This document shows positions 1 through 64,000 of a stretch of DNA of 64,000 nt, one piece after another. Position 1 is the first letter of the stretch, and every line of letters begins with the position of its first letter. Below the pieces are notes generated by a model. That model had not been told where the DNA came from. It did not search any database and saw only the letters and a list, made by a program, of their open reading frames with translations. The DNA is from an uncultured Granulosicoccaceae bacterium. GTDB taxonomy: Bacteria > Pseudomonadota > Gammaproteobacteria > Granulosicoccales > Granulosicoccaceae. Both the position numbers and the translations under genes were made by a program. Location: NCBI GenBank assembly GCA_938041955.1, contig CALISD010000120.1, positions 1-64,000 on the forward strand, written 5' to 3'.

Positions 1-32
1 GCTTGCTAAGACCTATATCAAGAGCCTAATTC

Positions 33-2108
33 TCAAAGTAAATCGCCCAGCACATTGGCCGCTTCCTCCAGAATGATATCGGGAAAGTCTGCTTCATCGT
101 CCTCATCATCATTACTCGAAAAACCAAATGCCTTACGATAAAGCTCTTCGCGTTCTTCACGGTCAGTGGTTCGTTCCGCGATTTGCTGCTTCCGAAGATC
201 TTCTTCCAGCGTCACGTCACGGTCCGAGCGGGAAACTCTCTGCGAGTTCAGTTCTTCAATTAGCAATTTGAACGAAGGATTATCACGGTAGCGGGATTCG
301 TGCTGAACTTGCGCCCGGCTATAATCGAGCTTTCGCTTTGACCAGGCATTATAGTCAGCAGCCGGGACTTCGGCCCACTGCAACGCATTATCCAACCCGC
401 GCTCACCTTGCGCGTCTGAATCCAAAGCGGTCGGAAACAATACGTCCGGAATAACACCACGATGCTGGGTGCCTTCCCCGTTGACCCGGAAAAACTGCGC
501 AATGGTTACCTTCAATTGACCCAACAATCCGTCTCGATCAAGTGGCACAACACTTTGCACTGTGCCTTTTCCAAACGTCGGTTCACCAACCACCACGCCA
601 CGTCCATAGTCCTGGATTGCTGCGGCAAAGATCTCTGAAGCAGACGCACTGTTGCGATCAACCAGCACTGCTAAAGGACCGTCGTAAACCACTGCAGGAT
701 CACTATCTTCTTCCAATTCAATCCGTCCACTGGAATTCCTGATCTGAACCACCGGGCCGGTTTCTATGAATATTCCAGTCAGTTGCGTTGCTTCAACAAG
801 TGAGCCACCACCATTGCCACGAAGATCAATAATCACACCGTCAATACCGCCATCAGTGGATTTAAGTTCACCCAGCAAACGTTGAACATCACGGGTTGTG
901 CTGCGATAGTCAGGCAACCCCTGAGCACGACCGGCAGAGTCAAGATAGAACATGGGCAGGTCTATCACTCCAAAGCGCCGTGTCTTTCCTGCCACTGACG
1001 TTTCAACAACCGAGCTTTTAGCTGCCTGCTCTTCCAGTTTTATTTTATCGCGTACCAGGGAGATCACCTTGGGCGGCGAACCCACCGTGGCGTCGCCGGA
1101 TAAAATTTTCAAACTCACTGTTGAACCTTTCGGTCCACGAATAAGATCGACCACATCAGTCAAAGGCCAACTCACTACATCAACGATGTCCTCGCCCTCT
1201 TCACCCACACCGACAATGCGATCATCAACGCTCACCTTCTCACTCATGGCAGCCGGCCCGCCAGCAATAATACGTCGCACCACGGTATATTCGTCTTCCG
1301 TTTGCAATGCGGCGCCAATGCCCTCTAAAGAAAGACTCATGCGAATTTTGAAATCTTCCGAACTACGCGGTGAAAAATAAGATGTATGCGGCTCGACAGA
1401 CAACGTATAGGCGTTAATAAAAAACTGAAAAACATCATTCGCTTTAAGCTGACTGACCCGCAGCGCCATACGATCGTAGCGCTCATCTAACGTCTTGGTT
1501 AGCTCATCAGCTGATACTTCAGTTAATCGCAAGCCGAGAACATCACTTTTCACGCGCTTTCGCCACAACTCATCCATCGCCTTTTCCGACTGTGCCCACT
1601 GTGCCTCTTCGCGATTGAATGTGTAGCTCTCATTAATGGTGAAATCGAATTCGTTTTTCAGCAGGCCTTGCGCAAATTGCGCACGCTCCTCTACCCGCGA
1701 ACGAAACCGCGTGAATACGTCAAAGACAGGCTGTAGTTTGGCGCTACGAAGTGCATCGTCAAACATCGTTCGATAATCATCAAACTCTTCCAGATCACTT
1801 GCCAGAAAGAAACTCTTTTGCGGATCGAGTGATTCCAGAAATCGGTCAAATATCTGCTCCGACAGCTGATCGTCCACCGATACCCGCTTATAATGGTAAC
1901 GCTGCATGAGTTGCAGGATGGCTGCAGTTGCTTGTCGATGCTCAGGGGTTGGCGCAATAGAATCGAACGTGCCATCACTGCTGTCCGACATCCCCGCAAC
2001 GCTGCATGAGGCGGTAAATATAAATACCAGCGCGTGGACAAACTGCCTTCCGAATCGGATAAACCTCTGCGGGCCCGCAGGTAAAACCTTAATAGTACGA
2101 TGCTTCAC
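33..2108 (-). CDS. prc: Tail-specific (C-terminal processing) protease, S41 family
   Basis: This periplasmic serine protease degrades proteins from their C-termini and processes envelope proteins and murein hydrolases. The product is 691 aa, close to E. coli Prc (about 680). A basic N-terminus and hydrophobic stretch (about residues 22–39) look like a signal peptide; a Cys at 35 is only a poor lipobox. The PDZ domain is at about 255–340 (IGAALQ..., RIVGVGE). The S41 catalytic core follows, with the Ser-Lys dyad in NSASASEIFA (Ser489) and PTFGKGTVQS (Lys514), spaced 25 residues apart as in E. coli. The motif GVIPDVLFP near 565 is also typical. It is transcribed leftward and appears to stand alone. 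Confidence 0.95.
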   Translation of the reverse strand: MKHRTIKVLPAGPQRFIRFGRQFVHALVFIFTASCSVAGMSDSSDGTFDSIAPTPEHRQATAAILQLMQRYHYKRVSVDDQLSEQIFDRFLESLDPQKSFFLASDLEEFDDYRTMFDDALRSAKLQPVFDVFTRFRSRVEERAQFAQGLLKNEFDFTINESYTFNREEAQWAQSEKAMDELWRKRVKSDVLGLRLTEVSADELTKTLDERYDRMALRVSQLKANDVFQFFINAYTLSVEPHTSYFSPRSSEDFKIRMSLSLEGIGAALQTEDEYTVVRRIIAGGPAAMSEKVSVDDRIVGVGEEGEDIVDVVSWPLTDVVDLIRGPKGSTVSLKILSGDATVGSPPKVISLVRDKIKLEEQAAKSSVVETSVAGKTRRFGVIDLPMFYLDSAGRAQGLPDYRSTTRDVQRLLGELKSTDGGIDGVIIDLRGNGGGSLVEATQLTGIFIETGPVVQIRNSSGRIELEEDSDPAVVYDGPLAVLVDRNSASASEIFAAAIQDYGRGVVVGEPTFGKGTVQSVVPLDRDGLLGQLKVTIAQFFRVNGEGTQHRGVIPDVLFPTALDSDAQGERGLDNALQWAEVPAADYNAWSKRKLDYSRAQVQHESRYRDNPSFKLLIEELNSQRVSRSDRDVTLEEDLRKQQIAERTTDREEREELYRKAFGFSSNDDEDDEADFPDIILEEAANVLGDLL

Positions 2109-2713
2109 TGACTAAATATCTCCAGCCTGACAAGGCGGTGTGTATCTCAAGCGTTGACTGCTATACATGGAGGTTTTCAACCTACCAATGACAGCATGAT
2201 GTTATAGACAACAATTTTTTCGACAAATTCAGATACATACCCAATACAGGGCTCAGCCTGTTTATATCTCATCAGTCATTGTTCCCAGCCATTTGCTGAT
2301 TGCTTAAACAACTCGATCAAATGGCGGGATGTGCTCAGATGAAACAAGAGCACAATCTCTCTAAAAGTAACTTTAGTCGCTAATCGCAGAGTTTGCTTCA
2401 GTCGCATCATCATTTTCGATCAATTGACTCATGGTTTCCAGCGTCCGAACAACCGTGAAACTGCCGCGAAGTTCAATTTGTAGCATGCAGGCCCAGAGAA
2501 TCACAAGCCACAAGCTGGACAGGCGCCCGCGACCGCTTTCTCCATCAGATCGCGCCGATAACGGACAAGCCTGCTCTGTAGTCAGCTTTGGAATACATCC
2601 TATTCCCCCCAGCATAGAACTCAACTCTCTCTGTTCGGGTCAATTTCTTTCCATCCGCCCAATCTCGGCTGCGTAAGGTCCGATTTTATACGATTGACAT
2701 CTAACATCATCGA
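2109..2713. other. Intergenic region between prc and the EamA gene
   Basis: This 605-base gap separates divergent genes. Apart from the doubtful small minus-strand frame at 2373–2624 it holds nothing I can name. It is fairly AT-rich near 2200–2290. A TTGACA at 2695–2700 lies too close to the GTG at 2714 to be a normal -35 box for it. No convincing promoter, terminator or RNA gene was found by eye. Confidence 0.4.
2373..2624 (-). CDS. Possible small single-pass membrane protein, unknown
   Basis: The open frame codes for 83 aa from a TTG at 2624, or 80 aa from the ATG at 2615. The ATG is preceded by GAGAGAG about nine bases upstream, which is a fair ribosome site. A hydrophobic stretch near residues 36–50 (LSSLWLVILWACMLQI) could span the membrane, and the C-terminal tail is acidic. 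I recognise no family. An opposite-strand frame of similar length overlaps it, so coding status is uncertain. It is listed because it would otherwise be lost. Confidence 0.3.
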   Translation of the reverse strand: MSSMLGGIGCIPKLTTEQACPLSARSDGESGRGRLSSLWLVILWACMLQIELRGSFTVVRTLETMSQLIENDDATEANSAISD

Positions 2714-3712
2714 GTGTCTGATGCAGCCATGCTTCCAGCCCAACAACCCGCAGCAACCCATCGCACCACCACCGTTGGCATACTGTGCGCACTTGGCGCC
2801 TGGGTTTTGTTTTCCTTAAATGATGCAGGCATTAAGCTTCTCAGTGAAGATTACGCACTACACCAGATCGTATTGATTCGATCCGGCATCGGTATTCTCA
2901 TTACGCTCGCTATATTGATGCCATTAGAGGGGGGCTACTCACTCATAAAGACACGCCATCCAGTCATACATATCATACGCGGCTTGTGCGTTGTGGCCGC
3001 CAATATGGCATTTTTTATGGGCCTGGCGGCCATTAGCCTGCCAACAGCAACGGCAATCTTCTTTATCGCCCCCTTATTTATCACGGCTTTGTCGGTGGTG
3101 TTTCTGGGCGAGAAAGTGGGCATCAGGCGATGGATGGCAATATGCCTTGGCCTTGCCGGTGTGATTGTTATGTTGCGCCCGGGCTCTTCGGCATTTCAGG
3201 TAGCGGCCCTGCTTCCTCTATTCTCTGCGTTTGCTTACGCTTGTATGCAGATGCTGACACGCAAGATTGGCTTAAAAGAAAAAGCCTCCACGATGGCGTT
3301 CTATATTCAGTTGGTATTTATTGTTGTGTCTTCCGTATTTGGCATGTTCTTTCATGAAGGACAATACGCTAACCCGGATAACCTGCTAATGGATTTTTTG
3401 TTTCGTGCCTGGACACTACCGAACCTGCAAGACGCACTGATCATGCTAGGTATTGGCATATCCAGCGGACTGGGGGGCTACCTTGTCAGCCAGGCTTATC
3501 GCTTGTGTGAGGCGGCGACCATTGCACCGTTCGAGTATGTCGCCCTGGTCTTGGCTATTGTCTGGGGCATCACCATCTGGGGAGACTGGCCAGACCTGTT
3601 CGCATGGATTGGCATACTGATGATTCTCGGTTCCGGCCTATATGTGTTCTGGAGAGAGGTTCTGCTAGATCGTAAAATGGTAGTCAAACACCCGATGCCG
3701 CGAAATAGATAG
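2714..3712 (+). CDS. EamA-family drug/metabolite transporter
   Basis: This is an inner-membrane permease of the DMT superfamily; the substrate cannot be read from sequence. It has 332 aa with about ten hydrophobic segments arranged as two EamA repeats (about 20–155 and 165–315). The first begins GAWVLFSLNDAGIKLL and contains the family-typical run of small residues before LGEKVGIRRW; the second ends in ILGSGLYVFWRE. The start is a GTG at 2714. Proteins of this subgroup (RhaT/YdcZ-like) usually export amino acids or metabolites. It lies 92 bases upstream of the AttE-like ATPase and may or may not be cotranscribed with it. Confidence 0.85.
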   Translation: MSDAAMLPAQQPAATHRTTTVGILCALGAWVLFSLNDAGIKLLSEDYALHQIVLIRSGIGILITLAILMPLEGGYSLIKTRHPVIHIIRGLCVVAANMAFFMGLAAISLPTATAIFFIAPLFITALSVVFLGEKVGIRRWMAICLGLAGVIVMLRPGSSAFQVAALLPLFSAFAYACMQMLTRKIGLKEKASTMAFYIQLVFIVVSSVFGMFFHEGQYANPDNLLMDFLFRAWTLPNLQDALIMLGIGISSGLGGYLVSQAYRLCEAATIAPFEYVALVLAIVWGITIWGDWPDLFAWIGILMILGSGLYVFWREVLLDRKMVVKHPMPRNR

Positions 3713-3804
3713 ATCGGCTGAATTTACTGACGCGAGGCCCGGATCTCGCAGTCAAAAACCGCGTGAGATACTATAGACACCTACCTCTCTAAAAACGTAA
3801 TGCT

Positions 3805-4515
3805 TTGAGCGATCACTTCATAACACTTGAACAGGTGAGTAAATCCTATAACGCAGGATCAACCTCACATCAGGTGCTTGGCGACCTGTCATTAAACGTG
3901 GCCAAGGGCGAGCAAGTCGCAATACTTGGCCACAGTGGCTGTGGAAAATCCACATTATTGAACCTTATCTCAGGAATTGACTATGTTGATAGTGGTGTCA
4001 TCTCAGTAGCCAACACAAACCTCACCACGCTCTCAGAAAAAGAACGAACCTTGTTTCGTCGCCAGCACATCGGTTTTATTTTTCAGTCCTTCAATCTCAT
4101 TCAAACACTGACAGCACTTGAAAATATCCAGCTGCCATTACAACTGAACCGCTATCCAGCGACTGAAATAGAAGCCAGAGCAAAGTCAATGCTGACACGT
4201 GTAGGCCTCAACGGGCGCGACAATGCTTTCCCCGACCAGTTATCCGGAGGTGAGCAGCAAAGAGTGGCTATCGCGCGTGCCATGGTGCACTCACCTGCGT
4301 TGGTATTGGCAGACGAACACACCGGCAACCTGGACGCTGATACGGGTCGTGAAATGATTGAGCTGTTTAGCGAGTTGGCAAAGTCCGAGAGCCAAACCGT
4401 TCTCATCGTGACCCATAGCCTCGCAATCGCAAAAACGGCAGATCGGGTGCTGCGGTTTCTCGATGGAAAATTGATCGCAGACGACAATCTGGATGCTACT
4501 GATCTTGCCTGGTAA
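3805..4515 (+). CDS. ABC transporter ATPase, LolD/MacB type (AttE-like)
   Basis: This is the cytoplasmic ATPase of a type VII (MacB/LolCDE-like) ABC system. All motifs are present in 236 aa: Walker A GHSGCGKST (42–50), Q-loop Gln94, signature LSGGE (146–150), Walker B ending in DEH with Glu171, and H-loop His204. The DEH in place of DEP is a mild variant. The only usable start is a TTG at 3805. The gene overlaps the following permease by 23 bases, so the two are probably translationally coupled. With the permease and the AttH-like lipoprotein it forms a three-gene export or lipoprotein-handling unit; the substrate is unknown. Confidence 0.9.
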   Translation: MSDHFITLEQVSKSYNAGSTSHQVLGDLSLNVAKGEQVAILGHSGCGKSTLLNLISGIDYVDSGVISVANTNLTTLSEKERTLFRRQHIGFIFQSFNLIQTLTALENIQLPLQLNRYPATEIEARAKSMLTRVGLNGRDNAFPDQLSGGEQQRVAIARAMVHSPALVLADEHTGNLDADTGREMIELFSELAKSESQTVLIVTHSLAIAKTADRVLRFLDGKLIADDNLDATDLAW

Positions 4516-7204
4516 AGCTCCACTCCAGATTAACGCTACTGCAATTCTGTTTTCAAAGTGCAGTGCCCGCTATTGGTTAAAACATAAGTGGCAAGCCACA
4601 TTGATGCTAATCGGCATGACACTGGGCGTCGCCATTATCTTCGCCGTTGATATTGCCAACGAGAGCTCGAAAAGAGCATTTTCATTGTCACTTGACGCAG
4701 TGACAGGGCGCACCACTCATCAAATCATTGGTAGTGCCAATGGCATAGATGACACTATCTACACCAGGCTGCGAACGCAGCTCGGGGTTCGAAACAGCGC
4801 GCCGGTGATACAAGGCACGATCAATCTGATCGGTTCAGACGGGAGTGCAGAAAAACAATACACAGAGACACTTCAGTTATTAGGAGTTGATCTATTTGCC
4901 GAACCAATGTTCAGGAACCAACCGGGTCAAGCTCTGCCTAAAGATGATCAAGCCAACGGCAATGTTAGCGCCAGGACCAATCGAGACTCCTTAAAGCTCC
5001 TTCACAACGGCACAGTCATTCTCGCTCAATCAACTGCCGAACGTTTAGGAGCATCAGTCGGCAGCTCGATAGAAATTGCAGACAGCCGCTTTACACTAAC
5101 GCTTATCAGTACGGTTGATACCAAGGTGCAGGCAAACTTTGAGAATATCGCAATGGTCGATATCTCAACTGCACAGGAAGTACTGGGACTTCATGGCAAG
5201 CTCAGTCGCATTGATCTGGTACTGCCACTTAAATCTCAACCTGCTCCAGTCACGCAACGAACGAAAAAAATAGAACAAAACATCGAATACATTGAATCCA
5301 GCATTCCCGGTGTACAGGTCATCGAAGCCGCCAGAAGAAATAACGCCTTGATACAGATGACTGAAGCTTTCCATACCAATCTACTGGCGATGAGCTTGCT
5401 TGCCTTACTGGTAGGCGCCTTCCTGATCTATAACACGGTCACTTTGTCAGTGATACAACGCAGAACTGTATTTGGACAACTAAGAGTCGTCGGCGTACAT
5501 CGCCACGAGCTTTTCAGATCAATCATTACTGAGACTTTGGCGTTTGCAATAGTGGGCACATTAGCCGGGGTCGTACTCGGATACATACTTGGCAGCGCCC
5601 TGCTGACACTCGTCACACGCACAATAAATGATTTGTATTTCACACTTGACGTGCGGCAGGTTAGCTACTCCGTTTTCACCCTGGTAAAAGCCTGTGGCGT
5701 TGGCCTTGGTGTTTCACTACTGGCTGCTGTTCCACCCGCATTGGAAGCCGCCAATAGCCCGCCGGTCACAGTGACGCAGCGATCCAGCATGGAAGGTCGG
5801 GTCAGCAAAATTGTGCCATTCATTTTCATGGCTGGCATTGGACTTATAGGTTCAGGAGCATTAGTACTTTGGATCAGCGAGCGCAGCTTGTGGGCAGCAT
5901 TTCTCGCGATTTTTTTTATTGTTGCGGGATACAGCCTGACCATTCCAAAGCTACTGCTTTCGCTCACATCGATGGGCAATCAAAAAACATGGAATCCAGT
6001 AATATCTTACAGCAGCTTAGGGAACTACCCCCTGCGATCAATCACAGCGAGTCTAAGCCGCACTGCCATAGCCATTGCCGCCCTGGTCGTTGCAGTGTCT
6101 GCCACAGCAGGCGTTGGCATTATGATCGGGAGTTTCCGACTCTCTGTAGTGCACTGGCTTGGAGACGCATTGCAATCGGATCTCTATATCACCAGCACAG
6201 CTTCCGATAACTCCCTACCAGCAATACTAATTGAAGACATTTCCACACTAGAAAACATTAGTGGCACACGTCAGGTAAGGATGCTCAATGCAGAAACTGA
6301 CAAATCGCCTATCAGACTAATGGCAGTTCGCAATAGCGGCACAAGCCCGCAAGTCTATTCTTTCAAGGACAAAGCAAACAGACCTGCAACGCCAAACACT
6401 GCAAACTCTATTCAAAGTGCTATTTCACCAGAGGCGCGAATGCGGTTACTTAATACTACCGATAGCGTGCTGGTAGCAGAACCCTATTCAACCAACGAAA
6501 ACATAAGGGTTAACGATACGCTGAAAATCAATACCGATTACGGCCTAAAACCATTCACTGTAGTGGGCGTCTTCACAAACTACACTTCAGGCAAAGGGCT
6601 GGTGGTTTTATCAATGAATTCGTTTCACCGATATTGGTCAGATCGAAATATCGATACGATTGGACTCACACTCTCACAAGAAGTGAACGCAAAAGACACT
6701 AAGAAACAATTGCGCGGCCTATTGTCAATATACAACGATAAGTTATTGATGCGCTCGAATACTGAAATTCGTACACAGTCTCTGGAAATATTTGATCGCA
6801 CTTTTGCCATTACACATGTATTAAGACTGCTCACCATAGGTGTGGCATTTATCGGAATACTCAGTGCGCTGATGGCACTGGCGCTGGAAAGACGATCAGA
6901 ATACGCCGTGCTACGCGCACTAGGCACCACCCCGTTTCAACTACGACAGTTATTATTATGGCAAACCGGGCTGATGGGGTTGATCGCGGGCGTATTGGCC
7001 CTGCCACTTGGCATTGCCATGTCGAAGATTCTGGTCTCAGTCATTAATGTACGATCATTCGGCTGGACAATGGAATACCATATCCCTCCTATCGTGCTGC
7101 TCGAGAGCCTGATACTTGCCATCATTGCGGCACTGATCGCCGGGTTCTATCCTGCCTATAAGCTTAGCCAGCTATCACCGGCTGAAGCGTTGCGCCATCA
7201 ATGA
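4493..7204 (+). CDS. FtsX-like ABC permease, fused double permease (AttFG-like)
   Basis: This large inner-membrane permease of 903 aa has an N-terminal membrane anchor (about 35–55), a MacB-type periplasmic domain, and two FtsX/MacB membrane blocks. The first lies near 295–415 (MSLLALLVGAFLIYNTVTLS) and the second near 770–900, ending in the family-typical PAYKLSQLSPAEALR. A central segment has further membrane spans and a second periplasmic domain. Length and layout match permeases that carry two MacB-like halves in one chain. The ATG at 4493 lies inside the ATPase gene, and the stop overlaps the lipoprotein gene start. It probably moves a hydrophobic compound or lipoprotein using the upstream ATPase. 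Confidence 0.88.
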   Translation: MLLILPGKAPLQINATAILFSKCSARYWLKHKWQATLMLIGMTLGVAIIFAVDIANESSKRAFSLSLDAVTGRTTHQIIGSANGIDDTIYTRLRTQLGVRNSAPVIQGTINLIGSDGSAEKQYTETLQLLGVDLFAEPMFRNQPGQALPKDDQANGNVSARTNRDSLKLLHNGTVILAQSTAERLGASVGSSIEIADSRFTLTLISTVDTKVQANFENIAMVDISTAQEVLGLHGKLSRIDLVLPLKSQPAPVTQRTKKIEQNIEYIESSIPGVQVIEAARRNNALIQMTEAFHTNLLAMSLLALLVGAFLIYNTVTLSVIQRRTVFGQLRVVGVHRHELFRSIITETLAFAIVGTLAGVVLGYILGSALLTLVTRTINDLYFTLDVRQVSYSVFTLVKACGVGLGVSLLAAVPPALEAANSPPVTVTQRSSMEGRVSKIVPFIFMAGIGLIGSGALVLWISERSLWAAFLAIFFIVAGYSLTIPKLLLSLTSMGNQKTWNPVISYSSLGNYPLRSITASLSRTAIAIAALVVAVSATAGVGIMIGSFRLSVVHWLGDALQSDLYITSTASDNSLPAILIEDISTLENISGTRQVRMLNAETDKSPIRLMAVRNSGTSPQVYSFKDKANRPATPNTANSIQSAISPEARMRLLNTTDSVLVAEPYSTNENIRVNDTLKINTDYGLKPFTVVGVFTNYTSGKGLVVLSMNSFHRYWSDRNIDTIGLTLSQEVNAKDTKKQLRGLLSIYNDKLLMRSNTEIRTQSLEIFDRTFAITHVLRLLTIGVAFIGILSALMALALERRSEYAVLRALGTTPFQLRQLLLWQTGLMGLIAGVLALPLGIAMSKILVSVINVRSFGWTMEYHIPPIVLLESLILAIIAALIAGFYPAYKLSQLSPAEALRHQ

Positions 7205-8364
7205 TAAACCACACACTTACAGCGCTATTCATTGTCACACTGTTCTGCCTGGGCTTGAGCGGCTGCAACAGCCCACCGCAAGAATATTCAACAACAGGGG
7301 TTTCGCTACACTCCGAGTTGGGGGGCAGTGCCGAAGGTTTTGAGCGCGCCTGTACTACTCGTCAGTTTTCATTTCCTGAAGATCACGGTGCACATCCAAA
7401 GTTTAGAAATGAATGGTGGTACATCACCGGCAATCTGGAAGATTCGTCTGGCTTAAGATTCGGCTTCCATGTCACATTCTTTAGAGTCGCCAACCCACCT
7501 GAAAAACCCGATGCCAACGGCACCTCTTCCAATTGGTCAAGCAGCGAGTTCTATATGGCTCACTTTGCAGTAACCGAAGGATTGACTGAAGAAAATGTGC
7601 ATTCCACCGGTTTTGAACGATTCTCACGCGCAGCTGCCGGACTGTCAGGTGCACATGTTTCAAACACCGAAGAATCCACTGTTAAGGTATGGCTCGACGA
7701 CTGGCAACTCCATGCCAGCTACGTCGATGACAAACTGATTTGGCAATTGTCACTGCATGAAGGGGATTACTCAATTCAAATGAGGCTTACCCCAGAGAAG
7801 CCTATAGTGCTTCAAGGCAACGCAGGTTACAGCCAAAAAAGTGCAGACCCTTGCAACGCATCGTTCTACTACTCACTGCCACGTCTGCGTGCTGATGGCC
7901 AGATAAAGATCGCAGGAACTCAGCACGACGTGACCGGCACCGCATGGCTTGACCGTGAGTGGAGCAGCAGCGCGTTAGCCGATACTCAGACCGGTTGGGA
8001 TTGGTTCGCACTGCAACTCAACGATGGTCGCGACCTCATGTTGTACAACTTAAGAAAAGGTGATGGCAGCATTGACTCATTTAGCTACGCAGTTGAGATT
8101 GACCAGCGTGGCACCAAGCGACAAATTCCCATAGATCAGATTAGCGTTGAGGTAGATCGATGGTGGAAAAGTGACACAGGCTCCCGGTACCCCGTGGCCG
8201 GAAAAATCCTTCGTAAAGACACCAATGAAATTCTGGTGTTTACGCCACTCAGGGAAAACCAAGAGCTGGATTTTACCGTTCGGTATTGGGAGGGCGCCAT
8301 TGACTTAGCAAGCACAAGTGGCGAAAACATAGGCCGTGGCTATTTAGAACTCACCGGTTATTGA
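7201..8364 (+). CDS. AttH/CrtC-like lipocalin-fold lipoprotein
   Basis: The protein has 387 aa and a lipoprotein signal with lipobox LSGC, Cys22, so it should be anchored in the envelope. The motifs FRNEWWYITGNL (near 68–78) and GTAWLDREWSS followed by TGWDWFALQLNDG are hallmarks of the CrtC/AttH family, whose carotenoid 1,2-hydratase members have two lipocalin-like domains. No carotenoid gene is nearby. The four-base ATGA overlap with the permease ties it to the ABC unit, so a role as substrate-binding or chaperone partner is more likely than carotenoid hydration. That role is inferred from gene context. Confidence 0.85.
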   Translation: MINHTLTALFIVTLFCLGLSGCNSPPQEYSTTGVSLHSELGGSAEGFERACTTRQFSFPEDHGAHPKFRNEWWYITGNLEDSSGLRFGFHVTFFRVANPPEKPDANGTSSNWSSSEFYMAHFAVTEGLTEENVHSTGFERFSRAAAGLSGAHVSNTEESTVKVWLDDWQLHASYVDDKLIWQLSLHEGDYSIQMRLTPEKPIVLQGNAGYSQKSADPCNASFYYSLPRLRADGQIKIAGTQHDVTGTAWLDREWSSSALADTQTGWDWFALQLNDGRDLMLYNLRKGDGSIDSFSYAVEIDQRGTKRQIPIDQISVEVDRWWKSDTGSRYPVAGKILRKDTNEILVFTPLRENQELDFTVRYWEGAIDLASTSGENIGRGYLELTGY

Positions 8365-8426
8365 AACACTGTAAACAATGCTCATTGTCGTCCGGCTATG
8401 GCTTGTAATTTGCGGCCACGATCACC

Positions 8427-9272
8427 ATGCCGCTCCTTACCCGTCTACGATCAGCCTTAGCCCCCCCTTTGTTAGCCCTGGGGCTGAGTCTATGCATGAT
8501 ACAACCAGCCACAGCGCAAAGCTGGCTCGGCGCTGAGGACCAGAAGAACTTAAAAGGAGTAGTAGCACTCGATCTTTCACTGGCAACATTTGCGATCACC
8601 ACCTGGGGTATCTCGCAGTGGGGATGGCTCAAGCATTCACCAGTGGCAAAGCGTGAAGGCTGGTTTGCTGAAGACACGCATGCAGGCGGCGCCGATAAAA
8701 CCGGTCACCTGTATATGTCATATCTGCTGTCAGAACTACTCATGATGGACTTTAAGCGCCATGGTGTACGGCACCCGGAACGCAAAGCGGCATTGTCTGC
8801 GCTGGCTGCGATGACGGTACTGGAAATCGGCGACGCAACTTCGTCAAAGTACGGCTTTTCAAGCGAAGATTTTATAGCAGATGCCGTTGGTGTTGCGGCT
8901 TCGTGGTGGCTTGCATCCAATCCGGTTTGGGATGATCGCATCGACTTACGAATGGAATATTGGCCTACGAGTGGTTACAACCTGAAAAACGACGCAGCTT
9001 CTGATTACTCGGGAATGAAGCATCTGGTAGCGCTCAAAGCGGATGGTTTCAATACTTTTAAAAACACCCCGTTTAAATGGCTTGAACTTCAGGCTGGTTA
9101 TTACACGCGGGGCTTTCGTACATTTGATAAGCAATCCTCACCATCAAGACATGCCTACCTTGGCCTTGGTATCAGCTTGCCTGTTCTTGCAGGCAAGAGC
9201 ACAAAGCTCAGTAAGCTGTTTACCTATATACAACCACCCGGGCTTTATCTAGAGGTAGATAAGCAGTTCTAG
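8427..9272 (+). CDS. YfiM-like DUF2279 family secreted protein
   Basis: This is a 281-aa protein with a clear signal peptide ending near ATAQS (residues 25–32). The middle carries the family block ADKTGHLYMSYLLSELLM and a later acidic/Asp-Gly stretch (SSEDFIADAVGVAASWW) typical of the YfiM/DUF2279 group, whose function is unknown. The C-terminal half is rich in alternating aromatic residues (LELQAGYYTRGFRTF, GLYLEVDKQF) and ends in Phe, suggesting an outer-membrane-associated beta structure. It follows the AttH gene by 62 bases on the same strand and may be the last gene of that transcript. Confidence 0.65.
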   Translation: MPLLTRLRSALAPPLLALGLSLCMIQPATAQSWLGAEDQKNLKGVVALDLSLATFAITTWGISQWGWLKHSPVAKREGWFAEDTHAGGADKTGHLYMSYLLSELLMMDFKRHGVRHPERKAALSALAAMTVLEIGDATSSKYGFSSEDFIADAVGVAASWWLASNPVWDDRIDLRMEYWPTSGYNLKNDAASDYSGMKHLVALKADGFNTFKNTPFKWLELQAGYYTRGFRTFDKQSSPSRHAYLGLGISLPVLAGKSTKLSKLFTYIQPPGLYLEVDKQF

Positions 9273-9295
9273 TACGCTGAAGCTGACCATTCTAC

Positions 9296-9559
9296 TTATC
9301 GTACACTCTTGGTGCGTTTTATTGGCAACACTCGACTACCATTGTTGAAGTACTTACCAGCCGGCTTTCTCAGGTTTCTGACCACCAATCCAACACATAA
9401 TATAGTCGGAAAAACAAAGATGCTCTTGCCGCCATTGACCCAATAAACGACTGTCACGAGCAGCGCGAACGCCGAGTACCACAGTAGAAAATTCGCATCT
9501 GCCTTCAGTTTTTCACCGGAATTCTTACTTCGCTTTCGGTAAGTGCTTTTTGTTTTCAT
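9296..9559 (-). CDS. Small membrane protein, unknown
   Basis: From the ATG at 9559 the frame gives 87 aa. A GTG 29 codons further up (9646) is possible but adds an unconvincing N-terminus. The first 20 residues are basic (MKTKSTYRKRSKNSGEK), followed by two hydrophobic segments (LLWYSAFALLVTVVYWV and SIFVFPTILCVGLVV) separated by NGGK, and a basic tail. This looks like a two-pass inner-membrane protein. It faces the DUF2279 gene tail to tail. I do not recognise the family. Confidence 0.5.
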   Translation of the reverse strand: MKTKSTYRKRSKNSGEKLKADANFLLWYSAFALLVTVVYWVNGGKSIFVFPTILCVGLVVRNLRKPAGKYFNNGSRVLPIKRTKSVR

Positions 9560-9746
9560 AGCAAAAGTGGCCTGAACAATCAAAAGAAGGATAGCCTTAT
9601 ACCTAGCAGTGAAACTGGCAATGTCAATTGAGGATCCGGCCCCCACGATAAAAGAGCGGAAGTATCCGACAATAGCTGGCTATGTAACCAGCATGGTTCA
9701 TAGGCTGCAATGGTTGAGTGGCCTCGTTAGAGCCAGCTTTTTTCGC

Positions 9747-10547
9747 TTACAAACTAATTTCACCCTGTAGATAATCCACACAACCCCCCGTCAATACTGT
9801 CCTGTCACCATCAACCACACAACCTAAAACACCACCACGTGCAGACACCTGCCTTGCCTGCAATTTGTTTTCACCTAAAACACCAGCCCAATAGGGGGCA
9901 AGCAGGCAATGGGCAGAGCCTGTGACCGGGTCTTCTTCGATGCCAAAATTCGGCGCAAAGTAACGAGAGACAAAATCACAATCATCACCTGCCGATGTGA
10001 CGATAACCCCTCTCGAGGTAAGCGCAGGAAAAGCACTAATAACCGGCTTCACCTCTGCGATTTGCCCGAGTGTGTCAAATAATGCCATGTAGTCAAACTC
10101 ATTGGCAGAATAGTTACCTGCATATAGAGCCGTTGGTTTAACGCCCAGCGCCGCAGTCACTTTCTGAATATCTGCACTTTCGTGCACCGCGATAGAAGGA
10201 AAAGACATCGCTAACTGCCCATCCGACAGCTTATCAACTGTCAACGTGCCTGATTGCCTGGTGAAGAAATTGATCGATGAGTCTGTATGCTCAAGATGTG
10301 TGTAAAGAACATGCGCGGTAGCGAGCGTCGCGTGGCCACACAATGCGACTTCACTCGCAGGTGTAAACCAGCGCAACTCATAGCCATTGCCTGCCGGCAC
10401 GGTATAGGCGGTTTCGGCCAGATTGTTCTCCATTGCAATGCACTGCAATGTTTTATCATCTAGCCACCGTTCCAGTGGCACCACCGCTGCGGGATTGCCA
10501 CCGAACAACTGATCGGTAAATGCGTCCACTTGAAAGATACGGGTCAT
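9747..10547 (-). CDS. PhzF-family isomerase/epimerase
   Basis: This protein belongs to the diaminopimelate-epimerase-fold PhzF family; most members outside phenazine clusters have no known substrate. The start chosen is the ATG at 10547, which has AGGTGAG a few bases upstream; a GTG three codons earlier is also open. The expected catalytic Glu lies in ENNLAETA (Glu45 from this start), and the second family motif EEDPVTGSAHC is present near 205. The length of 266 aa is normal. No phenazine genes are nearby. It lies downstream of gpmI with a 108-base gap. Confidence 0.88.
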   Translation of the reverse strand: MTRIFQVDAFTDQLFGGNPAAVVPLERWLDDKTLQCIAMENNLAETAYTVPAGNGYELRWFTPASEVALCGHATLATAHVLYTHLEHTDSSINFFTRQSGTLTVDKLSDGQLAMSFPSIAVHESADIQKVTAALGVKPTALYAGNYSANEFDYMALFDTLGQIAEVKPVISAFPALTSRGVIVTSAGDDCDFVSRYFAPNFGIEEDPVTGSAHCLLAPYWAGVLGENKLQARQVSARGGVLGCVVDGDRTVLTGGCVDYLQGEISL

Positions 10548-10588
10548 CTGGCTCACCTGGATATTCTCAGCCAGTCAAGCTACCACAA

Positions 10589-10609
10589 GCACGCCGGTAA
10601 GCCGGGTGC
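10589..10609. terminator. Hairpin between gpmI and the PhzF gene
   Basis: GCAC and CCGG arms pair with a later CCGG and GTGC around a TAAG loop, with one bulged G. There is no strong T-run on either side. It could end the gpmI transcript or be incidental. Confidence 0.3.
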
Positions 10610-10655
10610 CAGAGAGAACTTTCTACGGCAACCAATGTAAGCAGCCTGTTCCGCG

Positions 10656-12200
10656 CTAATGGGTTTTCTCCCCTAGCAACATCGATTTTCCACCCATAGT
10701 TTCCGGCTGCTCTAAGCCCATGAGTTGCAACACCGTGGGGGCGATAGCAGATAAACCCAGCCCGTTAGACAGATGCCATGCGACCTTATCCTTCACCATA
10801 CAAGCCACCGGGAAAATAGTATGTTGTGTATGAGGGGAGCCCGTTACAGGATCAACCAGCATATCGGCGTTGCCATGATCTGCAGTCAATATCACAGAGA
10901 AGTCGTTTTCGGTCGCTGTTTTCACTAGCTCACCGACAATCTCATCAACCACTTCCACTGCTTTTATCACCGCCTCACGAATACCGGTATGACCGACCAT
11001 ATCGCCATTGGCGAGATTAACCACAATGAAACCGTATTGATCTGAAGTCAGCGCATCAAGCACTTTGTCTCTCACCTCATAAGCACTCATCTCTGGCTGC
11101 AGGTCGTAGGTTTCTACTTTCGGTGACGCGACTAATCCGCGCTGCTCACCTTTGTAAGGCTCTTCACGACCGCCGTTAAAGAAAAAAGTTACATGAGGAT
11201 ATTTTTCCGTTTCAGCGGAATGATATTGACCTACCCCGGCAGCTTCCACAACCGACCCTAAAGTGGACTGTGGTTTGTCTTTATCAAATGCTATCGGGCA
11301 GTTGAAGTCCGGGTGATATCTGGTCATGGTGGTCAGTGATATGGTTTGAAACTCGCCACGATCAAAACCATCAAAGTTATTCTCAATTAATGCACTGGAT
11401 AACTCACGCGGGCGATCATTTCTGAAATTAAAAAATATCGCATGATCACCACCGGCAATTAACTCTGCACCTTCAAGCACCGCAGGCAAAATAAACTCAT
11501 CACTTTTACCGTCTTCCCAGGCCGCACGGATCACTTCCTCTGCAGAGCTCCCGGTATTACCTTTGCCATGCACCATGGCATCGAATGCCACTTGCACCCG
11601 TTCCCAGCGGTTGTCGCGATCCATTGCATAGTAACGCCCACTGACTGTCGCAATCTGCCCGTTAGCACGCGCAAGGGCTGGTTCAATTTCACTTAAATAA
11701 ACATTGGAGCATTTGGGTGCGGTATCTCGACCATCGGTAATCATATGCAACAGGGGCCGCACTTGATAATGCTCACAGGCACTGATTAATGCAATCAGGT
11801 GATCAAGATGGCTGTGTACGCCACCATCAGATACCAGGCCGATTAAATGCAATGGCCGGCCTGCAGACGCTGCCGCCTGACACGCGTTCGCGATGGCGCT
11901 GTTATCAGCAAACGTACCGCTCTCGACAGACTCGTTAATGACCACAAGATCTTGACGCAGTATGCTGCCACAACCGATCGTAAGGTGTCCGACTTCCGAG
12001 TTACCCATCTGCCCTGCCGGCAGCCCAACCGCCGCACCAGAGGCCTCCAGCACCGTCACAGGGTTGGAGGAGTACAACTCATCCAGATTAGGAGTTTGAG
12101 CCAGCGCCACCGCATTGTCGAGCTTGGACGGGTTCATACCGACACCGTCCATAATGATCAGCAGGGTGGAGCGACGTGGCGGTTTTGCACTGGAGGTCAT
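10656..12200 (-). CDS. gpmI: 2,3-bisphosphoglycerate-independent phosphoglycerate mutase
   Basis: This cytoplasmic, manganese-dependent enzyme of glycolysis and gluconeogenesis interconverts 3- and 2-phosphoglycerate. The product is 514 aa, the usual length. The alkaline-phosphatase-fold metal site is visible in LLIIMDGVG (Asp18). The phosphorylated Ser68 lies in GQMGNSEVGHLTIG, and a second metal cluster in LTADHGNADML. The substrate-domain motifs MDRDNRWERV and ITDGRDT are present. The start is ATG at 12200. The neighbour upstream is the tat operon, 160 bases away. Confidence 0.97.
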   Translation of the reverse strand: MTSSAKPPRRSTLLIIMDGVGMNPSKLDNAVALAQTPNLDELYSSNPVTVLEASGAAVGLPAGQMGNSEVGHLTIGCGSILRQDLVVINESVESGTFADNSAIANACQAAASAGRPLHLIGLVSDGGVHSHLDHLIALISACEHYQVRPLLHMITDGRDTAPKCSNVYLSEIEPALARANGQIATVSGRYYAMDRDNRWERVQVAFDAMVHGKGNTGSSAEEVIRAAWEDGKSDEFILPAVLEGAELIAGGDHAIFFNFRNDRPRELSSALIENNFDGFDRGEFQTISLTTMTRYHPDFNCPIAFDKDKPQSTLGSVVEAAGVGQYHSAETEKYPHVTFFFNGGREEPYKGEQRGLVASPKVETYDLQPEMSAYEVRDKVLDALTSDQYGFIVVNLANGDMVGHTGIREAVIKAVEVVDEIVGELVKTATENDFSVILTADHGNADMLVDPVTGSPHTQHTIFPVACMVKDKVAWHLSNGLGLSAIAPTVLQLMGLEQPETMGGKSMLLGEKTH

Positions 12201-12284
12201 GGAACGATCACTATGGTAGATTCAATAGATTAGAAGCAAAGGTCGGGCCTCAGTCAACAAGCTGTTTAGTTCGCTCAGCTACCG

Positions 12285-12303
12285 TGCCCGCCTTATTCGG
12301 GCA
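12285..12303. terminator. Hairpin downstream of tatC
   Basis: TGCCCG at 12285–12290 and CGGGCA at 12298–12303 form a six-pair stem with a seven-base loop in the gap between tatC and gpmI. No T-run follows on the minus strand, so termination of the his–tat transcript here is only a possibility. Confidence 0.25.
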
Positions 12304-12360
12304 TAGAACATAAAACCCGGAACCGGAGAGATTCAGGCGTTAATCGCCCGGGGAAACGAA

Positions 12361-13203
12361 TCAGGTTTTCGTTTCGGAATCGGATTGATTCAGCTCATCA
12401 GCTTTCGCTTCCTGATCTGAGGCTGTATTGCCATCGCTGTTGTAACGTGCCTCGGATGCTTGCTTGAACTCTTCTTTGCGCTTTAGAAAACCACGAGAAA
12501 AGAATATTCCAACCTCAAACAGGATCCACATTGGCAATGCAAGGAGCGTTTGCGAGATAATATCCGGCGGCGTTAAAAACATACCGACAATAAACGCCGC
12601 GACAATAAAATACGGGCGCTTCTTCGCTAACTCATCAGGAGTGATAACACCCATCGCCACCACCAGGATGGTCGCAACAGGTACTTCAAAGGCAATACCA
12701 AATGCCAGAAATATAGCCATTATAAAATCGAGATAACGACCGATATCCGGAATAACAGCAACTCCCTCGGGAGCGACGCGATTAAAAAATCCGAACACTA
12801 AAGGGAACACCACAAAGTAGGCGAACGCCATTCCGAGATAAAACAACAATGTACTCGATATCAACAGCGGCGTGACCAATCGCTTTTCATGCTTATACAA
12901 ACCCGGCGCTACAAAAGCCCATATTTGGTAGAGCAATACCGGCGCTGCCAGTACGACAGACAGCAACAAACACACTTTAAAGGGGATCAAAAACGGTGCA
13001 GCGACATCAATAGCCTGCATCTCACCAAATCTTGTCAGTGGCTCGGCAAGCCAGCTCCAAATTTGCTTTGAAAACGGGAACAGGCACAAAAAGAAGATGC
13101 CAACAGCCAGCAACATTCGCAATAGACGATCACGCAGTTCCACCAGATGTGACAACAGCCCCATCTCGGCCTCGACGCCATCGTCCTTTATTTTATTGCT
13201 CAC
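12361..13203 (-). CDS. tatC: Sec-independent translocase subunit TatC
   Basis: TatC is the core receptor of the twin-arginine translocase in the inner membrane and binds the signal peptide of folded cargo. It has 280 aa with six hydrophobic spans. The conserved N-terminal block SHLVELRDRLLR is at about 18–29 and FVAPGLYKHEKR is in the first periplasmic loop region. The segment TPDELAKKRPYFIVAAFIVG and the following TPPDIISQ are typical. It starts with GTG at 13203, or with an in-frame ATG at 13164. The charged C-terminal tail is longer than in E. coli. It is the last gene of tatABC, 37 bases after tatB. Confidence 0.96.
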   Translation of the reverse strand: MSNKIKDDGVEAEMGLLSHLVELRDRLLRMLLAVGIFFLCLFPFSKQIWSWLAEPLTRFGEMQAIDVAAPFLIPFKVCLLLSVVLAAPVLLYQIWAFVAPGLYKHEKRLVTPLLISSTLLFYLGMAFAYFVVFPLVFGFFNRVAPEGVAVIPDIGRYLDFIMAIFLAFGIAFEVPVATILVVAMGVITPDELAKKRPYFIVAAFIVGMFLTPPDIISQTLLALPMWILFEVGIFFSRGFLKRKEEFKQASEARYNSDGNTASDQEAKADELNQSDSETKT

Positions 13204-13240
13204 CTATTCGAATGCTCTGTTATTTAATGAGTGCAGCAGA

Positions 13241-13702
13241 TCATACAGACTGATTTGAGTCTTGGTCTTTCGAGTCTTTGTCGGCAGTGCTTTGATCTTC
13301 GTCATCATACGTATTGTAACCTGCAGAGCGAGCGATCTCTGCCATTTTGGCACTGTTTTCACGCGCTGTTTCTGCCGCATCTTTCACTTGCCCCACAGCG
13401 CTGTCCATCCCTTCACTGACAGATTGCTGCGCCTGCCTGGCTGTGCGTTCGAGATCGGTCTGGGTTTCCTTGACCATATCTTTCAGCTCCCGAATCTGAT
13501 CTTCCTGGCTGGTTAACATGCTTCGCAGCTCATCAGTTTGAAGCTCGCTGGCGATGTCTGATTTCACCCCCGCGACGAAGCGCTGCATCTTACCGACCCA
13601 TCTGCCGATGTTACGGGCAACAGCCGGTAGCCGTTCCGGCCCAATCACGACCAGCGCAATAATACCGATCAGCACTATTTCCTGAAAGCCCATGTCAAAC
13701 AT
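13241..13702 (-). CDS. tatB: Sec-independent translocase subunit TatB
   Basis: TatB partners TatC in recognising twin-arginine signal peptides. The 153-aa product has the expected single N-terminal membrane helix (MGFQEIVLIGIIALVVIGPERLP), then an amphipathic helix (AVARNIGRWVGKMQR) and a long polar, Gln/Glu/Lys-rich tail predicted to be helical and then disordered. The PERLP hinge is diagnostic. It lies 44 bases after tatA and before tatC. Confidence 0.95.
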   Translation of the reverse strand: MFDMGFQEIVLIGIIALVVIGPERLPAVARNIGRWVGKMQRFVAGVKSDIASELQTDELRSMLTSQEDQIRELKDMVKETQTDLERTARQAQQSVSEGMDSAVGQVKDAAETARENSAKMAEIARSAGYNTYDDEDQSTADKDSKDQDSNQSV

Positions 13703-13746
13703 GTTCGGCTACTCCGGGGTACGCGGCAGAGACGGAAACGATGGCT

Positions 13747-13971
13747 CTAGACTTCTTTCTTTTCTTTTTCGACTTCATCTGCAACACGCTCAGCGGTGTT
13801 TTCAATCTTACCAGCCGCTTCAGTCCCTTCCTCTTCGTCGGTTTTAACGGCGTCTTTAAAACCCTTAACAGCAGACCCGAGATCTCCGCCGAGATTGCGC
13901 AGTCTTTTGGCTCCAAAAAGTACAACCACAATAACCAGCACAATTAACAACTGGGGAATACTTGGCATCAT
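13747..13971 (-). CDS. tatA: Sec-independent translocase subunit TatA
   Basis: TatA forms the transient translocation assembly for folded proteins. The product is 74 aa, with a short membrane helix ([16 protein letters not shown]), the family motif [10 protein letters not shown] (FGxKxLxxxG), and the amphipathic helix [12 protein letters not shown]. The tail is acidic and basic by turns. It sits 61 bases downstream of hisE, an order common in gammaproteobacteria and likely giving readthrough from the his operon. Confidence 0.95.
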
Positions 13972-14032
13972 AACGTTTGATCTCTATCTAAATTAATTTG
14001 TACAGCTTTCGTCTTTCATCACGGGGTGCTGA

Positions 14033-14356
14033 TCAATCAGTTTGGCGCGACGCTTTTTCATCATGTCCGGATTGGCCAAAGCGACGCTGCAGTTCCTGCA
14101 AAACGTCCTCTGGGCCTAAATCCTGTTGCGCCAACATCACCAGTGTGTGAAACCACAGATCCGCCGTCTCGTGAACAATATCATCACGATTGCCGGATTT
14201 TACGGCAATTATCGTTTCTGTGGCCTCTTCACCCACCTTTTTTAGGATGGCGTCAGTTCCACCGCGATACAAGCTCGCAACGTAAGAATCTGATGCATTT
14301 GCTGATTTACGTCTTTCAAGCTCCTGCGCCAGCTCTTTGAGTATCTGATCGCTCAT
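14033..14356 (-). CDS. hisE: Phosphoribosyl-ATP pyrophosphatase
   Basis: HisE removes pyrophosphate from phosphoribosyl-ATP, the second step of histidine synthesis, in the cytoplasm. I start it at the ATG at 14356 ([11 protein letters not shown]), giving 107 aa, the standard length; upstream extension would run into hisI. The MazG-like motifs [24 protein letters not shown] and [11 protein letters not shown] carry the metal-binding Glu and Asp residues. It is separate from hisI rather than fused as in E. coli. Confidence 0.95.
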
Positions 14357-14369
14357 TTTACAGGAGACC

Positions 14370-14783
14370 TCACAATGATTCCTTGCCTGGATAAATCTCA
14401 CCCGGATGTTTCAATACCGGTTCACTATCAAACCATGAAAAATCACGTAACTTCCGGAAAAAGCAGCTATATCGCCCGGTATGGCATGCAATTCCGCCTT
14501 TTTGACTGACTTTTAATAACACTACATCGGCGTCACAGTCAGTACGGATATCAGCCACCACCTGAGTATGACCAGATGACTCGCCTTTATGCCACAATTT
14601 CCCGCGCGATCGAGACCAATAGACCGCTTCACCCGATTTTGCAGTCAATGCCAGTGCTTCGCGGTTCATCCACGCCATCATCAACACGTCATTTGAGTCT
14701 TTATCTTGTGCGATGGCGGGAATCAGCCCCTGTTCATTCCATTGCAGTGAGTCGAGCCACTCTGTGTTTTCAGGACTGCTCAC
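14370..14783 (-). CDS. hisI: Phosphoribosyl-AMP cyclohydrolase
   Basis: HisI opens the adenine ring of phosphoribosyl-AMP, the third step of histidine synthesis. The 137-aa protein carries the family blocks [31 protein letters not shown] (here [12 protein letters not shown]), [12 protein letters not shown] and [14 protein letters not shown]. The Asp and Cys residues in these blocks bind magnesium and zinc. Its start overlaps the end of hisF by four bases, indicating coupled translation. Confidence 0.96.
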
Positions 14784-15553
14784 AAACGCACCTCAATTCC
14801 AGCAGACCGCATCGCCTGCTTTGCCTCGGTGACCGAATACTCGCCAAAGTGGAAAATACTTGCCGCAAGCACTGCATCTGCGCCTCCCTGCAAGACCCCC
14901 TCACACAGGTGATCCAACGTACCCACACCACCAGAAGCGATGACGGGTACATCTACCGCATCCGCAATAGCACGAGTCAGCGGTAGATTGAATCCGGACT
15001 TGGTGCCGTCACGATCCATACTTGTCACCAATAATTCCCCGGCGCCTAATTCAGTCATTTTAACCGCCCACTCAATCGCATCCAGTCCGGTACTCTGACG
15101 ACCGCCATGAGTGAAAATTTCCCAACGCGGCGTCTCACCTTCAATGTGAACCCCCTTTGCATCAATCGCAACCACAATGCATTGACTGCCGACATGATCA
15201 GAGGCTTCACGAACCAACGCAGGGTTATGCACCGCAGCGGTATTGATGCTGACCTTGTCGGCACCGGCATTTAACAGCTTGCGAATATCAGCCACCTGGC
15301 GAATGCCACCACCCACTGTGAGTGGTATAAAAACCTCCGAAGCCACCTGCTCTACCACCTCATAGATAGTATTGCGGTTGTCAACGCTTGCAGTGATATC
15401 CAGAAAGGTGAGCTCATCTGCACCGGCATCTCCATAGCGTCGTGCCGCCTCCACCGGATCGCCGGCGTCAACAATATCAACAAAATTAATACCCTTAACT
15501 ACGCGTCCTGCATCGACATCAAGACAAGGTATCACACGCTTTGCGAGACCCAT
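14780..15553 (-). CDS. hisF: Imidazole glycerol phosphate synthase, cyclase subunit
   Basis: HisF is the TIM-barrel subunit that uses ammonia from HisH to form imidazole glycerol phosphate and AICAR. It has 257 aa. The N-terminal [16 protein letters not shown] contains the catalytic Asp11, and the motif [16 protein letters not shown] contains the second catalytic Asp (near 130). The barrel repeats VGGGIR and ASGGVG bind phosphate. It follows hisA by 22 bases and precedes hisI with a four-base overlap. Confidence 0.97.
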
Positions 15554-15575
15554 TTAAACCACCTGCAGCTGAACA

Positions 15576-16310
15576 CTATGCATTAGCGTCAGCTCGTTGC
15601 TGTGCAATTTCAAGCTCCATCGTACCTTCATACAATGCCCGACCAACAATTGCACCGGCAACGCCATATTTTTCAATCTGGCAAAGCCGATCGACATCTT
15701 CATAAGAGTTAACTCCGCCTGATGCATACACTGGAATATTAATTTGCTCTGCAAGTGTTGATGTTGCCAGGGAGTTAAAACCCTGCATCATGCCATCACG
15801 ATCAATATCGGTATAGACAATGCCACTCACTCCTATGCCCTCAAAAGATTTCGCAAGCTCCACCGCATCTTTATTAGACTCTTCAGCCCAGCCACTCAAC
15901 GCGACTTTGCCATCACGTGCATCCAGTCCCACAATAATCTGACCCGGCCATGCTTTACAGAGTCGCTCTATAAAAGCGGGCTCACGAACCGCTTGCGTTC
16001 CAATAATGACCCATTGCACTCCTGCCTCAATGTAGTGCGCGGCCGTCGCATCATCGCGAATGCCCCCACCCACCTGAACCTGCAAGTCCGGATGCGCCTG
16101 GCACACTTGTCGAATCACCTCACCATTACGCGGCTCACCAGCAAACGCACCATCAAGGTCAACAATATGCAGACGACCTGTTCCAGCATCGACCCAACGC
16201 GTTGCAGTAGCGATGACATCATCAGAAAAAACTGTGTCATCTTCCATACGCCCCTGTTTGAGTCGCACACATTGACCGTCTTTTAAATCGATAGCGGGAA
16301 TAATTTGCAT
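15576..16310 (-). CDS. hisA: ProFAR isomerase
   Basis: HisA isomerises the N-glycosidic aminoaldose ProFAR to its aminoketose form in histidine synthesis. The 244-aa TIM barrel starts MQIIPAIDLKDGQCVRL with catalytic Asp8, and the second acid lies in YTDIDRDGMMQG (near 130). VGGGIRD and ASGGVNS are the phosphate-binding repeats shared with HisF. It is 26 bases downstream of hisH. Confidence 0.97.
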   Translation of the reverse strand: MQIIPAIDLKDGQCVRLKQGRMEDDTVFSDDVIATATRWVDAGTGRLHIVDLDGAFAGEPRNGEVIRQVCQAHPDLQVQVGGGIRDDATAAHYIEAGVQWVIIGTQAVREPAFIERLCKAWPGQIIVGLDARDGKVALSGWAEESNKDAVELAKSFEGIGVSGIVYTDIDRDGMMQGFNSLATSTLAEQINIPVYASGGVNSYEDVDRLCQIEKYGVAGAIVGRALYEGTMELEIAQQRADANA

Positions 16311-16336
16311 GAGTGGTATTCTTTAATTTCCGAATG

Positions 16337-16969
16337 CTAGTTTGGCTGCCACTGGCTAAAGTTTGCAAGTAGCTGCAAACCATTAGCGGCACTTTTTTCG
16401 GGGTGAAATTGTGTAGCAAACACATTGTCTTTGGCGATTGCACTGCAAAACCGGCCAAGATAATCAGTCTCCCCGCTGACAATATTTTTGTCTTTCGGCT
16501 GCACGTAATAGCTATGTACAAAATAAAAACGCGATAGATCAGATATATTATTCCAAAGCACATGCGTTGACTGCTGCTGCACTTCATTCCACCCCATGTG
16601 CGGTATTTTACACCCGGGAAAATCGCTATCACGCTCAAAGCGGGAGACCTTACCGGCAACATAAGCCAAACAATCAATACCGTCGTTTTCATCGCTTGAA
16701 TCAAACAGCACCTGCAAGCCCATACAGATTCCAAGAAACGGTTTGTTATGGAATGCCGCTTCGACAGATTCAATTAGCTTATAGTCTCTAAGGTGCGCCA
16801 TACAGTCACGCGCAGCCCCTTGCCCTGGAAAAATCACTTTGTCAGCGCCGGAAATTTCACTCGCAGACGAACTGATGATAGTGCGGGCGCGGGGTGCCAC
16901 ATGCTCTACAGCCTTGGCCACAGAGCGAAGATTACCCATGCCGTAGTCGACAACCGCTATCGTTGTCAT
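16337..16969 (-). CDS. hisH: Imidazole glycerol phosphate synthase, glutaminase subunit
   Basis: HisH is the class I glutamine amidotransferase that feeds ammonia to HisF. The 210-aa protein starts TTIAVVDYGMGNLRS. The catalytic triad is visible as Cys82 in GICMGLQVLF, and His189 and Glu191 in QFHPEKS. It lies between hisB and hisA in the operon, as in other gammaproteobacteria. Confidence 0.97.
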   Translation of the reverse strand: MTTIAVVDYGMGNLRSVAKAVEHVAPRARTIISSSASEISGADKVIFPGQGAARDCMAHLRDYKLIESVEAAFHNKPFLGICMGLQVLFDSSDENDGIDCLAYVAGKVSRFERDSDFPGCKIPHMGWNEVQQQSTHVLWNNISDLSRFYFVHSYYVQPKDKNIVSGETDYLGRFCSAIAKDNVFATQFHPEKSAANGLQLLANFSQWQPN

Positions 16970-17016
16970 CGCGTAGCCACTTTCTGTTTATATTTTACCA
17001 AGACCATTGTGAGCAA

Positions 17017-17610
17017 TTACAGCACACCCTTAGTAGACGCTGGCTTGCCATCAAGCAGATTATCTGTTTCCACCGCCGTTCTAATTGCCCGGCCAAACGC
17101 CTTAAAAATGGTTTCAATTTTATGGTGTTCGTTATGCCCTTTAATGTTGTCTATGTGCAGGGTCGCTTTGGCATGATTCACAAAACCGTGGAAAAACTCG
17201 TAGCAAAGATCAACATCAAACTCCCCTACACGGTCTCGCTTAAAATCGCAATTAAAGTACAAACCCGGCCGGCCGGAAAAATCGATCACCACACGTGACA
17301 ATGATTCATCAAGCGGAACATAAGCATGACCATAGCGATTGATACCGGCCTTATCACCAAGCGCTTCGGCAAACGCCTGACCAATGACAATGCCAATGTC
17401 TTCGACACAGTGATGATCATCAATATGGTTGTCACCATCACACTCGACTATTAGATCGAGCATACCGTGTCTCGCCACTTGATCAAGCATGTGTTCAAAA
17501 AACGGCACACCGGTGCTGAAGTTGGCTTTACCAGTGCCATCAAGCTGCACTTCAACCTTGATTTTGGTTTCATTGGTAATGCGAGAGATTTGTGAGGAAC
17601 GTGGATTCAT
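17017..17610 (-). CDS. hisB: Imidazoleglycerol-phosphate dehydratase
   Basis: This manganese enzyme dehydrates imidazole glycerol phosphate in histidine synthesis. The protein is the 197-aa monofunctional form, without the histidinol-phosphatase domain that E. coli HisB has. The metal motifs are clear: [24 protein letters not shown], and [14 protein letters not shown] plus [16 protein letters not shown]. It is the first his gene of this cluster; hisG, hisD and hisC must be elsewhere. The gap to dtd is 95 bases and may hold the operon promoter, but I see no strong one. Confidence 0.97.
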
Positions 17611-17705
17611 GTGTTTATCGCAGACTTATTTATTCTTCTAAATTTGATGTTTCGGGTAGTGAAACCGTAACGCAGGTCAGATTGTCCGACTCAAGCTAAA
17701 ATGTC

Positions 17706-18146
17706 TCATGCTTCCTGCAGCCAAAACGTCACCGGTCCGTCGTTAACTAACTCAACCTGCATGTCTGCTCCGAACTGACCGGTGGCGACATGACAATCTA
17801 ACTTCTCCGCCAGACTCACCAGTGTATCAAACAGACGCGCTCCATCGGCAGGTGATGCAGCCTTGCTAAAACTGGGTCTCAATCCGCGCCCCGTGTCGGC
17901 AGCTAAAGTGAATTGCGGCACCAGCAGCAGATCGCCGCCTGCATCAAGCAAGCCGAGGTTCATTTTGCCTTCTGCGTCTGAAAACACCCGATATAGAGAA
18001 ATTTTCCGCAATAACGCCGCCGCAGTTTTCTCCGTATCCTCAGGCTCCACCGCCAGTAAAACCAGCAACCCGGGGCCAATACTCGCGATTTCCTCGCCCT
18101 CAACAATTACTCGTGATTCCGTTACGCGCTGCAGTAGTGCTATCAA
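17706..18146 (-). CDS. dtd: D-aminoacyl-tRNA deacylase
   Basis: Dtd hydrolyses D-amino acids (and glycine mischarged on tRNA-Ala) from tRNA in the cytoplasm. The 146-aa protein is normal length. The two active-site motifs are present: the usual SQFTLxAD appears as [12 protein letters not shown] (a Ser-to-Pro change before the Gln), and the C-terminal NDGPVTFWL keeps the cross-subunit Gly-Pro. The start is a TTG at 18146 preceded by AAAGAGAAAAAG. A perfect palindrome lies a few bases further up. The gene is upstream of hisB on the same strand. Confidence 0.94.
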
Positions 18147-18157
18147 CTTTTTCTCTT

Positions 18158-18186
18158 TGTAGGAATTTTCCTACATGAAAATCATA
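18158..18186 (-). promoter_or_regulatory. Palindromic operator candidate with -10 box upstream of dtd
   Basis: A perfect inverted repeat TGTAGGAA-TT-TTCCTACA occupies 18158–18175, twelve bases from the dtd start codon. On the minus strand a TATGAT (five of six matches to the -10 consensus) sits at 18181–18186, so transcription would start within or next to the repeat, the classic place for a repressor. The -35 region is weak. I do not recognise the operator. Confidence 0.45.
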
Positions 18187-18338
18187 CTTTACCTTACAAA
18201 GAAACCAGCCCCCACTCCTTGCCATTCATTCTGATAAACAGCAACAATATTCCACCGCAATGGATTGCGACGGGGGAACTAGCAATTGCCGGCTAACGAC
18301 CCGCAGAAGACCACCTTAGGCTCGCAAGGAAGGCGCTT

Positions 18339-18356
18339 CCGCCCTGTGAAGGGCGG
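18339..18356. other. GC-rich hairpin in the leader of the acyltransferase gene
   Basis: CCGCCCT at 18339–18345 and AGGGCGG at 18350–18356 form a perfect seven-pair stem with a GTGA loop. It is followed by GGGCACTGTTTTCGG with only a short T-run. It lies about 120 bases before the start region of the LpxL-type gene and could be an attenuator, a terminator or a translation-control element. Confidence 0.4.
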
Positions 18357-18478
18357 GGGCACTGTTTTCGGACCCGAATCGCTCCTGATCATCACCCGCT
18401 TTACTAATGGGCGAATTGTAACTGGTCAGACACGACAGGGTTCCAGAAAATCTGTCTTCATTCTTTCGCTCCGCCTCC

Positions 18479-19363
18479 CTGATCAATAATCCTATCCTGG
18501 CGAAAACCCTGCTGCGCGCACTGTCCTGGCTTCCCCTGCGAGCGAACCATTGGTTTGGCGCGGCGTTCGGCGGACTGGTACACAAGCGACCTAATCGCAA
18601 TAGCAGAATTATTCTGAGAAACCTGCAGCTCTGCTTCCCGCACCTGACAGACGCCGAACACCAGGCAATGGCAAAGAGCAACCTGCGCGAGACTGGCAAG
18701 AATATCACCGAGCTTGGGCCTTTCTGGCTGTGGAATAGAAAACAAGTCCAGCGCCTGCTGATCGAAGAAGTCGGCCGCCCTACTTTTGATGCAGCCACAG
18801 CGCAAGGCAAAGGTGTGATCGTCGCCTCCCCGCACTTTGGCGCATGGGAGCTGGCCGGGCTGTTGTTGTCGATCGAGGCACCGATTCATTTTCTCTATCG
18901 TCCGAATAGAAACTCACAGCTTGACCAACCTGTGATTGCGTCACGTGAGAGGTTCGGCGGCAAGTGCTACCCGATTACCAGCCGTGGCCTGGGTGGATTG
19001 GTCAGAGCGCTAAAAAAGGCAGAGACCATTGCCATTCTCCCCGATCAGGAACCAGCTGACGATCATGGAGTATTCGCACCGCTATATGGCGTCCCGGCAT
19101 ATACGATGACTTTTATGGCCAACCTCGCACAGCGGACCGGTGCGCCGGTTATATTTACGGCGGTTGAGCGTTTACCTAAGGGACAAGGCTATCGAGTGCA
19201 TTACTTTTCACCAGACGATGACCTGTATCACGATGACCCTGAACGTTCCGCAGCGTCATTGAACCGAAGTGTCGAGCGCTGTATCGATGTTGCGCCGGAT
19301 CAATACATGTGGAACTACAAACGATTTAAGAAGACACCACCCGGCACACCGTCACGTTATTAG
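18479..19363 (+). CDS. LpxL/HtrB-type lipid A acyltransferase, start codon unclear
   Basis: This family transfers a secondary acyl chain to lipid A at the inner membrane, or acts on related lipids. From a CTG at 18479 the product is 294 aa, the family length. Catalytic motif HFGAWE (H-x4-E, His119/Glu124) is present, followed by FLYRPNRN and ILPDQEPADDHGVF. The first ATG (18668) would drop about 63 residues that look conserved (WLPLRANHWFGAAFGGLVHK, RIILRNLQLCFPHL). The frame stays open back to 18422 but has no ATG, GTG or TTG. An in-frame ATG at 18407 is cut off by TAA at 18419. A rare start, a sequence error or a damaged gene would explain this. Confidence 0.75.
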   Translation: MINNPILAKTLLRALSWLPLRANHWFGAAFGGLVHKRPNRNSRIILRNLQLCFPHLTDAEHQAMAKSNLRETGKNITELGPFWLWNRKQVQRLLIEEVGRPTFDAATAQGKGVIVASPHFGAWELAGLLLSIEAPIHFLYRPNRNSQLDQPVIASRERFGGKCYPITSRGLGGLVRALKKAETIAILPDQEPADDHGVFAPLYGVPAYTMTFMANLAQRTGAPVIFTAVERLPKGQGYRVHYFSPDDDLYHDDPERSAASLNRSVERCIDVAPDQYMWNYKRFKKTPPGTPSRY

Positions 19364-19396
19364 CATGCAGGTGTGCCAGGGGTGACTGATTAAGAT

Positions 19397-20287
19397 CTAT
19401 GCAGGTACTTCTACATTATTAATTTTACAGGCTTGCTGCAATGTATTGTGTAGCAAGCAGGCGATAGTCATTGGCCCTACTCCACCGGGTACAGGAGTGA
19501 TTTTCCCAGCCACTTTTGACGCTGATGAAAACTCTACATCCCCAACCAAACGCGTCTTTCCACCTTCTGCTTCAATGCGGTTGATACCCACATCGATCAC
19601 TGCAGCACCTGGCTTGACCCAATCACCTTTGATCATTTCAGGTCTACCCACGGCCGCCACCAGAATATCAGCACGCAAACACTCCTCCTGCAGATTTCTG
19701 GTTCTGGAATGAGTAATTTCAACTGTGCAGTTCTCTTGCAGCAGCAACGACGCCATCGGTTTGCCAACTATATTTGAACGCCCGACAACCACAGCATGCA
19801 TACCGGATAAATCACCCAACGCATCTCTGAGCATCATGATACAACCGAGCGGTGTACAAGGCACAATACCCGGTTCACCGATAGCAAGCCGTCCGACATT
19901 GCTCAAATGAAAACCATCAACGTCTTTATCCGGGTTGATATGGTTAATCACGGCCGCCTCTTGAATTTGTTTTGGCAACGGCAGCTGAACCAGGATTCCG
20001 TGCACCGAATCGTCAGCATTAAGCTTGTCGATTAATGTCATCAGTTCTTCTTGTGATGTGGTGTCCGGCAGTTTGTGCTCAAAACTCTGCATACCGGTTT
20101 CTGCTGTCTGCTTTCCCTTGTTGCGAACGTAAACCTGGCTCGCAGGGTCTTCACCGACCAGCACCACAGCGAGACCGGGAACAATGTTGTGCTGACTTTT
20201 TAATTTAGCTACTTTGGCCGCTACCTCTGCGCGAAGGTTCGCCGCAAATGCCTTGCCGTCAATTATGTTGTCCAATGGAAAGTCCAA
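19397..20287 (-). CDS. folD: Methylenetetrahydrofolate dehydrogenase/cyclohydrolase
   Basis: FolD interconverts 5,10-methylene-, methenyl- and 10-formyl-tetrahydrofolate in the cytoplasm. The product is 296 aa. The active site [13 protein letters not shown] carries the catalytic Lys near 58, and [11 protein letters not shown] is the cyclohydrolase strand. The NADP-binding block [17 protein letters not shown] and the C-terminal [19 protein letters not shown] are both family signatures. It is convergent with the acyltransferase gene, with 33 bases between stops. Confidence 0.97.
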
Positions 20288-20665
20288 GAGTGGGAGCGTG
20301 GCTAGTTTATATCAGGTACCGCCGTTTACAGCTTGGCTATATTCGCCGCTTTATATTTCAGGGTGTAAGCCTTACGCAGATTTCATTCTTCTCAGAGTTA
20401 GTCATCTAGCGATTACCCAAATGGGTGATGCCCAAACCAAATCCGATGCATTATGCTTCTCGCTCAGCGCGTTACTGCAGGAGCACGTGCGGACAGGAAG
20501 TCCATGTGCTGATCAGGGGTCGTCTCCGGGCGACTTCTGTTTTCCAACTCACATGCTCCTAGTCAATACTCCATCCACTGAATTTTCCGATGTCGAGATT
20601 GGCAACCACACAGGCAAAAATACCGGATAAACCAGGCCAATCTACTGGTATGCATGACTGCACTG
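20288..20665. other. Intergenic region between comM and folD with a possible structured RNA
   Basis: No gene is evident in these 378 bases; a plus-strand frame running through it starts antisense to folD and lacks any recognisable composition. A hairpin with an internal loop spans 20482–20510 (AGCAC pairs with GTGCT, and GGAC with GTCC around AGGAA). A second small stem (GTCG with CGAC, 20519–20534) is followed by TTCTGTTTT. This may be a terminator pair or a short RNA. I found no tRNA. Confidence 0.35.
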
Positions 20666-22189
20666 TTACCCTGCCTTCGACTGTTCATTGAAATTAGCAC
20701 GGTAACTCAGCGCTTCTTTTAAATGATCAGGCTGAATAGCATTACTATCCTCCATATCTGCAATTGTTCGTGCGACTTTTAGCGTTCGGTGAATCGCACG
20801 TGCGGATAAATTAAATTTATCCAGCGCTGCCGCCAGCCAACGATGCTGCATTTCATCGAGAACACAATATTTCTCTACCTCGTTGTTATCCAGTCGTGCA
20901 TTGGATTTACCACTGCGGTTAATTTGCTTTTCATGGGCGCTTTCTACGCGCAGGCGTACCGACTCGCTGCTTTCCCCTCTGGCAGCATCGCTACGCAATT
21001 GATCGTAGGCGATACGCTTTACTTCAACTTGAATATCAACCCGATCAAGTAGTGGACCGGACACTCTCGACTGATAGCGATTGATTTGATCCGGGCTGCA
21101 ACGACACGGTTCTCTATCATCCCCAAAGTATCCGCAAGGACAAGGATTCATAGCCGCAATAAGTTGTATACGAGCAGGGAAGTCTGCCTGGTGTCCGGCG
21201 CGCGATATCGTGATCTCACCGTTCTCAATTGGCTCACGCATCACATCAAGCACATGCCGCGGAAACTCAGGCAGCTCGTCTAAGAATAAAACTCCGTTGT
21301 GTGCCAGCGAAACCTCTCCAGGTTTCGGTTGACTGCCTCCACCGACAAGTGCAACACCAGATGCAGTATGGTGTGGACTCCTGTACGGCCGGTTACGAAA
21401 TTGGGTGAGATCAAATCCCCCCCCGCTGATTGATGTAACAGATGCCGTCTCTAACGCTTCTTCGAGTGTCATAGACGGCATTATCCCGGGCAACCTGCTC
21501 GCCAGCATAGATTTACCGGTGCCCGGCGGGCCTACCAACAACATGTTATGTCCGCCACACGCGGCAACTTCCAATGCACGCCTTGCTTGATGCTGGCCAC
21601 GAACATCAGACAGATCAAGCGTTTTATCTTTTGTATAAGCGGCCGCCGGCGTGACTTGTCGCAATTGTTGAAACTTCTCTTCAGATACGAGGTAGTTACA
21701 CAGGCGCAAAAGGGTTTCACTGGCATAGACCTGGCAATTTTCTGCAAGACTGGCCTCAGCGCTGTTTTCAACTGACACCACCAATGCACGCCCGCTGTTT
21801 TGTGTTGCCAGTGCAGTCGGTAGCGCACCGTTTACACCGCGTAACTCTCCTCCCAGAGCTAACTCGCCAATGAACTCGAACGGTTGCAATAAGTTGCTGT
21901 CAAGCTGACCGGAAGCCGCAAGTAACCCAAGAGCGATAGGAAGATCAAAACGACCACCTGATTTGGGTAAATCTGCTGGTGCAAGATTAACAGTGATCCG
22001 ACTGGCAGGAAATTCAAACCCGGAATTTAGAATGGCAGCGCGAACACGGTCTTTGCTCTCGCGAACGGCGGTTTCCGGCATACCGACAATAGACAACGCA
22101 GGTAGCCCGCCTGAAAGATGAACTTCCACCGATACCGGGACTGCACTTACGCCTACAAGGGCGCGACTACGTACTACTGATAAATTCAA
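20666..22189 (-). CDS. comM: YifB/ComM family Mg-chelatase-like AAA+ ATPase
   Basis: ComM is a hexameric AAA+ helicase that promotes branch migration during natural transformation in Vibrio and Haemophilus; homologues occur in many bacteria that are not known to be competent. The 507-aa protein has the N-terminal ChlI-like domain (RSRALVGVSAVPVSVEVHLS), Walker A GPPGTGKSMLASRLPG (near 215) and Walker B VLFLDELPEF. The Cys-containing insert MNPCPCGYFGDDREPCRCSP and the C-terminal AIHRTLKVARTIADME are family marks. It precedes no competence operon here and is 80 bases downstream of ubiK. Confidence 0.93.
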   Translation of the reverse strand: MNLSVVRSRALVGVSAVPVSVEVHLSGGLPALSIVGMPETAVRESKDRVRAAILNSGFEFPASRITVNLAPADLPKSGGRFDLPIALGLLAASGQLDSNLLQPFEFIGELALGGELRGVNGALPTALATQNSGRALVVSVENSAEASLAENCQVYASETLLRLCNYLVSEEKFQQLRQVTPAAAYTKDKTLDLSDVRGQHQARRALEVAACGGHNMLLVGPPGTGKSMLASRLPGIMPSMTLEEALETASVTSISGGGFDLTQFRNRPYRSPHHTASGVALVGGGSQPKPGEVSLAHNGVLFLDELPEFPRHVLDVMREPIENGEITISRAGHQADFPARIQLIAAMNPCPCGYFGDDREPCRCSPDQINRYQSRVSGPLLDRVDIQVEVKRIAYDQLRSDAARGESSESVRLRVESAHEKQINRSGKSNARLDNNEVEKYCVLDEMQHRWLAAALDKFNLSARAIHRTLKVARTIADMEDSNAIQPDHLKEALSYRANFNEQSKAG

Positions 22190-22270
22190 CTTCCTACAAC
22201 CTTAAACTTCTGATTTCCGACGCCGGCTGGCGCTTACTGTTGATAAGTTCCTGTATTTACAGCACGTAGC

Positions 22271-22510
22271 TTACTCAGACGAACGACTTTCTATCAATTT
22301 TTCCAATCGATCCAGTTTCTCCCGAGTTCGCTCCAACAGCGCCACCTGAAGATCGAATTCCTCGCGGGTTACGAGGTCCATCTTGCCCAATGCTGACTGC
22401 AGTGCCGCTTTGGCATTTTTGTCAAAATCTGATTTGAGCCCGGCAGCACCCGGCGGCAACACCTGCCCCAATTTGTCCACCAGCTCATCCAACACACCCG
22501 TCTTTCTCAT
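22271..22510 (-). CDS. ubiK: Ubiquinone biosynthesis accessory factor UbiK
   Basis: UbiK (YqiC/BMFP family) binds lipids and supports the soluble Ubi complex in aerobic ubiquinone synthesis. The protein has 79 aa, typical for the family. The N-terminal amphipathic region LDELVDKLGQVLPPGAAGLKSDFDKN is followed by the conserved QSALGKMDLVTREEFDLQ, and the C-terminal third is a coiled coil (VALLERTREKLDRLEKLIE) that mediates trimer formation. It is on the minus strand upstream of comM. Confidence 0.9.
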   Translation of the reverse strand: MRKTGVLDELVDKLGQVLPPGAAGLKSDFDKNAKAALQSALGKMDLVTREEFDLQVALLERTREKLDRLEKLIESRSSE

Positions 22511-22678
22511 TTACCCGTTCCAGCATTAACTTTTCGACAGGCTTCCATTGTAACGGGTTGCACCGGGCTTAAATAGCATCGTCTTTACGAGTGGCACTGT
22601 GGCGACCCGTCAAGCAAATGTGACCCTCATCACCTTTGCGCATTTTTCTAACAAATCCCAGCAGTTAAGCGCGATTAC

Positions 22679-23086
22679 ATGGCGGTTAATACTGCATTCA
22701 AACCTGAAATCGAAGAAAAAAGCGGTACAATTCCAATGAAAACGAGCGAATCCGCTTTTGCCGTCGCGAATGTGCATAAACGGGTAACAAAGCCATCTCC
22801 CCGGCCATTTAACAATAAAAATAAAAAGATAATGAGAAAATCAGGGAATTCAAATCGACCCGCTCCGCCGTCCGGCGGTGGATTTCAACCAGCTGTATTG
22901 ATCGGCGCAGAGATCGCTTTCGCAGCCCTTCTTTTGTATTTCACCAATACACCCATTGATTTAAACACCACAGCGCAGGTTCAACGTTCACCTATGATAA
23001 CCATTGAGCTTCCGTCTGCGAGCGTCGCTGTTGCCTCCACTACCACCGCCGACATGAACAACGCTCTGCTGAATAACAAGAATTAG
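22679..23086 (+). CDS. Possible small single-pass membrane protein, unknown
   Basis: The frame gives 135 aa from the ATG at 22679, or 84 aa from an in-frame ATG at 22832 (MRKSGNSNRPAPPSGGG). The shorter form has a basic Gly/Pro-rich N-terminus, one membrane helix (PAVLIGAEIAFAALLLYF) and a Ser/Thr-rich tail outside. The longer N-terminus is basic and low in hydrophobics. No good ribosome site is seen for either start. I recognise no family, and coding status is uncertain. Confidence 0.35.
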   Translation: MAVNTAFKPEIEEKSGTIPMKTSESAFAVANVHKRVTKPSPRPFNNKNKKIMRKSGNSNRPAPPSGGGFQPAVLIGAEIAFAALLLYFTNTPIDLNTTAQVQRSPMITIELPSASVAVASTTTADMNNALLNNKN

Positions 23087-23677
23087 ACGTAAACCTTGTT
23101 CTCGAACCCCTGGCAACGTGAATGTGACGTGTTGAGACACCAAAATGCGCAAATTAGACCGGACGCACACGTCAATTTTACAATAACAACATGATCCGCT
23201 GGCGCATTGCGCTGAAAGTTTGCTAGACTCCCGTCTTCGGATCGGAAAGCACATAGCCGATCACTTTGGCTCACTGTAAATAATAGCCAAGCTGCTGCAG
23301 TTCAACTGCAAGCCACGCAACTTCACACAGTAAACGCGACGTACAGCCAAGGGCTGTTACCGCGACAAAGTTGCTTAGAGCGAATTGATAGAAATAGAAA
23401 CCGCAACACCAACAGATAATCAATACAGACACCCTATTGGCTTTGCGGCATAAACTTGAAAGTAATTTGTCTATACAAATCTTGAAAGAGATATTGAATG
23501 TTTGTGCTTAATAAACTTATCTTGACGCATATTTCACAATGCCAGTAGCTGCAATTTTTGCTGCTGCATATGTTATTGCCATGCAAGCTCAGAGCGCCAT
23601 AAACAGATCAACATCCACAACACGTTCGTTGACGTCATCGTCTTCCCAAGAAAGCATTTAGCCCGAAGAAGCAGCCT
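23087..23677. other. Intergenic region upstream of the disordered protein gene
   Basis: This 591-base stretch has no recognisable gene apart from the tiny frame at 23539–23661. The middle (23440–23540) is AT-rich and could hold a promoter for the gene at 23678, but no -35/-10 pair stands out. No RNA gene or repeat was recognised. Confidence 0.35.
23539..23661 (+). CDS. Tiny open frame, 40 codons, doubtful
   Basis: The frame starts MPVAAIFAAAYVIAMQAQS and then becomes Ser/Thr-rich, so it would resemble a short signal-peptide-like or membrane peptide. It ends 16 bases before the next start codon. There is no clear ribosome site. It may be a leader peptide or only chance. Confidence 0.15.
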   Translation: MPVAAIFAAAYVIAMQAQSAINRSTSTTRSLTSSSSQESI

Positions 23678-24487
23678 ATGTCAGAGACACCAAATAACAA
23701 ACCTACTGCCGCTCGTCCGCCTAGCAAACCAAAGCCACGCGCACCTGCTAATGCAGCGGGCCAAAGTGCCGGCCAAAATAGCGGACAGAATAGGAATGCT
23801 CAAAGCGCGAACCAGCGTCGCAGGCCACCACAGCAAAAAGCCCGACGACCACAAAACCAGGGACGGCCACAAAGAAACGCCGACGATATCGGCAACACTG
23901 TTGGCAATCGCAGACCTCCCAATAGAAATAGTTCGCAGGCAAATGGCAATGGCAACCGCAGCCAGGGTCAGGGACAAAACCGCAACGGTAACCAATCAAA
24001 CTATCGCACCGCAGACCCGTTTGGCGATGACCAATTTCGCGGTAGTGACTGGTATCGGGAAGATCAGGCACGCTTTGCCAAACGGCAAATCGCTCTAGAA
24101 AGGGCTGAAGCATCAGGCCAATCTGAAGGGGCAGCATCAACGGGCTCCAATCAAAATCAGCGCAACCCACGCAATAGAAACAATCGTCGTCCACGGCCTG
24201 CGCAACAAAATACCAATGACGCTCAAAGCAGCACGGAAAATAGCGCAGCTAACGGCGCTGCAGAAGATCAGAAAGGGGCTCCAACAGCTAACGCGGTTGC
24301 CGAGACACCGCCGAATACTGCGCCAGCAGTTGACGCACCTCCAGCAGTTGACGCAGCAGCAGAGCCCAAGGCTGATGCCGGAAAGCGTGACAACGAAAAA
24401 TCAAGACGCGCGCCATGGAGAACACAAAAACACGCCACAGCCCGCAAGACACCAAAAGCTGATGCGCCACCCAAAGACGCTCCTTAA
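23678..24487 (+). CDS. Intrinsically disordered Arg/Asn/Gln/Pro-rich basic protein
   Basis: The 269-aa product is low-complexity throughout. Residues 1–110 are dominated by Pro, Arg, Asn, Gln and Ala (for example QRRRPPQQKARRPQNQGRPQ). A short ordered-looking island FGDDQFRGSDWYREDQARFA sits near 113–132, and residues 155–180 repeat the RN/RP theme (NRNNRRPRP). Then comes an Ala/Pro-rich acidic stretch with a tandem PAVDA repeat (18-base unit, 24323–24355) and a basic tail. There is no signal peptide or membrane span. The ATG at 23678 follows GAAGAAG. The composition suggests RNA or DNA binding or condensate formation; no family is recognised. Confidence 0.75.
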   Translation: MSETPNNKPTAARPPSKPKPRAPANAAGQSAGQNSGQNRNAQSANQRRRPPQQKARRPQNQGRPQRNADDIGNTVGNRRPPNRNSSQANGNGNRSQGQGQNRNGNQSNYRTADPFGDDQFRGSDWYREDQARFAKRQIALERAEASGQSEGAASTGSNQNQRNPRNRNNRRPRPAQQNTNDAQSSTENSAANGAAEDQKGAPTANAVAETPPNTAPAVDAPPAVDAAAEPKADAGKRDNEKSRRAPWRTQKHATARKTPKADAPPKDAP

Positions 24488-24507
24488 AAAAGACGCGCCA
24501 TGACCTG

Positions 24508-24537
24508 CATACTGCTTAGCAAAAGTGCGGCAGTATG
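24508..24537. terminator. Hairpin between convergent genes
   Basis: CATACTGC at 24508–24515 pairs perfectly with GCAGTATG at 24530–24537 around a 14-base loop, exactly between the stops of the disordered-protein gene and zapE. It lacks a strong T-run but its position suits a two-way terminator. Confidence 0.45.
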
Positions 24538-24538
24538 G

Positions 24539-25696
24539 TTATGACAAATGTGGAGAGGCCAGATATTCGGACGATTGCATTTCACTTAAACGGCTAATCG
24601 TCCGGTCAAATTCAAACTGAAGCCGACTACCCTTGTATAGCGCCTCAGGGCGCGATTCGGCCGTTATCACCAGCTTCACACCGCGATCGTAGAACTCATC
24701 AACCATATTGATAAATCGTCGCGTGGCATCGTTGGAAGTATCATCCAACCGTGGAACATTGCCGAGTAACAAGGTGTGGTGCGAACGTGCGATCTCAATG
24801 TAGTCATCAGTTGAGCGTGTGCTATTACACAGAGGATCGAAGTCAAACCACACCACCCCATCGGCCAATAGCTCTGTTTGAATATCACGGCCGTTTATCT
24901 CTAACATACCTTTTTCCTGCACTTCTCCTGCCGCTACCAACCCATAAAACTGAGCTCTAAGCGTCTCATCCGAATTGCCATCGAGCGGCGCTCGATAGAC
25001 CTCCGCGTTTTGCAAGAGCCGCATTCGATAATCAATATCACCACCAAGATAAATCACTTCAACGTTATTTTTTATCGCCTCTATCGCAGGTATGAACCGC
25101 GCTCGCTGCAATCCGTCTTTATAAAGATTATCAGGTTCAATATTTGATGTGGTCACCAATGACACACCGCGTTTAAACAAACCTTGCAGCAGACCACTCA
25201 TCAACATTGCATCGGTAATATCGTTAACATGCATTTCATCCAGCACCAGCACGATACATTCATTAGAAATTTTCTCGGCAATTATTTCAAGCGGGGACTC
25301 TTCATGTTTTATCTGCTTTAACTGGTCATGGATTCCCTGCATAAAGCGGTGGAAATGCACTCTCCTTTTTTTATCAATAGGCAAGCCAGAATAAAACATA
25401 TCGCACAGCAATGTTTTACCGCGACCAACACCACCCCAAAGGTAGATGCCTCTTTCAGGTTGTTTAGTGTTTATTACTGCTGACTTTCGAAAAAGCGAAC
25501 TGAAAAAACCACCTTTAGTGGCAGCTACACTCCCGCCTGCATCGTGGGATGCCACCAAACGCTCGTACAAATCTTGCAACTCACTAACGACAGTCAGCTG
25601 TAGCGGATCAGGCTGTAGCTGACCCAGTTCAAGCGCGCGTTGATAAGCAGTATTCGGATCAACCGTCGTTGAAGAACTGGTTACCATTGTGTCCAT
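24539..25696 (-). CDS. zapE: Cell division ATPase ZapE (AFG1-like)
   Basis: ZapE is a P-loop ATPase that binds FtsZ and affects Z-ring stability in E. coli. The product is 385 aa. Walker A is GGVGRGKT (88–95), followed by the family stretch DMFYSGLPIDKKRRVHFHRFM, Walker B CIVLVLDEMHV, and sensor region LVTTSNIEPDNLYKDGLQR. The C-terminal FINMVDEFYDRGVKLVITAE is typical of AFG1/ZapE proteins. It faces away from the YgjP-like gene upstream on the same strand, 67 bases apart. Confidence 0.93.
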   Translation of the reverse strand: MDTMVTSSSTTVDPNTAYQRALELGQLQPDPLQLTVVSELQDLYERLVASHDAGGSVAATKGGFFSSLFRKSAVINTKQPERGIYLWGGVGRGKTLLCDMFYSGLPIDKKRRVHFHRFMQGIHDQLKQIKHEESPLEIIAEKISNECIVLVLDEMHVNDITDAMLMSGLLQGLFKRGVSLVTTSNIEPDNLYKDGLQRARFIPAIEAIKNNVEVIYLGGDIDYRMRLLQNAEVYRAPLDGNSDETLRAQFYGLVAAGEVQEKGMLEINGRDIQTELLADGVVWFDFDPLCNSTRSTDDYIEIARSHHTLLLGNVPRLDDTSNDATRRFINMVDEFYDRGVKLVITAESRPEALYKGSRLQFEFDRTISRLSEMQSSEYLASPHLS

Positions 25697-25763
25697 TCCT
25701 GCCGTAACGTCACTGATCTCGTGTTTCCCAAATCTCGGTTACCAGCAACGGTTACACGATGTG

Positions 25764-26528
25764 TCATTCAAGCCACGCAGGCAGGTATTTCCAGGCCTCT
25801 GCCAATTGCGCGTCATGTTGCCGGGTATCCTTATCTAACGACGTCAGCAAGCTCCAGAACTCGTCGGAATGGTTCATTTGTACGGAATGCGACAACTCAT
25901 GCAATATGACATGGCGCAACAATTGTTCAGGAAGAAATAACAACTTGTAGTTCAAGCTCAACGTGCCGCGCGATGAATAACTACCCCACCGCGTTTTCTG
26001 GCCTCGCACTATAAGCTTGGTGTACTGCAGACCGGACTCTTCAGAAAGCTCCCGCGCCACCTCTGAACAATGTTGCTTGGCATACCCCTTCAACCAACGG
26101 ATGAGCAGTTGCGCAAGGCTCTCGTCATCCGTGTTGGCAGGCAAAGACACGGCAATACGCTCACCCTCTTGCTGCAGACGCAAACGGTTTCCAGAGATCT
26201 CTCGATAGTCAAAGTCGAAACTCACACCGGCTGCCTCAAGCGACAATTGCTGCGGCGGCCAATCCAGCTCAAATCGACCAGGCAACGATTCAAAGCGCTC
26301 GAGCTGGCCTGCTATCCAATCTTGCCGCGACGAAAGAATTTCCGGCAACAAGTGGTGATCAAATCCCTCAGGCACCACCACCTCCAAGCCGCGCCTGCGA
26401 CTGACTTTCAGCGTCACATTACGTGCCTTGTGGGACTCACGTACGTTGTAATCAAAATTTGCGATCAAAATATTCCAGCGACTACTCTGTTTTTTGTTGT
26501 CGTTTCTTCGTGTCGAAAAGCATTGCAA
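25764..26528 (-). CDS. YgjP-like M48-family metallopeptidase (DUF45)
   Basis: This is a predicted cytoplasmic zinc metalloprotease of the YgjP/SprT-like group. The zinc motif HELSH is in LLRHVILHELSHSVQMNHSDEFW, with the third ligand expected in the following NHSDEFW. The N-terminal substrate domain contains VTLKVSRRRGLEVVVPEGF and the stretch GQKTRWGSYSSRGTLSLNYKL just before the metal site, both family marks. It reads as 254 aa from the most distal start; a shorter start near residue 20 is likely because the first residues look unstructured. Substrates are unknown. Confidence 0.85.
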   Translation of the reverse strand: MQCFSTRRNDNKKQSSRWNILIANFDYNVRESHKARNVTLKVSRRRGLEVVVPEGFDHHLLPEILSSRQDWIAGQLERFESLPGRFELDWPPQQLSLEAAGVSFDFDYREISGNRLRLQQEGERIAVSLPANTDDESLAQLLIRWLKGYAKQHCSEVARELSEESGLQYTKLIVRGQKTRWGSYSSRGTLSLNYKLLFLPEQLLRHVILHELSHSVQMNHSDEFWSLLTSLDKDTRQHDAQLAEAWKYLPAWLE

Positions 26529-26580
26529 CGCAGATCATTCGACTTTATTCTCGCGACCGACAATTTTCCAACTAACTAAT

Positions 26581-26610
26581 TCTACAACAAGGGGTTTCCA
26601 GTTCTATAAT
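26581..26610 (+). promoter_or_regulatory. Sigma-70 promoter candidate for the antiporter gene
   Basis: A perfect TATAAT lies at 26605–26610 with TCTACA (four of six -35 matches) 18 bases upstream at 26581–26586. The antiporter ATG is 76 bases downstream. Confidence 0.45.
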
Positions 26611-26685
26611 ATTGCCACAAGCGTTTTCACGTATGCTTCCTAGCTGCTGCAACCGCAACCCCTCACAAGAAAATAGATTAACGCA

Positions 26686-27972
26686 ATGGATTTACTAGGT
26701 ACCGCCAGTCTTCTGATGACAGTCACCGCGCTGTTTGCCTACATCAACTATCGATTCATTCGCCTGCCAACCACAATCGGCATTATGCTGATCTCGCTGG
26801 TTTTCTCGTTGTTCATGGTGCTGCTTTCCAAGGCAGGCGTTACCTTCGGCGTCGAGTATACGGAAAAGCTGCTTTCCGGAGTTGATTTTGACGCAACGTT
26901 AATGGAGGGCATGCTCAGCTTTCTGTTATTTGCAGGCGCATTGCACATCAATCTGAATGAATTGAAAGATAAAGCCTGGGTAGTCGGCATACTGGCCTCG
27001 GTGGGCGTGATTACCAGTACTTTCATCGTTGGGTTCGCATCTTATTTCCTGCTTGGCGTGTTTGGCCTCGACATGCCCTTCATTTATTGCCTGCTGTTCG
27101 GCTCACTCATTGCGCCAACCGATCCGGTGGCGGTGCTGGCTATTCTTAAGACAGCCAATGCAAGCAAGTCACTGGAAACAAAGATTGCGGGTGAATCACT
27201 ATTTAACGATGGTATCGCGGTGGTCGTATTCTTAATTGTTCTCGGTATCGCGGTTGGTGATGGCCACGCCGCCACCCCACTGGGTGCTGCCAAGCTGTTC
27301 ATTCAGGAAACCATCGGTGGCGGGATATTCGGTTTTCTTATCGGTTGGTTTGTCTACAAGTTGGTAGAGTCTATCGACAACTACCACGTTGAAGTTCTGC
27401 TGACACTGGCCTTAGTGATGGGCGGTTACGCTGCAGCCCGGGCCCTGCACATTTCAGGTCCTATCGCTATTGTTGTGGCCGGCCTGTTAATCGGCAACCA
27501 GGGCAGAAGCTTCGCCATGACCGATCAGACGCGTGAGAACCTTGATACCTTCTGGGAACTGATTGACGAGATCCTGAATGCGGTTTTATTTATGTTGATC
27601 GGTCTTGAAGTGATTGTGCTCGGCGTGAATGGTAATTACGTTTTAGCCGGCATAGTAATGTTTTTCGTGGTTCTGGCCGCACGCTTCATCGCTGTTGGTA
27701 TCCCTGTTTCACTACTCAAGCTGCGACAGAGCTTCCACCCGCACGTCATCTCAATTCTTACCTGGGGCGGAATAAGAGGCGGAATATCGGTGGCTTTGGC
27801 GTTATCGCTCCCACAAGGTCAGGAACGCGACATCATTGTTGCCATTACTTACGTGATTGTGATTATGTCCGTGACAATGCAGGGACTCACGATAAAATCT
27901 CTGGTTCAGTATGCAGCGAACCAGTACCCAACCTTTCCTGAAAACCAGGGCAAGGACAGCACGATTACGTAA
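26686..27972 (+). CDS. CPA1-type sodium/proton antiporter (NhaP-like)
   Basis: This inner-membrane cation/proton exchanger is 428 aa with about twelve hydrophobic spans. The ion-site signature is clear in APTDPVAVLAILK (near 143–155) and ESLFNDGIAVVVFLIVLG (near 168–185), where Asp residues bind the cation. The later TWGGIRGGISVALALSLP carries the conserved Arg of the CPA1 family. The C-terminal tail is short, so no regulatory domain is present. It probably serves sodium and pH homeostasis, consistent with a marine setting. Confidence 0.92.
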   Translation: MDLLGTASLLMTVTALFAYINYRFIRLPTTIGIMLISLVFSLFMVLLSKAGVTFGVEYTEKLLSGVDFDATLMEGMLSFLLFAGALHINLNELKDKAWVVGILASVGVITSTFIVGFASYFLLGVFGLDMPFIYCLLFGSLIAPTDPVAVLAILKTANASKSLETKIAGESLFNDGIAVVVFLIVLGIAVGDGHAATPLGAAKLFIQETIGGGIFGFLIGWFVYKLVESIDNYHVEVLLTLALVMGGYAAARALHISGPIAIVVAGLLIGNQGRSFAMTDQTRENLDTFWELIDEILNAVLFMLIGLEVIVLGVNGNYVLAGIVMFFVVLAARFIAVGIPVSLLKLRQSFHPHVISILTWGGIRGGISVALALSLPQGQERDIIVAITYVIVIMSVTMQGLTIKSLVQYAANQYPTFPENQGKDSTIT

Positions 27973-27981
27973 GACATACCG

Positions 27982-28023
27982 CCGCTGGCTAAAAGCTCTT
28001 GCAATGGAGCTGGCAGCCAGCGG
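27982..28023. terminator. Long nested hairpin between antiporter and soeC
   Basis: CCGCTGGCT at 27982–27990 pairs perfectly with AGCCAGCGG at 28015–28023. Inside it, AGCTC (27994–27998) pairs with GAGCT (28007–28011). It sits between two converging genes, which suits a two-way terminator, although T-runs are missing. Confidence 0.5.
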
Positions 28024-28035
28024 ACGGCTTTCAAG

Positions 28036-28932
28036 TCAAGTCGACTGCGACCCATGGTATAAATTTACCACGTGACGCGCCTCTGCAAAAAATAACCAAC
28101 GCTCAATAAAAACACCGGCAAAACCAGACAACATTGCCGGTATGCCAGCCGCTGAACCAAAGAATAATAGCAACGCGGCCGGTACCAAAAACCCGAACAC
28201 GATACTGATCACACGCAACCAGATCAGCCTGGTTTTGGCGACCTCATAGCCGAACTCATCAGTGAGAAAATTTCCCTCACCATGGCCCACATCCAGCAAC
28301 CTGACGGTAGCTCGGGTAAAACCAAGGGCTGAGTTAATCGTTGGCCCGGCAGGCTGACCAATCCAGTAGTAGTAAATCAATTTACCCAATGCAGCAGCAC
28401 CGACCATACCCACCGCAATGGTCACATTACCCGCACCACTGGCAACCAGTATCAAGCTGCCCAACATAAAACCCAGCAAGATGTAGTTGGTGGGTGTGAG
28501 TGCAGTATTCCATTGGCGTATTGTTTTTAAGCAGGCGTATATCATTCCGGTTGAAAATAACGTCGCTATCGCCAGACAGAAGGTCAATGCCGCAAGAATT
28601 TTTGAACCACCGGCCTCTGAATTCCACAGCGTCAGAAGCCAAACCAACGCCACCGGATACAACAGCACGGCAAACACACCTTCGCGTGACAGCCAGGAAG
28701 TGCGGAACCGAAAGAAGGCGCGCCATGCATTGCGCGGGTTGGCCAAATGAAGCGTTGATGCCAGCAAACCTACAGTAATTAATACTAACGCCACAGCAAC
28801 CAGCCACAGACGGCCACTGCCAGACAAGGTGAAATTCAGATCGAATAAGTCATCAAGGCAGAGAAACGATATCAATCCGTAGCCCGCTCCTGAAAACAAC
28901 GTAAAACATATTACTGATATGGCCGGATGCAT
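28036..28932 (-). CDS. soeC: Membrane anchor of the sulfite dehydrogenase, DmsC-like
   Basis: This is the membrane subunit that anchors the molybdoenzyme and passes electrons to or from quinone. It has 298 aa with about eight hydrophobic spans and DmsC-family features, including LHLANPRNAWRAFFRFRTSWLSREG near 60–85. Its ATG overlaps the stop of the iron-sulfur subunit gene, so the two are coupled. It is called SoeC because the A subunit lacks a Tat signal and the gene order matches SoeABC. A DMSO-reductase-like role cannot be excluded. Confidence 0.75.
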   Translation of the reverse strand: MHPAISVICFTLFSGAGYGLISFLCLDDLFDLNFTLSGSGRLWLVAVALVLITVGLLASTLHLANPRNAWRAFFRFRTSWLSREGVFAVLLYPVALVWLLTLWNSEAGGSKILAALTFCLAIATLFSTGMIYACLKTIRQWNTALTPTNYILLGFMLGSLILVASGAGNVTIAVGMVGAAALGKLIYYYWIGQPAGPTINSALGFTRATVRLLDVGHGEGNFLTDEFGYEVAKTRLIWLRVISIVFGFLVPAALLLFFGSAAGIPAMLSGFAGVFIERWLFFAEARHVVNLYHGSQST

Positions 28933-29660
28933 CAGGCTTGTCGCTTAAGTTGTTGCGCAATCCAACGCTGAATCTGCGCCATCGGTTTGTCTTCTGCAGC
29001 ATGCTCTTCGCGGCTGACTTGTCTCGGCTTGTGAGTCTCAACAGCAGGCGGTTGCCTCGGGGGTAAATACTTGTTGGTCGGGTTGTATCCCTGCTCCGGC
29101 ATCATCGAATAACCGCTACGCTGTCTTACCTGCTTGCTTACTTCCGAATCGGGATCATCGAAGTCGCCAAAGAAGCGTGCATGCGATGGACAAGTGAGCA
29201 CGCACACTGGCTGTCGTTCTGATTCAGGCAGATTTTCATCGTAAATACGATCGACACACAGTGTGCACTTTTTCATCGTACCTGATTCCTGATCAAGCTC
29301 ACGCGCTCCATACGGGCACGCCCAGGAACAGTAGTTACACCCCATGCACTTATCCTGATCAATAAGCACGATGCCATCTTCAGGTCGCTTGTAAGATGCA
29401 CCCGTCGGACATACCGTCACACACGCCGCATCTTCGCAGTGCATACAAGACATGGGTGCATTAATGGTTTTGTTGTTTGGATAGTCGTCAACTTCGTAAT
29501 GACGTATGCGATTAAACCAAACCCCGCTGGGCTTACTGCCATACGGATCGTAGTCAGACAGTGGCCCACTAGTGCCCGATGTGTTCCACTGTTTACACGC
29601 AACCGCGCAAGCATGGCAGCCAACACAGGTATCAAGATCAATGACCAGACCGAGTTTCAC
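28932..29660 (-). CDS. soeB: Iron-sulfur electron transfer subunit, DmsB-like
   Basis: This cytoplasmic ferredoxin-type subunit carries electrons between the molybdenum subunit and the membrane anchor. The 242-aa protein has four cysteine groups for [4Fe-4S] clusters: CVGCHACAVACK, CMHCEDAACVTVCPTGA, CMGCNYCSWACPYGA, and CTLCVDRI with a later CVLTCP. The start is a GTG that overlaps the soeA stop by one base. The C-terminal 60 residues are polar and unique. Confidence 0.82.
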   Translation of the reverse strand: MKLGLVIDLDTCVGCHACAVACKQWNTSGTSGPLSDYDPYGSKPSGVWFNRIRHYEVDDYPNNKTINAPMSCMHCEDAACVTVCPTGASYKRPEDGIVLIDQDKCMGCNYCSWACPYGARELDQESGTMKKCTLCVDRIYDENLPESERQPVCVLTCPSHARFFGDFDDPDSEVSKQVRQRSGYSMMPEQGYNPTNKYLPPRQPPAVETHKPRQVSREEHAAEDKPMAQIQRWIAQQLKRQA

Positions 29661-32578
29661 TATTTAAAGCCTCGCATTATAGTGTCTTTAAAACTACGTT
29701 TTAAATTGACCTGTTTACCTGCTGAGTAACGCAATACCGAAACCGATGGTTCCTGCCCGGGAAGCGCTTTCAATGTATCGAACTGAGGCATTGATTGCTC
29801 CTCAACTTCAGCATCAGTCACCTCAGCATGGGATATCTTTACCCGCAAGTCATACCATGCAGCCTGCCCTGTCACCGGATCAGAATTACTTTTGTTTTCC
29901 GTCGGATCATCACTCGGCAAAGTCTCTGCAATAAGATGATTCATTAAAAAGCCCTTGGTTGATTCAGGCGCATCTGCACCGAGACCCCAGGCACCACGCT
30001 GCTTGGCAATGGCATTCCACGTCCAGACAGTATCGCTGTTAACGCCTTCCATTAACTTTAGCTGCACCTTAATCTTGCCGTTGTGCGATTCCACCCAAAC
30101 CCACTGCAGATCCTTAAACCCAAGTGATTCACCGCGCTGGCGATTCATATACAAATAGTTCTGCGACATGATTTGCCGCAACCAGGCGTTTTGCGAATCC
30201 CATGAGTGATACATGAACATCGGTCGCTGGTTAACTGCAAAAAACGGATACTCAGTTTCTGAAACTCGCTGCTGCTCCAGTGGCAGATACCAGAACGGCA
30301 TGGGATCAAAGTAGTCAACTAATCGCTGCTTATCCGCCTCACTTTTTGGCTGTGGGCCATCGTACAAGCCTTGGCCTGCGAGCCTGAATTTTTGCAATGT
30401 CTCTGAATATAACTCCATCACGATCGGGCCGTCATGAGCGTTAAAGCCGACACTCTTTGCCCACTGCAAGTAGTCTTTGTTGGCAAACCGGTAGTAACGC
30501 TGGTGCGCAGGAATTTCGTATTCAAAGAAACAGCCGTTGTCTATATAGTCCTGCCACTGATTCTGATTCGGCTCACCTACCAGCGATTTCTCACCATGCT
30601 CACCGCGATAGCCCGCCAGAAACCCGATACCGGGAGACTTCTCCCAGTTAATAATAAAGTCCTGATAGCCTTTGTACTTCGGCTTGCCATCCTCAGTGAC
30701 TAACGCCGGAAATCCCAATCTGGCACCCACATCAAGCATAACTTCCTGCCAGGGCCTGACATCACGATCCGGTGTCAGTATCGGCTGTCTTATAGAGTCA
30801 CATGCAAAGTGCGGTTCTGAGATCGGTCGGTCAAGCAGCGATATGGTGTCAAATCGTTCAAGGTAGGTGGTATCTGGCAGCACCAGATCGGAGTACTGCA
30901 CCATCTCACTGTTAAACGCATCGCAGGTAACAATAAACGGTATTTTATATTCGCCATCTTCACCCTTTTGACACAACATACCTTGCGTCTCGGCGGTGTT
31001 CATTGACGAATTCCACGCCATGTTGGCCATAAACAGCATCAATGTATCGATCGCATAGGGATCCTCATTGACGGCATTTTTTATCACCATGTGCATCAAG
31101 CCATGATTGGCAATCGGCGCTTCCCACGAATACGCCTTGTCTATACGCAATGGCTCACCCTCGGCATCAATGGCCAGATCTTCAGGGGCAGTAGGAAAGC
31201 CCAGTGGCGGTCCACTCAATGGCGTGTTCGGCGCCATATCACGTGCAGGTTTTATGGGTGGCGGTAAATGCCTCGGAAACGGCGGCTTGGCCAGATGACC
31301 ACCAGGGCAGTCAATCGCGCCCAGTAACACTTGCACCAAATGAATGGCTCTACAGGTTTGAAATCCGTTGCTGTGAGCAGATACACCACGCATCGCATGC
31401 ATCGCGACAGGCCTGCCTATAAAAGACTTATGCTCACGACCTGCCCAGTCCGTCCATGGGGTATCAATTTCAATTGTTTCACGAAACGCCACATGGGCCA
31501 TTTCAAGCGCCAGGCGTTCAATCGTTTCTGCATCCACACCAATTTGCGCTGCAATATTATGCGGTGCATATTCTTCTTTGAGGTAACGCTCAGCCAGAAG
31601 CGTCATCGCCGTTTTAACTTTTACACCATCAGCCGTCTGGTACTCTCCAAACAGTGCCGGCTCACAATCAATATCGCTCCACGGCTGGATCGATTGCGAC
31701 TTTAAGCTCCACACCTGAGTATCGCTGTTCTCATCAGCTGCATCTGCGCGCAACAGCAGACCGTCGTTAGCCTCTCCCGGCGCAAATATAACCAGCTGCG
31801 GGCTGTTGGTGTAGCGAAGTAGAAAATCCTTGTCAAAGAGATCATTCTTTAACAAAACATGCGCAAACGAGAGCGCTAACAAGCCATCTGTACCAGGCTT
31901 GATGCCGATCCACTCATCTGCAACTGCCTGGTAGCCTGTGCGCACCGGATTGACAGACACAAACTTAGCGCCGCGACGCTTGAGTTTTTCAATACCGATT
32001 TTGATTGGATTAGATGCATGATCTTCCGCCACACCCCACATCATGAAGTACTTGGCATGATCCCAATCCGGATCCCCAAACTCCCAGAAGGACTGGCCTA
32101 TCATGTACAGTCCACCCGCCGCCATATTGACCGAACAAAAACCACCGTGGGCAGACCAGTTGATGGTGCCGAACTGCGATGCCCAGAAACCGGTCAAGGC
32201 TTGCATTTGATCACGGCCGGTAAAGTAAGCAAGCTTTTTAGGGTCCGTGGCACGTATATGGCGCAAACGTTCGGTCAGCAGTTCTATCGCGTCTTCCCAG
32301 CTGATCGGTTCAAACTCACCGCTGCCACGCTCTGATCCTTTTTTGCGAATTAGCGGCTGTGTTAATTTGGCTGGAGACATTTGCTTCATAATGCCCGCGT
32401 TGCCTTTGGCGCACAGCACCCCCTTATTGATCGGGTGATCAGGGTTACCTTGTATAAAGCGAATTTTTTCGCCTTCCAGGGTGACCTTAATACCGCAACG
32501 ACAAGCACACATATAGCAGGTGGTGGTCTTAACCGTCTGTGCGGAATGATCTTCAAATTCGGGAAGTTGGGAGGACAT
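29660..32578 (-). CDS. soeA: Molybdopterin catalytic subunit, SoeA-type sulfite dehydrogenase
   Basis: This is a large molybdopterin guanine dinucleotide enzyme of the DMSO reductase superfamily, likely oxidising sulfite to sulfate in the cytoplasm with electrons passed to quinone. From the ATG at 32578 it has 972 aa. The N-terminal [4Fe-4S] motif is Cys21, Cys24, Cys28 and Cys56 (CYMCACRCG ... VLCAKG). Cys148 in GGFCSVNMAAGG is the likely molybdenum ligand, as in polysulfide-reductase-like enzymes. There is no twin-arginine signal, which separates SoeA from periplasmic DmsA, PsrA and PhsA. The order soeA–soeB–soeC, with one-base overlaps, matches the sulfite dehydrogenase of purple sulfur bacteria. 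Confidence 0.8.
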   Translation of the reverse strand: MSSQLPEFEDHSAQTVKTTTCYMCACRCGIKVTLEGEKIRFIQGNPDHPINKGVLCAKGNAGIMKQMSPAKLTQPLIRKKGSERGSGEFEPISWEDAIELLTERLRHIRATDPKKLAYFTGRDQMQALTGFWASQFGTINWSAHGGFCSVNMAAGGLYMIGQSFWEFGDPDWDHAKYFMMWGVAEDHASNPIKIGIEKLKRRGAKFVSVNPVRTGYQAVADEWIGIKPGTDGLLALSFAHVLLKNDLFDKDFLLRYTNSPQLVIFAPGEANDGLLLRADAADENSDTQVWSLKSQSIQPWSDIDCEPALFGEYQTADGVKVKTAMTLLAERYLKEEYAPHNIAAQIGVDAETIERLALEMAHVAFRETIEIDTPWTDWAGREHKSFIGRPVAMHAMRGVSAHSNGFQTCRAIHLVQVLLGAIDCPGGHLAKPPFPRHLPPPIKPARDMAPNTPLSGPPLGFPTAPEDLAIDAEGEPLRIDKAYSWEAPIANHGLMHMVIKNAVNEDPYAIDTLMLFMANMAWNSSMNTAETQGMLCQKGEDGEYKIPFIVTCDAFNSEMVQYSDLVLPDTTYLERFDTISLLDRPISEPHFACDSIRQPILTPDRDVRPWQEVMLDVGARLGFPALVTEDGKPKYKGYQDFIINWEKSPGIGFLAGYRGEHGEKSLVGEPNQNQWQDYIDNGCFFEYEIPAHQRYYRFANKDYLQWAKSVGFNAHDGPIVMELYSETLQKFRLAGQGLYDGPQPKSEADKQRLVDYFDPMPFWYLPLEQQRVSETEYPFFAVNQRPMFMYHSWDSQNAWLRQIMSQNYLYMNRQRGESLGFKDLQWVWVESHNGKIKVQLKLMEGVNSDTVWTWNAIAKQRGAWGLGADAPESTKGFLMNHLIAETLPSDDPTENKSNSDPVTGQAAWYDLRVKISHAEVTDAEVEEQSMPQFDTLKALPGQEPSVSVLRYSAGKQVNLKRSFKDTIMRGFK

Positions 32579-32836
32579 TTTTTTTGACACCAAGCGGTAT
32601 TGTTCAATTCTCCTTCAGATACCCACGATAACCAAGATCCAAGAGATCAGCTCACCATGGCACAAGCGAAATGCAGTTCACACCATTGGCAAGAACATCG
32701 CTATAATCCGCAGGGATACACAGATACAAACAAGCACATACGGCGCTAAAACAGCATCGACGCCAAATTCTTCAGCTCCGGAACAACCGCCGGATAGTTA
32801 AAACCCTGAAAGAAAACACAGCTCAGGCTTACAATC

Positions 32837-33802
32837 ATGTCCAACACACAAAATGTCTGTCTAATAGGTGGCAGCGGTTTCCTGGGTACGGAACTCGCCG
32901 ATCAGCTATCGCGCCGCGGGACAGACGGCAAAGCGATAAATATCACCGTCCTGACCCGCGATGACAGAAGAACGAAATCTCTGCGCGTGGTCCCGACTGT
33001 CAATGTGGTACAGGTAAATCCGTACGACCCTGTCGCCCTCTCCCGTGCTTTCGAGAATCAGGACGTTGTGATCAATCTGGTCGGCATCCTGAACAACAGC
33101 GTCGGTGGCACTTTTGAAGAGGCCCATGTGACACTTGCCCAAAACATTGTCACTGCCGCCACTGAACAGAACACCAGCCGCCTGATTCAAGTCAGCTCAC
33201 TGCATGCAGACGCAGAAAACGGGCCGAGCGACTACCTGCGTACCAAAGGCAAAGCGGCTCATTTGCTGAAGGCATCCGGCTTGCCGGTCACAGTCTTTTG
33301 CCCGTCAGTCATTTTTGGCAACGGAGACGGCTTGTACACACGCTTTGCCAACCTTTTGCACGCCATGCCTTTCATGCCGCTTGCGTGCCCGGAAGCGCGT
33401 TTTGCACCGGTATACGTGGGAGATGTAGCCAAAGCAATTGTCGACTCACTGGACGATCCGTCAACCATTGGTCAATCGTATAACTTGTGTGGTCCGGACA
33501 TCTATACTCTGCAGGAAATCGTCGAGTACACAGCGTCAGTACTTGAGATCAAACGAAAGATCATTCCTCTGCCTAATGCGATTGCAAAAGTACAGGCGTT
33601 CATGATGGAATTGATACCAGGCAAGCCCTTTAGCCGTGACAACTACAAGTCGCTGCAGGTGGATAGTATCTGTGAGAACACAGATTCACACCAACCGACC
33701 TCGGTGCAAAAAATCGTACCGACGTACCTTGGCAAAATGAACCGCCAAAGCAGACTCCAGCATTACCGGGAATTGGCACGTCGCGACATCCCGCGTGACT
33801 AA
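32837..33802 (+). CDS. NDUFA9-like NAD(P)-binding protein (atypical SDR)
   Basis: The 321-aa protein has a Rossmann fold with VCLIGGSGFLGTELADQL at the N-terminus (Gly-x-x-Gly-x-x-Gly). DVVINLVGILNN and LIQVSSLHA follow, as in the complex I NDUFA9 subfamily of extended/atypical SDRs. The usual catalytic Tyr-x3-Lys appears only as YLRTKGKAA. Bacterial members are often annotated as sugar epimerases, but their activity is unknown. It is divergent from soeA with 258 bases between the starts. Confidence 0.85.
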   Translation: MSNTQNVCLIGGSGFLGTELADQLSRRGTDGKAINITVLTRDDRRTKSLRVVPTVNVVQVNPYDPVALSRAFENQDVVINLVGILNNSVGGTFEEAHVTLAQNIVTAATEQNTSRLIQVSSLHADAENGPSDYLRTKGKAAHLLKASGLPVTVFCPSVIFGNGDGLYTRFANLLHAMPFMPLACPEARFAPVYVGDVAKAIVDSLDDPSTIGQSYNLCGPDIYTLQEIVEYTASVLEIKRKIIPLPNAIAKVQAFMMELIPGKPFSRDNYKSLQVDSICENTDSHQPTSVQKIVPTYLGKMNRQSRLQHYRELARRDIPRD

Positions 33803-33834
33803 ACTGCCTGCATGGATGTCGGGCTCTGAGGTTT

Positions 33835-33852
33835 TGTCACACGCGTCTGACA
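33835..33852. terminator. Hairpin between convergent NDUFA9-like and spoVR genes
   Basis: TGTCA-C-ACGCGT-C-TGACA is a near-perfect palindrome, broken only by a C–C mismatch. It lies in the 77-base gap between converging stops. T-residues flank it (GTTTTG) on one side only. Confidence 0.35.
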
Positions 33853-33879
33853 CAAACACACTAGTGGGCTGTGCGGCGC

Positions 33880-35385
33880 CTATACCAGACTAAGGGCTTT
33901 ACCGGGAATACGGATGGTCTGTTCAACTTCCTGTCCGTTGTACGAGAACAAATAGATATCAAAGCCCCATAGGCGATGGAGGTGTTTTAACACCTCCTCT
34001 GTATCTTCGTTCAACGGCTTGCGGCTGTTTTGCTGATGGTGCAGCGTCAATGAACGATCACCACGTACATCTACTTCGTGCACCTGAATATCCGGCTCCT
34101 GACTGCTCAAGTTATATTGTTGAGCCAATGCATCACGTACCTGACGATAACCGTCCTCATTGTGAATGGCAGTCACATTTATTGTGTCGGACTGATCATC
34201 GTCAACAATACAGTAGAGCTTAAAGTCTCTGATCACTGTAGGTGAAAGGTATTGTTGAATAAAGCTCTCGTCTTTATAATTTTCCATCGCAAAGTGCAGT
34301 GCGGACAACCAGTCACTGCCTGCTAAATCCGGGAACCAGTGCCTGTCTTCATCGGTCGGTGCCTCACAGATTCTTCTGATATCCCGCATCATCGCAAATC
34401 CCAATGCATACGGATTAATACCACTGAAATACGGGCTATCAAATTCCGGTTGCGCCACCACACTGCTATGCGAGTGGAGAAACTCCATCATGAACCCTTC
34501 ATTCACCAAACCTTGATCAAACATTTCATTTAAAATGGTGTAGTGCCAAAAGGTTGCCCAGCCTTCGTTCATCACCTGAGTCTGGCGTTGAGGGTAGAAA
34601 TATTGCGCAATCTTTCTGACGATTCGTACGATTTCACGTTGCCATGGCTCAAGCAACGGGGCATTTTTTTCTATAAAGTAAAGCAGATTTTCTTGCGGCT
34701 CAGACGGGAACCGATGTTCTTCAGTTGCCGCTCTGTCTGAGGCCCCACGTGGGATTGTGCGCCACAGATCATTAATCTGTCGCTGTATGTATTCCGCGCG
34801 CTCATCCTGCCTTGCCTTCTCCTCGGCGGCAGAAATCGGATAGGGTCTTTTATACCGATCGGTGCCATAGTTTCTAAGTGCATGACAAGAATCGAGAAGG
34901 CTCTCGACCTCCTCGCTGCCATAGCGCTCTTCGCAGTCAGCGATAAACTTTCGGGCAAACACAAAGTAGTCGATAATTGATTCAGCGTCTGTCCAACTTT
35001 TAAACAGGTAGTTATTTTTAAAGAACGAATTATGTCCATAACACGCGTGAGCAATCACCAACGCCTGCATGGTCATACTGTTCTCTTCCATCAGGTAGGC
35101 AATACACGGGTTGCTGTTGATGACAATCTCATAGGCCAGGCCCATCTGCCCGCGCCGATAACCACGCTCGACATTTAAGAACTGTTTGCCGAAGGACCAG
35201 TGGTTGTAACCTACCGGCATACCCACCGACGCATAGGCATCCATCATCTGATCAGAGCGGATGATCTCTATTTGATTCGGGTAGGTATCAAGTCCATAGC
35301 TCTGTGCAATACGGGCAATCTCTGCATCGTATTTTTCTATCAGCTCAAAGGTCCATTCTGAGTTTTCTGAAATGAACTTGTTCAT
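33880..35385 (-). CDS. SpoVR family protein (YcgB-like)
   Basis: This cytoplasmic protein of 501 aa belongs to the SpoVR/YcgB family, whose biochemical role is unknown; in Bacillus the namesake affects spore cortex, and in E. coli ycgB is stress-induced. Recognisable blocks include [49 protein letters not shown] and [15 protein letters not shown], with several conserved His and Glu residues that suggest a metal site. It overlaps yeaH by four bases and is the third gene of the prkA operon. Confidence 0.93.
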
Positions 35386-36668
35386 GAGCCACTCGACATC
35401 GGCTGACCGTTGGATTGCCGCTGAAACAACTCACGGAAAACCGGGTAAATATCTGCGTAGTCCTCAATAGCACGCAATGCGAAAGCATCACCGTGCGCCT
35501 CGGCAAGCTTTTCATAATACTGCCAAAGCTCCTGATGGCCACGATCGGTTATTTCGATATAGCAGTAGTACTGCAGCAATGGCAAAAGATCATTGGCCAG
35601 CAAATCGTGACAGATAGGTGAATCGTTGGTCCAGTTATCGCCATCTGAGGCTTGCGCACCGTAGATATTCCATTCTGATACCGGATAGCGATCCTCAATT
35701 ATGCCGGACATCAGCTTCAGTGCACTCGAGACCACTGTGCCGCCGGTCTCTCGCGAGTAGAAAAATTCTTCCTCCTCAACTTCTTTTGCGGTCGAATGAT
35801 GGCGAATAAAAACCACTTCCGTTTGCTCATAGTTTCTCTGCAAAAACAGATAGAGCAGTATAAAAAAGCGTTTGGCAATGTCTTTGGTTCGCTGATCCAT
35901 GGAACCAGACACATCCATCAGGCAAAACATCACTGCTTTTGATGAAGGCTGCGGCAGTTTCTTGTGGATATTATATTTAAGATCAAAGTCATCTATGAAA
36001 GGTATGTTGGCAAGCTTTCGCTCCAGCACCACTAACTCTTCTCGCAGCGCCAGTACGGTGGGTTCATGTGAACCCTCCTGACCTGCAAGCTCTGCCAGTA
36101 TTTCATTTCGCCGACGTCGCTTCTTCGCACCTAGCGCGATTCGTCTCGCGTAGGCACTTCGCATTGAACGCACAATATTCAGCTGATTCGGTGTGCCCTG
36201 ATCACTGATTCCGGCCTTTACTCGTTTAAAGGTTTCAGTCGATGCCAATTGCCGTCTGACCAGATTCGGCAGCTCCAGATCTTCAAACATAAACTCAAGA
36301 AATTCATCTTGAGTGATCTGAAAAACAAAATCGTCAAGCCCTTCACCGGATCCCGAGGCAGAACCGTTACCAGCACCACCCCCGGCACCTCCATCAGGGC
36401 GTTTGATCTTGTCACCTGATAGAAATTCTTTGTTACCCGGCAGCACTCGTTCTCTGACACCACCTTTACTATGACCAAAAGCAGGCTCGTCAATATCTCT
36501 TTGTGGAATGCCTATGTTTTCACCACGCTCCATATCAGTGATGCTTCGCTTGCTTACTGCATCAGTCACCGCTTGCTTGATATGCTTTTTATAGCGTTTC
36601 AGAAAGCGCTGTCGATTAACAGCGCTTTTGTCTTTGCTATTGAGCCTACGATCTATGATGTAACTCAT
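35382..36668 (-). CDS. yeaH: YeaH/YhbH family protein with vWA-like domain
   Basis: The 428-aa product belongs to UPF0229, always encoded beside PrkA. The N-terminus [23 protein letters not shown] is family-typical. A Gly-rich linker occupies about 92–110. The C-terminal half is a von Willebrand A-like domain with the metal-ion motif DVSGS at 252–256. It is thought to act with the kinase and SpoVR in nutrient and oxidative stress responses. It is 39 bases downstream of prkA and overlaps spoVR by four bases. Confidence 0.95.
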
Positions 36669-36707
36669 GCCAATACTCCGCCGAGCTTATCGCTAGTTAA
36701 CATCATG

Positions 36708-38630
36708 CTACTGTGATTTACGAACCCGTAAATACCACTCCGCTAACAGGCGAACTTGTTTTTCAGTATAACCACGCTCAACCATACGCTTGACGAATTC
36801 ATCATGCTTTTTCTGATCATCGCCAGATGATTTGGTGTTGAATGAAATAACCGGCAGCAAATCTTCAGTGCTTGAGAACATTTTCTTCTCGATAACACTG
36901 CGCAGCTTTTCATAGCTGGTCCAACTGGGGTTACTGCCGTTATTATTGGCGCGCGCCCGCAAAACAAAATTGACAATTTCATTACGGAAGTCTTTCGGGT
37001 TGCTAATACCCGCCGGTTTTTCAATTTTTTCCAACTCTTCATTCAACGAAACACGATCAAACATCTCACCCGTTTCAGGGTCACGATATTCCTGATCCTG
37101 AATCCAGAAATCAGCGTAGGTGACATAGCGATCAAACAGGTTTTGCCCGTATTCTGAATATGACTCAAGATAGGCGGTTTGAATTTCCTTGCCAATAAAA
37201 TCAATATAACGCGGCGCGAGAAATTCTTTTATATGACCCATGTAGCGACCATGAATTTCTTTAGAAAACTGTTCCTTCTCAATTTGTTGTTCTAATACAT
37301 ATAACAGATGCACCGGGTTGGCGGCGATCTCCGAAGCATCAAAGTTAAATACTTTGGACAATATTTTAAAAGCAAAACGGGTCGATAAACCGTTCATACC
37401 TTCATCAACACCTGCCGAATCACGGTATTCCTGAATTGATTTAGCTTTTGGATCAGTGTCTTTTAGGTTTTCACCGTCATAGACACGCATCTTGGAATAG
37501 ATGCTTGAATTTTCAGGCTCTTTAAGTCGTGACAGAGCAATGAACTGAGCTAACATTTTTAAAGTATCCGGTGCACAGTGCGCATCGGCCAGTGAACTGC
37601 TCACAAGTAGCTTTTGATATATTTTTACTTCTTCAGATACTCTTAAGCAGTAAGGCACTTTGACAATGAAAATTCGGTCTATGAATGCTTCATTGTTCTT
37701 GTTGTTTCTAAATGTCTGCCACTCTGACTCATTCGAGTGCGCCATAATGACACCGTCAAACGGTATCGCTCCAATACTCTCTGTGCCGTTGTAGTTACCC
37801 TCTTGAGTTGCCGTAAGCAACGGATGCAAGACCTTAATAGGTGCCTTGAACATCTCAACGAATTCCATCAAGCCCTGATTGGCCAGGCACAAAGCACCTG
37901 AAAAACTGTAGGCATCAGTATCGCTTTGCGGGAAATCTTCAAGCTTTCTAATATCTACTTTACCGACAAGCGCGGAAATATCCTGGTTATTCTCGTCCCC
38001 CGGTTCGGTTTTTGAGACACTGATTTGATCAAGAATGGAAGGGTAGCGCTTGACGACACGAAACTGGCTGATATCACCACCATACTCGTGCAGTCTTTTT
38101 ACCGCCCATGGCGACATAACTGTTTGCACATAGCGAAGTGGAATACCGTAATCTTCTTCCAGAATGTCGCCATCTTCCACCGGATCAAATAGACCCAATG
38201 GTGATTCGTTAATAGGTGAGCCTTTCAGGCAATAAACGGGTTGCTGCTGCATAAGTGACTTGAGCCGCTCAGCAAGAGAAGACTTACCGCCACCGACGGG
38301 GCCAAGCAAATAGAGAATCTGCTTCTTTTCCTCTAAGCCTTGTGCCGCGTGCTTGAAATAGGAAACAATATTCTCAATCGCCTCCTCCATGCCATAGAAT
38401 TCTGAAAACGCCGGGTAACGCTTGATCACCTTGTTTGAAAATATCCGGCTGAGCCTCGGGTCTTTTGATGTGTCAATCACCTCAGGCTCGCCGATCGCCT
38501 GCAACAGGCGCTCTGCTGCTGTGGCGTAGGTGCCCGGCTCATCCTTACACAGCTGAAGATATTCCTGCAGCGAATATTCTTCCTGCTTCTTTACTTCGTA
38601 TCGTGACTGAAAATGGTTGAAGATGCTCAT
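36708..38630 (-). CDS. prkA: PrkA-family serine protein kinase / AAA+ protein (YeaG)
   Basis: The 640-aa product joins an AAA+ domain to a kinase-like C-terminal domain. Walker A is GPVGGGKS (110–117), followed by Walker B in the VIMAHSNESEW region. The N-terminal YLQLCKDEPGTYATAAERLLQAIG and the PrkA motif FEYVE..-type FVEMFKAPIKVLHPLLTATQEG are characteristic. In E. coli YeaG acts in stationary-phase and nitrogen-starvation survival, and in Bacillus PrkA affects sporulation by protease activity. A GAGG ribosome site precedes the ATG at 38630. It heads the prkA–yeaH–spoVR operon. Confidence 0.96.
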   Translation of the reverse strand: MSIFNHFQSRYEVKKQEEYSLQEYLQLCKDEPGTYATAAERLLQAIGEPEVIDTSKDPRLSRIFSNKVIKRYPAFSEFYGMEEAIENIVSYFKHAAQGLEEKKQILYLLGPVGGGKSSLAERLKSLMQQQPVYCLKGSPINESPLGLFDPVEDGDILEEDYGIPLRYVQTVMSPWAVKRLHEYGGDISQFRVVKRYPSILDQISVSKTEPGDENNQDISALVGKVDIRKLEDFPQSDTDAYSFSGALCLANQGLMEFVEMFKAPIKVLHPLLTATQEGNYNGTESIGAIPFDGVIMAHSNESEWQTFRNNKNNEAFIDRIFIVKVPYCLRVSEEVKIYQKLLVSSSLADAHCAPDTLKMLAQFIALSRLKEPENSSIYSKMRVYDGENLKDTDPKAKSIQEYRDSAGVDEGMNGLSTRFAFKILSKVFNFDASEIAANPVHLLYVLEQQIEKEQFSKEIHGRYMGHIKEFLAPRYIDFIGKEIQTAYLESYSEYGQNLFDRYVTYADFWIQDQEYRDPETGEMFDRVSLNEELEKIEKPAGISNPKDFRNEIVNFVLRARANNNGSNPSWTSYEKLRSVIEKKMFSSTEDLLPVISFNTKSSGDDQKKHDEFVKRMVERGYTEKQVRLLAEWYLRVRKSQ

Positions 38631-38691
38631 AATTTAACAGCCTCTTGGTGGCCAATTGGTTTGAACATAAAAGATCAAACATCCTGTTATA

Positions 38692-38707
38692 GTTCGCCGG
38701 AACGAAC
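38692..38707. promoter_or_regulatory. Inverted repeat upstream of prkA
   Basis: GTTCG-CCGGAA-CGAAC is a short symmetric element about 60 bases upstream of the prkA start codon. It overlaps an AT-rich TATAAC on the minus strand (38686–38691), so it could be an operator. I do not recognise the regulator, and no sigma-54 box was seen. Confidence 0.3.
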
Positions 38708-38886
38708 CGTTATTCTGCTCCTTTTTTACGAAATTTTCCCGGTGCTGGTCGGGAATTCAACAACTCCACTTTACTGTACTGCCAATAGCAGCACACAAAC
38801 GTAAAATGATCACCCTGTATAGTCTTTTGATTAAAATCAATACCCTACTTAACCCCCTGTGATCTATAGCTCATTATGAAACACTG

Positions 38887-40020
38887 TTACTGACTCGCAC
38901 CTGAAGGTTGTACAGAAGCAACCAGTTTATCCATTACTGTCGTGCGTTCTTCGGGTTGTAAATCAGCTATCTCTTGAGTCGCGCTATAAAATTTTTCAAA
39001 CGATCCTCCAGACTGTTCAAACAGCACCTGAAACGCTGGCACATAATCAGTATAAGTGGCAATCGATGCGAGTCGCGCATTGTTGAGCTCACGACTGAAC
39101 CAGTTGTCGTAACCGCCGTAGCCATTCCACGCCACTTTCAGTTGCTCATATTCCTCCTGCATTTTCTCGAACCGCTGTTTTTTCATTTTACGCATTACTT
39201 CTACCTCAACATCCGTCTCGTATAACTCGGCCAGATCATCACGAGTACCACGCAACAGATCGATGAAATCTTTCTGCCGTGCTTTTCTGGCATCCAGCTC
39301 AGCAGTCATCCGGCTATGATCTTGTTGTGGATTTTTTCGTGTTTCATTCTCCTGCCAGCGCTTCAAACCTTCGCGCTCAACAAAAGAAGCAAACGATTCA
39401 TTAAACTTACTGTCGTTAGTAACGTACAACTGTTGGTGTGCCAACTCGTGGAATAACAAGGCGGCAATAGCCGGATCACTTCTGCTCAACATGGTGTTTA
39501 ACAACGGATCCTTAAACCAGCCAAGTGTCGAGTAAGCAGTCGCTCCGTTGACCGATACATCTAAGCCTTCCTCTTGTAACGCGTCCGCATATCGCTGTGC
39601 ATCTTGCTCAGCGTAATACCCCCGGTAGGACACACATCCTGCAATGGGAAAACACCACTTTTTAGGATTAAAGGAAAACTCGTCCACAGCGACGACATTC
39701 CATGTCACATATCCTCTACCGGTATCGTAAAAGCTGGTGTAACTGTTATTGTCGGGCAACTCAAGATTGTCTATGGCAAATTGCCGTGCCTCCTGCGCGA
39801 CCTGCAAGCGATGCTTGATTTTGTCATTAACATTGGCGTCGGCGACAATCTCATCTACCGGCCGTTTACCTATGACGATGCGCATATGACCGGAAATAAT
39901 CTGCGAGTAATAACCTACTGTGCTACAACCCGTCAGAAGAGCAAGCATTACCGTTACTGACAATATTTTGCTGCTTGCGTTCAAATAAAGGCCCGCCGGC
40001 TTACTGAAATAAAATTTCAT
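38887..40020 (-). CDS. Predicted lipoprotein zinc aminopeptidase (COG4324 type)
   Basis: From the ATG at 40020 the product is 377 aa with a signal peptide and lipobox LTGC (MLALLTGCSTVGYYSQ). It matches a family of predicted aminopeptidases by its blocks YSQIISGHMRI, WCFPIAGCVSYRGYY and STLGWFKDPLLNTML, and by the zinc motif HELAH in LLFHELAHQQLYV. The following FNESFASFVEREGL supplies the third ligand. It probably acts in the periplasm on peptides. A longer start at 40074 is open but adds a poor N-terminus before the signal. Confidence 0.88.
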   Translation of the reverse strand: MKFYFSKPAGLYLNASSKILSVTVMLALLTGCSTVGYYSQIISGHMRIVIGKRPVDEIVADANVNDKIKHRLQVAQEARQFAIDNLELPDNNSYTSFYDTGRGYVTWNVVAVDEFSFNPKKWCFPIAGCVSYRGYYAEQDAQRYADALQEEGLDVSVNGATAYSTLGWFKDPLLNTMLSRSDPAIAALLFHELAHQQLYVTNDSKFNESFASFVEREGLKRWQENETRKNPQQDHSRMTAELDARKARQKDFIDLLRGTRDDLAELYETDVEVEVMRKMKKQRFEKMQEEYEQLKVAWNGYGGYDNWFSRELNNARLASIATYTDYVPAFQVLFEQSGGSFEKFYSATQEIADLQPEERTTVMDKLVASVQPSGASQ

Positions 40021-40128
40021 AATGTACAAATCATTGTTATATCTGGTTAACCATTTGCCTACGCGGCAAACCATTCGTTTGACAGAATTCTTAAATACGG
40101 TATCACGATTTTGAGCAAAAACACCCCC

Positions 40129-41361
40129 ATGAAAACTTACCTTGTCGGTGGTGCATTGCGCGATAAAATTTTGGCGCTACCAGTGTCTGATCGTGATTGG
40201 GTGGTAGTAGGTACGACACCAAATACCATGCAAGAAATGGGTTACCGTCAGGTAGGCAAGCACTTTCCAGTATTCCTGCATCCGGAAACCAATGAGGAAT
40301 ACGCGCTGGCACGCACCGAGCGCAAAGTATCTCCGGGCCACCAGGGCTTTGAGTTCAACACTTCGCCGGACGTCACTCTTGAAGAGGATCTACAGCGACG
40401 TGACTTGACAATCAACGCTATCGCAGAAGACAACGACGGTACCATCATCGATCCCTACGGTGGCCTTCAAGATATAGAGGCGCGTTTACTCCGACACGTA
40501 TCTCCAGCCTTCGCTGAAGACCCTCTGCGGGTATTGCGGGTGGCAAGGTTCTGCGCCAGGTTTGCACGATTGGGCTTCAGCGTTGCTGCAGAAACCATGG
40601 CACTAATGACCACGATCACCGCATCAGGTGAGTTGTCTACTCTGTCAACAGAACGCATCTGGTCAGAGTTTCAGCGCGCGCTCAGCCACCCGGATCCACA
40701 ACCATTTATCGACACACTGAAAGCGTGCGGGGCGTTATCAGTACTCTTCCCTGAGCTTGATCAGTTATACGGTGTGCCACAGGTGGCCGAACATCATCCG
40801 GAAATTGATTGCGGCATTCACAATGAAATGGTGTTGCAACAAATTTGCAGCATCAGCGATGATCCGGTCGCAAGATTCGCCGCACTATGCCACGACCTCG
40901 GCAAAGCCACCACACCGAAAGAATTACTCCCGGCACATCACGGCCATGAAGAGCGCGGAGCTGACATTGCGGAGCATTTTTCGCAGCGCTTACGAGTGCC
41001 TAACGACTATCGCCAATTAGCGGTACTGACCGCACGCTATCATTCGCACTGCCACCGTGCGCTGGAACTCAAAACCACCAGTGTATTGAAGTTAATTTCC
41101 AACCTGGACGCACTGCGCAGACCGGAACGTTTTGAGACTTTCCTGCAAGTATGCGAGGCAGATGCGCGTGGACGTAAAGGACTGGAAAATCGCCCCTACC
41201 CACAGGCCGATTTTCTTCGCGGCGCTGCCGCATCGGTCCAAGAGATTGACGCCGGTGCCATAGCTACTGCTGCCAGGCTGGCCGGGAAAGATATCGTCAA
41301 CGCGATACGCGGGGAACGCCTAATCGCATTAAAGCACTACAAAAAAAGCTATTCAATTTAA
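40129..41361 (+). CDS. cca: Multifunctional CCA tRNA nucleotidyltransferase
   Basis: This enzyme adds CCA to tRNA 3' ends. The start chosen is the ATG at 40129 because MKTYLVGGALRDKILALPVSDRDWVVVG matches the E. coli N-terminus. A TTG six codons up is also open. The nucleotidyltransferase acids lie in DRDWVVVG and LTINAIAED; RRDLTINA is also characteristic. The HD-domain motif AALCHDLGKA indicates the phosphohydrolase-bearing gammaproteobacterial form. The length of 410 aa is normal. Confidence 0.96.
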   Translation: MKTYLVGGALRDKILALPVSDRDWVVVGTTPNTMQEMGYRQVGKHFPVFLHPETNEEYALARTERKVSPGHQGFEFNTSPDVTLEEDLQRRDLTINAIAEDNDGTIIDPYGGLQDIEARLLRHVSPAFAEDPLRVLRVARFCARFARLGFSVAAETMALMTTITASGELSTLSTERIWSEFQRALSHPDPQPFIDTLKACGALSVLFPELDQLYGVPQVAEHHPEIDCGIHNEMVLQQICSISDDPVARFAALCHDLGKATTPKELLPAHHGHEERGADIAEHFSQRLRVPNDYRQLAVLTARYHSHCHRALELKTTSVLKLISNLDALRRPERFETFLQVCEADARGRKGLENRPYPQADFLRGAAASVQEIDAGAIATAARLAGKDIVNAIRGERLIALKHYKKSYSI

Positions 41362-41365
41362 ACAG

Positions 41366-41965
41366 CTACAACCGAGGCTCTCCATTACCCTCACGATCAC
41401 GCAACGGACTTTTGCGCGGAAAATGTGACCGCAGAAAATCCATTTGATCAGCCAACACACGCTTCCCCTTGAGGTAGATGTACTCTGCGTGATTAGGTCG
41501 AAATGGGATCGCCAGAAGTTTTATACCCGCTTGTTCAGGTGTTCTGCCGGCTTTATGATTATTACAACGCTTGCAAGCCGTCACCACGTTTTGCCAAACG
41601 TCTTTCCCGCCTTGAGAAAGTGGCGTGACATGATCGCGCGATAAAAGAGAGGTCATGAAATGCTGGCCGCAATACAGGCAGATATGCGCATCACGTTTGA
41701 ACAGTGTTCGATTGCTCAGTGGAGGAATGTAGGCATTGGTGAGCGTTTTATTGGTGCCGTGGGTGGCCACAATCGCGTTGACTTCAATTTCGCTGCGTTT
41801 ACCTGTGGCCGAATTAATGCCACCACGAAGCCGATAGATTGGGCTGCCAAGATAATAGGCAACCCGCCCGGCATGGTAAAAACGCACGGCGTCCTGATAA
41901 TTGATCCACTCCAGCGGCATCCCTGCTGCATCTGTCCGGAGTACCTGTTGCGATAAATCGTACAC
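41366..41965 (-). CDS. HNH endonuclease domain protein
   Basis: The 199-aa protein has an HNH nuclease core at about 93–150: CLYCGQHF, then LSRDHVTPLSQGG with the DH pair, then CKRCNNHKAGRTPEQAG. The two CxxC pairs bind structural zinc. This widely conserved form, often annotated simply as HNH endonuclease, has an N-terminal domain (LEWINYQDAVRFYHAGRVAY) not tied to any phage or toxin unit here. The start is GTG at 41965. It converges with cca with a four-base gap. Confidence 0.9.
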   Translation of the reverse strand: MYDLSQQVLRTDAAGMPLEWINYQDAVRFYHAGRVAYYLGSPIYRLRGGINSATGKRSEIEVNAIVATHGTNKTLTNAYIPPLSNRTLFKRDAHICLYCGQHFMTSLLSRDHVTPLSQGGKDVWQNVVTACKRCNNHKAGRTPEQAGIKLLAIPFRPNHAEYIYLKGKRVLADQMDFLRSHFPRKSPLRDREGNGEPRL

Positions 41966-42073
41966 AGTAAAAGCCCGAATTTGCTACACCGATACGTTAA
42001 ACCATTCAGTGAGAATAATGCAAATCTGTTATTTACACCTACCGCCTTGTAGATTTCCAGCAAAAAAAATTTA

Positions 42074-43177
42074 TCAATGCTTAAATATCTGAGCCTCTGG
42101 ATCAAAGGCTAGCCAGGCAAAAGCGAAATGCACCCCTTGATCAAGCTGTTGAAGCTGATTACCTGCGAGCTCACCCTTCTCGGCAATACCGAAAATATTC
42201 CACTCAGAGCCTGTTTCGACATCAGTCACGACGCCATCATTTAGTTCAAATGTGAGTTTTTTTTCACCTAGCACAGCACTATAAACAGCCGCTGAGGGGA
42301 TCAGACGAGACGCACTAATTTCCGCCTTATCGAGCGCTGAATTCATGTTTTCAAAAGCCAGCACAACAAACGACGTCCCTTCGAACTCTGAATTGACTAC
42401 CGGTTTATCTCTTAAAGACGTTAGATCAAAAAGTATGGTTTTATCATTTGCTCTGAGGCTCAACACTCGCTCCATCGGTCGCAGGCGCTTATCTGTTTTA
42501 CCGCGGTACAGAAAAGGTGAAGAGTTAATGTCATCGTATCCTGCATAAGGGTTACGACCGTAAGTTCGTTGATAACCGGTTTTACGTGACAGCACCCGAC
42601 CTTCAGGGTACTGTTTTTTAAAGGATTCAAACGCCACTATATTTGACGGTATTTGCTTCAGCTTTTCACCATTCATTTTCCCGATAATACCTTCGCCGGT
42701 AAATTGCTGCCACCACGATTCCGTTTGACGATCATACATAACCATATCACTCAGACGTAACCTGCCCGTGGTGCCGAAATCGTAGCGCACACCATTCAGA
42801 TCACGATCAAATACAATTGAGGCGTTGCACAAGGGACAAAATGTCACTGACACCCCTGTGTCTCCGATCTCATCATTGACTATTTCGTGCCACATCAGAA
42901 TAGACAAGGGGTAGGCTTTTGCGATACCGCCTATCTCCAACACGATAACCGGCTCTTTGTTCTGCAGCCATTCGCCGGCAGCAGCAATATCTACAAACTC
43001 TGGATCATCAATAGCTGGAATACCATCTTTAGGTGGGCCTCCAGACATAATTTCACTGTGATCTACAGAGCTATCAGTGAAGTCTGTGACCGGCCACTCT
43101 GACGAATTTGTTAGTGCAGATGCAAACCCGCTAAAAGTAATTAGCGCTGCCGCAAAAGTAGATTTAAATAGTCTCAT
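42074..43177 (-). CDS. DUF3179 domain secreted protein
   Basis: From the ATG at 43177, with GAGGTGA in front, the protein has 367 aa and a signal peptide (MRLFKSTFAAALITFSGFASA). The DUF3179 core is clear: FCPLCNASIVFDRDL with the CxxC pair, LRLSDMVMYDRQTESWWQQFTGEGI, and RTYGRNPYAGYDD. The family is common in marine bacteria and its function is unknown; the CxxC suggests redox or metal binding. It is 68 bases downstream of the VanZ gene. Confidence 0.9.
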   Translation of the reverse strand: MRLFKSTFAAALITFSGFASALTNSSEWPVTDFTDSSVDHSEIMSGGPPKDGIPAIDDPEFVDIAAAGEWLQNKEPVIVLEIGGIAKAYPLSILMWHEIVNDEIGDTGVSVTFCPLCNASIVFDRDLNGVRYDFGTTGRLRLSDMVMYDRQTESWWQQFTGEGIIGKMNGEKLKQIPSNIVAFESFKKQYPEGRVLSRKTGYQRTYGRNPYAGYDDINSSPFLYRGKTDKRLRPMERVLSLRANDKTILFDLTSLRDKPVVNSEFEGTSFVVLAFENMNSALDKAEISASRLIPSAAVYSAVLGEKKLTFELNDGVVTDVETGSEWNIFGIAEKGELAGNQLQQLDQGVHFAFAWLAFDPEAQIFKH

Positions 43178-43245
43178 CAAGTACTCACCTCGCAATTTTA
43201 AAAACATCATTAAACTCCCGCGCGGCTTCATGAGCTTTGGCACTT

Positions 43246-43653
43246 CTACAACAGGCGCCTCTCAACCCAGGGCAATATTTTATCTGCCCCGGATGCTAAA
43301 GCGATCACACCAAGCATCACACCAATCGAATTAGCCACCGCATCCAACCAATCAAAAAAACGGTAGGTTGTCATGCTTTGACCGACTTCCATTGCAACAC
43401 CCAACAACACCAACGCACAGGCTAGAATTATCCGGGAGCGTTTCGACGTAAATAATTGTCCAAACCACCCCATCAAAACGGCGTAGGCGATCAAATGATT
43501 TATCTTGTCGCCAATAGTTGACGGGACCTGTGGCAGATAAATTTCTGCAAGTGACAGATAGACAACGAAGAAAATCAATCCAATGCCTGTCAGCGACCAC
43601 CATTTTCTCAATAAGGATCCGCGCTGATCACTATTCACAGTTTGTAAAACCAC
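43246..43653 (-). CDS. VanZ family membrane protein
   Basis: The 135-aa protein has four hydrophobic segments. The VanZ-type motifs are IGDKINHLIAYAVLMGWFGQLF and MEVGQSMTTYRFFDWLDAVANSIGVMLG, the latter with the conserved Asp-x-x-Ala-Asn. The start is a GTG at 43653. Family members occur in antibiotic resistance and in many unrelated operons; the role here is unknown. It lies 41 bases from a small membrane protein gene upstream. Confidence 0.9.
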   Translation of the reverse strand: MVLQTVNSDQRGSLLRKWWSLTGIGLIFFVVYLSLAEIYLPQVPSTIGDKINHLIAYAVLMGWFGQLFTSKRSRIILACALVLLGVAMEVGQSMTTYRFFDWLDAVANSIGVMLGVIALASGADKILPWVERRLL

Positions 43654-43694
43654 GAGTCATTTATGACCAATTTTTTCCACCACAGTTCACTGAA

Positions 43695-44021
43695 CTAGAT
43701 AATTATCACGGAAACCATGGCCGTCAGTGCAATAGCAATTGTGATGTGCACAATCGGTGATATCCAAAGCAGGTGAGTCAGTTTTAATTTGTGATAGAGC
43801 GCGTACATCATCACCAATAGATTCATAACAACAATAATCAGCGAGACCAGCGAACCGACTTGCAACGCTTCATCACTCCATTTGACCTTATCTGGGCCAT
43901 CAATGAACAGACCAACTAATGCATACACCAGATAAAAACCAGACATGACCACCGGAGCAAGCAAACAGATAAATTGCCATACAGGGGATACCGGTCGTGG
44001 TCCGGCAGTGTCAGAATTCAT
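43695..44021 (-). CDS. Small three-span membrane protein, unknown
   Basis: The 108-aa protein starts MNSDTAGPRPVSPVWQF and has hydrophobic segments near 16–40, 54–73 and 85–107 (LLAPVVMSGFYLVYALVGLF, LVSLIIVVMNLLVMMYALY, HITIAIALTAMVSVIII). It is probably cotranscribed with the VanZ gene and DUF3179. I do not recognise a family. Confidence 0.7.
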   Translation of the reverse strand: MNSDTAGPRPVSPVWQFICLLAPVVMSGFYLVYALVGLFIDGPDKVKWSDEALQVGSLVSLIIVVMNLLVMMYALYHKLKLTHLLWISPIVHITIAIALTAMVSVIII

Positions 44022-44144
44022 ATATTTGATACCATGGAAGGAGAACGTGAACAGGCCATTGGCGCTGCTGACTTCCGTCGCCAGACCGCCTGATAAAACT
44101 TTTGAAGCGTTTGGTTGTCAATCATTCAGCAAGCGGAGTAATAC

Positions 44145-44573
44145 ATGCTAAAAATACCATACACAACACAGTCAAAACCAATGCAACTTTTAAAACCAAT
44201 ACTTTGCGGTATTTGCCTGATCGTGTCGTTGGCAACCGGCCTGATATTATCAGGACCTGCTGTCGCAGGTGATGCCAAAATCGTTAAAGTGGAAATTTCA
44301 ACGCTAGGTAACAACCTATACAGCGTTAGTGTAACACTGGAGCATGCAGATACCGGGTGGGATCACTATGCCAATCGTTGGGACGTGCTGGATGAAAACG
44401 GTGAGTTACTGGGCTCTCGGGTATTGGCGCATCCTCATGTAAATGAACAACCTTTTACTCGCAGTCTGCGTGTCGAGATTCCAGCTAGCGTGAAGGTGAT
44501 CACAATTGTCGCAGCAGACTCAGTACACGGTGACAACAAAGAAACTCTACAAGTGGAGGTTCCGGAATCCTAA
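44145..44573 (+). CDS. Small secreted protein, unknown
   Basis: The open frame gives 142 aa from 44145; the ATG at 44181 (MQLLKPILCGICLI) is a likely better start because it puts the hydrophobic signal at the N-terminus. Cleavage is expected near PAVAGDAK. The mature part, about 90 residues, is beta-rich with one Trp-rich stretch (TGWDHYANRWDVLDENG). It has no cysteines. The family pattern WDxYANxWDVL suggests a conserved but uncharacterised periplasmic protein. Confidence 0.65.
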   Translation: MLKIPYTTQSKPMQLLKPILCGICLIVSLATGLILSGPAVAGDAKIVKVEISTLGNNLYSVSVTLEHADTGWDHYANRWDVLDENGELLGSRVLAHPHVNEQPFTRSLRVEIPASVKVITIVAADSVHGDNKETLQVEVPES

Positions 44574-44591
44574 AAGCATCGCTTCGACTGG

Positions 44592-45779
44592 TCACAGCAA
44601 TCGCGACCAATCTGCTCTGGAAAATCCAGAGAGCGCTATATCCAAGCTTTTGGAAAAACCGATCACCATAAAGCGATCACCCATTTCCTGAGGCAGGATT
44701 ACACGCTTCAAGTCTCCGGTAGCGGCAATCTGGCCGCGTTCATCCAGCAACTTGATCTTTTCTTCAAGTCGTTCCAACACGCCAAGCGATAACATAAACT
44801 GCGAAAGCGGTGTATAGCCCTGCAACTCCAATCCCACCTCTGTGGCGGCGATTGTTACTGCGGTGAAGTCAACATCGGCGGTAATATCTTGTACGGCTGG
44901 TCGTGCAAATGGATCATCGTGTACGGCATGACGAAAAAAACAACGAAGTGTTCCATCAGACGCTGTCGGGGAGTAATAACGTCGGCGCTCCGATCCATAA
45001 TCACACACCAATACCGCCCCTGCCTCCAACATGGATGATACAGACTGCCACCAGGGAACCAACAGTGGGCAGTACTCGGACTGATAATCATCGCTAAACA
45101 CTGTTTTTACATCAGACATAATGGCAGCCACTTCAGCTTGAATTTTATCGTCCGCCACAGACTCAAAAGTAAACCCTGATTCCGTGTAATTCACCATTAA
45201 ACGTTCGGCGACACCACTTACCATCTTGAAGCGCTCAACGGCAAAAGCGTCTAACACTTCATTCGCGATCACTACCCCATTGAATTTTTCCGGCAATGAA
45301 TTAAGCCACTGTACTCGTTGAAAAACTGCAGCTGGCAATTCTGCTTTTAATACCTGCTGTTGCTGATGTTGCAAATCCGGACTGACATCCAGCATCAAGT
45401 ACCGCACTGGCAATTTGTTATTTTCATTTAATGTAAGCAACAGATCCGCCGCCAACCGGCCGCTGCCACCGCCAAGCTCTAGTAGCTCAACGGGCAACTC
45501 GCGTTCATCAAGCGCTGAAAACACCTGCTGACACTGCGTTGCAAGACACGCTGCAAAGTCGTTCGATATTTCCGGGGCGGTAACAAAGTCACCATGTGCG
45601 CCCAACTTACTGAAGCCGTTGACATAATAGCCAAGCTCGTTTTCATAGAGGCTGCGATGCATGTAGTCGCTAAACGAAATTGCTCCGAGTTGCTCTATCT
45701 CCGAGCGCAGGCGCGCGACAAACAAATCACTGATTTCTTTTTGCTCTGAACTAAAGGGCGGCAGCTCAACGGTGGCCAT
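44592..45779 (-). CDS. MidA/NDUFAF7-type SAM-dependent methyltransferase
   Basis: The 395-aa protein belongs to the MidA family; the mitochondrial member NDUFAF7 methylates an Arg of a complex I subunit, while the bacterial target is unknown. The conserved N-terminal block ISFSDYMHRSLYENELGYYV is followed by GDFVTAPEISNDFAACLA and the SAM loop LLELGGGSGRLAADLL. Motif VIANEVLDAFAVERF is also typical. It is 12 bases downstream of folB on the minus strand. Confidence 0.92.
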   Translation of the reverse strand: MATVELPPFSSEQKEISDLFVARLRSEIEQLGAISFSDYMHRSLYENELGYYVNGFSKLGAHGDFVTAPEISNDFAACLATQCQQVFSALDERELPVELLELGGGSGRLAADLLLTLNENNKLPVRYLMLDVSPDLQHQQQQVLKAELPAAVFQRVQWLNSLPEKFNGVVIANEVLDAFAVERFKMVSGVAERLMVNYTESGFTFESVADDKIQAEVAAIMSDVKTVFSDDYQSEYCPLLVPWWQSVSSMLEAGAVLVCDYGSERRRYYSPTASDGTLRCFFRHAVHDDPFARPAVQDITADVDFTAVTIAATEVGLELQGYTPLSQFMLSLGVLERLEEKIKLLDERGQIAATGDLKRVILPQEMGDRFMVIGFSKSLDIALSGFSRADWSRLL

Positions 45780-45791
45780 GCTGATACCACA

Positions 45792-46160
45792 CTAGCTCGA
45801 CACCTTTGACATGTCGCCGCGCTCGATAATCACACCGACATCACTTGCAGCTTCAATCGCATCGGGCTTATGCACGGTGACTCGTACCCACGGCACGTTA
45901 AATTCAGTTCTGACAATGGTGGCGATTTTTTCAGCGAGTGTTTCGATCAATCCAAAATTACTGTTATTGGTAAACTCAATCACCCGATCCGATATGCTCT
46001 TGTAGTTCAATGTATATTGAATATCATCAGTTTCAGCGGCTCGAGCAATATCAGTGATCATCACAAGATCTATCGAAACGTTCTGGCGAATCTCACGTTC
46101 CCAATCGTAGATACCAATCACGGGGGTGGTGCGAAGCGCGGTTAGAAATACTTTGTCCAT
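45792..46160 (-). CDS. folB: Dihydroneopterin aldolase
   Basis: FolB cleaves 7,8-dihydroneopterin to 6-hydroxymethyl-dihydropterin in folate synthesis. The product is 122 aa. The N-terminal VIGIYDWEREIRQNVSIDLVM contains the conserved Glu, and YKSISDRVIEFTNNSNFGLIETLAEKIA and VRVTVHKPDAI supply the rest of the active site with its Lys. It precedes the MidA gene. Confidence 0.93.
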   Translation of the reverse strand: MDKVFLTALRTTPVIGIYDWEREIRQNVSIDLVMITDIARAAETDDIQYTLNYKSISDRVIEFTNNSNFGLIETLAEKIATIVRTEFNVPWVRVTVHKPDAIEAASDVGVIIERGDMSKVSS

Positions 46161-46256
46161 CGTATGTAGCCTTCGGATTCCGCTATCGGAAAATTGACTG
46201 TAGAAATTCGCTAACAGTAACAGATTTAATTCTTATCAAAAGTTGGATCAATACAG

Positions 46257-46994
46257 TCAACCAGCGACCCATTGTTTAGCCGACAGCATCGACCGATCAT
46301 AGTGGAAAGCCATTTGATCTTCTGTGTAGCGATATTCCTGCGCAATCGGGCATGCCAGTCTTGCCAGACAAGTGCTGGCACAGCTGGACAGCGACTCACA
46401 TCGATACGTCACACAGGCACTCATATTCGGTGATTGTGAAACCCCCAAGGCATCTGCCGGGCATGCAGACAAACACGGCGTGTCGCGACAACTTAAACAA
46501 GGCGATTCATTTTCAGGCAATGCAATATCATTAACGGTCAAATCTGACTGATCAATCTCAACATCGATCGTCACCACCGCCCGGTAAGCGAACCACAAGC
46601 CGTGACGCGAATTAATGCCTATGCCGAGCGGCGATGGACCATGCCATCCGGCTAAACCACCGAGAACTTGAAGCGGCAGATTCACATCCGGGTTGTTGGG
46701 GAAAAGCAATTGCCAACTCTGAACCGGCCATGTCGCTGACAACAGCCGATTAACGCTGTCGGCTGAGTATTGATCGACAGGATGATCCTGCGCGAAGTAG
46801 CGCTCCGGCATCAGTTCCCACATCAGAGGGCCGCTGTTACCTATCAGCAATAAACCCCTGGCATTTGCTGGCAGAATGAGATCCGGCACTGAGGCAGCGA
46901 GTGTTTTGGCATTAAAAGCGCTGAACAGATTCAGACCTAGAGCATCGAACCCGGCCTTCAAATGATTCAAATTAACGGTTTGAGAGTGACTCAT
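46257..46994 (-). CDS. Ferredoxin-type Fe-S protein, QueG-like, unknown function
   Basis: The 245-aa protein has an N-terminal domain of about 165 residues and a C-terminal cysteine-rich part. One complete [4Fe-4S] motif is present: CLSCRDTPCLSACPADAL near 171–188. Further cysteines follow (ACVTYRCESLSSCASTCLARLACP), which may bind a second cluster of non-standard spacing. The layout resembles epoxyqueuosine reductase fragments (QueG), but the cobalamin-binding domain is not recognisable. It is divergent from rpmB. Confidence 0.65.
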   Translation of the reverse strand: MSHSQTVNLNHLKAGFDALGLNLFSAFNAKTLAASVPDLILPANARGLLLIGNSGPLMWELMPERYFAQDHPVDQYSADSVNRLLSATWPVQSWQLLFPNNPDVNLPLQVLGGLAGWHGPSPLGIGINSRHGLWFAYRAVVTIDVEIDQSDLTVNDIALPENESPCLSCRDTPCLSACPADALGVSQSPNMSACVTYRCESLSSCASTCLARLACPIAQEYRYTEDQMAFHYDRSMLSAKQWVAG

Positions 46995-47027
46995 ATCAAC
47001 TTAATGTGGTCCAACAACGAAATAGTA

Positions 47028-47057
47028 TTGGCAATAACAGCAAATCCTTCATATAAT
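47028..47057 (+). promoter_or_regulatory. Sigma-70 promoter of rpmB–rpmG
   Basis: TTGGCA at 47028–47033 and a perfect TATAAT at 47052–47057 are spaced 18 bases apart. The rpmB ATG at 47099 is 41 bases downstream of the -10 box, with a GCGGAG ribosome site in front. This is the best promoter seen by eye in the window. Confidence 0.75.
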
Positions 47058-47098
47058 AAGGGGTTCTGTGTATCAATTGTAAGTGCGGAGCAAAGCAC

Positions 47099-47335
47099 AT
47101 GTCTCGAATCTGTCAGGTGACCGGCAAACGCCCGATGAGTGGGAATAACGTCTCTCACGCTAAAAATAGAACCAGAAGGCGGTTTCTTCCGAATCTTCAC
47201 ACCCACAAATTCTGGGTTGAAGCTGAGAAACGCTTTGTAAAGCTGCGCGTGTCATCAAAAGGCATGAGAATTATTGACAAAAAAGGCATCGACGACGTGC
47301 TGAAAGAATTGCGGACTCGCGGCGAAAAAGTCTAG
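47099..47335 (+). CDS. rpmB: 50S ribosomal protein L28
   Basis: L28 binds 23S rRNA in the large subunit. The 78-aa protein matches the bacterial form: [25 protein letters not shown] is the family N-terminus, then the basic [14 protein letters not shown] and the C-terminal [20 protein letters not shown]. It has no zinc-binding cysteine pairs. It is followed 64 bases later by rpmG, as in E. coli. Confidence 0.98.
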
Positions 47336-47399
47336 TTTGCCTGGTAGTATCCGTTATATCCCATACGTTAGGTCGTAAACGAAGCCCAAGGAGCGAAGC

Positions 47400-47555
47400 A
47401 TGAGAGACAAAATTAAATTGGTGTCCAGCGCCGGTACAGGCCATTTCTACACCACCACTAAAAACAAACGCACCATGACCGAAAAGATGGAAATTAAAAA
47501 ATTCGATCCCGTCGTTCGAAAGCATGTTGCTTATAAAGAAGCCAAAATTAAGTAA
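47400..47555 (+). CDS. rpmG: 50S ribosomal protein L33
   Basis: This 51-aa gene is easy to miss because of its size. The translation begins [20 protein letters not shown] and ends VAYKEAKIK, matching the gammaproteobacterial zinc-free L33 (no CxxC). A GGAG ribosome site sits just before the ATG. A strong terminator follows 28 bases after the stop, which closes the rpmB–rpmG operon. Confidence 0.98.
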
Positions 47556-47583
47556 ATTTGCTTCCATAGTAAGATCATCTGAA

Positions 47584-47607
47584 AAGCCCGGTTCGCCGGG
47601 CTTTTTT
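47584..47607 (+). terminator. Rho-independent terminator after rpmG
   Basis: AAGCCCGG pairs with CCGGGCTT around a TTCG tetraloop, followed directly by a T-run (TTTTTT). This is a textbook intrinsic terminator. Confidence 0.93.
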
Positions 47608-47816
47608 GTGCCCGCTTGTAAAACCAGCTCGCCGAAGCCCTACTCTCCACTTCCTCCACAACAAAAAAACGCAGATAACACCCCATATCTGCCAACTATC
47701 GTCTATAAAGTCAGGTTAACAAGTTTCGAGATATCCGGCAGCCAGCGAGCCAGGAATCAGCTCCGATCAGGCCTGAGAGAATAGAGTGGATAATACAACT
47801 ACAATTCTGCGGTCTT

Positions 47817-48935
47817 ATGAAGACTGACGCTCAAGAACTCACAACGCCAAAAATAACCCGGAAGAGCTACCAATCGGGCAAAGCCGGCAACAATGCGGTT
47901 GCGTGGACCGAAAGTTCATCTGACTGGAACACACCGGCGCGGGCTGAGCAGAAACAGCAATCACCGGCCCCTATTGCCATGCACGCTGAAGATCTTTCTC
48001 TGCGTTATGGCCCTAATCAGATACTCGCGGGCATCACCTTTACCTTATATTGCGGTGACACCCTGGGACTATTAGGTCTCAACGGGGCGGGGAAATCGAC
48101 ATTGCTGAAAGCCTTGTCCGGCGCAATGGCACCTGACGGTGGCACGGTACAAATCGGTGACAACGAGCTGTATCAAAACCCGCTGGCGGCCCGTATGGAT
48201 ATTGGCTATGCACCAGATAAGCCGGCCATTTATCCTGAATTTCGAGTCATCGAGTTTCTCAAGTTCATCGCCACCATGCGGCGAATTCCAAAATCGCAAA
48301 TCAAAGGTGCGATCGAAAAAGTTATTGAGCGATGTAACTTAGGGGATGTCAGGCAAAGGGTGATTGGCAATCTGTCCAGCGGTTATCAGCAGCGAGTTAA
48401 TCTTGCCCAGGCCATCATTCACACACCAAGAGTGCTTATCCTTGATGAGCCTGCCACCGGGCTCGATCCGGTACAGCTCATAGAAATGCGCGACCTAGTG
48501 AGCACGCTGAGCCCGGATCAAGCCACCATATTTTCGTCACATAGCCTGTCCGAGGTCAATGCCGTCTGCAATCGTGTGTTGTTGGTCCATTCCGGCCACA
48601 GCATTTTAGATTCATCAATCGATCTGTTGTCGAATAGCAATAACTCCACCTTCGATCTGAAACTTGAGGGGTGCAACGATTCAGAAATTGCCGCACTACC
48701 AGGACTGGTAGCCGCCTGCCGTATCAAATCCAATCACTGGATGGTCACCGGCACTTCTATGACAGCTGCACATCTTAAAGCCATGCTCGCTTCGCGCGGT
48801 CAGAAAATCGTGACTATGACTAAAACTGAAAATTATCTCGACACCCTGTTTCGTCAACTTGGCTCCACAGAGAAGCCGGCTCAGGAACAGTCTGGAGAAT
48901 CTCATCACGACGTCAGTAACGGTGTTAGCCCGTGA
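47817..48935 (+). CDS. ABC transporter ATPase of a Gld-type exporter
   Basis: This is the ATPase of an ABC-2-type system like GldA. All motifs are intact: Walker A GLNGAGKST (about 94–102), signature LSSGYQQRV, Walker B LILDEPATGLDP and H-loop SSHSLSE. The first 45 residues are polar, low in hydrophobics and absent in typical GldA, so this copy has an N-terminal extension. The ATG at 47817 has no strong ribosome site. It overlaps the permease gene by four bases (GTGA). Together with three downstream genes it forms the conserved GldA–permease–GldG–DUF4340 unit found in many non-gliding proteobacteria. Confidence 0.9.
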   Translation: MKTDAQELTTPKITRKSYQSGKAGNNAVAWTESSSDWNTPARAEQKQQSPAPIAMHAEDLSLRYGPNQILAGITFTLYCGDTLGLLGLNGAGKSTLLKALSGAMAPDGGTVQIGDNELYQNPLAARMDIGYAPDKPAIYPEFRVIEFLKFIATMRRIPKSQIKGAIEKVIERCNLGDVRQRVIGNLSSGYQQRVNLAQAIIHTPRVLILDEPATGLDPVQLIEMRDLVSTLSPDQATIFSSHSLSEVNAVCNRVLLVHSGHSILDSSIDLLSNSNNSTFDLKLEGCNDSEIAALPGLVAACRIKSNHWMVTGTSMTAAHLKAMLASRGQKIVTMTKTENYLDTLFRQLGSTEKPAQEQSGESHHDVSNGVSP

Positions 48936-49678
48936 CCACACAAATAGCACTGCACGAACTCAGAGTCATGTTACGGTCCCCGTTCGCCTGGCTGGCAGCC
49001 GGATTACTTCAACTGCTGTTTGGCTGGCTATTTTTATCAGCGGTGGAACGATACATCGGACTGCAAGCAGTTGCGACTCAACAGGTATCAGAAAGTGGCT
49101 TATCGAGCTACCTCATCGTGCACTTCCTGGCACCTGTCAGCATCATTTTTATGGTTGCTACACCGCTGTTATGTATGCACCTTATTGCCGGTGACAAACA
49201 AGCCAATCGCTACAACCTGCTTTTAAGCCTGCCCCTGAGTGCCGCACAATTTGTGGTGGGAAAGTTCATTGGGGCAACCGTTTTTCAGTACTTAATCGTT
49301 GCCCTCAGCACACTGCTACTTGCGATTCTATCGTTCAATATAGACCTTGATATCACACACTTGCTTACCGCTGGAGCGGGATTATTATTGTTCATTGCTA
49401 CAATAACCGCATTAACACTATTCTACTCATCACTTTCGAACCGCCCCATACTGGCCGCCTTTGCAAGTTTTGTCACAATGGCACTACTGTGGTTAGCAGC
49501 GGCCACTTCAGGGAATGGCTTGCTTCAGTTCGCCTCTCCTTCGGCACATTTACACAGCTTCATGCAAGGCTTACTAGACTCAAGAGACGTAATTTACTTC
49601 GTTGCTATCACGGGCATTCTACTTACCCTTGGCGTATGGCGATTTGATGCACAACGGGTACGAGGGGCATCACTGTGA
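48932..49678 (+). CDS. ABC-2 type permease of the Gld-type exporter
   Basis: The 248-aa inner-membrane protein has six hydrophobic spans and the family-typical N-terminus ALHELRVMLRSPFAWLAAG. The start is GTG at 48932 inside the ATPase gene's stop. The segments LLCMHLIAGDKQANRYNLLLSLPLSAAQFVVGKF resemble the GldF permease. It pairs with the upstream ATPase; the substrate is unknown. Confidence 0.88.
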   Translation: MTTQIALHELRVMLRSPFAWLAAGLLQLLFGWLFLSAVERYIGLQAVATQQVSESGLSSYLIVHFLAPVSIIFMVATPLLCMHLIAGDKQANRYNLLLSLPLSAAQFVVGKFIGATVFQYLIVALSTLLLAILSFNIDLDITHLLTAGAGLLLFIATITALTLFYSSLSNRPILAAFASFVTMALLWLAAATSGNGLLQFASPSAHLHSFMQGLLDSRDVIYFVAITGILLTLGVWRFDAQRVRGASL

Positions 49679-51051
49679 AGCATGATGCAAAAGGCGCTGG
49701 CAAAGACAGCCCAAAGCACATTTCAGCGGGTGCACTAATGTCACCGGCATTATTGCGTACCGGCTTAATTGTCATTTGTTTTGCCATGGCGATTGCCCTC
49801 GGCAATCGCCTCTATGCCCACAAAGATATGACAGAATTGTCGCACCATACTCTCAACCCGCAATCCATCGCATCCGTTGAGTTGCTCGCCGACCCACTAG
49901 AAGTAGAAGTATTCATTAATCCTCATGACCCGCAAAGTGAAGCAGTGACCGATCTGCTTGGTAAATTTCAGGCACATAAAAAAAACTTAAACGTCACGCT
50001 CACTGATCCGGCGCTTGATCCAACACGTATGCGCTCACTTAATGTGGCGGCGGGTGGAGAGATTTTTCTACACTACCAAAACCGTACTCAACGGCTAACA
50101 CAGCTATCAGAACAATCACTCACACTTGCTATGCAACGACTCGTAAGAGCCGACACCAGACGAGTAATATTTACAGTAGGCCATGGTGAACGCACCATCG
50201 ACGGTGACACCAATGCCGACTTAAGTTTATTCGCACAGCAGTTAGCAGACTCAGGCTTTGAACTTGACACCATCAACATCAGCGAACAAACAGCATTAGA
50301 CGCCAATTCCGGAACACTGGTTATTGCAGGCCCGATGCGTCGCTTCCTGGCCAACGAAGTCGTGCTACTACTAGAATATATCTCCAATGGCGGAAACCTG
50401 ATTTGGCTAACAGAACCTGCCAGTGACGACGGGCTCGATGCGGTAGCGGTAGAACTTGGTATTGAACGTCTACCCGGCGTCGTCATCGATGTTGCTGCAC
50501 AGCAATTACAGGTAGAACGACCGGACTTCGCGATCGTCAATGAATACTCAAGACATCCGGCAACAGAAGGATTTACCACCGTCACTCTCTTTCCGCAAGC
50601 AACTGGACTCGACGTACAGCCAGATCGCGAGTGGCAAGTGTCGGCCCTGGTGCAGTCGGGCAAGCAGGCGTGGACTGAAACTGGAGCACTTAACGGTAAA
50701 GTCGCATTTGGAGATGATCCGCGTGAAGTGAGTGGCCCCTTTCCACTGGTGTTTGCACTGGAACGCGACAAAGCAAATAAACAACAACGCGTAATCGTGT
50801 CAGGCGATGGAGATTTTCTTGCCGATGCATGGGTAGGCAATGGGGGCAATCGCGATCTTGGCAACAGATTGTTTAACTGGAGCGCTGACGACAACGCAAT
50901 GATTGGCATTAGCGCACCAACACGAGCTGATGCACAGTTGAACTTGTCCCGAGTAAGCATGTTCTCACTCGCGGGCGTTGCTTTGTTATTACTTCCCGGC
51001 TTGATGTTTTCTGCCGCCACGGGTGTTTGGTACAGGCGGCAACATGGATGA
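49675..51051 (+). CDS. GldG-like auxiliary protein of ABC exporter
   Basis: The 458-aa protein starts at a GTG (49675), overlapping the permease stop. A membrane span near 25–40 precedes a large periplasmic region with the GldG-like signature SVELLADPLEVEVFINPHDPQSEAV, then GHGERTIDGDTNADLSLFAQQL and FLANEVVLLLEYISNGGNLIWLTEPAS. A C-terminal span (SLAGVALLLLPGLMFSAATGVW) closes it. The role is to assemble with the ABC-2 permease; no substrate is known outside gliding bacteria. Confidence 0.85.
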   Translation: MKHDAKGAGKDSPKHISAGALMSPALLRTGLIVICFAMAIALGNRLYAHKDMTELSHHTLNPQSIASVELLADPLEVEVFINPHDPQSEAVTDLLGKFQAHKKNLNVTLTDPALDPTRMRSLNVAAGGEIFLHYQNRTQRLTQLSEQSLTLAMQRLVRADTRRVIFTVGHGERTIDGDTNADLSLFAQQLADSGFELDTINISEQTALDANSGTLVIAGPMRRFLANEVVLLLEYISNGGNLIWLTEPASDDGLDAVAVELGIERLPGVVIDVAAQQLQVERPDFAIVNEYSRHPATEGFTTVTLFPQATGLDVQPDREWQVSALVQSGKQAWTETGALNGKVAFGDDPREVSGPFPLVFALERDKANKQQRVIVSGDGDFLADAWVGNGGNRDLGNRLFNWSADDNAMIGISAPTRADAQLNLSRVSMFSLAGVALLLLPGLMFSAATGVWYRRQHG

Positions 51052-51829
51052 TTCAATCTCAGGCGGGGTAAAAATCTCTAACGTTGCCCTGTTAGTGCTT
51101 ATTGCAGCGCTTGGCGCAGGTATCCTGCTTGACGGGCAGGTGTACAACAAGCCAACCCCGATGCAAACGATCTACCCACTCAACAGCGCAACCTCGATTG
51201 AAGTTCATTTTGACAATCAATTGATACTGGGATTTGAAAAGAAAGACCAGCAACAATGGCTGCAATCAACACCGATAGCCGCACCGGCACAACAGCAGCG
51301 TGTACAGGTACTGTTAGATACCAACAAACATGGTCAGCGCTACTACCCAAGCTCAGCACTTCCAACTGAAGATATATTTAAAGAACCGATCACACTAAAA
51401 TTAGACAAGGCGACGTATGAATTCGGTAGCGTTGAGCCAGTCAGCAAGTTGCGCTATGTTCGTGCCAACGACCGCATCTACTTACAACCGGACTCTGTTA
51501 TTCCCCTACTAAGCGCCGCCAGCAATGCGTTTATAGATCTTAAAGTCACAGCGCAGGTTCAGTCTATCAAGATAGGTGATACCCCACTGGCACAAGCGGA
51601 TCTCTGGTCAAACCTGACCGCAATTGATGTTACACCCAAAAAACCAAAACTGCCCGGCACAGGGATCAATGTTAATCTGGTTCAAAACAGCAAACCGCTC
51701 AGACTGACCGCAGTACACACTGACAATGGCTATGTGATTAGCAGCGAGAACGGCTTTGACTACACGCTTAGCGCACAGGCGGCAAAATCACTGGGCCTCG
51801 ACAATCTACCAGTTTCAAGTAACCCCTGA
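51044..51829 (+). CDS. DUF4340 protein of the Gld-type exporter
   Basis: From the ATG at 51044 (AGGCGGC in front) the product is 261 aa. It begins with a membrane anchor (ISNVALLVLIAALGAGILLDGQ) and continues as a beta-rich periplasmic domain typical of DUF4340. The C-terminal LTAVHTDNGYVISSENGFDYTLSAQAAKSLG is also family-like. It overlaps the GldG gene by eight bases, so the four genes form one operon. Confidence 0.85.
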   Translation: MDDSISGGVKISNVALLVLIAALGAGILLDGQVYNKPTPMQTIYPLNSATSIEVHFDNQLILGFEKKDQQQWLQSTPIAAPAQQQRVQVLLDTNKHGQRYYPSSALPTEDIFKEPITLKLDKATYEFGSVEPVSKLRYVRANDRIYLQPDSVIPLLSAASNAFIDLKVTAQVQSIKIGDTPLAQADLWSNLTAIDVTPKKPKLPGTGINVNLVQNSKPLRLTAVHTDNGYVISSENGFDYTLSAQAAKSLGLDNLPVSSNP

Positions 51830-51888
51830 TCAGCTCACAAATGGTATCCTCGGCACTCACCTATTAGATTGCCGCAACAAGCTCTCAC

Positions 51889-52701
51889 ATGCCTGAACTA
51901 CCAGAAGTCGAGACCACCCTGCGTGGGATTTCACCCTATCTATTAAACAAACACATTAAATCAGTGAGGGTTCGCCAACGCCAGTTGCGCTGGCCGGTAC
52001 CAGCGGCTTTATCAAAAACAAGAGACCTTAAAGTGACCGCCCTGCAGCGCCGGGGAAAGTATATCGTCGCACAAACACCTGCGGGCTCTATCATCATCCA
52101 TCTGGGTATGTCAGGCAGTTTAAGAATTCAGGACAAACCATTTGAATTGCGCAAACACGATCACGTGATATTTGATCTGGGTGAGAACGTATTTCTGGTT
52201 TATCACGATCCACGGCGCTTTGGCAGCATTTTGTGGACAACCGAACCCGCAGCGCTCCACCCACTATTAAGCAAGCTTGGGCCCGAACCTTTAAGTGATG
52301 ACTTCAATGGTGCACTACTTTTTAAGCAATCACGTAAAAAGAAGGTGGCGGTTAAACATTTTATAATGAACAGCCACATCGTAGTCGGGGTAGGCAATAT
52401 TTATGCGAGTGAATCACTGTTTCACTCTGGTATCAGGCCCGGTAAAGCCGCAGGAAGAGTAACCGCAACAGCTTATGATCAGCTGGCTGACAATATAAAA
52501 ACCGTCCTCAGTGAATCGATAAAATCGGGCGGCACGACACTTCAAGATTTTGTTAACGCAAAAGGCGAACCCGGATACTTTCAGCAAACGCTTAACGTCT
52601 ATGGCCGGGAAGGTAAAGCTTGCCGCCAATGTGGCAACACCATTAAGCAACGTACGATAGGACAACGTTCAACGTTTTATTGTGCCACCTGCCAAAGCTG
52701 A
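51889..52701 (+). CDS. mutM: Formamidopyrimidine-DNA glycosylase
   Basis: MutM excises 8-oxoguanine and formamidopyrimidines and cuts the AP site. The product is 270 aa. The catalytic MPELPEVETTLRG carries Pro2 and Glu3, and Lys58 lies in LQRRGKYIVAQT. The helix-two-turns-helix region includes GVGNIYASESLFHSGI. The C-terminal zinc finger is CRQCGNTIKQRTIGQRSTFYCATC. It starts the mutM–yfhL–coaD–rsmD neighbourhood and is convergent with yfhL. Confidence 0.97.
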   Translation: MPELPEVETTLRGISPYLLNKHIKSVRVRQRQLRWPVPAALSKTRDLKVTALQRRGKYIVAQTPAGSIIIHLGMSGSLRIQDKPFELRKHDHVIFDLGENVFLVYHDPRRFGSILWTTEPAALHPLLSKLGPEPLSDDFNGALLFKQSRKKKVAVKHFIMNSHIVVGVGNIYASESLFHSGIRPGKAAGRVTATAYDQLADNIKTVLSESIKSGGTTLQDFVNAKGEPGYFQQTLNVYGREGKACRQCGNTIKQRTIGQRSTFYCATCQS

Positions 52702-52713
52702 ATCAGCGGACAT

Positions 52714-52995
<282 letters not shown>

Positions 52996-53009
52996 CTATT
53001 CTATGATCA

Positions 53010-53504
53010 TTAGTTATTATTGCGTTCTTTCAGGGCCGCCTCAACCAGCGGGTGCACAAACTGCGATACATCCCCGCCCAGCGCAGCGATTTCACGCACA
53101 ATGCTGGATGAAACAAACGTATATTGACTCGCAGCAGCGACAAACACTGTTTCTATATCGGGCTCCATCTGACGATTGAGATTAGCTAACTGCACTTCAT
53201 ACTCGAAGTCAGAAACAGCACGCAAACCGCGCACAATCACCGATGCTTCTTTGGCTTTAACAAATTCGACCAGCAACCCGCTAAAAGTCTCTATGCGCAC
53301 GTTTTTATAGTCAGACAATACCTCTTTCGCCATGTCACAACGATGCTGTAAATCAAAATGCGGTTGCTTACCAGGACTGGCGGCGACCGCGATGATCAGG
53401 TGATCAAACATTTTGGCCGCGCGACTGGCCACATCAATGTGGCCGAGCGTGACCGGATCAAATGTGCCTGGGTAAATGGCGGTGATATCCAATATGATTC
53501 CCAT
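53010..53504 (-). CDS. coaD: Phosphopantetheine adenylyltransferase
   Basis: CoaD forms dephospho-CoA from 4'-phosphopantetheine and ATP. The product is 164 aa. The nucleotidyltransferase motif appears as YPGTFDPVTLGHIDV (T/HxGH), and the second motif ISSSIVREIA is seen as VSSSIVREIA. The start ATG at 53504 gives a short extension before AIYPG. It is followed by the ferredoxin gene on the same strand. Confidence 0.96.
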   Translation of the reverse strand: MGIILDITAIYPGTFDPVTLGHIDVASRAAKMFDHLIIAVAASPGKQPHFDLQHRCDMAKEVLSDYKNVRIETFSGLLVEFVKAKEASVIVRGLRAVSDFEYEVQLANLNRQMEPDIETVFVAAASQYTFVSSSIVREIAALGGDVSQFVHPLVEAALKERNNN

Positions 53505-53539
53505 TGCGTAGTGTTAGTGGGATCATCATTGCATGGCCG

Positions 53540-54127
53540 TCAATCTGTCGCAATCACTCGATACAACTGCGCCCTCACCTGACCTGCCACTTTATCCCGG
53601 TGCAGCTGCCAGTGTCCGGGCAAATCAAGCGTCTCGTGGCTCTTATCAATTTCGACGTAAACATGAGCTGAAGCGCTTAGCAACTGATGATGCTCGACCA
53701 CATCAATGCTCGCCTGATGCAGGTTTTCTGCAAAAGGCGGGTCGATAAATACCAGGTCAAATCCGGCGTCAGACAAGGCCGGGCTTCGATACGCAGCGGG
53801 CAGCGTGGCATCCCCAGCCACAATTTCAACGTTTTCAAAGTTCACGCGCTGAGCGTTTTCCCGGAGCATGCCAACGGCTGCGCGGTTTTTCTCCAGCAAA
53901 ACCACCTGTTCTGCGCCTCTTGAGGCAGCCTCAAAACCGAGCGCACCGCTACCAGCATACATATCCAGACAACGACAGCCCACAATGGAGTCCTGCAGCC
54001 AGGCAAACAACATTTCCCTGATGCGATCACCAGTCGGTCGCAGCCCCGGAGCCTCAGTCACGCGTATTTTGCTGCCCCGCTTAGAGCCGGAAATTATACG
54101 AACATCGCCACGCTGTTTTATACTCAT
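53540..54127 (-). CDS. rsmD: 16S rRNA m2G966 methyltransferase
   Basis: RsmD methylates guanine 966 of 16S rRNA using SAM. The 195-aa protein has the family start RIISGSKRGSKIRVTE, the stretch LRPTGDRIREMLFAWL, the SAM loop DMYAGSGALGFEAASRGA, and the catalytic motif FIDPPF (xDPPF type). It is divergent from ftsY and 35 bases upstream of coaD. Confidence 0.95.
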   Translation of the reverse strand: MSIKQRGDVRIISGSKRGSKIRVTEAPGLRPTGDRIREMLFAWLQDSIVGCRCLDMYAGSGALGFEAASRGAEQVVLLEKNRAAVGMLRENAQRVNFENVEIVAGDATLPAAYRSPALSDAGFDLVFIDPPFAENLHQASIDVVEHHQLLSASAHVYVEIDKSHETLDLPGHWQLHRDKVAGQVRAQLYRVIATD

Positions 54128-54174
54128 ATAAACATAATATCACCGACAATTCTCGCGACTGCTAAAATCACCTG

Positions 54175-55239
54175 ATGGGCCTATTCAGTTTTCTCAAAAA
54201 AAAGCCGTCCACCGATGTTCCCGGTGAAATCAATGACGGATCGCGTGATGCACAAAGTGTCAACGCAGAAACCACACCCGACATCTCACAAGATGAAGTC
54301 GATCGGCTGGACGCAAAGCTTGCCAAGTCTCGCAAGCGATTCACCAGCGGTTTACTCGATTTCTTTAGTGGCAGAAAGGTCGATGATGATCTGCTGGATG
54401 ACCTGGAAGCGCAGCTGGTCATGAGTGATGTCAGTGTGAAGACAGCGAACAAAATTATTGACTCGGTTCGAACTGCGGCCAAAAACAACCCATCAGACCT
54501 GCAAGCAATCTTACGCCAAGAGCTCACTCAGCTATTAACTCCCTGCCAGCAGCCTCTGGAAATACCTGATAACGAAACACCCTTTGTTTTACTCGTCGTG
54601 GGAGTAAATGGCGCAGGTAAAACCACCACCATAGGCAAAATTGCAAGGCAACTACAAAACGGCGGTAAAACCGTGATGTTGGCTGCAGGCGACACTTTTA
54701 GAGCAGCAGCGGTGGAACAACTGAAAACCTGGGGCGAACGCAACAATGTGCCTGTAGTAGCACAGGGGGATGGCGCAGATTCCGCATCGGTCATTTTTGA
54801 TGCACTGCAGTCAGCCAAAGCACGGGGCATAGACGTGCTGATTGCCGACACCGCCGGACGCCTGCACACACAACACGGGTTAATGGATGAACTAGGCAAA
54901 GTCAGCAGGGTAATAAAAAAGCTCGATCCATCAGCACCTCACGAAACACTTCTGGTATTGGATGGCACGACAGGTCAGAACGCCTTGAATCAAGCCCGGG
55001 AGTTTGGCAATTCGGTTGAAGTCAGTGGACTAGTCGTGACCAAGCTCGACGGCACTGCCAAAGGCGGGGTTCTATTTACCTTGGCAGACGAGCTCAATTT
55101 GCCGATTCGTTTTATTGGCGTCGGTGAGGGTATTTACGATTTGCGTGTATTTGACGCCCCGGATTTCGTAAACGCCCTGCTCGGCAATTATTCACCAGAC
55201 GGAAGTATCACGCCCACAGATGCGACTGGTCAGCTGTAG
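54175..55239 (+). CDS. ftsY: Signal recognition particle receptor FtsY
   Basis: FtsY is the membrane-associated SRP GTPase that targets nascent inner-membrane proteins to SecYEG. The product is 354 aa with a short acidic N-domain (about 40 residues), much less than in E. coli (about 200). The G1 motif is GVNGAGKT (143–150), with DTFRAAA, DTAGRLHTQ, and TKLDGTAKGG as the other GTPase blocks. It leads the ftsY–ftsE–ftsX cluster; the gap to ftsE is ten bases. Confidence 0.97.
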   Translation: MGLFSFLKKKPSTDVPGEINDGSRDAQSVNAETTPDISQDEVDRLDAKLAKSRKRFTSGLLDFFSGRKVDDDLLDDLEAQLVMSDVSVKTANKIIDSVRTAAKNNPSDLQAILRQELTQLLTPCQQPLEIPDNETPFVLLVVGVNGAGKTTTIGKIARQLQNGGKTVMLAAGDTFRAAAVEQLKTWGERNNVPVVAQGDGADSASVIFDALQSAKARGIDVLIADTAGRLHTQHGLMDELGKVSRVIKKLDPSAPHETLLVLDGTTGQNALNQAREFGNSVEVSGLVVTKLDGTAKGGVLFTLADELNLPIRFIGVGEGIYDLRVFDAPDFVNALLGNYSPDGSITPTDATGQL

Positions 55240-55249
55240 AGAAAATCAG

Positions 55250-55936
55250 GTGATCCATTTTCATAATGTGCATAAAACTGTTGATGGTCGGCGACTGTTT
55301 ACCGATCTGACTCTATTTTTGCCAAAAACCTCCTATACTTTACTCTGTGGTGGAACGCAGTCCGGCAAAACAACACTTTTGCGTATGATCATGGCCTATG
55401 AGAAGCCAGATCAAGGCGCACTTCGAGTTGACGGTATAGATCTCGGAGACATTCCTGCAAGCAGGATTCCGTTTTTACGACGTCAAATCGGCCTGATCGC
55501 AAATACTCCCGTATTACTTGAAGACAGATCTATAGTTGAAAATATTTCTGTTCCACTTCAGTTAGCCGGCTTTGACCAGGAAGTCATAGAAGAGCGCTTA
55601 GCGGCAACGCTTGAACAAACAGGCTTGCGTGACGAGCAACATATAAAGGTAAACAGACTGACAGCGCCAACCCGGCAATTAGTATCAGCAGCAAGAGCGA
55701 CGATTCACAAGCCAGCTATTATTCTGGCAGATGAACCACTAGAGAAAGTGGATGGCGACACTGCAAATCTTATTACCGGAATGTTGAACGAAGCTAACAC
55801 CGCTGGGGCGACCTTACTCATTGTGAGCCAAAGCGATGAGTTTTATGGTCAACGTGTGGCGAACGATTGCAAAACACTGACACTGTCAGAAGGGTCAATA
55901 AAGCAAAATGAATTCGAGCAGAACAACATCGGCTAG
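55250..55936 (+). CDS. ftsE: FtsE-like cell division ATPase with degenerate motifs
   Basis: FtsE normally powers FtsX to activate murein hydrolases at the septum. The start is taken as GTG at 55250 (228 aa), because VIHFHNVHK aligns with the E. coli start; an ATG at 55220 lies inside ftsY. Walker A GGTQSGKT (34–41) and Walker B with Asp161–Glu162 are intact. Other motifs are altered: the Q-loop Gln is Asn85 (RRQIGLIANTPVLLEDR), the signature LSGGEQQ reads LTAPTRQ (137–143), the D-loop is EKVD, and the H-loop His is Gln194 (VSQSDEF). ATP binding may persist but hydrolysis should be impaired. Confidence 0.88.
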   Translation: MIHFHNVHKTVDGRRLFTDLTLFLPKTSYTLLCGGTQSGKTTLLRMIMAYEKPDQGALRVDGIDLGDIPASRIPFLRRQIGLIANTPVLLEDRSIVENISVPLQLAGFDQEVIEERLAATLEQTGLRDEQHIKVNRLTAPTRQLVSAARATIHKPAIILADEPLEKVDGDTANLITGMLNEANTAGATLLIVSQSDEFYGQRVANDCKTLTLSEGSIKQNEFEQNNIG

Positions 55937-56822
55937 CTGGATAACAAGACTATGGCAGGCTAAAAACCCGACGCCATCGCGCTACAGCAAGAACGCGCGC
56001 CTGCTTTTACAGCTAAAAGACTGTTTCGCCTCGCTGCTGCGTACGCCTCCCAAAGCCGCATTTCTGATTTTTGCTCTGGTGCTGACACTACCCACCACAT
56101 TCGCGATTTTGTCCGGCAGCTTTGTATCAGCTGAAGAAAACCTCCTTCAGAATCGCCACATCACTGTTTTTTTGAATCCCCGTGTCTCGGAAACAGACGC
56201 GCAGCTACTCGCCACCAATCTAACCACCAACAAGCAAATTATCTCATCGGCTGTTACGCCAATGATAATTCAAGAAAGTGAATTGCTAACGGTAGATATT
56301 CAACCGTCTACAAACCTGAGCATTGAGCAGTTGAATCATATCGTGCGTGAGTTGAACAGCCACAGTTCAGTTGACTTTGTCGATGTCGATGCAACATGGC
56401 TGCAGGAAAACGTACTCGCCATAGAAACCACCAGGAAGCTCGCCTTTTTGGGCAGCGTTGTGGCGGCACTGATCACCTCGCTCTTAGCTTACGGAATCAC
56501 TCGTGCCGATCTCATGCGGCACCACGCCGAATATCGAGTATTGAACCAAATGGGCGCGAGCCACTCTACTGTGCTGAGACCAGTACTACTGCGTAGCCTG
56601 CTTTTGGCTTTATTTGCAGTAGCTCTGGCGACATTGCTGGCCTGGAGCGCCATAAAGATAGCCCCACATTTAGTTGATATATCTCCTTACAAAGCACTAT
56701 TTCCAACCTCAGCGCCGGTCATTCAACTGCTTTCGCTGATTTTGATCACTGTTGTAAGCTGCACATTGACCGTATATTTGCTGGGAAAAAAGCTATTTAA
56801 CTCTTATTTATCAATAGCTTAA
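55908..56822 (+). CDS. ftsX: Cell division protein FtsX
   Basis: FtsX is the four-span membrane partner of FtsE. The 304-aa protein has a basic cytoplasmic N-terminus, a membrane span at about 46–65, a periplasmic domain of about 110 residues (with ITVFLNPRVSETDAQLLATN), and three C-terminal spans. The conserved loop VLNQMGASHSTVLRP before the last two spans is present. It overlaps ftsE by 29 bases. The N-terminal tail is shorter than in E. coli (352 aa), but the fold appears complete. Confidence 0.93.
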   Translation: MNSSRTTSASWITRLWQAKNPTPSRYSKNARLLLQLKDCFASLLRTPPKAAFLIFALVLTLPTTFAILSGSFVSAEENLLQNRHITVFLNPRVSETDAQLLATNLTTNKQIISSAVTPMIIQESELLTVDIQPSTNLSIEQLNHIVRELNSHSSVDFVDVDATWLQENVLAIETTRKLAFLGSVVAALITSLLAYGITRADLMRHHAEYRVLNQMGASHSTVLRPVLLRSLLLALFAVALATLLAWSAIKIAPHLVDISPYKALFPTSAPVIQLLSLILITVVSCTLTVYLLGKKLFNSYLSIA

Positions 56823-56870
56823 CTATTTTTGTCAGCTTTTTAATAAGCAATACCTACTAAATGTAGGATT

Positions 56871-56900
56871 TTGGTCGATAAATGGGGAACTTCCAATACT
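56871..56900 (+). promoter_or_regulatory. Candidate housekeeping promoter of rpoH
   Basis: TTGGTC at 56871–56876 and AATACT at 56895–56900 are 18 bases apart. The predicted transcription start would fall inside the CIRCE repeat that follows. The match to consensus is moderate. Confidence 0.4.
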
Positions 56901-56901
56901 G

Positions 56902-56928
56902 TTAGCACTCTAACCCTGTGAGTGCTAA
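56902..56928. promoter_or_regulatory. CIRCE element (HrcA operator) upstream of rpoH
   Basis: The element is a perfect copy of the consensus: TTAGCACTC at 56902–56910, a nine-base spacer, and GAGTGCTAA at 56920–56928. CIRCE is bound by the heat-shock repressor HrcA, usually upstream of groESL or the hrcA–grpE–dnaKJ operon. Here it lies 31 bases before the rpoH ATG and overlaps the likely transcription start, so it would block rpoH transcription when HrcA is active. Confidence 0.92.
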
Positions 56929-56959
56929 AATAGAATTTATTCAATCGGAGAATACAAAA

Positions 56960-57832
56960 ATGGCCCAAGCTATGGTGAAAGCGTCAACGATGACTTTGCC
57001 TGCGGTCAATGATGATCTAAACGGATACCTTTCCAAGATATCCGCGTTCCCTGTACTAACAGTCGAACAAGAACAAGTCCTTGCCCGCAAATATCGTGAC
57101 GAAGAAGATCTCGATTCCGCCGGACAAATGGTGATGTCTCAGCTGCGCTTTGTCGTGCATCTGGCTCGCAGTTACAGTGGCTACGGATTGCCGTTGGCCG
57201 ATCTCGTCCAGGAAGGAAATATCGGCCTTATGAAAGCGGTAAAACGCTTCGACCCTGATGTGGGAGTTCGTTTGATCTCCTTCGCAGTGCACTGGATTCG
57301 TGCAGAAATCCACGAATACGTGATACGCAACTGGCGCATCGTCAAAGTGGCTACTACCAAAGCCCAACGCAAGTTGTTCTTTAAGTTGCGCAGCTCTAAA
57401 AAGGGACTGGGATGGTTTTCACAAGCTGAAGCACAAGCGGTAGCAGAAGACTTAGGTGTGACTGAAGCACAGGTCTATGAAATGGAGTCGCGACTCACTA
57501 GCGGCGACATGTCGTTTGATGCGACCACTGCAGACGACGGCACTGAGAAGCGTGCACTGCGACCAGCTGAGTACTTGTATGACGACAATGGCGATCCCGC
57601 CGTTGCCGCTGAAAGCGAGAACTATGCTAATTCCCAGGTCACCACACTGACTGCAGGAATGGAGGAGCTCGATGACCGCAGCCGTAACATCTTGCAACGC
57701 AGATGGCTGAACGACGACAACAAATCGACGTTACAGGAACTGGCAGATGAGTACAGTGTTTCTGCAGAGAGGATCAGGCAGATTGAGAAAGCTGCGATGA
57801 ATAAGCTGAAGGCGCATATGCTAGACGCATAA
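56960..57832 (+). CDS. rpoH: RNA polymerase heat-shock sigma factor sigma-32
   Basis: Sigma-32 directs RNA polymerase to heat-shock promoters. The start is the ATG at 56960 with a GGAG ribosome site; an upstream GTG lies inside the CIRCE repeat and is rejected. The product is 290 aa. Region 2 reads DLVQEGNIGLMKAVKRFDPD and FAVHWIRAEIHEYVIRNWRIVKV, and the RpoH box QRKLFFKLR is present. Region 4 is at the C-terminus (TLQELADEYSVSAERIRQIE). It follows ftsX, as in E. coli. Confidence 0.97.
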   Translation: MAQAMVKASTMTLPAVNDDLNGYLSKISAFPVLTVEQEQVLARKYRDEEDLDSAGQMVMSQLRFVVHLARSYSGYGLPLADLVQEGNIGLMKAVKRFDPDVGVRLISFAVHWIRAEIHEYVIRNWRIVKVATTKAQRKLFFKLRSSKKGLGWFSQAEAQAVAEDLGVTEAQVYEMESRLTSGDMSFDATTADDGTEKRALRPAEYLYDDNGDPAVAAESENYANSQVTTLTAGMEELDDRSRNILQRRWLNDDNKSTLQELADEYSVSAERIRQIEKAAMNKLKAHMLDA

Positions 57833-57881
57833 TGACTTGCTATCGGGGCTGGGTATTTGCCCCTGATTGACCGTTGAACTC

Positions 57882-57912
57882 AAAGCCGCTCTCTTTTGAG
57901 AGCGGCTTTTTT
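57882..57912. terminator. Rho-independent terminator after rpoH
   Basis: AAAGCCGCTCTC (57882–57893) pairs with GAGAGCGGCTTT (57898–57909) around a TTTT loop, with a T-run to 57912. It ends rpoH, and the A-run on the other side may also serve the convergent gene. Confidence 0.92.
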
Positions 57913-57924
57913 ACATACGGGCGT

Positions 57925-59091
57925 CTAATATTTTTCCGATACCAGCCGTTCTATGCTTCGAAGCACCATCGAACCATCCGGCATTATTATCCAATCATCT
58001 TGTGGACCTTTCAGCGCACCGGTATCCATCATCGCACCGGCATCGGTCACCATAATGTCTTGCTCTTTCAACATCGTTTCAGAATCTTCAAAAATAACAT
58101 TTTCAGATTTCATTGGCTTCGAATCGCTTTCCATTACATCGCTTTCCAACGAATCGACCAGTATCTCATCCATTGCTTCGGCGACAGGCGCTATCACGTC
58201 TTGATCAACAGTATTTTCCTGATCAACGATCGGCAACTCCGGGATAGCAACAGCGAGTCCATCCATTATTTTTTCAATTGGCTCAGCCACTTTTTCTGCA
58301 CCTTTTGAGCGTTTATGATCCTGGTTGTTGGTCACCATACGCTGGTCTTTTTGCATCACCACGCCGTTACCGGATACCTTGATACCTTCGAAGCTACCGC
58401 TTTCCTGATTTCCAATTCCCCCAAGCGATGCACGTTCATCAGTTTTGACTTTCGAAGCATCCGCAACATCAATCACACCACGAATATCATCCAGTGAAAC
58501 ATTTTCAGGCTGCTTTAGGATTTGGAGCGCCAGCGTTCGGTAATCTTCCAGAGACAAGCCTTTCATATTCGGCTGTATATATTCCACTTTATAAAGAACG
58601 GTGTCGGGGTAAACCACTATCTCTTCAGCCACCTCAACAAACTCTACCAATGGCCAGCGAGGAGCAAAGGCATAAGCACCTGCATAGGCAATTTTCGCGT
58701 CCGCATCATCAACGCCCTCAACTCTCAATCCGTTATAGAAAGTTGCCTGCACGTCTTGCCAGGGGCGAACCTTGTCTGCACTGGAAACACTGTGAATTGC
58801 CACCGTTTTAAGGTAGTCACTCACTGGCAAAAGCCCGGAGTACTGCCAAACCACAGGCGGCACAGTTTGCTTTAATTCAGAGCCTTTGGGTGCAACCACT
58901 GGCTCTGCACCAGGGACGCTGAAGAAGAGATCACAACGCAGGATACGGCCACCGTTGATAAACAAACGACCCTCGGGAACACGTGTGGTGTACTCACCGA
59001 AGTTTGCCGATGCACTGGTTAACCCGACCGTAGCCAACCCGACAGCGACCAATGGAACCACCAACGTTGGCAGGCCGATAAATTTACTCAT
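57925..59091 (-). CDS. Secreted protein with acidic Met-rich tail, unknown
   Basis: The 388-aa protein has a signal peptide (FIGLPTLVVPLVAVGLATVG ... SASANF). The N-terminal 200 residues look folded, with FINGGRILRCDLFFSVPG and a stretch VYPDTVLYKVEYIQPNMKGLSLEDYRTL. Residues about 275–365 are acidic and low-complexity, rich in Asp, Glu, Met, Val and Ser. The end, DDWIIMPDGSMVLRSIERLV, is distinct. I know no family for it. It is convergent with rpoH. Confidence 0.75.
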   Translation of the reverse strand: MSKFIGLPTLVVPLVAVGLATVGLTSASANFGEYTTRVPEGRLFINGGRILRCDLFFSVPGAEPVVAPKGSELKQTVPPVVWQYSGLLPVSDYLKTVAIHSVSSADKVRPWQDVQATFYNGLRVEGVDDADAKIAYAGAYAFAPRWPLVEFVEVAEEIVVYPDTVLYKVEYIQPNMKGLSLEDYRTLALQILKQPENVSLDDIRGVIDVADASKVKTDERASLGGIGNQESGSFEGIKVSGNGVVMQKDQRMVTNNQDHKRSKGAEKVAEPIEKIMDGLAVAIPELPIVDQENTVDQDVIAPVAEAMDEILVDSLESDVMESDSKPMKSENVIFEDSETMLKEQDIMVTDAGAMMDTGALKGPQDDWIIMPDGSMVLRSIERLVSEKY

Positions 59092-59459
59092 ACATTTGCC
59101 CTGGAAGATTACAAGCTGACAGCGCAGCTTTTTATATCGAATTTTGACAGCAAAGTATCAAATCGACCTTCCGGCAACTGTGAAGGGATCGACGCTACGA
59201 ACAGCAAAGTATTACGATTAGCGTTTAGCGAAGGCCATGCAAGTATTTGCACACTGTCAGGGCGTGTCGTTTAGTTAGCAGCGCAAGGAAAATGAGACTA
59301 ACTGTAACAACCTTGAAGCAGCAGTGGCACTGGCACGAAGGGATGTTGTAACCCGCAATTAACCACTAATAGGTTTTACACTGGCAGAGGCAAGGGACGC
59401 TCAGTCACAACTGATAAACAATCGCAATTCAATGCTTGCAGAACATCTATCTCATATGT
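59092..59459. other. Intergenic region upstream of the secreted protein gene
   Basis: These 368 bases lie between the secreted-protein start and the ctaB stop. I see no gene, tRNA, strong terminator or repeat. It should contain the promoter of the minus-strand gene at 57925–59091, but no clear -35/-10 pair was found. Confidence 0.4.
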
Positions 59460-60389
59460 TTACAGAAATATCGGAAAGTAGTGATCAACCAATAAAGCAG
59501 CAAACAGCCCCATCAGGTATTTAATAGAGACGACAAACATACGCATTGGCTCTTTGGCATGCTGCGGATTTTGTATTTTTATCGCGTGAAATAAAAACCA
59601 TCCGTCCAGGGCGAGTGCTGCCATCAAGTACAACAAGCCACTCATTTGGATGAGGTAAGGGCCAATAGTGACTAGCAGCAGTAATATGGTATAGAGCAAA
59701 ATTTGTACACGGGTGTACTCGTTACCATGGGTCACCGGCAACATAGGTATGCCGACTTTGGCGTAGTCATCACGACGATGAATCGCTAACGCCCAGAAGT
59801 GGGGTGGCGTCCAGATAAATACAATCAGAAAAAGCAGCAAGGGCTCGGCGGTCACCTCCCCTGTGATCGCAGCCCAACCCAGGACCGGTGGCATGGCACC
59901 GGCTACACCGCCTATAACAATGTTCTGCGGAGTGGCACGCTTCAAATACATGGTGTAAACGCAGGCATAACCAATCAATGAAAGGAACGTCAGCACTGCG
60001 GTAAGCACATTAACTAAAGCAACAAGCAACACCATTGCGATCACACCCAGAACAGCGGCAAACAACAAACACTGAGCAGTGGTCAGGTTGCCTTTGGGCA
60101 AAGGGCGATTGCGGGTTCGATTCATCTGTGCGTCAGCACGTTGATCCACCACATGATTAATAACAGCAGCAGAAGCCGCTGCGAGTCCAATACCCATTAT
60201 TCCAAATATTGATTGCTGCAACGGCACCATCCCCGGTACCGACAACAACATGCCTACAACTGCGGTAAACACCAGCAACAATACAACCTTGGGCTTGGTC
60301 AACTCAAGAAGGTCTGACAGCACAGAGGAGTGCGGCACAGCCAGGTTGTCAGAAATAGAATCAGTTTCGTTGTGAGGTTGAATCGCCAC
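59460..60389 (-). CDS. ctaB: Heme O synthase (protoheme IX farnesyltransferase)
   Basis: CtaB/CyoE attaches farnesyl to heme B to make heme O. The 309-aa protein has about nine membrane spans and the prenyltransferase acid motif NHVVDQRADAQMNRTRNRPLPKG, with a second DDYAKVGIPMLP region (HRRDDYAKVG). LELTKPKVVLLLVFTAVVGM is the N-terminal family block. It shares one base with the upstream gene. No ctaA (heme A synthase) is found beside it. Confidence 0.96.
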   Translation of the reverse strand: MAIQPHNETDSISDNLAVPHSSVLSDLLELTKPKVVLLLVFTAVVGMLLSVPGMVPLQQSIFGIMGIGLAAASAAVINHVVDQRADAQMNRTRNRPLPKGNLTTAQCLLFAAVLGVIAMVLLVALVNVLTAVLTFLSLIGYACVYTMYLKRATPQNIVIGGVAGAMPPVLGWAAITGEVTAEPLLLFLIVFIWTPPHFWALAIHRRDDYAKVGIPMLPVTHGNEYTRVQILLYTILLLLVTIGPYLIQMSGLLYLMAALALDGWFLFHAIKIQNPQHAKEPMRMFVVSIKYLMGLFAALLVDHYFPIFL

Positions 60390-61015
60390 TAGCCTATCCT
60401 GGAAACTTTAAGGAGATGTTTTACGTCTTTGAGGATTTTTGCAGGCTCAAGATCTGGCGAAAAACGCATCATTAAATTGCCATAGGGATCAACCATATAC
60501 ATACACCCGTCACACGCTGCCAGGTTACTTTGTGCGTCGTCAAACTGTGATCGCAATACCCCGACCTTATCAAGGTTACCACCGACGACGAATAGACCTT
60601 CGTCTGCATTCTCGAGCTTCTGCTGCATATTCTGCCACTCAGAGGTGACCAAAACGCGCTGTAGGCGCTCCATACGGCGACCGGTAGATAGCCGAATCTG
60701 GCGCATATTGTATAGCGCAGTTTCACATAGCTGATCACAAGAACCCTCTGCAAAATACACCATGCTCCACTTGCCACGAATATCATCCAGTCCCCACGCC
60801 GGCTGAGAGGTGGTAGCAAGCTCAAACGGCTCAAGCGGCACAGCCGGGTGAATGAGCTCACCATTGACGGACACACCTGCCCCTTCATTAGCATTTACAT
60901 AAGCAAACCACAACCATGCAGCGATTAACGGCGCAGCGTAGAGCCCCATCAGCCCAAGCAACTTAGCGCGGCTCAATTTAAGCGAATTTTTTTTCACCGC
61001 TTTTGTATCAGTCAT
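60389..61015 (-). CDS. SCO-like cytochrome oxidase assembly protein
   Basis: The 208-aa protein has one N-terminal membrane anchor (LLGLMGLYAAPLIAAWLWFAYV) and a thioredoxin-like domain with a CxxxC pair, CDQLC, in YFAEGSCDQLCETALYNMRQ. It also has an ACDGCMYMVDPYGNLMMRF stretch. Homologues lie between SURF1 and ctaA/ctaB in many gammaproteobacteria, but their exact role is unknown. A copper or redox function is inferred from the cysteine pair. It overlaps the SURF1 gene by eight bases. Confidence 0.8.
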   Translation of the reverse strand: MTDTKAVKKNSLKLSRAKLLGLMGLYAAPLIAAWLWFAYVNANEGAGVSVNGELIHPAVPLEPFELATTSQPAWGLDDIRGKWSMVYFAEGSCDQLCETALYNMRQIRLSTGRRMERLQRVLVTSEWQNMQQKLENADEGLFVVGGNLDKVGVLRSQFDDAQSNLAACDGCMYMVDPYGNLMMRFSPDLEPAKILKDVKHLLKVSRIG

Positions 61016-61736
61016 TCTTAAAAACCATCAGGTATAGGTATAGCGCAATTAGCGCTGCCAGCATGGCAAACCACTGAAATGCGTACCCCAAATGTTTCTC
61101 AGCACCACTCGCCACTGGTTTCCAGTGATAGCGGTAGCTCGAAGGTTGCCCTTGTGCGGCGATAATTACTGCCTGCAGGAGCGGTATTTTATCCAGTTTG
61201 GCAGCAATAGTCTCATAGTCGATGAACTGCAGTACAACTGGCCAACCATTATCTGAATTTGAAACAGATTCGCCGAGGGTAAATCCACGTGAAGGAGTGG
61301 CCAGAATCCCCGCCAGAGACACTTCTCCCCGTAATGCGGGGCTTTGTTCTAACGTCACTTGTCGATTGCCACTGTGACCTACCCAGCCACGATTAACCAT
61401 TACATAGTCACCGCCTGGAAAGTAAAAAGGCGTAAGGACGTCAAATCCAGGTTGACCATTCACCGTTCGGTTATCAAGCAGAAACTGATGATTGAGATCG
61501 AATTCGCCTGTCAGATTAACGCGCCGGTATAGCTGGATTTTCTCATCACCCGACTTCAAGGATTCTACTGGTGCGAGCGCGGTGGCCTGAGACTGCGTCG
61601 CAAGAATTTGGTTTTTCTCATCGGCCCGATCCAGCTGCCACAGACCGAGTCGCAGGAAGATCAATGCAACAACAAAAGCCGCCACTGTTGACACAATACC
61701 AGTGCGGGTTTTGAGTCTCTTAAGGAATCTATTCAC
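61008..61736 (-). CDS. SURF1-family cytochrome oxidase assembly protein
   Basis: SURF1 helps insert heme A into the oxidase. The 242-aa protein has two membrane anchors, near 18–36 and 215–238, with a periplasmic domain between. The SURF1 family blocks FLRLGLWQLDRADEKNQI and YRRVNLTGEFDLNHQFLLDNRTVNGQPGF are evident, as is the later VMVNRGWVGHSGNRQ. It overlaps the SCO-like gene. Confidence 0.94.
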   Translation of the reverse strand: MNRFLKRLKTRTGIVSTVAAFVVALIFLRLGLWQLDRADEKNQILATQSQATALAPVESLKSGDEKIQLYRRVNLTGEFDLNHQFLLDNRTVNGQPGFDVLTPFYFPGGDYVMVNRGWVGHSGNRQVTLEQSPALRGEVSLAGILATPSRGFTLGESVSNSDNGWPVVLQFIDYETIAAKLDKIPLLQAVIIAAQGQPSSYRYHWKPVASGAEKHLGYAFQWFAMLAALIALYLYLMVFKND

Positions 61737-61790
61737 GCGAAGCTCAGCATTAATCGTATGCTATGGTAGCGTTTTTGACGATGCGATCTC

Positions 61791-62003
61791 ATGTTACTGG
61801 TCAAACTATTAATCATCATATTACTACTGGCGATCATTGTTAGTCTGTTTTCGGGCTTGTTTTTTCTGGTCAAAGACGACGGCAGTAAAAAGCGTACCGT
61901 CAATGCGCTCACCTGGCGCATCGGTTTGTCACTGCTTGCATTAGCAGTGATTGCCATCGCTGGCTTCGCTGGATTGCTACCCACAAAGCCTGGCCCGCTT
62001 TAA
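61791..62003 (+). CDS. Twin transmembrane protein, DUF2909 family
   Basis: The 70-aa protein has two hydrophobic helices (LLIIILLLAIIVSLFSGLFF and IGLSLLALAVIAIAGFAGLL) joined by a polar Lys-rich loop. It matches the DUF2909/twin-TM proteins found beside cytochrome c oxidase genes in gammaproteobacteria. Here it is on the opposite strand from the oxidase genes. Confidence 0.85.
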   Translation: MLLVKLLIIILLLAIIVSLFSGLFFLVKDDGSKKRTVNALTWRIGLSLLALAVIAIAGFAGLLPTKPGPL

Positions 62004-62040
62004 GCTCGAAAGCTTCATATGCCGGGGTAAAGGTTCGGCA

Positions 62041-62071
62041 AAAAAAAGGGCACCGATGGTGCCCTTTTTTT
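62041..62071. terminator. Bidirectional terminator between DUF2909 gene and ctaE
   Basis: A run of seven A then GGGCACC pairs with GGTGCCC and seven T around a GAT loop (62041–62071). The A- and T-runs on each side let it work on both strands. It ends the plus-strand gene and ctaE. Confidence 0.93.
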
Positions 62072-62093
62072 GAACTTGTTTGTTTATCTGTGC

Positions 62094-62957
62094 CTACAGA
62101 ATATAGACAAATATAAATAAGCCCAACCATACAACATCAACGAAGTGCCAATACCACGCGGCAGCTTCAAACGCGAAGTGGTTGGTTGCTGAAAAGTGCT
62201 TACGTGTGCCACGGAACATCACTATTAATAGAATGATGGCACCCATGCAGACATGAAAACCGTGGAAACCCGTCAGCAGGAAAAAAGTCGATCCATAAAT
62301 GCCAGTAGACATTTTCAGGTTCAAGTGAGAATAGGCTTCCCAGTACTCAAGAATTTGCAAGCCCACAAACAAGAAACCTAAAACGCAGGTAGCCAAAAGG
62401 AACTTAACCATCTTCGCACGATCACCGTGCTTAATCGCGTGGTGAGCGATGGTACAGGTAACACCACTGGTTAGTAGAAGAGCGGTGTTAATAAGCGGCA
62501 AACCCAACCAGGACATCGGCTCGTAGCTGCCACCGAGTTTCTGCGGACCGTTGGTTGGCCACACATAGTCAAAACCGGACCAGAGCACCGCGTTAGTGGC
62601 TGATGCTCCGCCTTCTCCTATGCCAGACAACCAAGGGCCAGAGAACGTACGCGCATAGAACAGAGCACCAAAGAACGCACCGAAGAACATCACCTCGGAA
62701 AAGATGAACCACATCATAGCCATTCGGAATGACACATCCACCTGCGCACTATAAGTACCATTCTCGGATTCAGCGATCACCTCACCGAACCAACCGACCA
62801 TCATGTAGACCAGGATCGCGGCACCAATTGCCATCAAGTACCAGCTGCCACCGTTTAGTAAAGAAGCAAAACCGGCGAAAAAGGTGAATAGCGCGATTGA
62901 ACCCACTATTGGCCATTTAGCCTCATGTGGTATGTAGTAACTGCTAGGTGAGCTCAT
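62094..62957 (-). CDS. ctaE: Cytochrome c oxidase subunit III
   Basis: CtaE is the third core subunit of the aa3-type oxidase in the inner membrane. The 287-aa protein has seven hydrophobic spans. Recognisable blocks are MSSPSSYYIPHEAKWPIVGSIALFTFF, FSEVMFFGAFFGALFYAR (near 90–107) and GFHGFHVCMGAIILL, with the final WYWHFVDVVWLGLFIFVYI. It follows ctaG by 47 bases and precedes the SURF1 group on the same strand. Confidence 0.97.
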   Translation of the reverse strand: MSSPSSYYIPHEAKWPIVGSIALFTFFAGFASLLNGGSWYLMAIGAAILVYMMVGWFGEVIAESENGTYSAQVDVSFRMAMMWFIFSEVMFFGAFFGALFYARTFSGPWLSGIGEGGASATNAVLWSGFDYVWPTNGPQKLGGSYEPMSWLGLPLINTALLLTSGVTCTIAHHAIKHGDRAKMVKFLLATCVLGFLFVGLQILEYWEAYSHLNLKMSTGIYGSTFFLLTGFHGFHVCMGAIILLIVMFRGTRKHFSATNHFAFEAAAWYWHFVDVVWLGLFIFVYIL

Positions 62958-63004
62958 TGGCTGTTCCTGTATTTGGGCCTGTTATTCGGTCTTGTGGTTC
63001 GGCA

Positions 63005-63577
63005 CTAACTATCGGTTAAATCGACAGCGGGTTCTAATTCGACAGGGGCTTCGCCTGTGTCAAAGTAGGTGTAGGAAAGAGTGATTGTGTCGATACTGCG
63101 CGGCAAATCCGGTTCGACAAAAAATATCAACGGCATTTCCTTAGACGCTGCCACCTCGAATTCCTGCTTGGTAAAGCAGAAGCACTCTATTTTGTTAAAG
63201 TACTTTGCCGCAGATGAAGGAGCAACGCTCGGTACCGCTTGTCCAACAGCAGGTCTGCCAGTGAGATTTACAGCGGTGTAAAATGCTTTGTAGGTTTTCC
63301 CGGGCACCACTTCCATCGTTAACTGGGCCGGTTTAAAAGTCCACGCTGCAGAAGAGTTAACGACAGATACAAACTCAACGGTCACCAGGCGATCAGTTAC
63401 CCCCTCACCCGTAGGCATGGAAACCGCCGCTGAATTGGTACGCCCATTCAGCCCGGTAAGATCACAAATCACGTTGTACAGTGGCGGCATCACAATGTAG
63501 CCGAAAGCAAACATGCCAAGGCTAAACAACGCAAGCTTGCCGGCCAGAAGCATATGGACTCGCTTTAGCGCACTCAC
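63005..63577 (-). CDS. ctaG: Cytochrome c oxidase copper-insertion protein CtaG/Cox11
   Basis: CtaG delivers copper to the CuB site of subunit I. I start it at the GTG at 63577, giving 190 aa, the family length; a longer open frame to 63838 reads through another gene and the ctaD end and is rejected. After a membrane anchor (LLAGKLALFSLGMFAFGYIV) comes the periplasmic beta domain with the copper site CFCF in NKIECFCFTKQEF and the earlier LTGLNGRT. The GTG overlaps the previous small gene's stop by one base. Confidence 0.93.
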   Translation of the reverse strand: MSALKRVHMLLAGKLALFSLGMFAFGYIVMPPLYNVICDLTGLNGRTNSAAVSMPTGEGVTDRLVTVEFVSVVNSSAAWTFKPAQLTMEVVPGKTYKAFYTAVNLTGRPAVGQAVPSVAPSSAAKYFNKIECFCFTKQEFEVAASKEMPLIFFVEPDLPRSIDTITLSYTYFDTGEAPVELEPAVDLTDS

Positions 63578-63690
63578 TATCCAGCCCCTGTTGATTGCTG
63601 AAGTTGCATATAGATGCTCAATAGATAAAAACTCAACGCAATCACCGCGAGAATGATCGGTACTTTCAGACTGCGTTTTTGTTTTGTCAT
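63577..63690 (-). CDS. Tiny cytochrome oxidase assembly membrane protein
   Basis: This 37-codon gene starts at the ATG at 63690 and reads MTKQKRSLKVPIILAVIALS followed by a short helix end and QSTGAG. It is one membrane helix with a basic N-terminus. Small proteins of this type are described as cytochrome oxidase small assembly proteins and lie between ctaD and ctaG in many proteobacteria. Its stop codon overlaps the ctaG start by one base, and it lies 35 bases after ctaD, which supports a real gene. Confidence 0.8.
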   Translation of the reverse strand: MTKQKRSLKVPIILAVIALSFYLLSIYMQLQQSTGAG

Positions 63691-63725
63691 CACTGTTTAT
63701 ATACCTTAGTCGGCTGCTGGCTGAC

Positions 63726-64000
63726 TTAGCTAAATTGTGCTGGTGGTTTTTCAAACGTGTGATACGGCGCAGGTGACGGCACAGTCCATTCAAGACCGTC
63801 TGCACCTTCCCACACTTCACTGGTTGCTTTCTCGCCACCCTTGATACATTTGAATATTACGTAAACAAATATAAGCTGAGAGAATCCAAAGCCGAATGCG
63901 CCAATAGAGGCAACTGCGTTCCAATCAGCAAACTGCAGGCTGTAGTCAGGGATACGACGTGGCATTCCTGCAAGACCCACAAAGTGCATCGGGAAAAACA
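63726..64000 (-). CDS. ctaD: Cytochrome c oxidase subunit I, C-terminal part (gene cut by window edge)
   Basis: Only the last 91 codons lie in the window; the frame stays open to the right edge. The visible segment contains FFPMHFVGLAGMPRRIPDYS, the hallmark of the subunit I C-terminal region near the last helices. It continues with a hydrophobic span (SIGAFGFGFSQLIFVYVIF) and the tail PPYHTFEKPP (as PSPAPYHTFEKPP). The 5' part with the heme and copper ligands is outside the window. Confidence 0.96.
   Translation of the reverse strand, partial: FFPMHFVGLAGMPRRIPDYSLQFADWNAVASIGAFGFGFSQLIFVYVIFKCIKGGEKATSEVWEGADGLEWTVPSPAPYHTFEKPPAQFS

Follow-up and report, generated by a model that had tools for sequence, protein, structure and literature searches.

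The operator and its setting

The window analysed here, a stretch of 64,000 nucleotides assigned to an uncultured Granulosicoccaceae bacterium, shows the gene order ftsY-ftsE-ftsX-rpoH (where ftsE and ftsX stand for ftsE- and ftsX-like genes), and a CIRCE, the predicted binding site of the repressor HrcA, precedes rpoH. The earlier note on this DNA had described this element as perfect, and its coordinates, arms and spacer all proved correct. The features that the argument draws upon are as follows:

55908-56822, plus strand: ftsX-like gene, upstream context (TIGR00439, 64.9 bits, under the cut-off of 255)
56886-56892, plus strand: -35 element of a sigma-E-type promoter, GGAACTT (exact consensus, at a conserved fixed offset from the CIRCE)
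56902-56910 (left arm), 56911-56919 (spacer) and 56920-56928 (right arm), plus strand: CIRCE operator, predicted HrcA site (0 mismatches; conserved in family and class)
56902-56931, plus strand: possible sigma-70-type promoter nested here, TTAGCA-N18-TAAAAT, its -10 element preceded by TG (consensus scan)
56909-56913, plus strand: -10 element of the sigma-E-type promoter, TCTAA (16-nt spacing to the -35 element)
56919-56921, plus strand: inferred transcription start of the sigma-E-type promoter (from the usual distance between start and -10 element)
56947-56951, plus strand: Shine-Dalgarno-like GGAGA upstream of rpoH (direct reading of the sequence)
56960-57832, plus strand: rpoH, encoding sigma-32, 290 aa, the target gene (TIGR02392, an NCBIfam equivalog, 389.8 bits, cut-off 323.1)

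The operator, TTAGCACTC-TAACCCTGT-GAGTGCTAA, spans 56902-56928, with both arms free of mismatches around a nine-base spacer and the rpoH ATG 31 nt downstream. The pattern TTAGCACTC-N9-GAGTGCTAA is matched only once within the 64 kb when up to three mismatches are tolerated (shuffled sequences yielded a mean of 0.03 at the same tolerance), and about 1e-6 perfect CIRCEs would be expected per window under even base composition.

As for the neighbouring genes, the ftsE-like protein (55220-55936 of the window) reached 146.7 bits vs. an NCBIfam cut-off of 264.85, and, since both this score and that of the ftsX-like protein lie far under the respective NCBIfam cut-offs, FtsEX seems to be divergent here, beside a normal FtsY and a normal RpoH. 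A 388-aa reading frame on the minus strand (57925-59091), which faces rpoH, had no NCBIfam or Pfam match at E 0.001.

HrcA and its other putative targets in the source genome

The source genome assembly (6.18 Mb in 222 contigs, 93.5% complete) contains a single copy of hrcA (PF01628, 220.8 bits, cut-off 22.2), followed by grpE; the absence of this gene had been set beforehand by the earlier note as grounds for abandoning its reading. A whole-genome search allowing up to three mismatches returned two CIRCE matches, both of them perfect: the one at rpoH and another, the further copy whose search had been suggested, located 52 nt before groES, i.e., in front of groESL, a classical HrcA target. 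As the reversed CIRCE pattern, used as a control for this search, gave three matches at the same tolerance of up to three mismatches, degenerate sites are indistinguishable from chance, and it is perfection alone that sets the two real sites apart.

Upstream of the genome's own hrcA there is no CIRCE (the best match has seven mismatches), which indicates that the usual, albeit not universal, autoregulation of HrcA is missing here. A sigma-32-like site, CTTGAAA-N14-GCCTAT (locus L003, 2205-2231), lies at the 3' end of hrcA, ahead of grpE, and scored 11 of 13 (shuffle P 0.01, uncorrected, and the best among four regions tried). Sigma-32-like sites before groES (score 10, shuffle P 0.12) and before hrcA (score 9, P 0.38) did not reach significance, and none was found upstream of rpoH, where one was also looked for.

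Conservation of the operator before rpoH

Whether related genomes share the arrangement had been left open, and the comparison shows that they do. The family sample consisted of 48 genomes, 43 of which had a rpoH locus including its 5' part, and a CIRCE precedes rpoH in 42 of these 43 loci (39 perfect, three with one mismatch), starting 58-77 nt before the rpoH ATG; at the 43rd locus the left part is cut by a contig end, and the right arm is visible. The class, which is understood here as Gammaproteobacteria in the wide sense, betaproteobacteria included, was represented by a draw of 321 genomes, with hrcA found in 230 and a perfect CIRCE present somewhere in the genome in 186 of them. A rpoH over the model cut-off was present in 291, and the best 130 of these 291 by rpoH score (one near a contig end having been removed), which is not a random choice, were examined at the locus itself. 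Among these best 130 of 291, a CIRCE with no more than three mismatches precedes rpoH at 108 loci, representing 68 of 81 families, with 54 of the sites being perfect and 33, 12 and nine having one, two and three mismatches, respectively. The remaining 22 of the best 130 loci have 5-9 mismatches and none has four, so the loci fall into two separate groups. The arrangement is thus not special to the genome at hand, being common in its family and class and predicted earlier in Geobacter sulfurreducens in the portion of PMC545781 drawn upon here.

Presence of the operator follows that of its repressor, as, among the best 130 of 291, 100 of the 108 loci from genomes with hrcA have a CIRCE at rpoH vs. 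eight of the 22 from genomes without it (Fisher p 3e-8, with kinship ignored). Conversely, eight of the 108 hrcA-bearing genomes in the same set have no CIRCE at the rpoH examined. This association also bears on the notion that the inverted repeat acts as an mRNA hairpin, be it a thermometer or a stability element, instead of a DNA operator. The RNA of 56902-56960 does fold into a nine-pair stem and a smaller additional one (-13.9 kcal/mol in total), but transcripts beginning at the inferred starts, 56919-56921 or 56938, would exclude the left arm, an Rfam search of 54000-60500 gave zero matches, and it is the sequence itself, beyond mere pairing, that has been kept and that equals the groES operator. 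Taken together with the association with hrcA, this renders a role as a hairpin very improbable.

Another possible explanation would be that of a relic, with an ancestral HrcA control of rpoH having lapsed and the site being retained since its bases also serve as promoter elements. Parts of both CIRCE arms do coincide with -10 elements, and eight genomes of the best 130 of 291 lack a detected hrcA and nevertheless retain a CIRCE-like sequence at rpoH (five of these assemblies are less than 80% complete and three are 97-99% complete). However, 87 of the 108 class CIRCEs (best 130 of 291) have at most one mismatch over the full length, even at positions that play no obvious part in a promoter; the genome under study itself keeps both hrcA and a perfect site; and at two rpoH sites both arms have shifted jointly to one identical new core, all of which makes a mere relic a most unlikely reading. 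Conservation this strong is hard to explain otherwise than by function, and the CIRCE before rpoH is real and, judged by its conservation, very likely functional.

Some genomes carry a symmetric variant core, GCAGTC..GACTGC, at rpoH. Genomes G059 and G319 (loci L442 and L443) have hrcA and no perfect CIRCE in the genome, and each shows one site within two mismatches of the GCAGTC-core variant, located beside rpoH, which may therefore be the main remaining target of HrcA in these two genomes. A coevolution of the rpoH and groESL operators was also considered and set aside, as no second variant site (up to two mismatches) occurs in G059 and G319, leaving an in-step change at groESL unsupported.

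A putative sigma-E-type promoter under the operator

Sigma-E (ECF02) promoters follow a GGAACTT-N16/17-TCTGA-like pattern, and GGAACTT-N16-TCTAA at 56886-56913 matches the sigma-E consensus GGAACTT-N16-TCTRA exactly, with the CIRCE lying over it: the TCTAA of the -10 element begins with the last two left-arm bases and runs three bases into the spacer. The earlier note had the operator overlapping the predicted transcription start, and an overlap with consensus promoter elements is indeed seen. The genome also encodes the corresponding sigma factor, RpoE (TIGR02939, 304.6 bits, cut-off 236.15), and an rseA-like gene (RseA_N protein) adjoins rpoE.

Taken alone, the match is not significant (0.46 expected in 64 kb if one mismatch is tolerated), and the motif, though unremarkable in 64 kb, stands out because it is conserved. 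GAAC[TC] starts precisely 15 nt upstream of the left arm in 41/42 family rpoH sites and in 71/104 other class sites; within 2 nt of that offset it is present in 42/42 and 81/104, respectively, while in 23/104 class sites it does not occur within -17..-13, and the -35 element is correctly placed in 53 of the 67 families scored. At the same offset it was seen in 0/41 groES and 0/8 hrcA CIRCEs among the matches listed, these controls being all perfect, whereas the rpoH set allows up to three mismatches. The third spacer position is A in 29/42 family and 83/104 class rpoH sites (2/41 groES and 3/8 hrcA controls among the matches listed), and the full TCTnA is found in only 22/42 and 58/104 (0/41 and 3/8 among the matches listed, the latter by chance or otherwise).

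When named genomes were scanned for the composite (-35 element, CIRCE, ATG and RpoH motif), it was found in at least 120 stretches, the 80 titles listed pointing to gamma- or betaproteobacteria or just to "Proteobacteria". Carriers among the matches listed include Rhodocyclaceae, Thioalkalivibrio, Alcanivorax, Methylomonas, Azoarcus, Thiobacillus and Rhodanobacter, which we take to belong to the gamma- or betaproteobacteria. A phylum-wide composite pattern matched 6/398 genomes, a count that should not be read as a frequency, as the gap range of the pattern was too low and missed even the window's own site. In the class of genome G408, a CIRCE (up to three mismatches) precedes the best RpoH match in nine of the 30 loci taken (six loci from the pattern search being excluded), and a sigma-E -35 element was present in 0/9 of these CIRCE-bearing loci within the stretch inspected, suggesting that the fusion with a sigma-E promoter may be specific to gamma- and betaproteobacteria. 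Several CIRCE-bearing rpoH relatives of that class (loci L406-L437) have TTGAC-type -35 boxes upstream, resembling groESL.

The overlap of a sigma-E promoter with CIRCE was not found in the literature searched, the coverage of which ended short of the beta/gamma HrcA-site survey by Permina and Gelfand (2003), which may already list a CIRCE at rpoH in some of these groups. It is the register-exact fusion of CIRCE with the putative sigma-E promoter that we consider to be the new part.

A possible second promoter

The only sigma-70 match in a consensus scan of 56700-57950 is TTAGCA-N18-TAAAAT, with a TG upstream of the -10 element, and it is weak when taken alone, as shuffled sequences average 1.5. 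It raises the question of whether HrcA represses rpoH solely through this sigma-70-type promoter, with GGAACTT being unused or serving another factor. In its favor, AT occupies the last two positions of the sigma-70 -10 element in 40/42 family and 74/104 class rpoH sites vs. 0/41 groES (and 0/8 hrcA) controls among the matches listed. Yet TTAGCA agrees with TTGACA at only four of six positions, GAAC[TC] is conserved at its fixed distance at rpoH and absent at groES among the matches listed, and, according to the part of PMC3490749 consulted, the SigE holoenzyme of Bordetella bronchiseptica transcribes the promoter region of rpoH (fam) in vitro. An exclusively sigma-70-dependent rpoH is, therefore, unlikely, and we keep to the sigma-E-type promoter as the principal one, while a second, weaker promoter of the sigma-70 type may, with moderate confidence, be taken to overlap the CIRCE.

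The left-arm variant TTGGCACTC was weighed separately. Its G is on the left in 34/146 rpoH sites and on the right in two, and the variant turned up 83 times in 67/321 genomes, with the 30 loci returned comprising 19 rpoH, eight groES, two hrcA and one unassigned. Selection for a sigma-70 -35 element was dropped as its explanation, because all eight groES sites also have the variant on the left, and a TTGG left arm, though it would improve TTAGCA as a -35 element, is equally one-sided at groES and lends no support to such an element.

Proposed mechanism and its evolution

The common account has HrcA/CIRCE and sigma-32 as heat-shock systems that either stand in for each other or run in parallel, and the sigma-E promoter of E. 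coli rpoH (P3), operating without HrcA, is the textbook case. The earlier note had proposed that HrcA is joined to the sigma-32 circuit, and the overlap and conservation described above speak for this; what has to be amended is the number of circuits, which would be three instead of two, the promoter being sigma-E-like. We regard it as quite probable that the repeat functions as an HrcA operator within the promoter of rpoH, with HrcA repressing by covering a promoter of the sigma-E type.

In class I regulation, the activity of HrcA depends on GroEL, which, when free, keeps HrcA folded. What we infer for the present locus, from the operator, its geometry and conservation and the presence of hrcA and rpoE-rseA, is that active HrcA would bind 56902-56928 and cover the sigma-E-type -10 element and the start region, so that little sigma-32 would be made; it would probably also cover the weaker sigma-70-type promoter, whose TAAAAT lies at the right edge and would be half covered. 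Once misfolded cytoplasmic protein titrates GroEL, HrcA would become inactive, and groESL and rpoH would be derepressed jointly, whereupon sigma-E, freed by envelope stress, could fire rpoH strongly. RpoH would in turn drive CIRCE-less genes such as grpE, which, having a sigma-32-like site and no CIRCE, would follow through RpoH.

On the evidence of the sequence comparisons, this composite switch, which recurs in many related bacteria, looks like an old and widely maintained connection among three stress circuits, not an oddity of one genome. We are evenly divided as to whether the composite of HrcA operator and sigma-E promoter was the ancestral rpoH control of the gamma- and betaproteobacteria, by which sigma-E raises sigma-32 only when GroEL is short, with the E. 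coli layout being a stripped-down descendant after the loss of hrcA. An operator conserved this widely within the rpoH promoter would tie HrcA/CIRCE and sigma-32 into one hierarchical circuit, the GroEL level (via HrcA) and envelope stress (via sigma-E) would both be read at a single promoter, and the rpoH arrangement of E. coli would have to be recast as derived.

Comparison with known systems

The basic form, a CIRCE before rpoH, is known, widely shared and not unique: it was predicted in Geobacter sulfurreducens by Rodionov et al. 2004 (PMC545781), and, as far as the portion of that article consulted goes, both organisms have a perfect CIRCE before rpoH (at -51 there and at -58 here), an hrcA gene and a CIRCE at groESL. 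Unlike here, the hrcA-grpE-dnaK-dnaJ operon of G. sulfurreducens has a CIRCE, and the same portion of the source (PMC545781) makes no mention of a sigma-E promoter beneath the operator. The sigma-E side of the arrangement finds its counterpart in B. bronchiseptica fam, where a sigma-E-type promoter likewise lies directly upstream of the rpoH gene and is transcribed in vitro by the SigE holoenzyme, with HrcA going unmentioned in PMC3490749; the same paper uses P3 as the name of the sigma-E-dependent rpoH promoter of E. coli.

With the classical class I operator at groESL the rpoH CIRCE shares its sequence and differs from it in register. At groES, among the matches listed, a TTGA[CAT] -35 element starts 27 nt ahead of the left arm (38/41) and TAnnA ends directly before that arm (38/41), so that the groES -10 element stops at the first base of the arm. 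The sigma-E -10 element of rpoH, by contrast, is located inside the CIRCE; the two placements amount to one operator used in two registers.

In E. coli, GAACTT-N16-TCTGA is found upstream of rpoH, with the same spacing as GGAACTT-N16-TCTAA here, whereas there is no CIRCE (seven mismatches at best in 647 nt) and the control search for HrcA gave no match in E. coli. Three of the 19 CIRCE-less class loci also have a sigma-E-like score of at least 11 (reached by 0.1% of shuffles), two of the three being without hrcA, and this, along with the E. coli layout, fits a loss of HrcA that left the sigma-E promoter behind.
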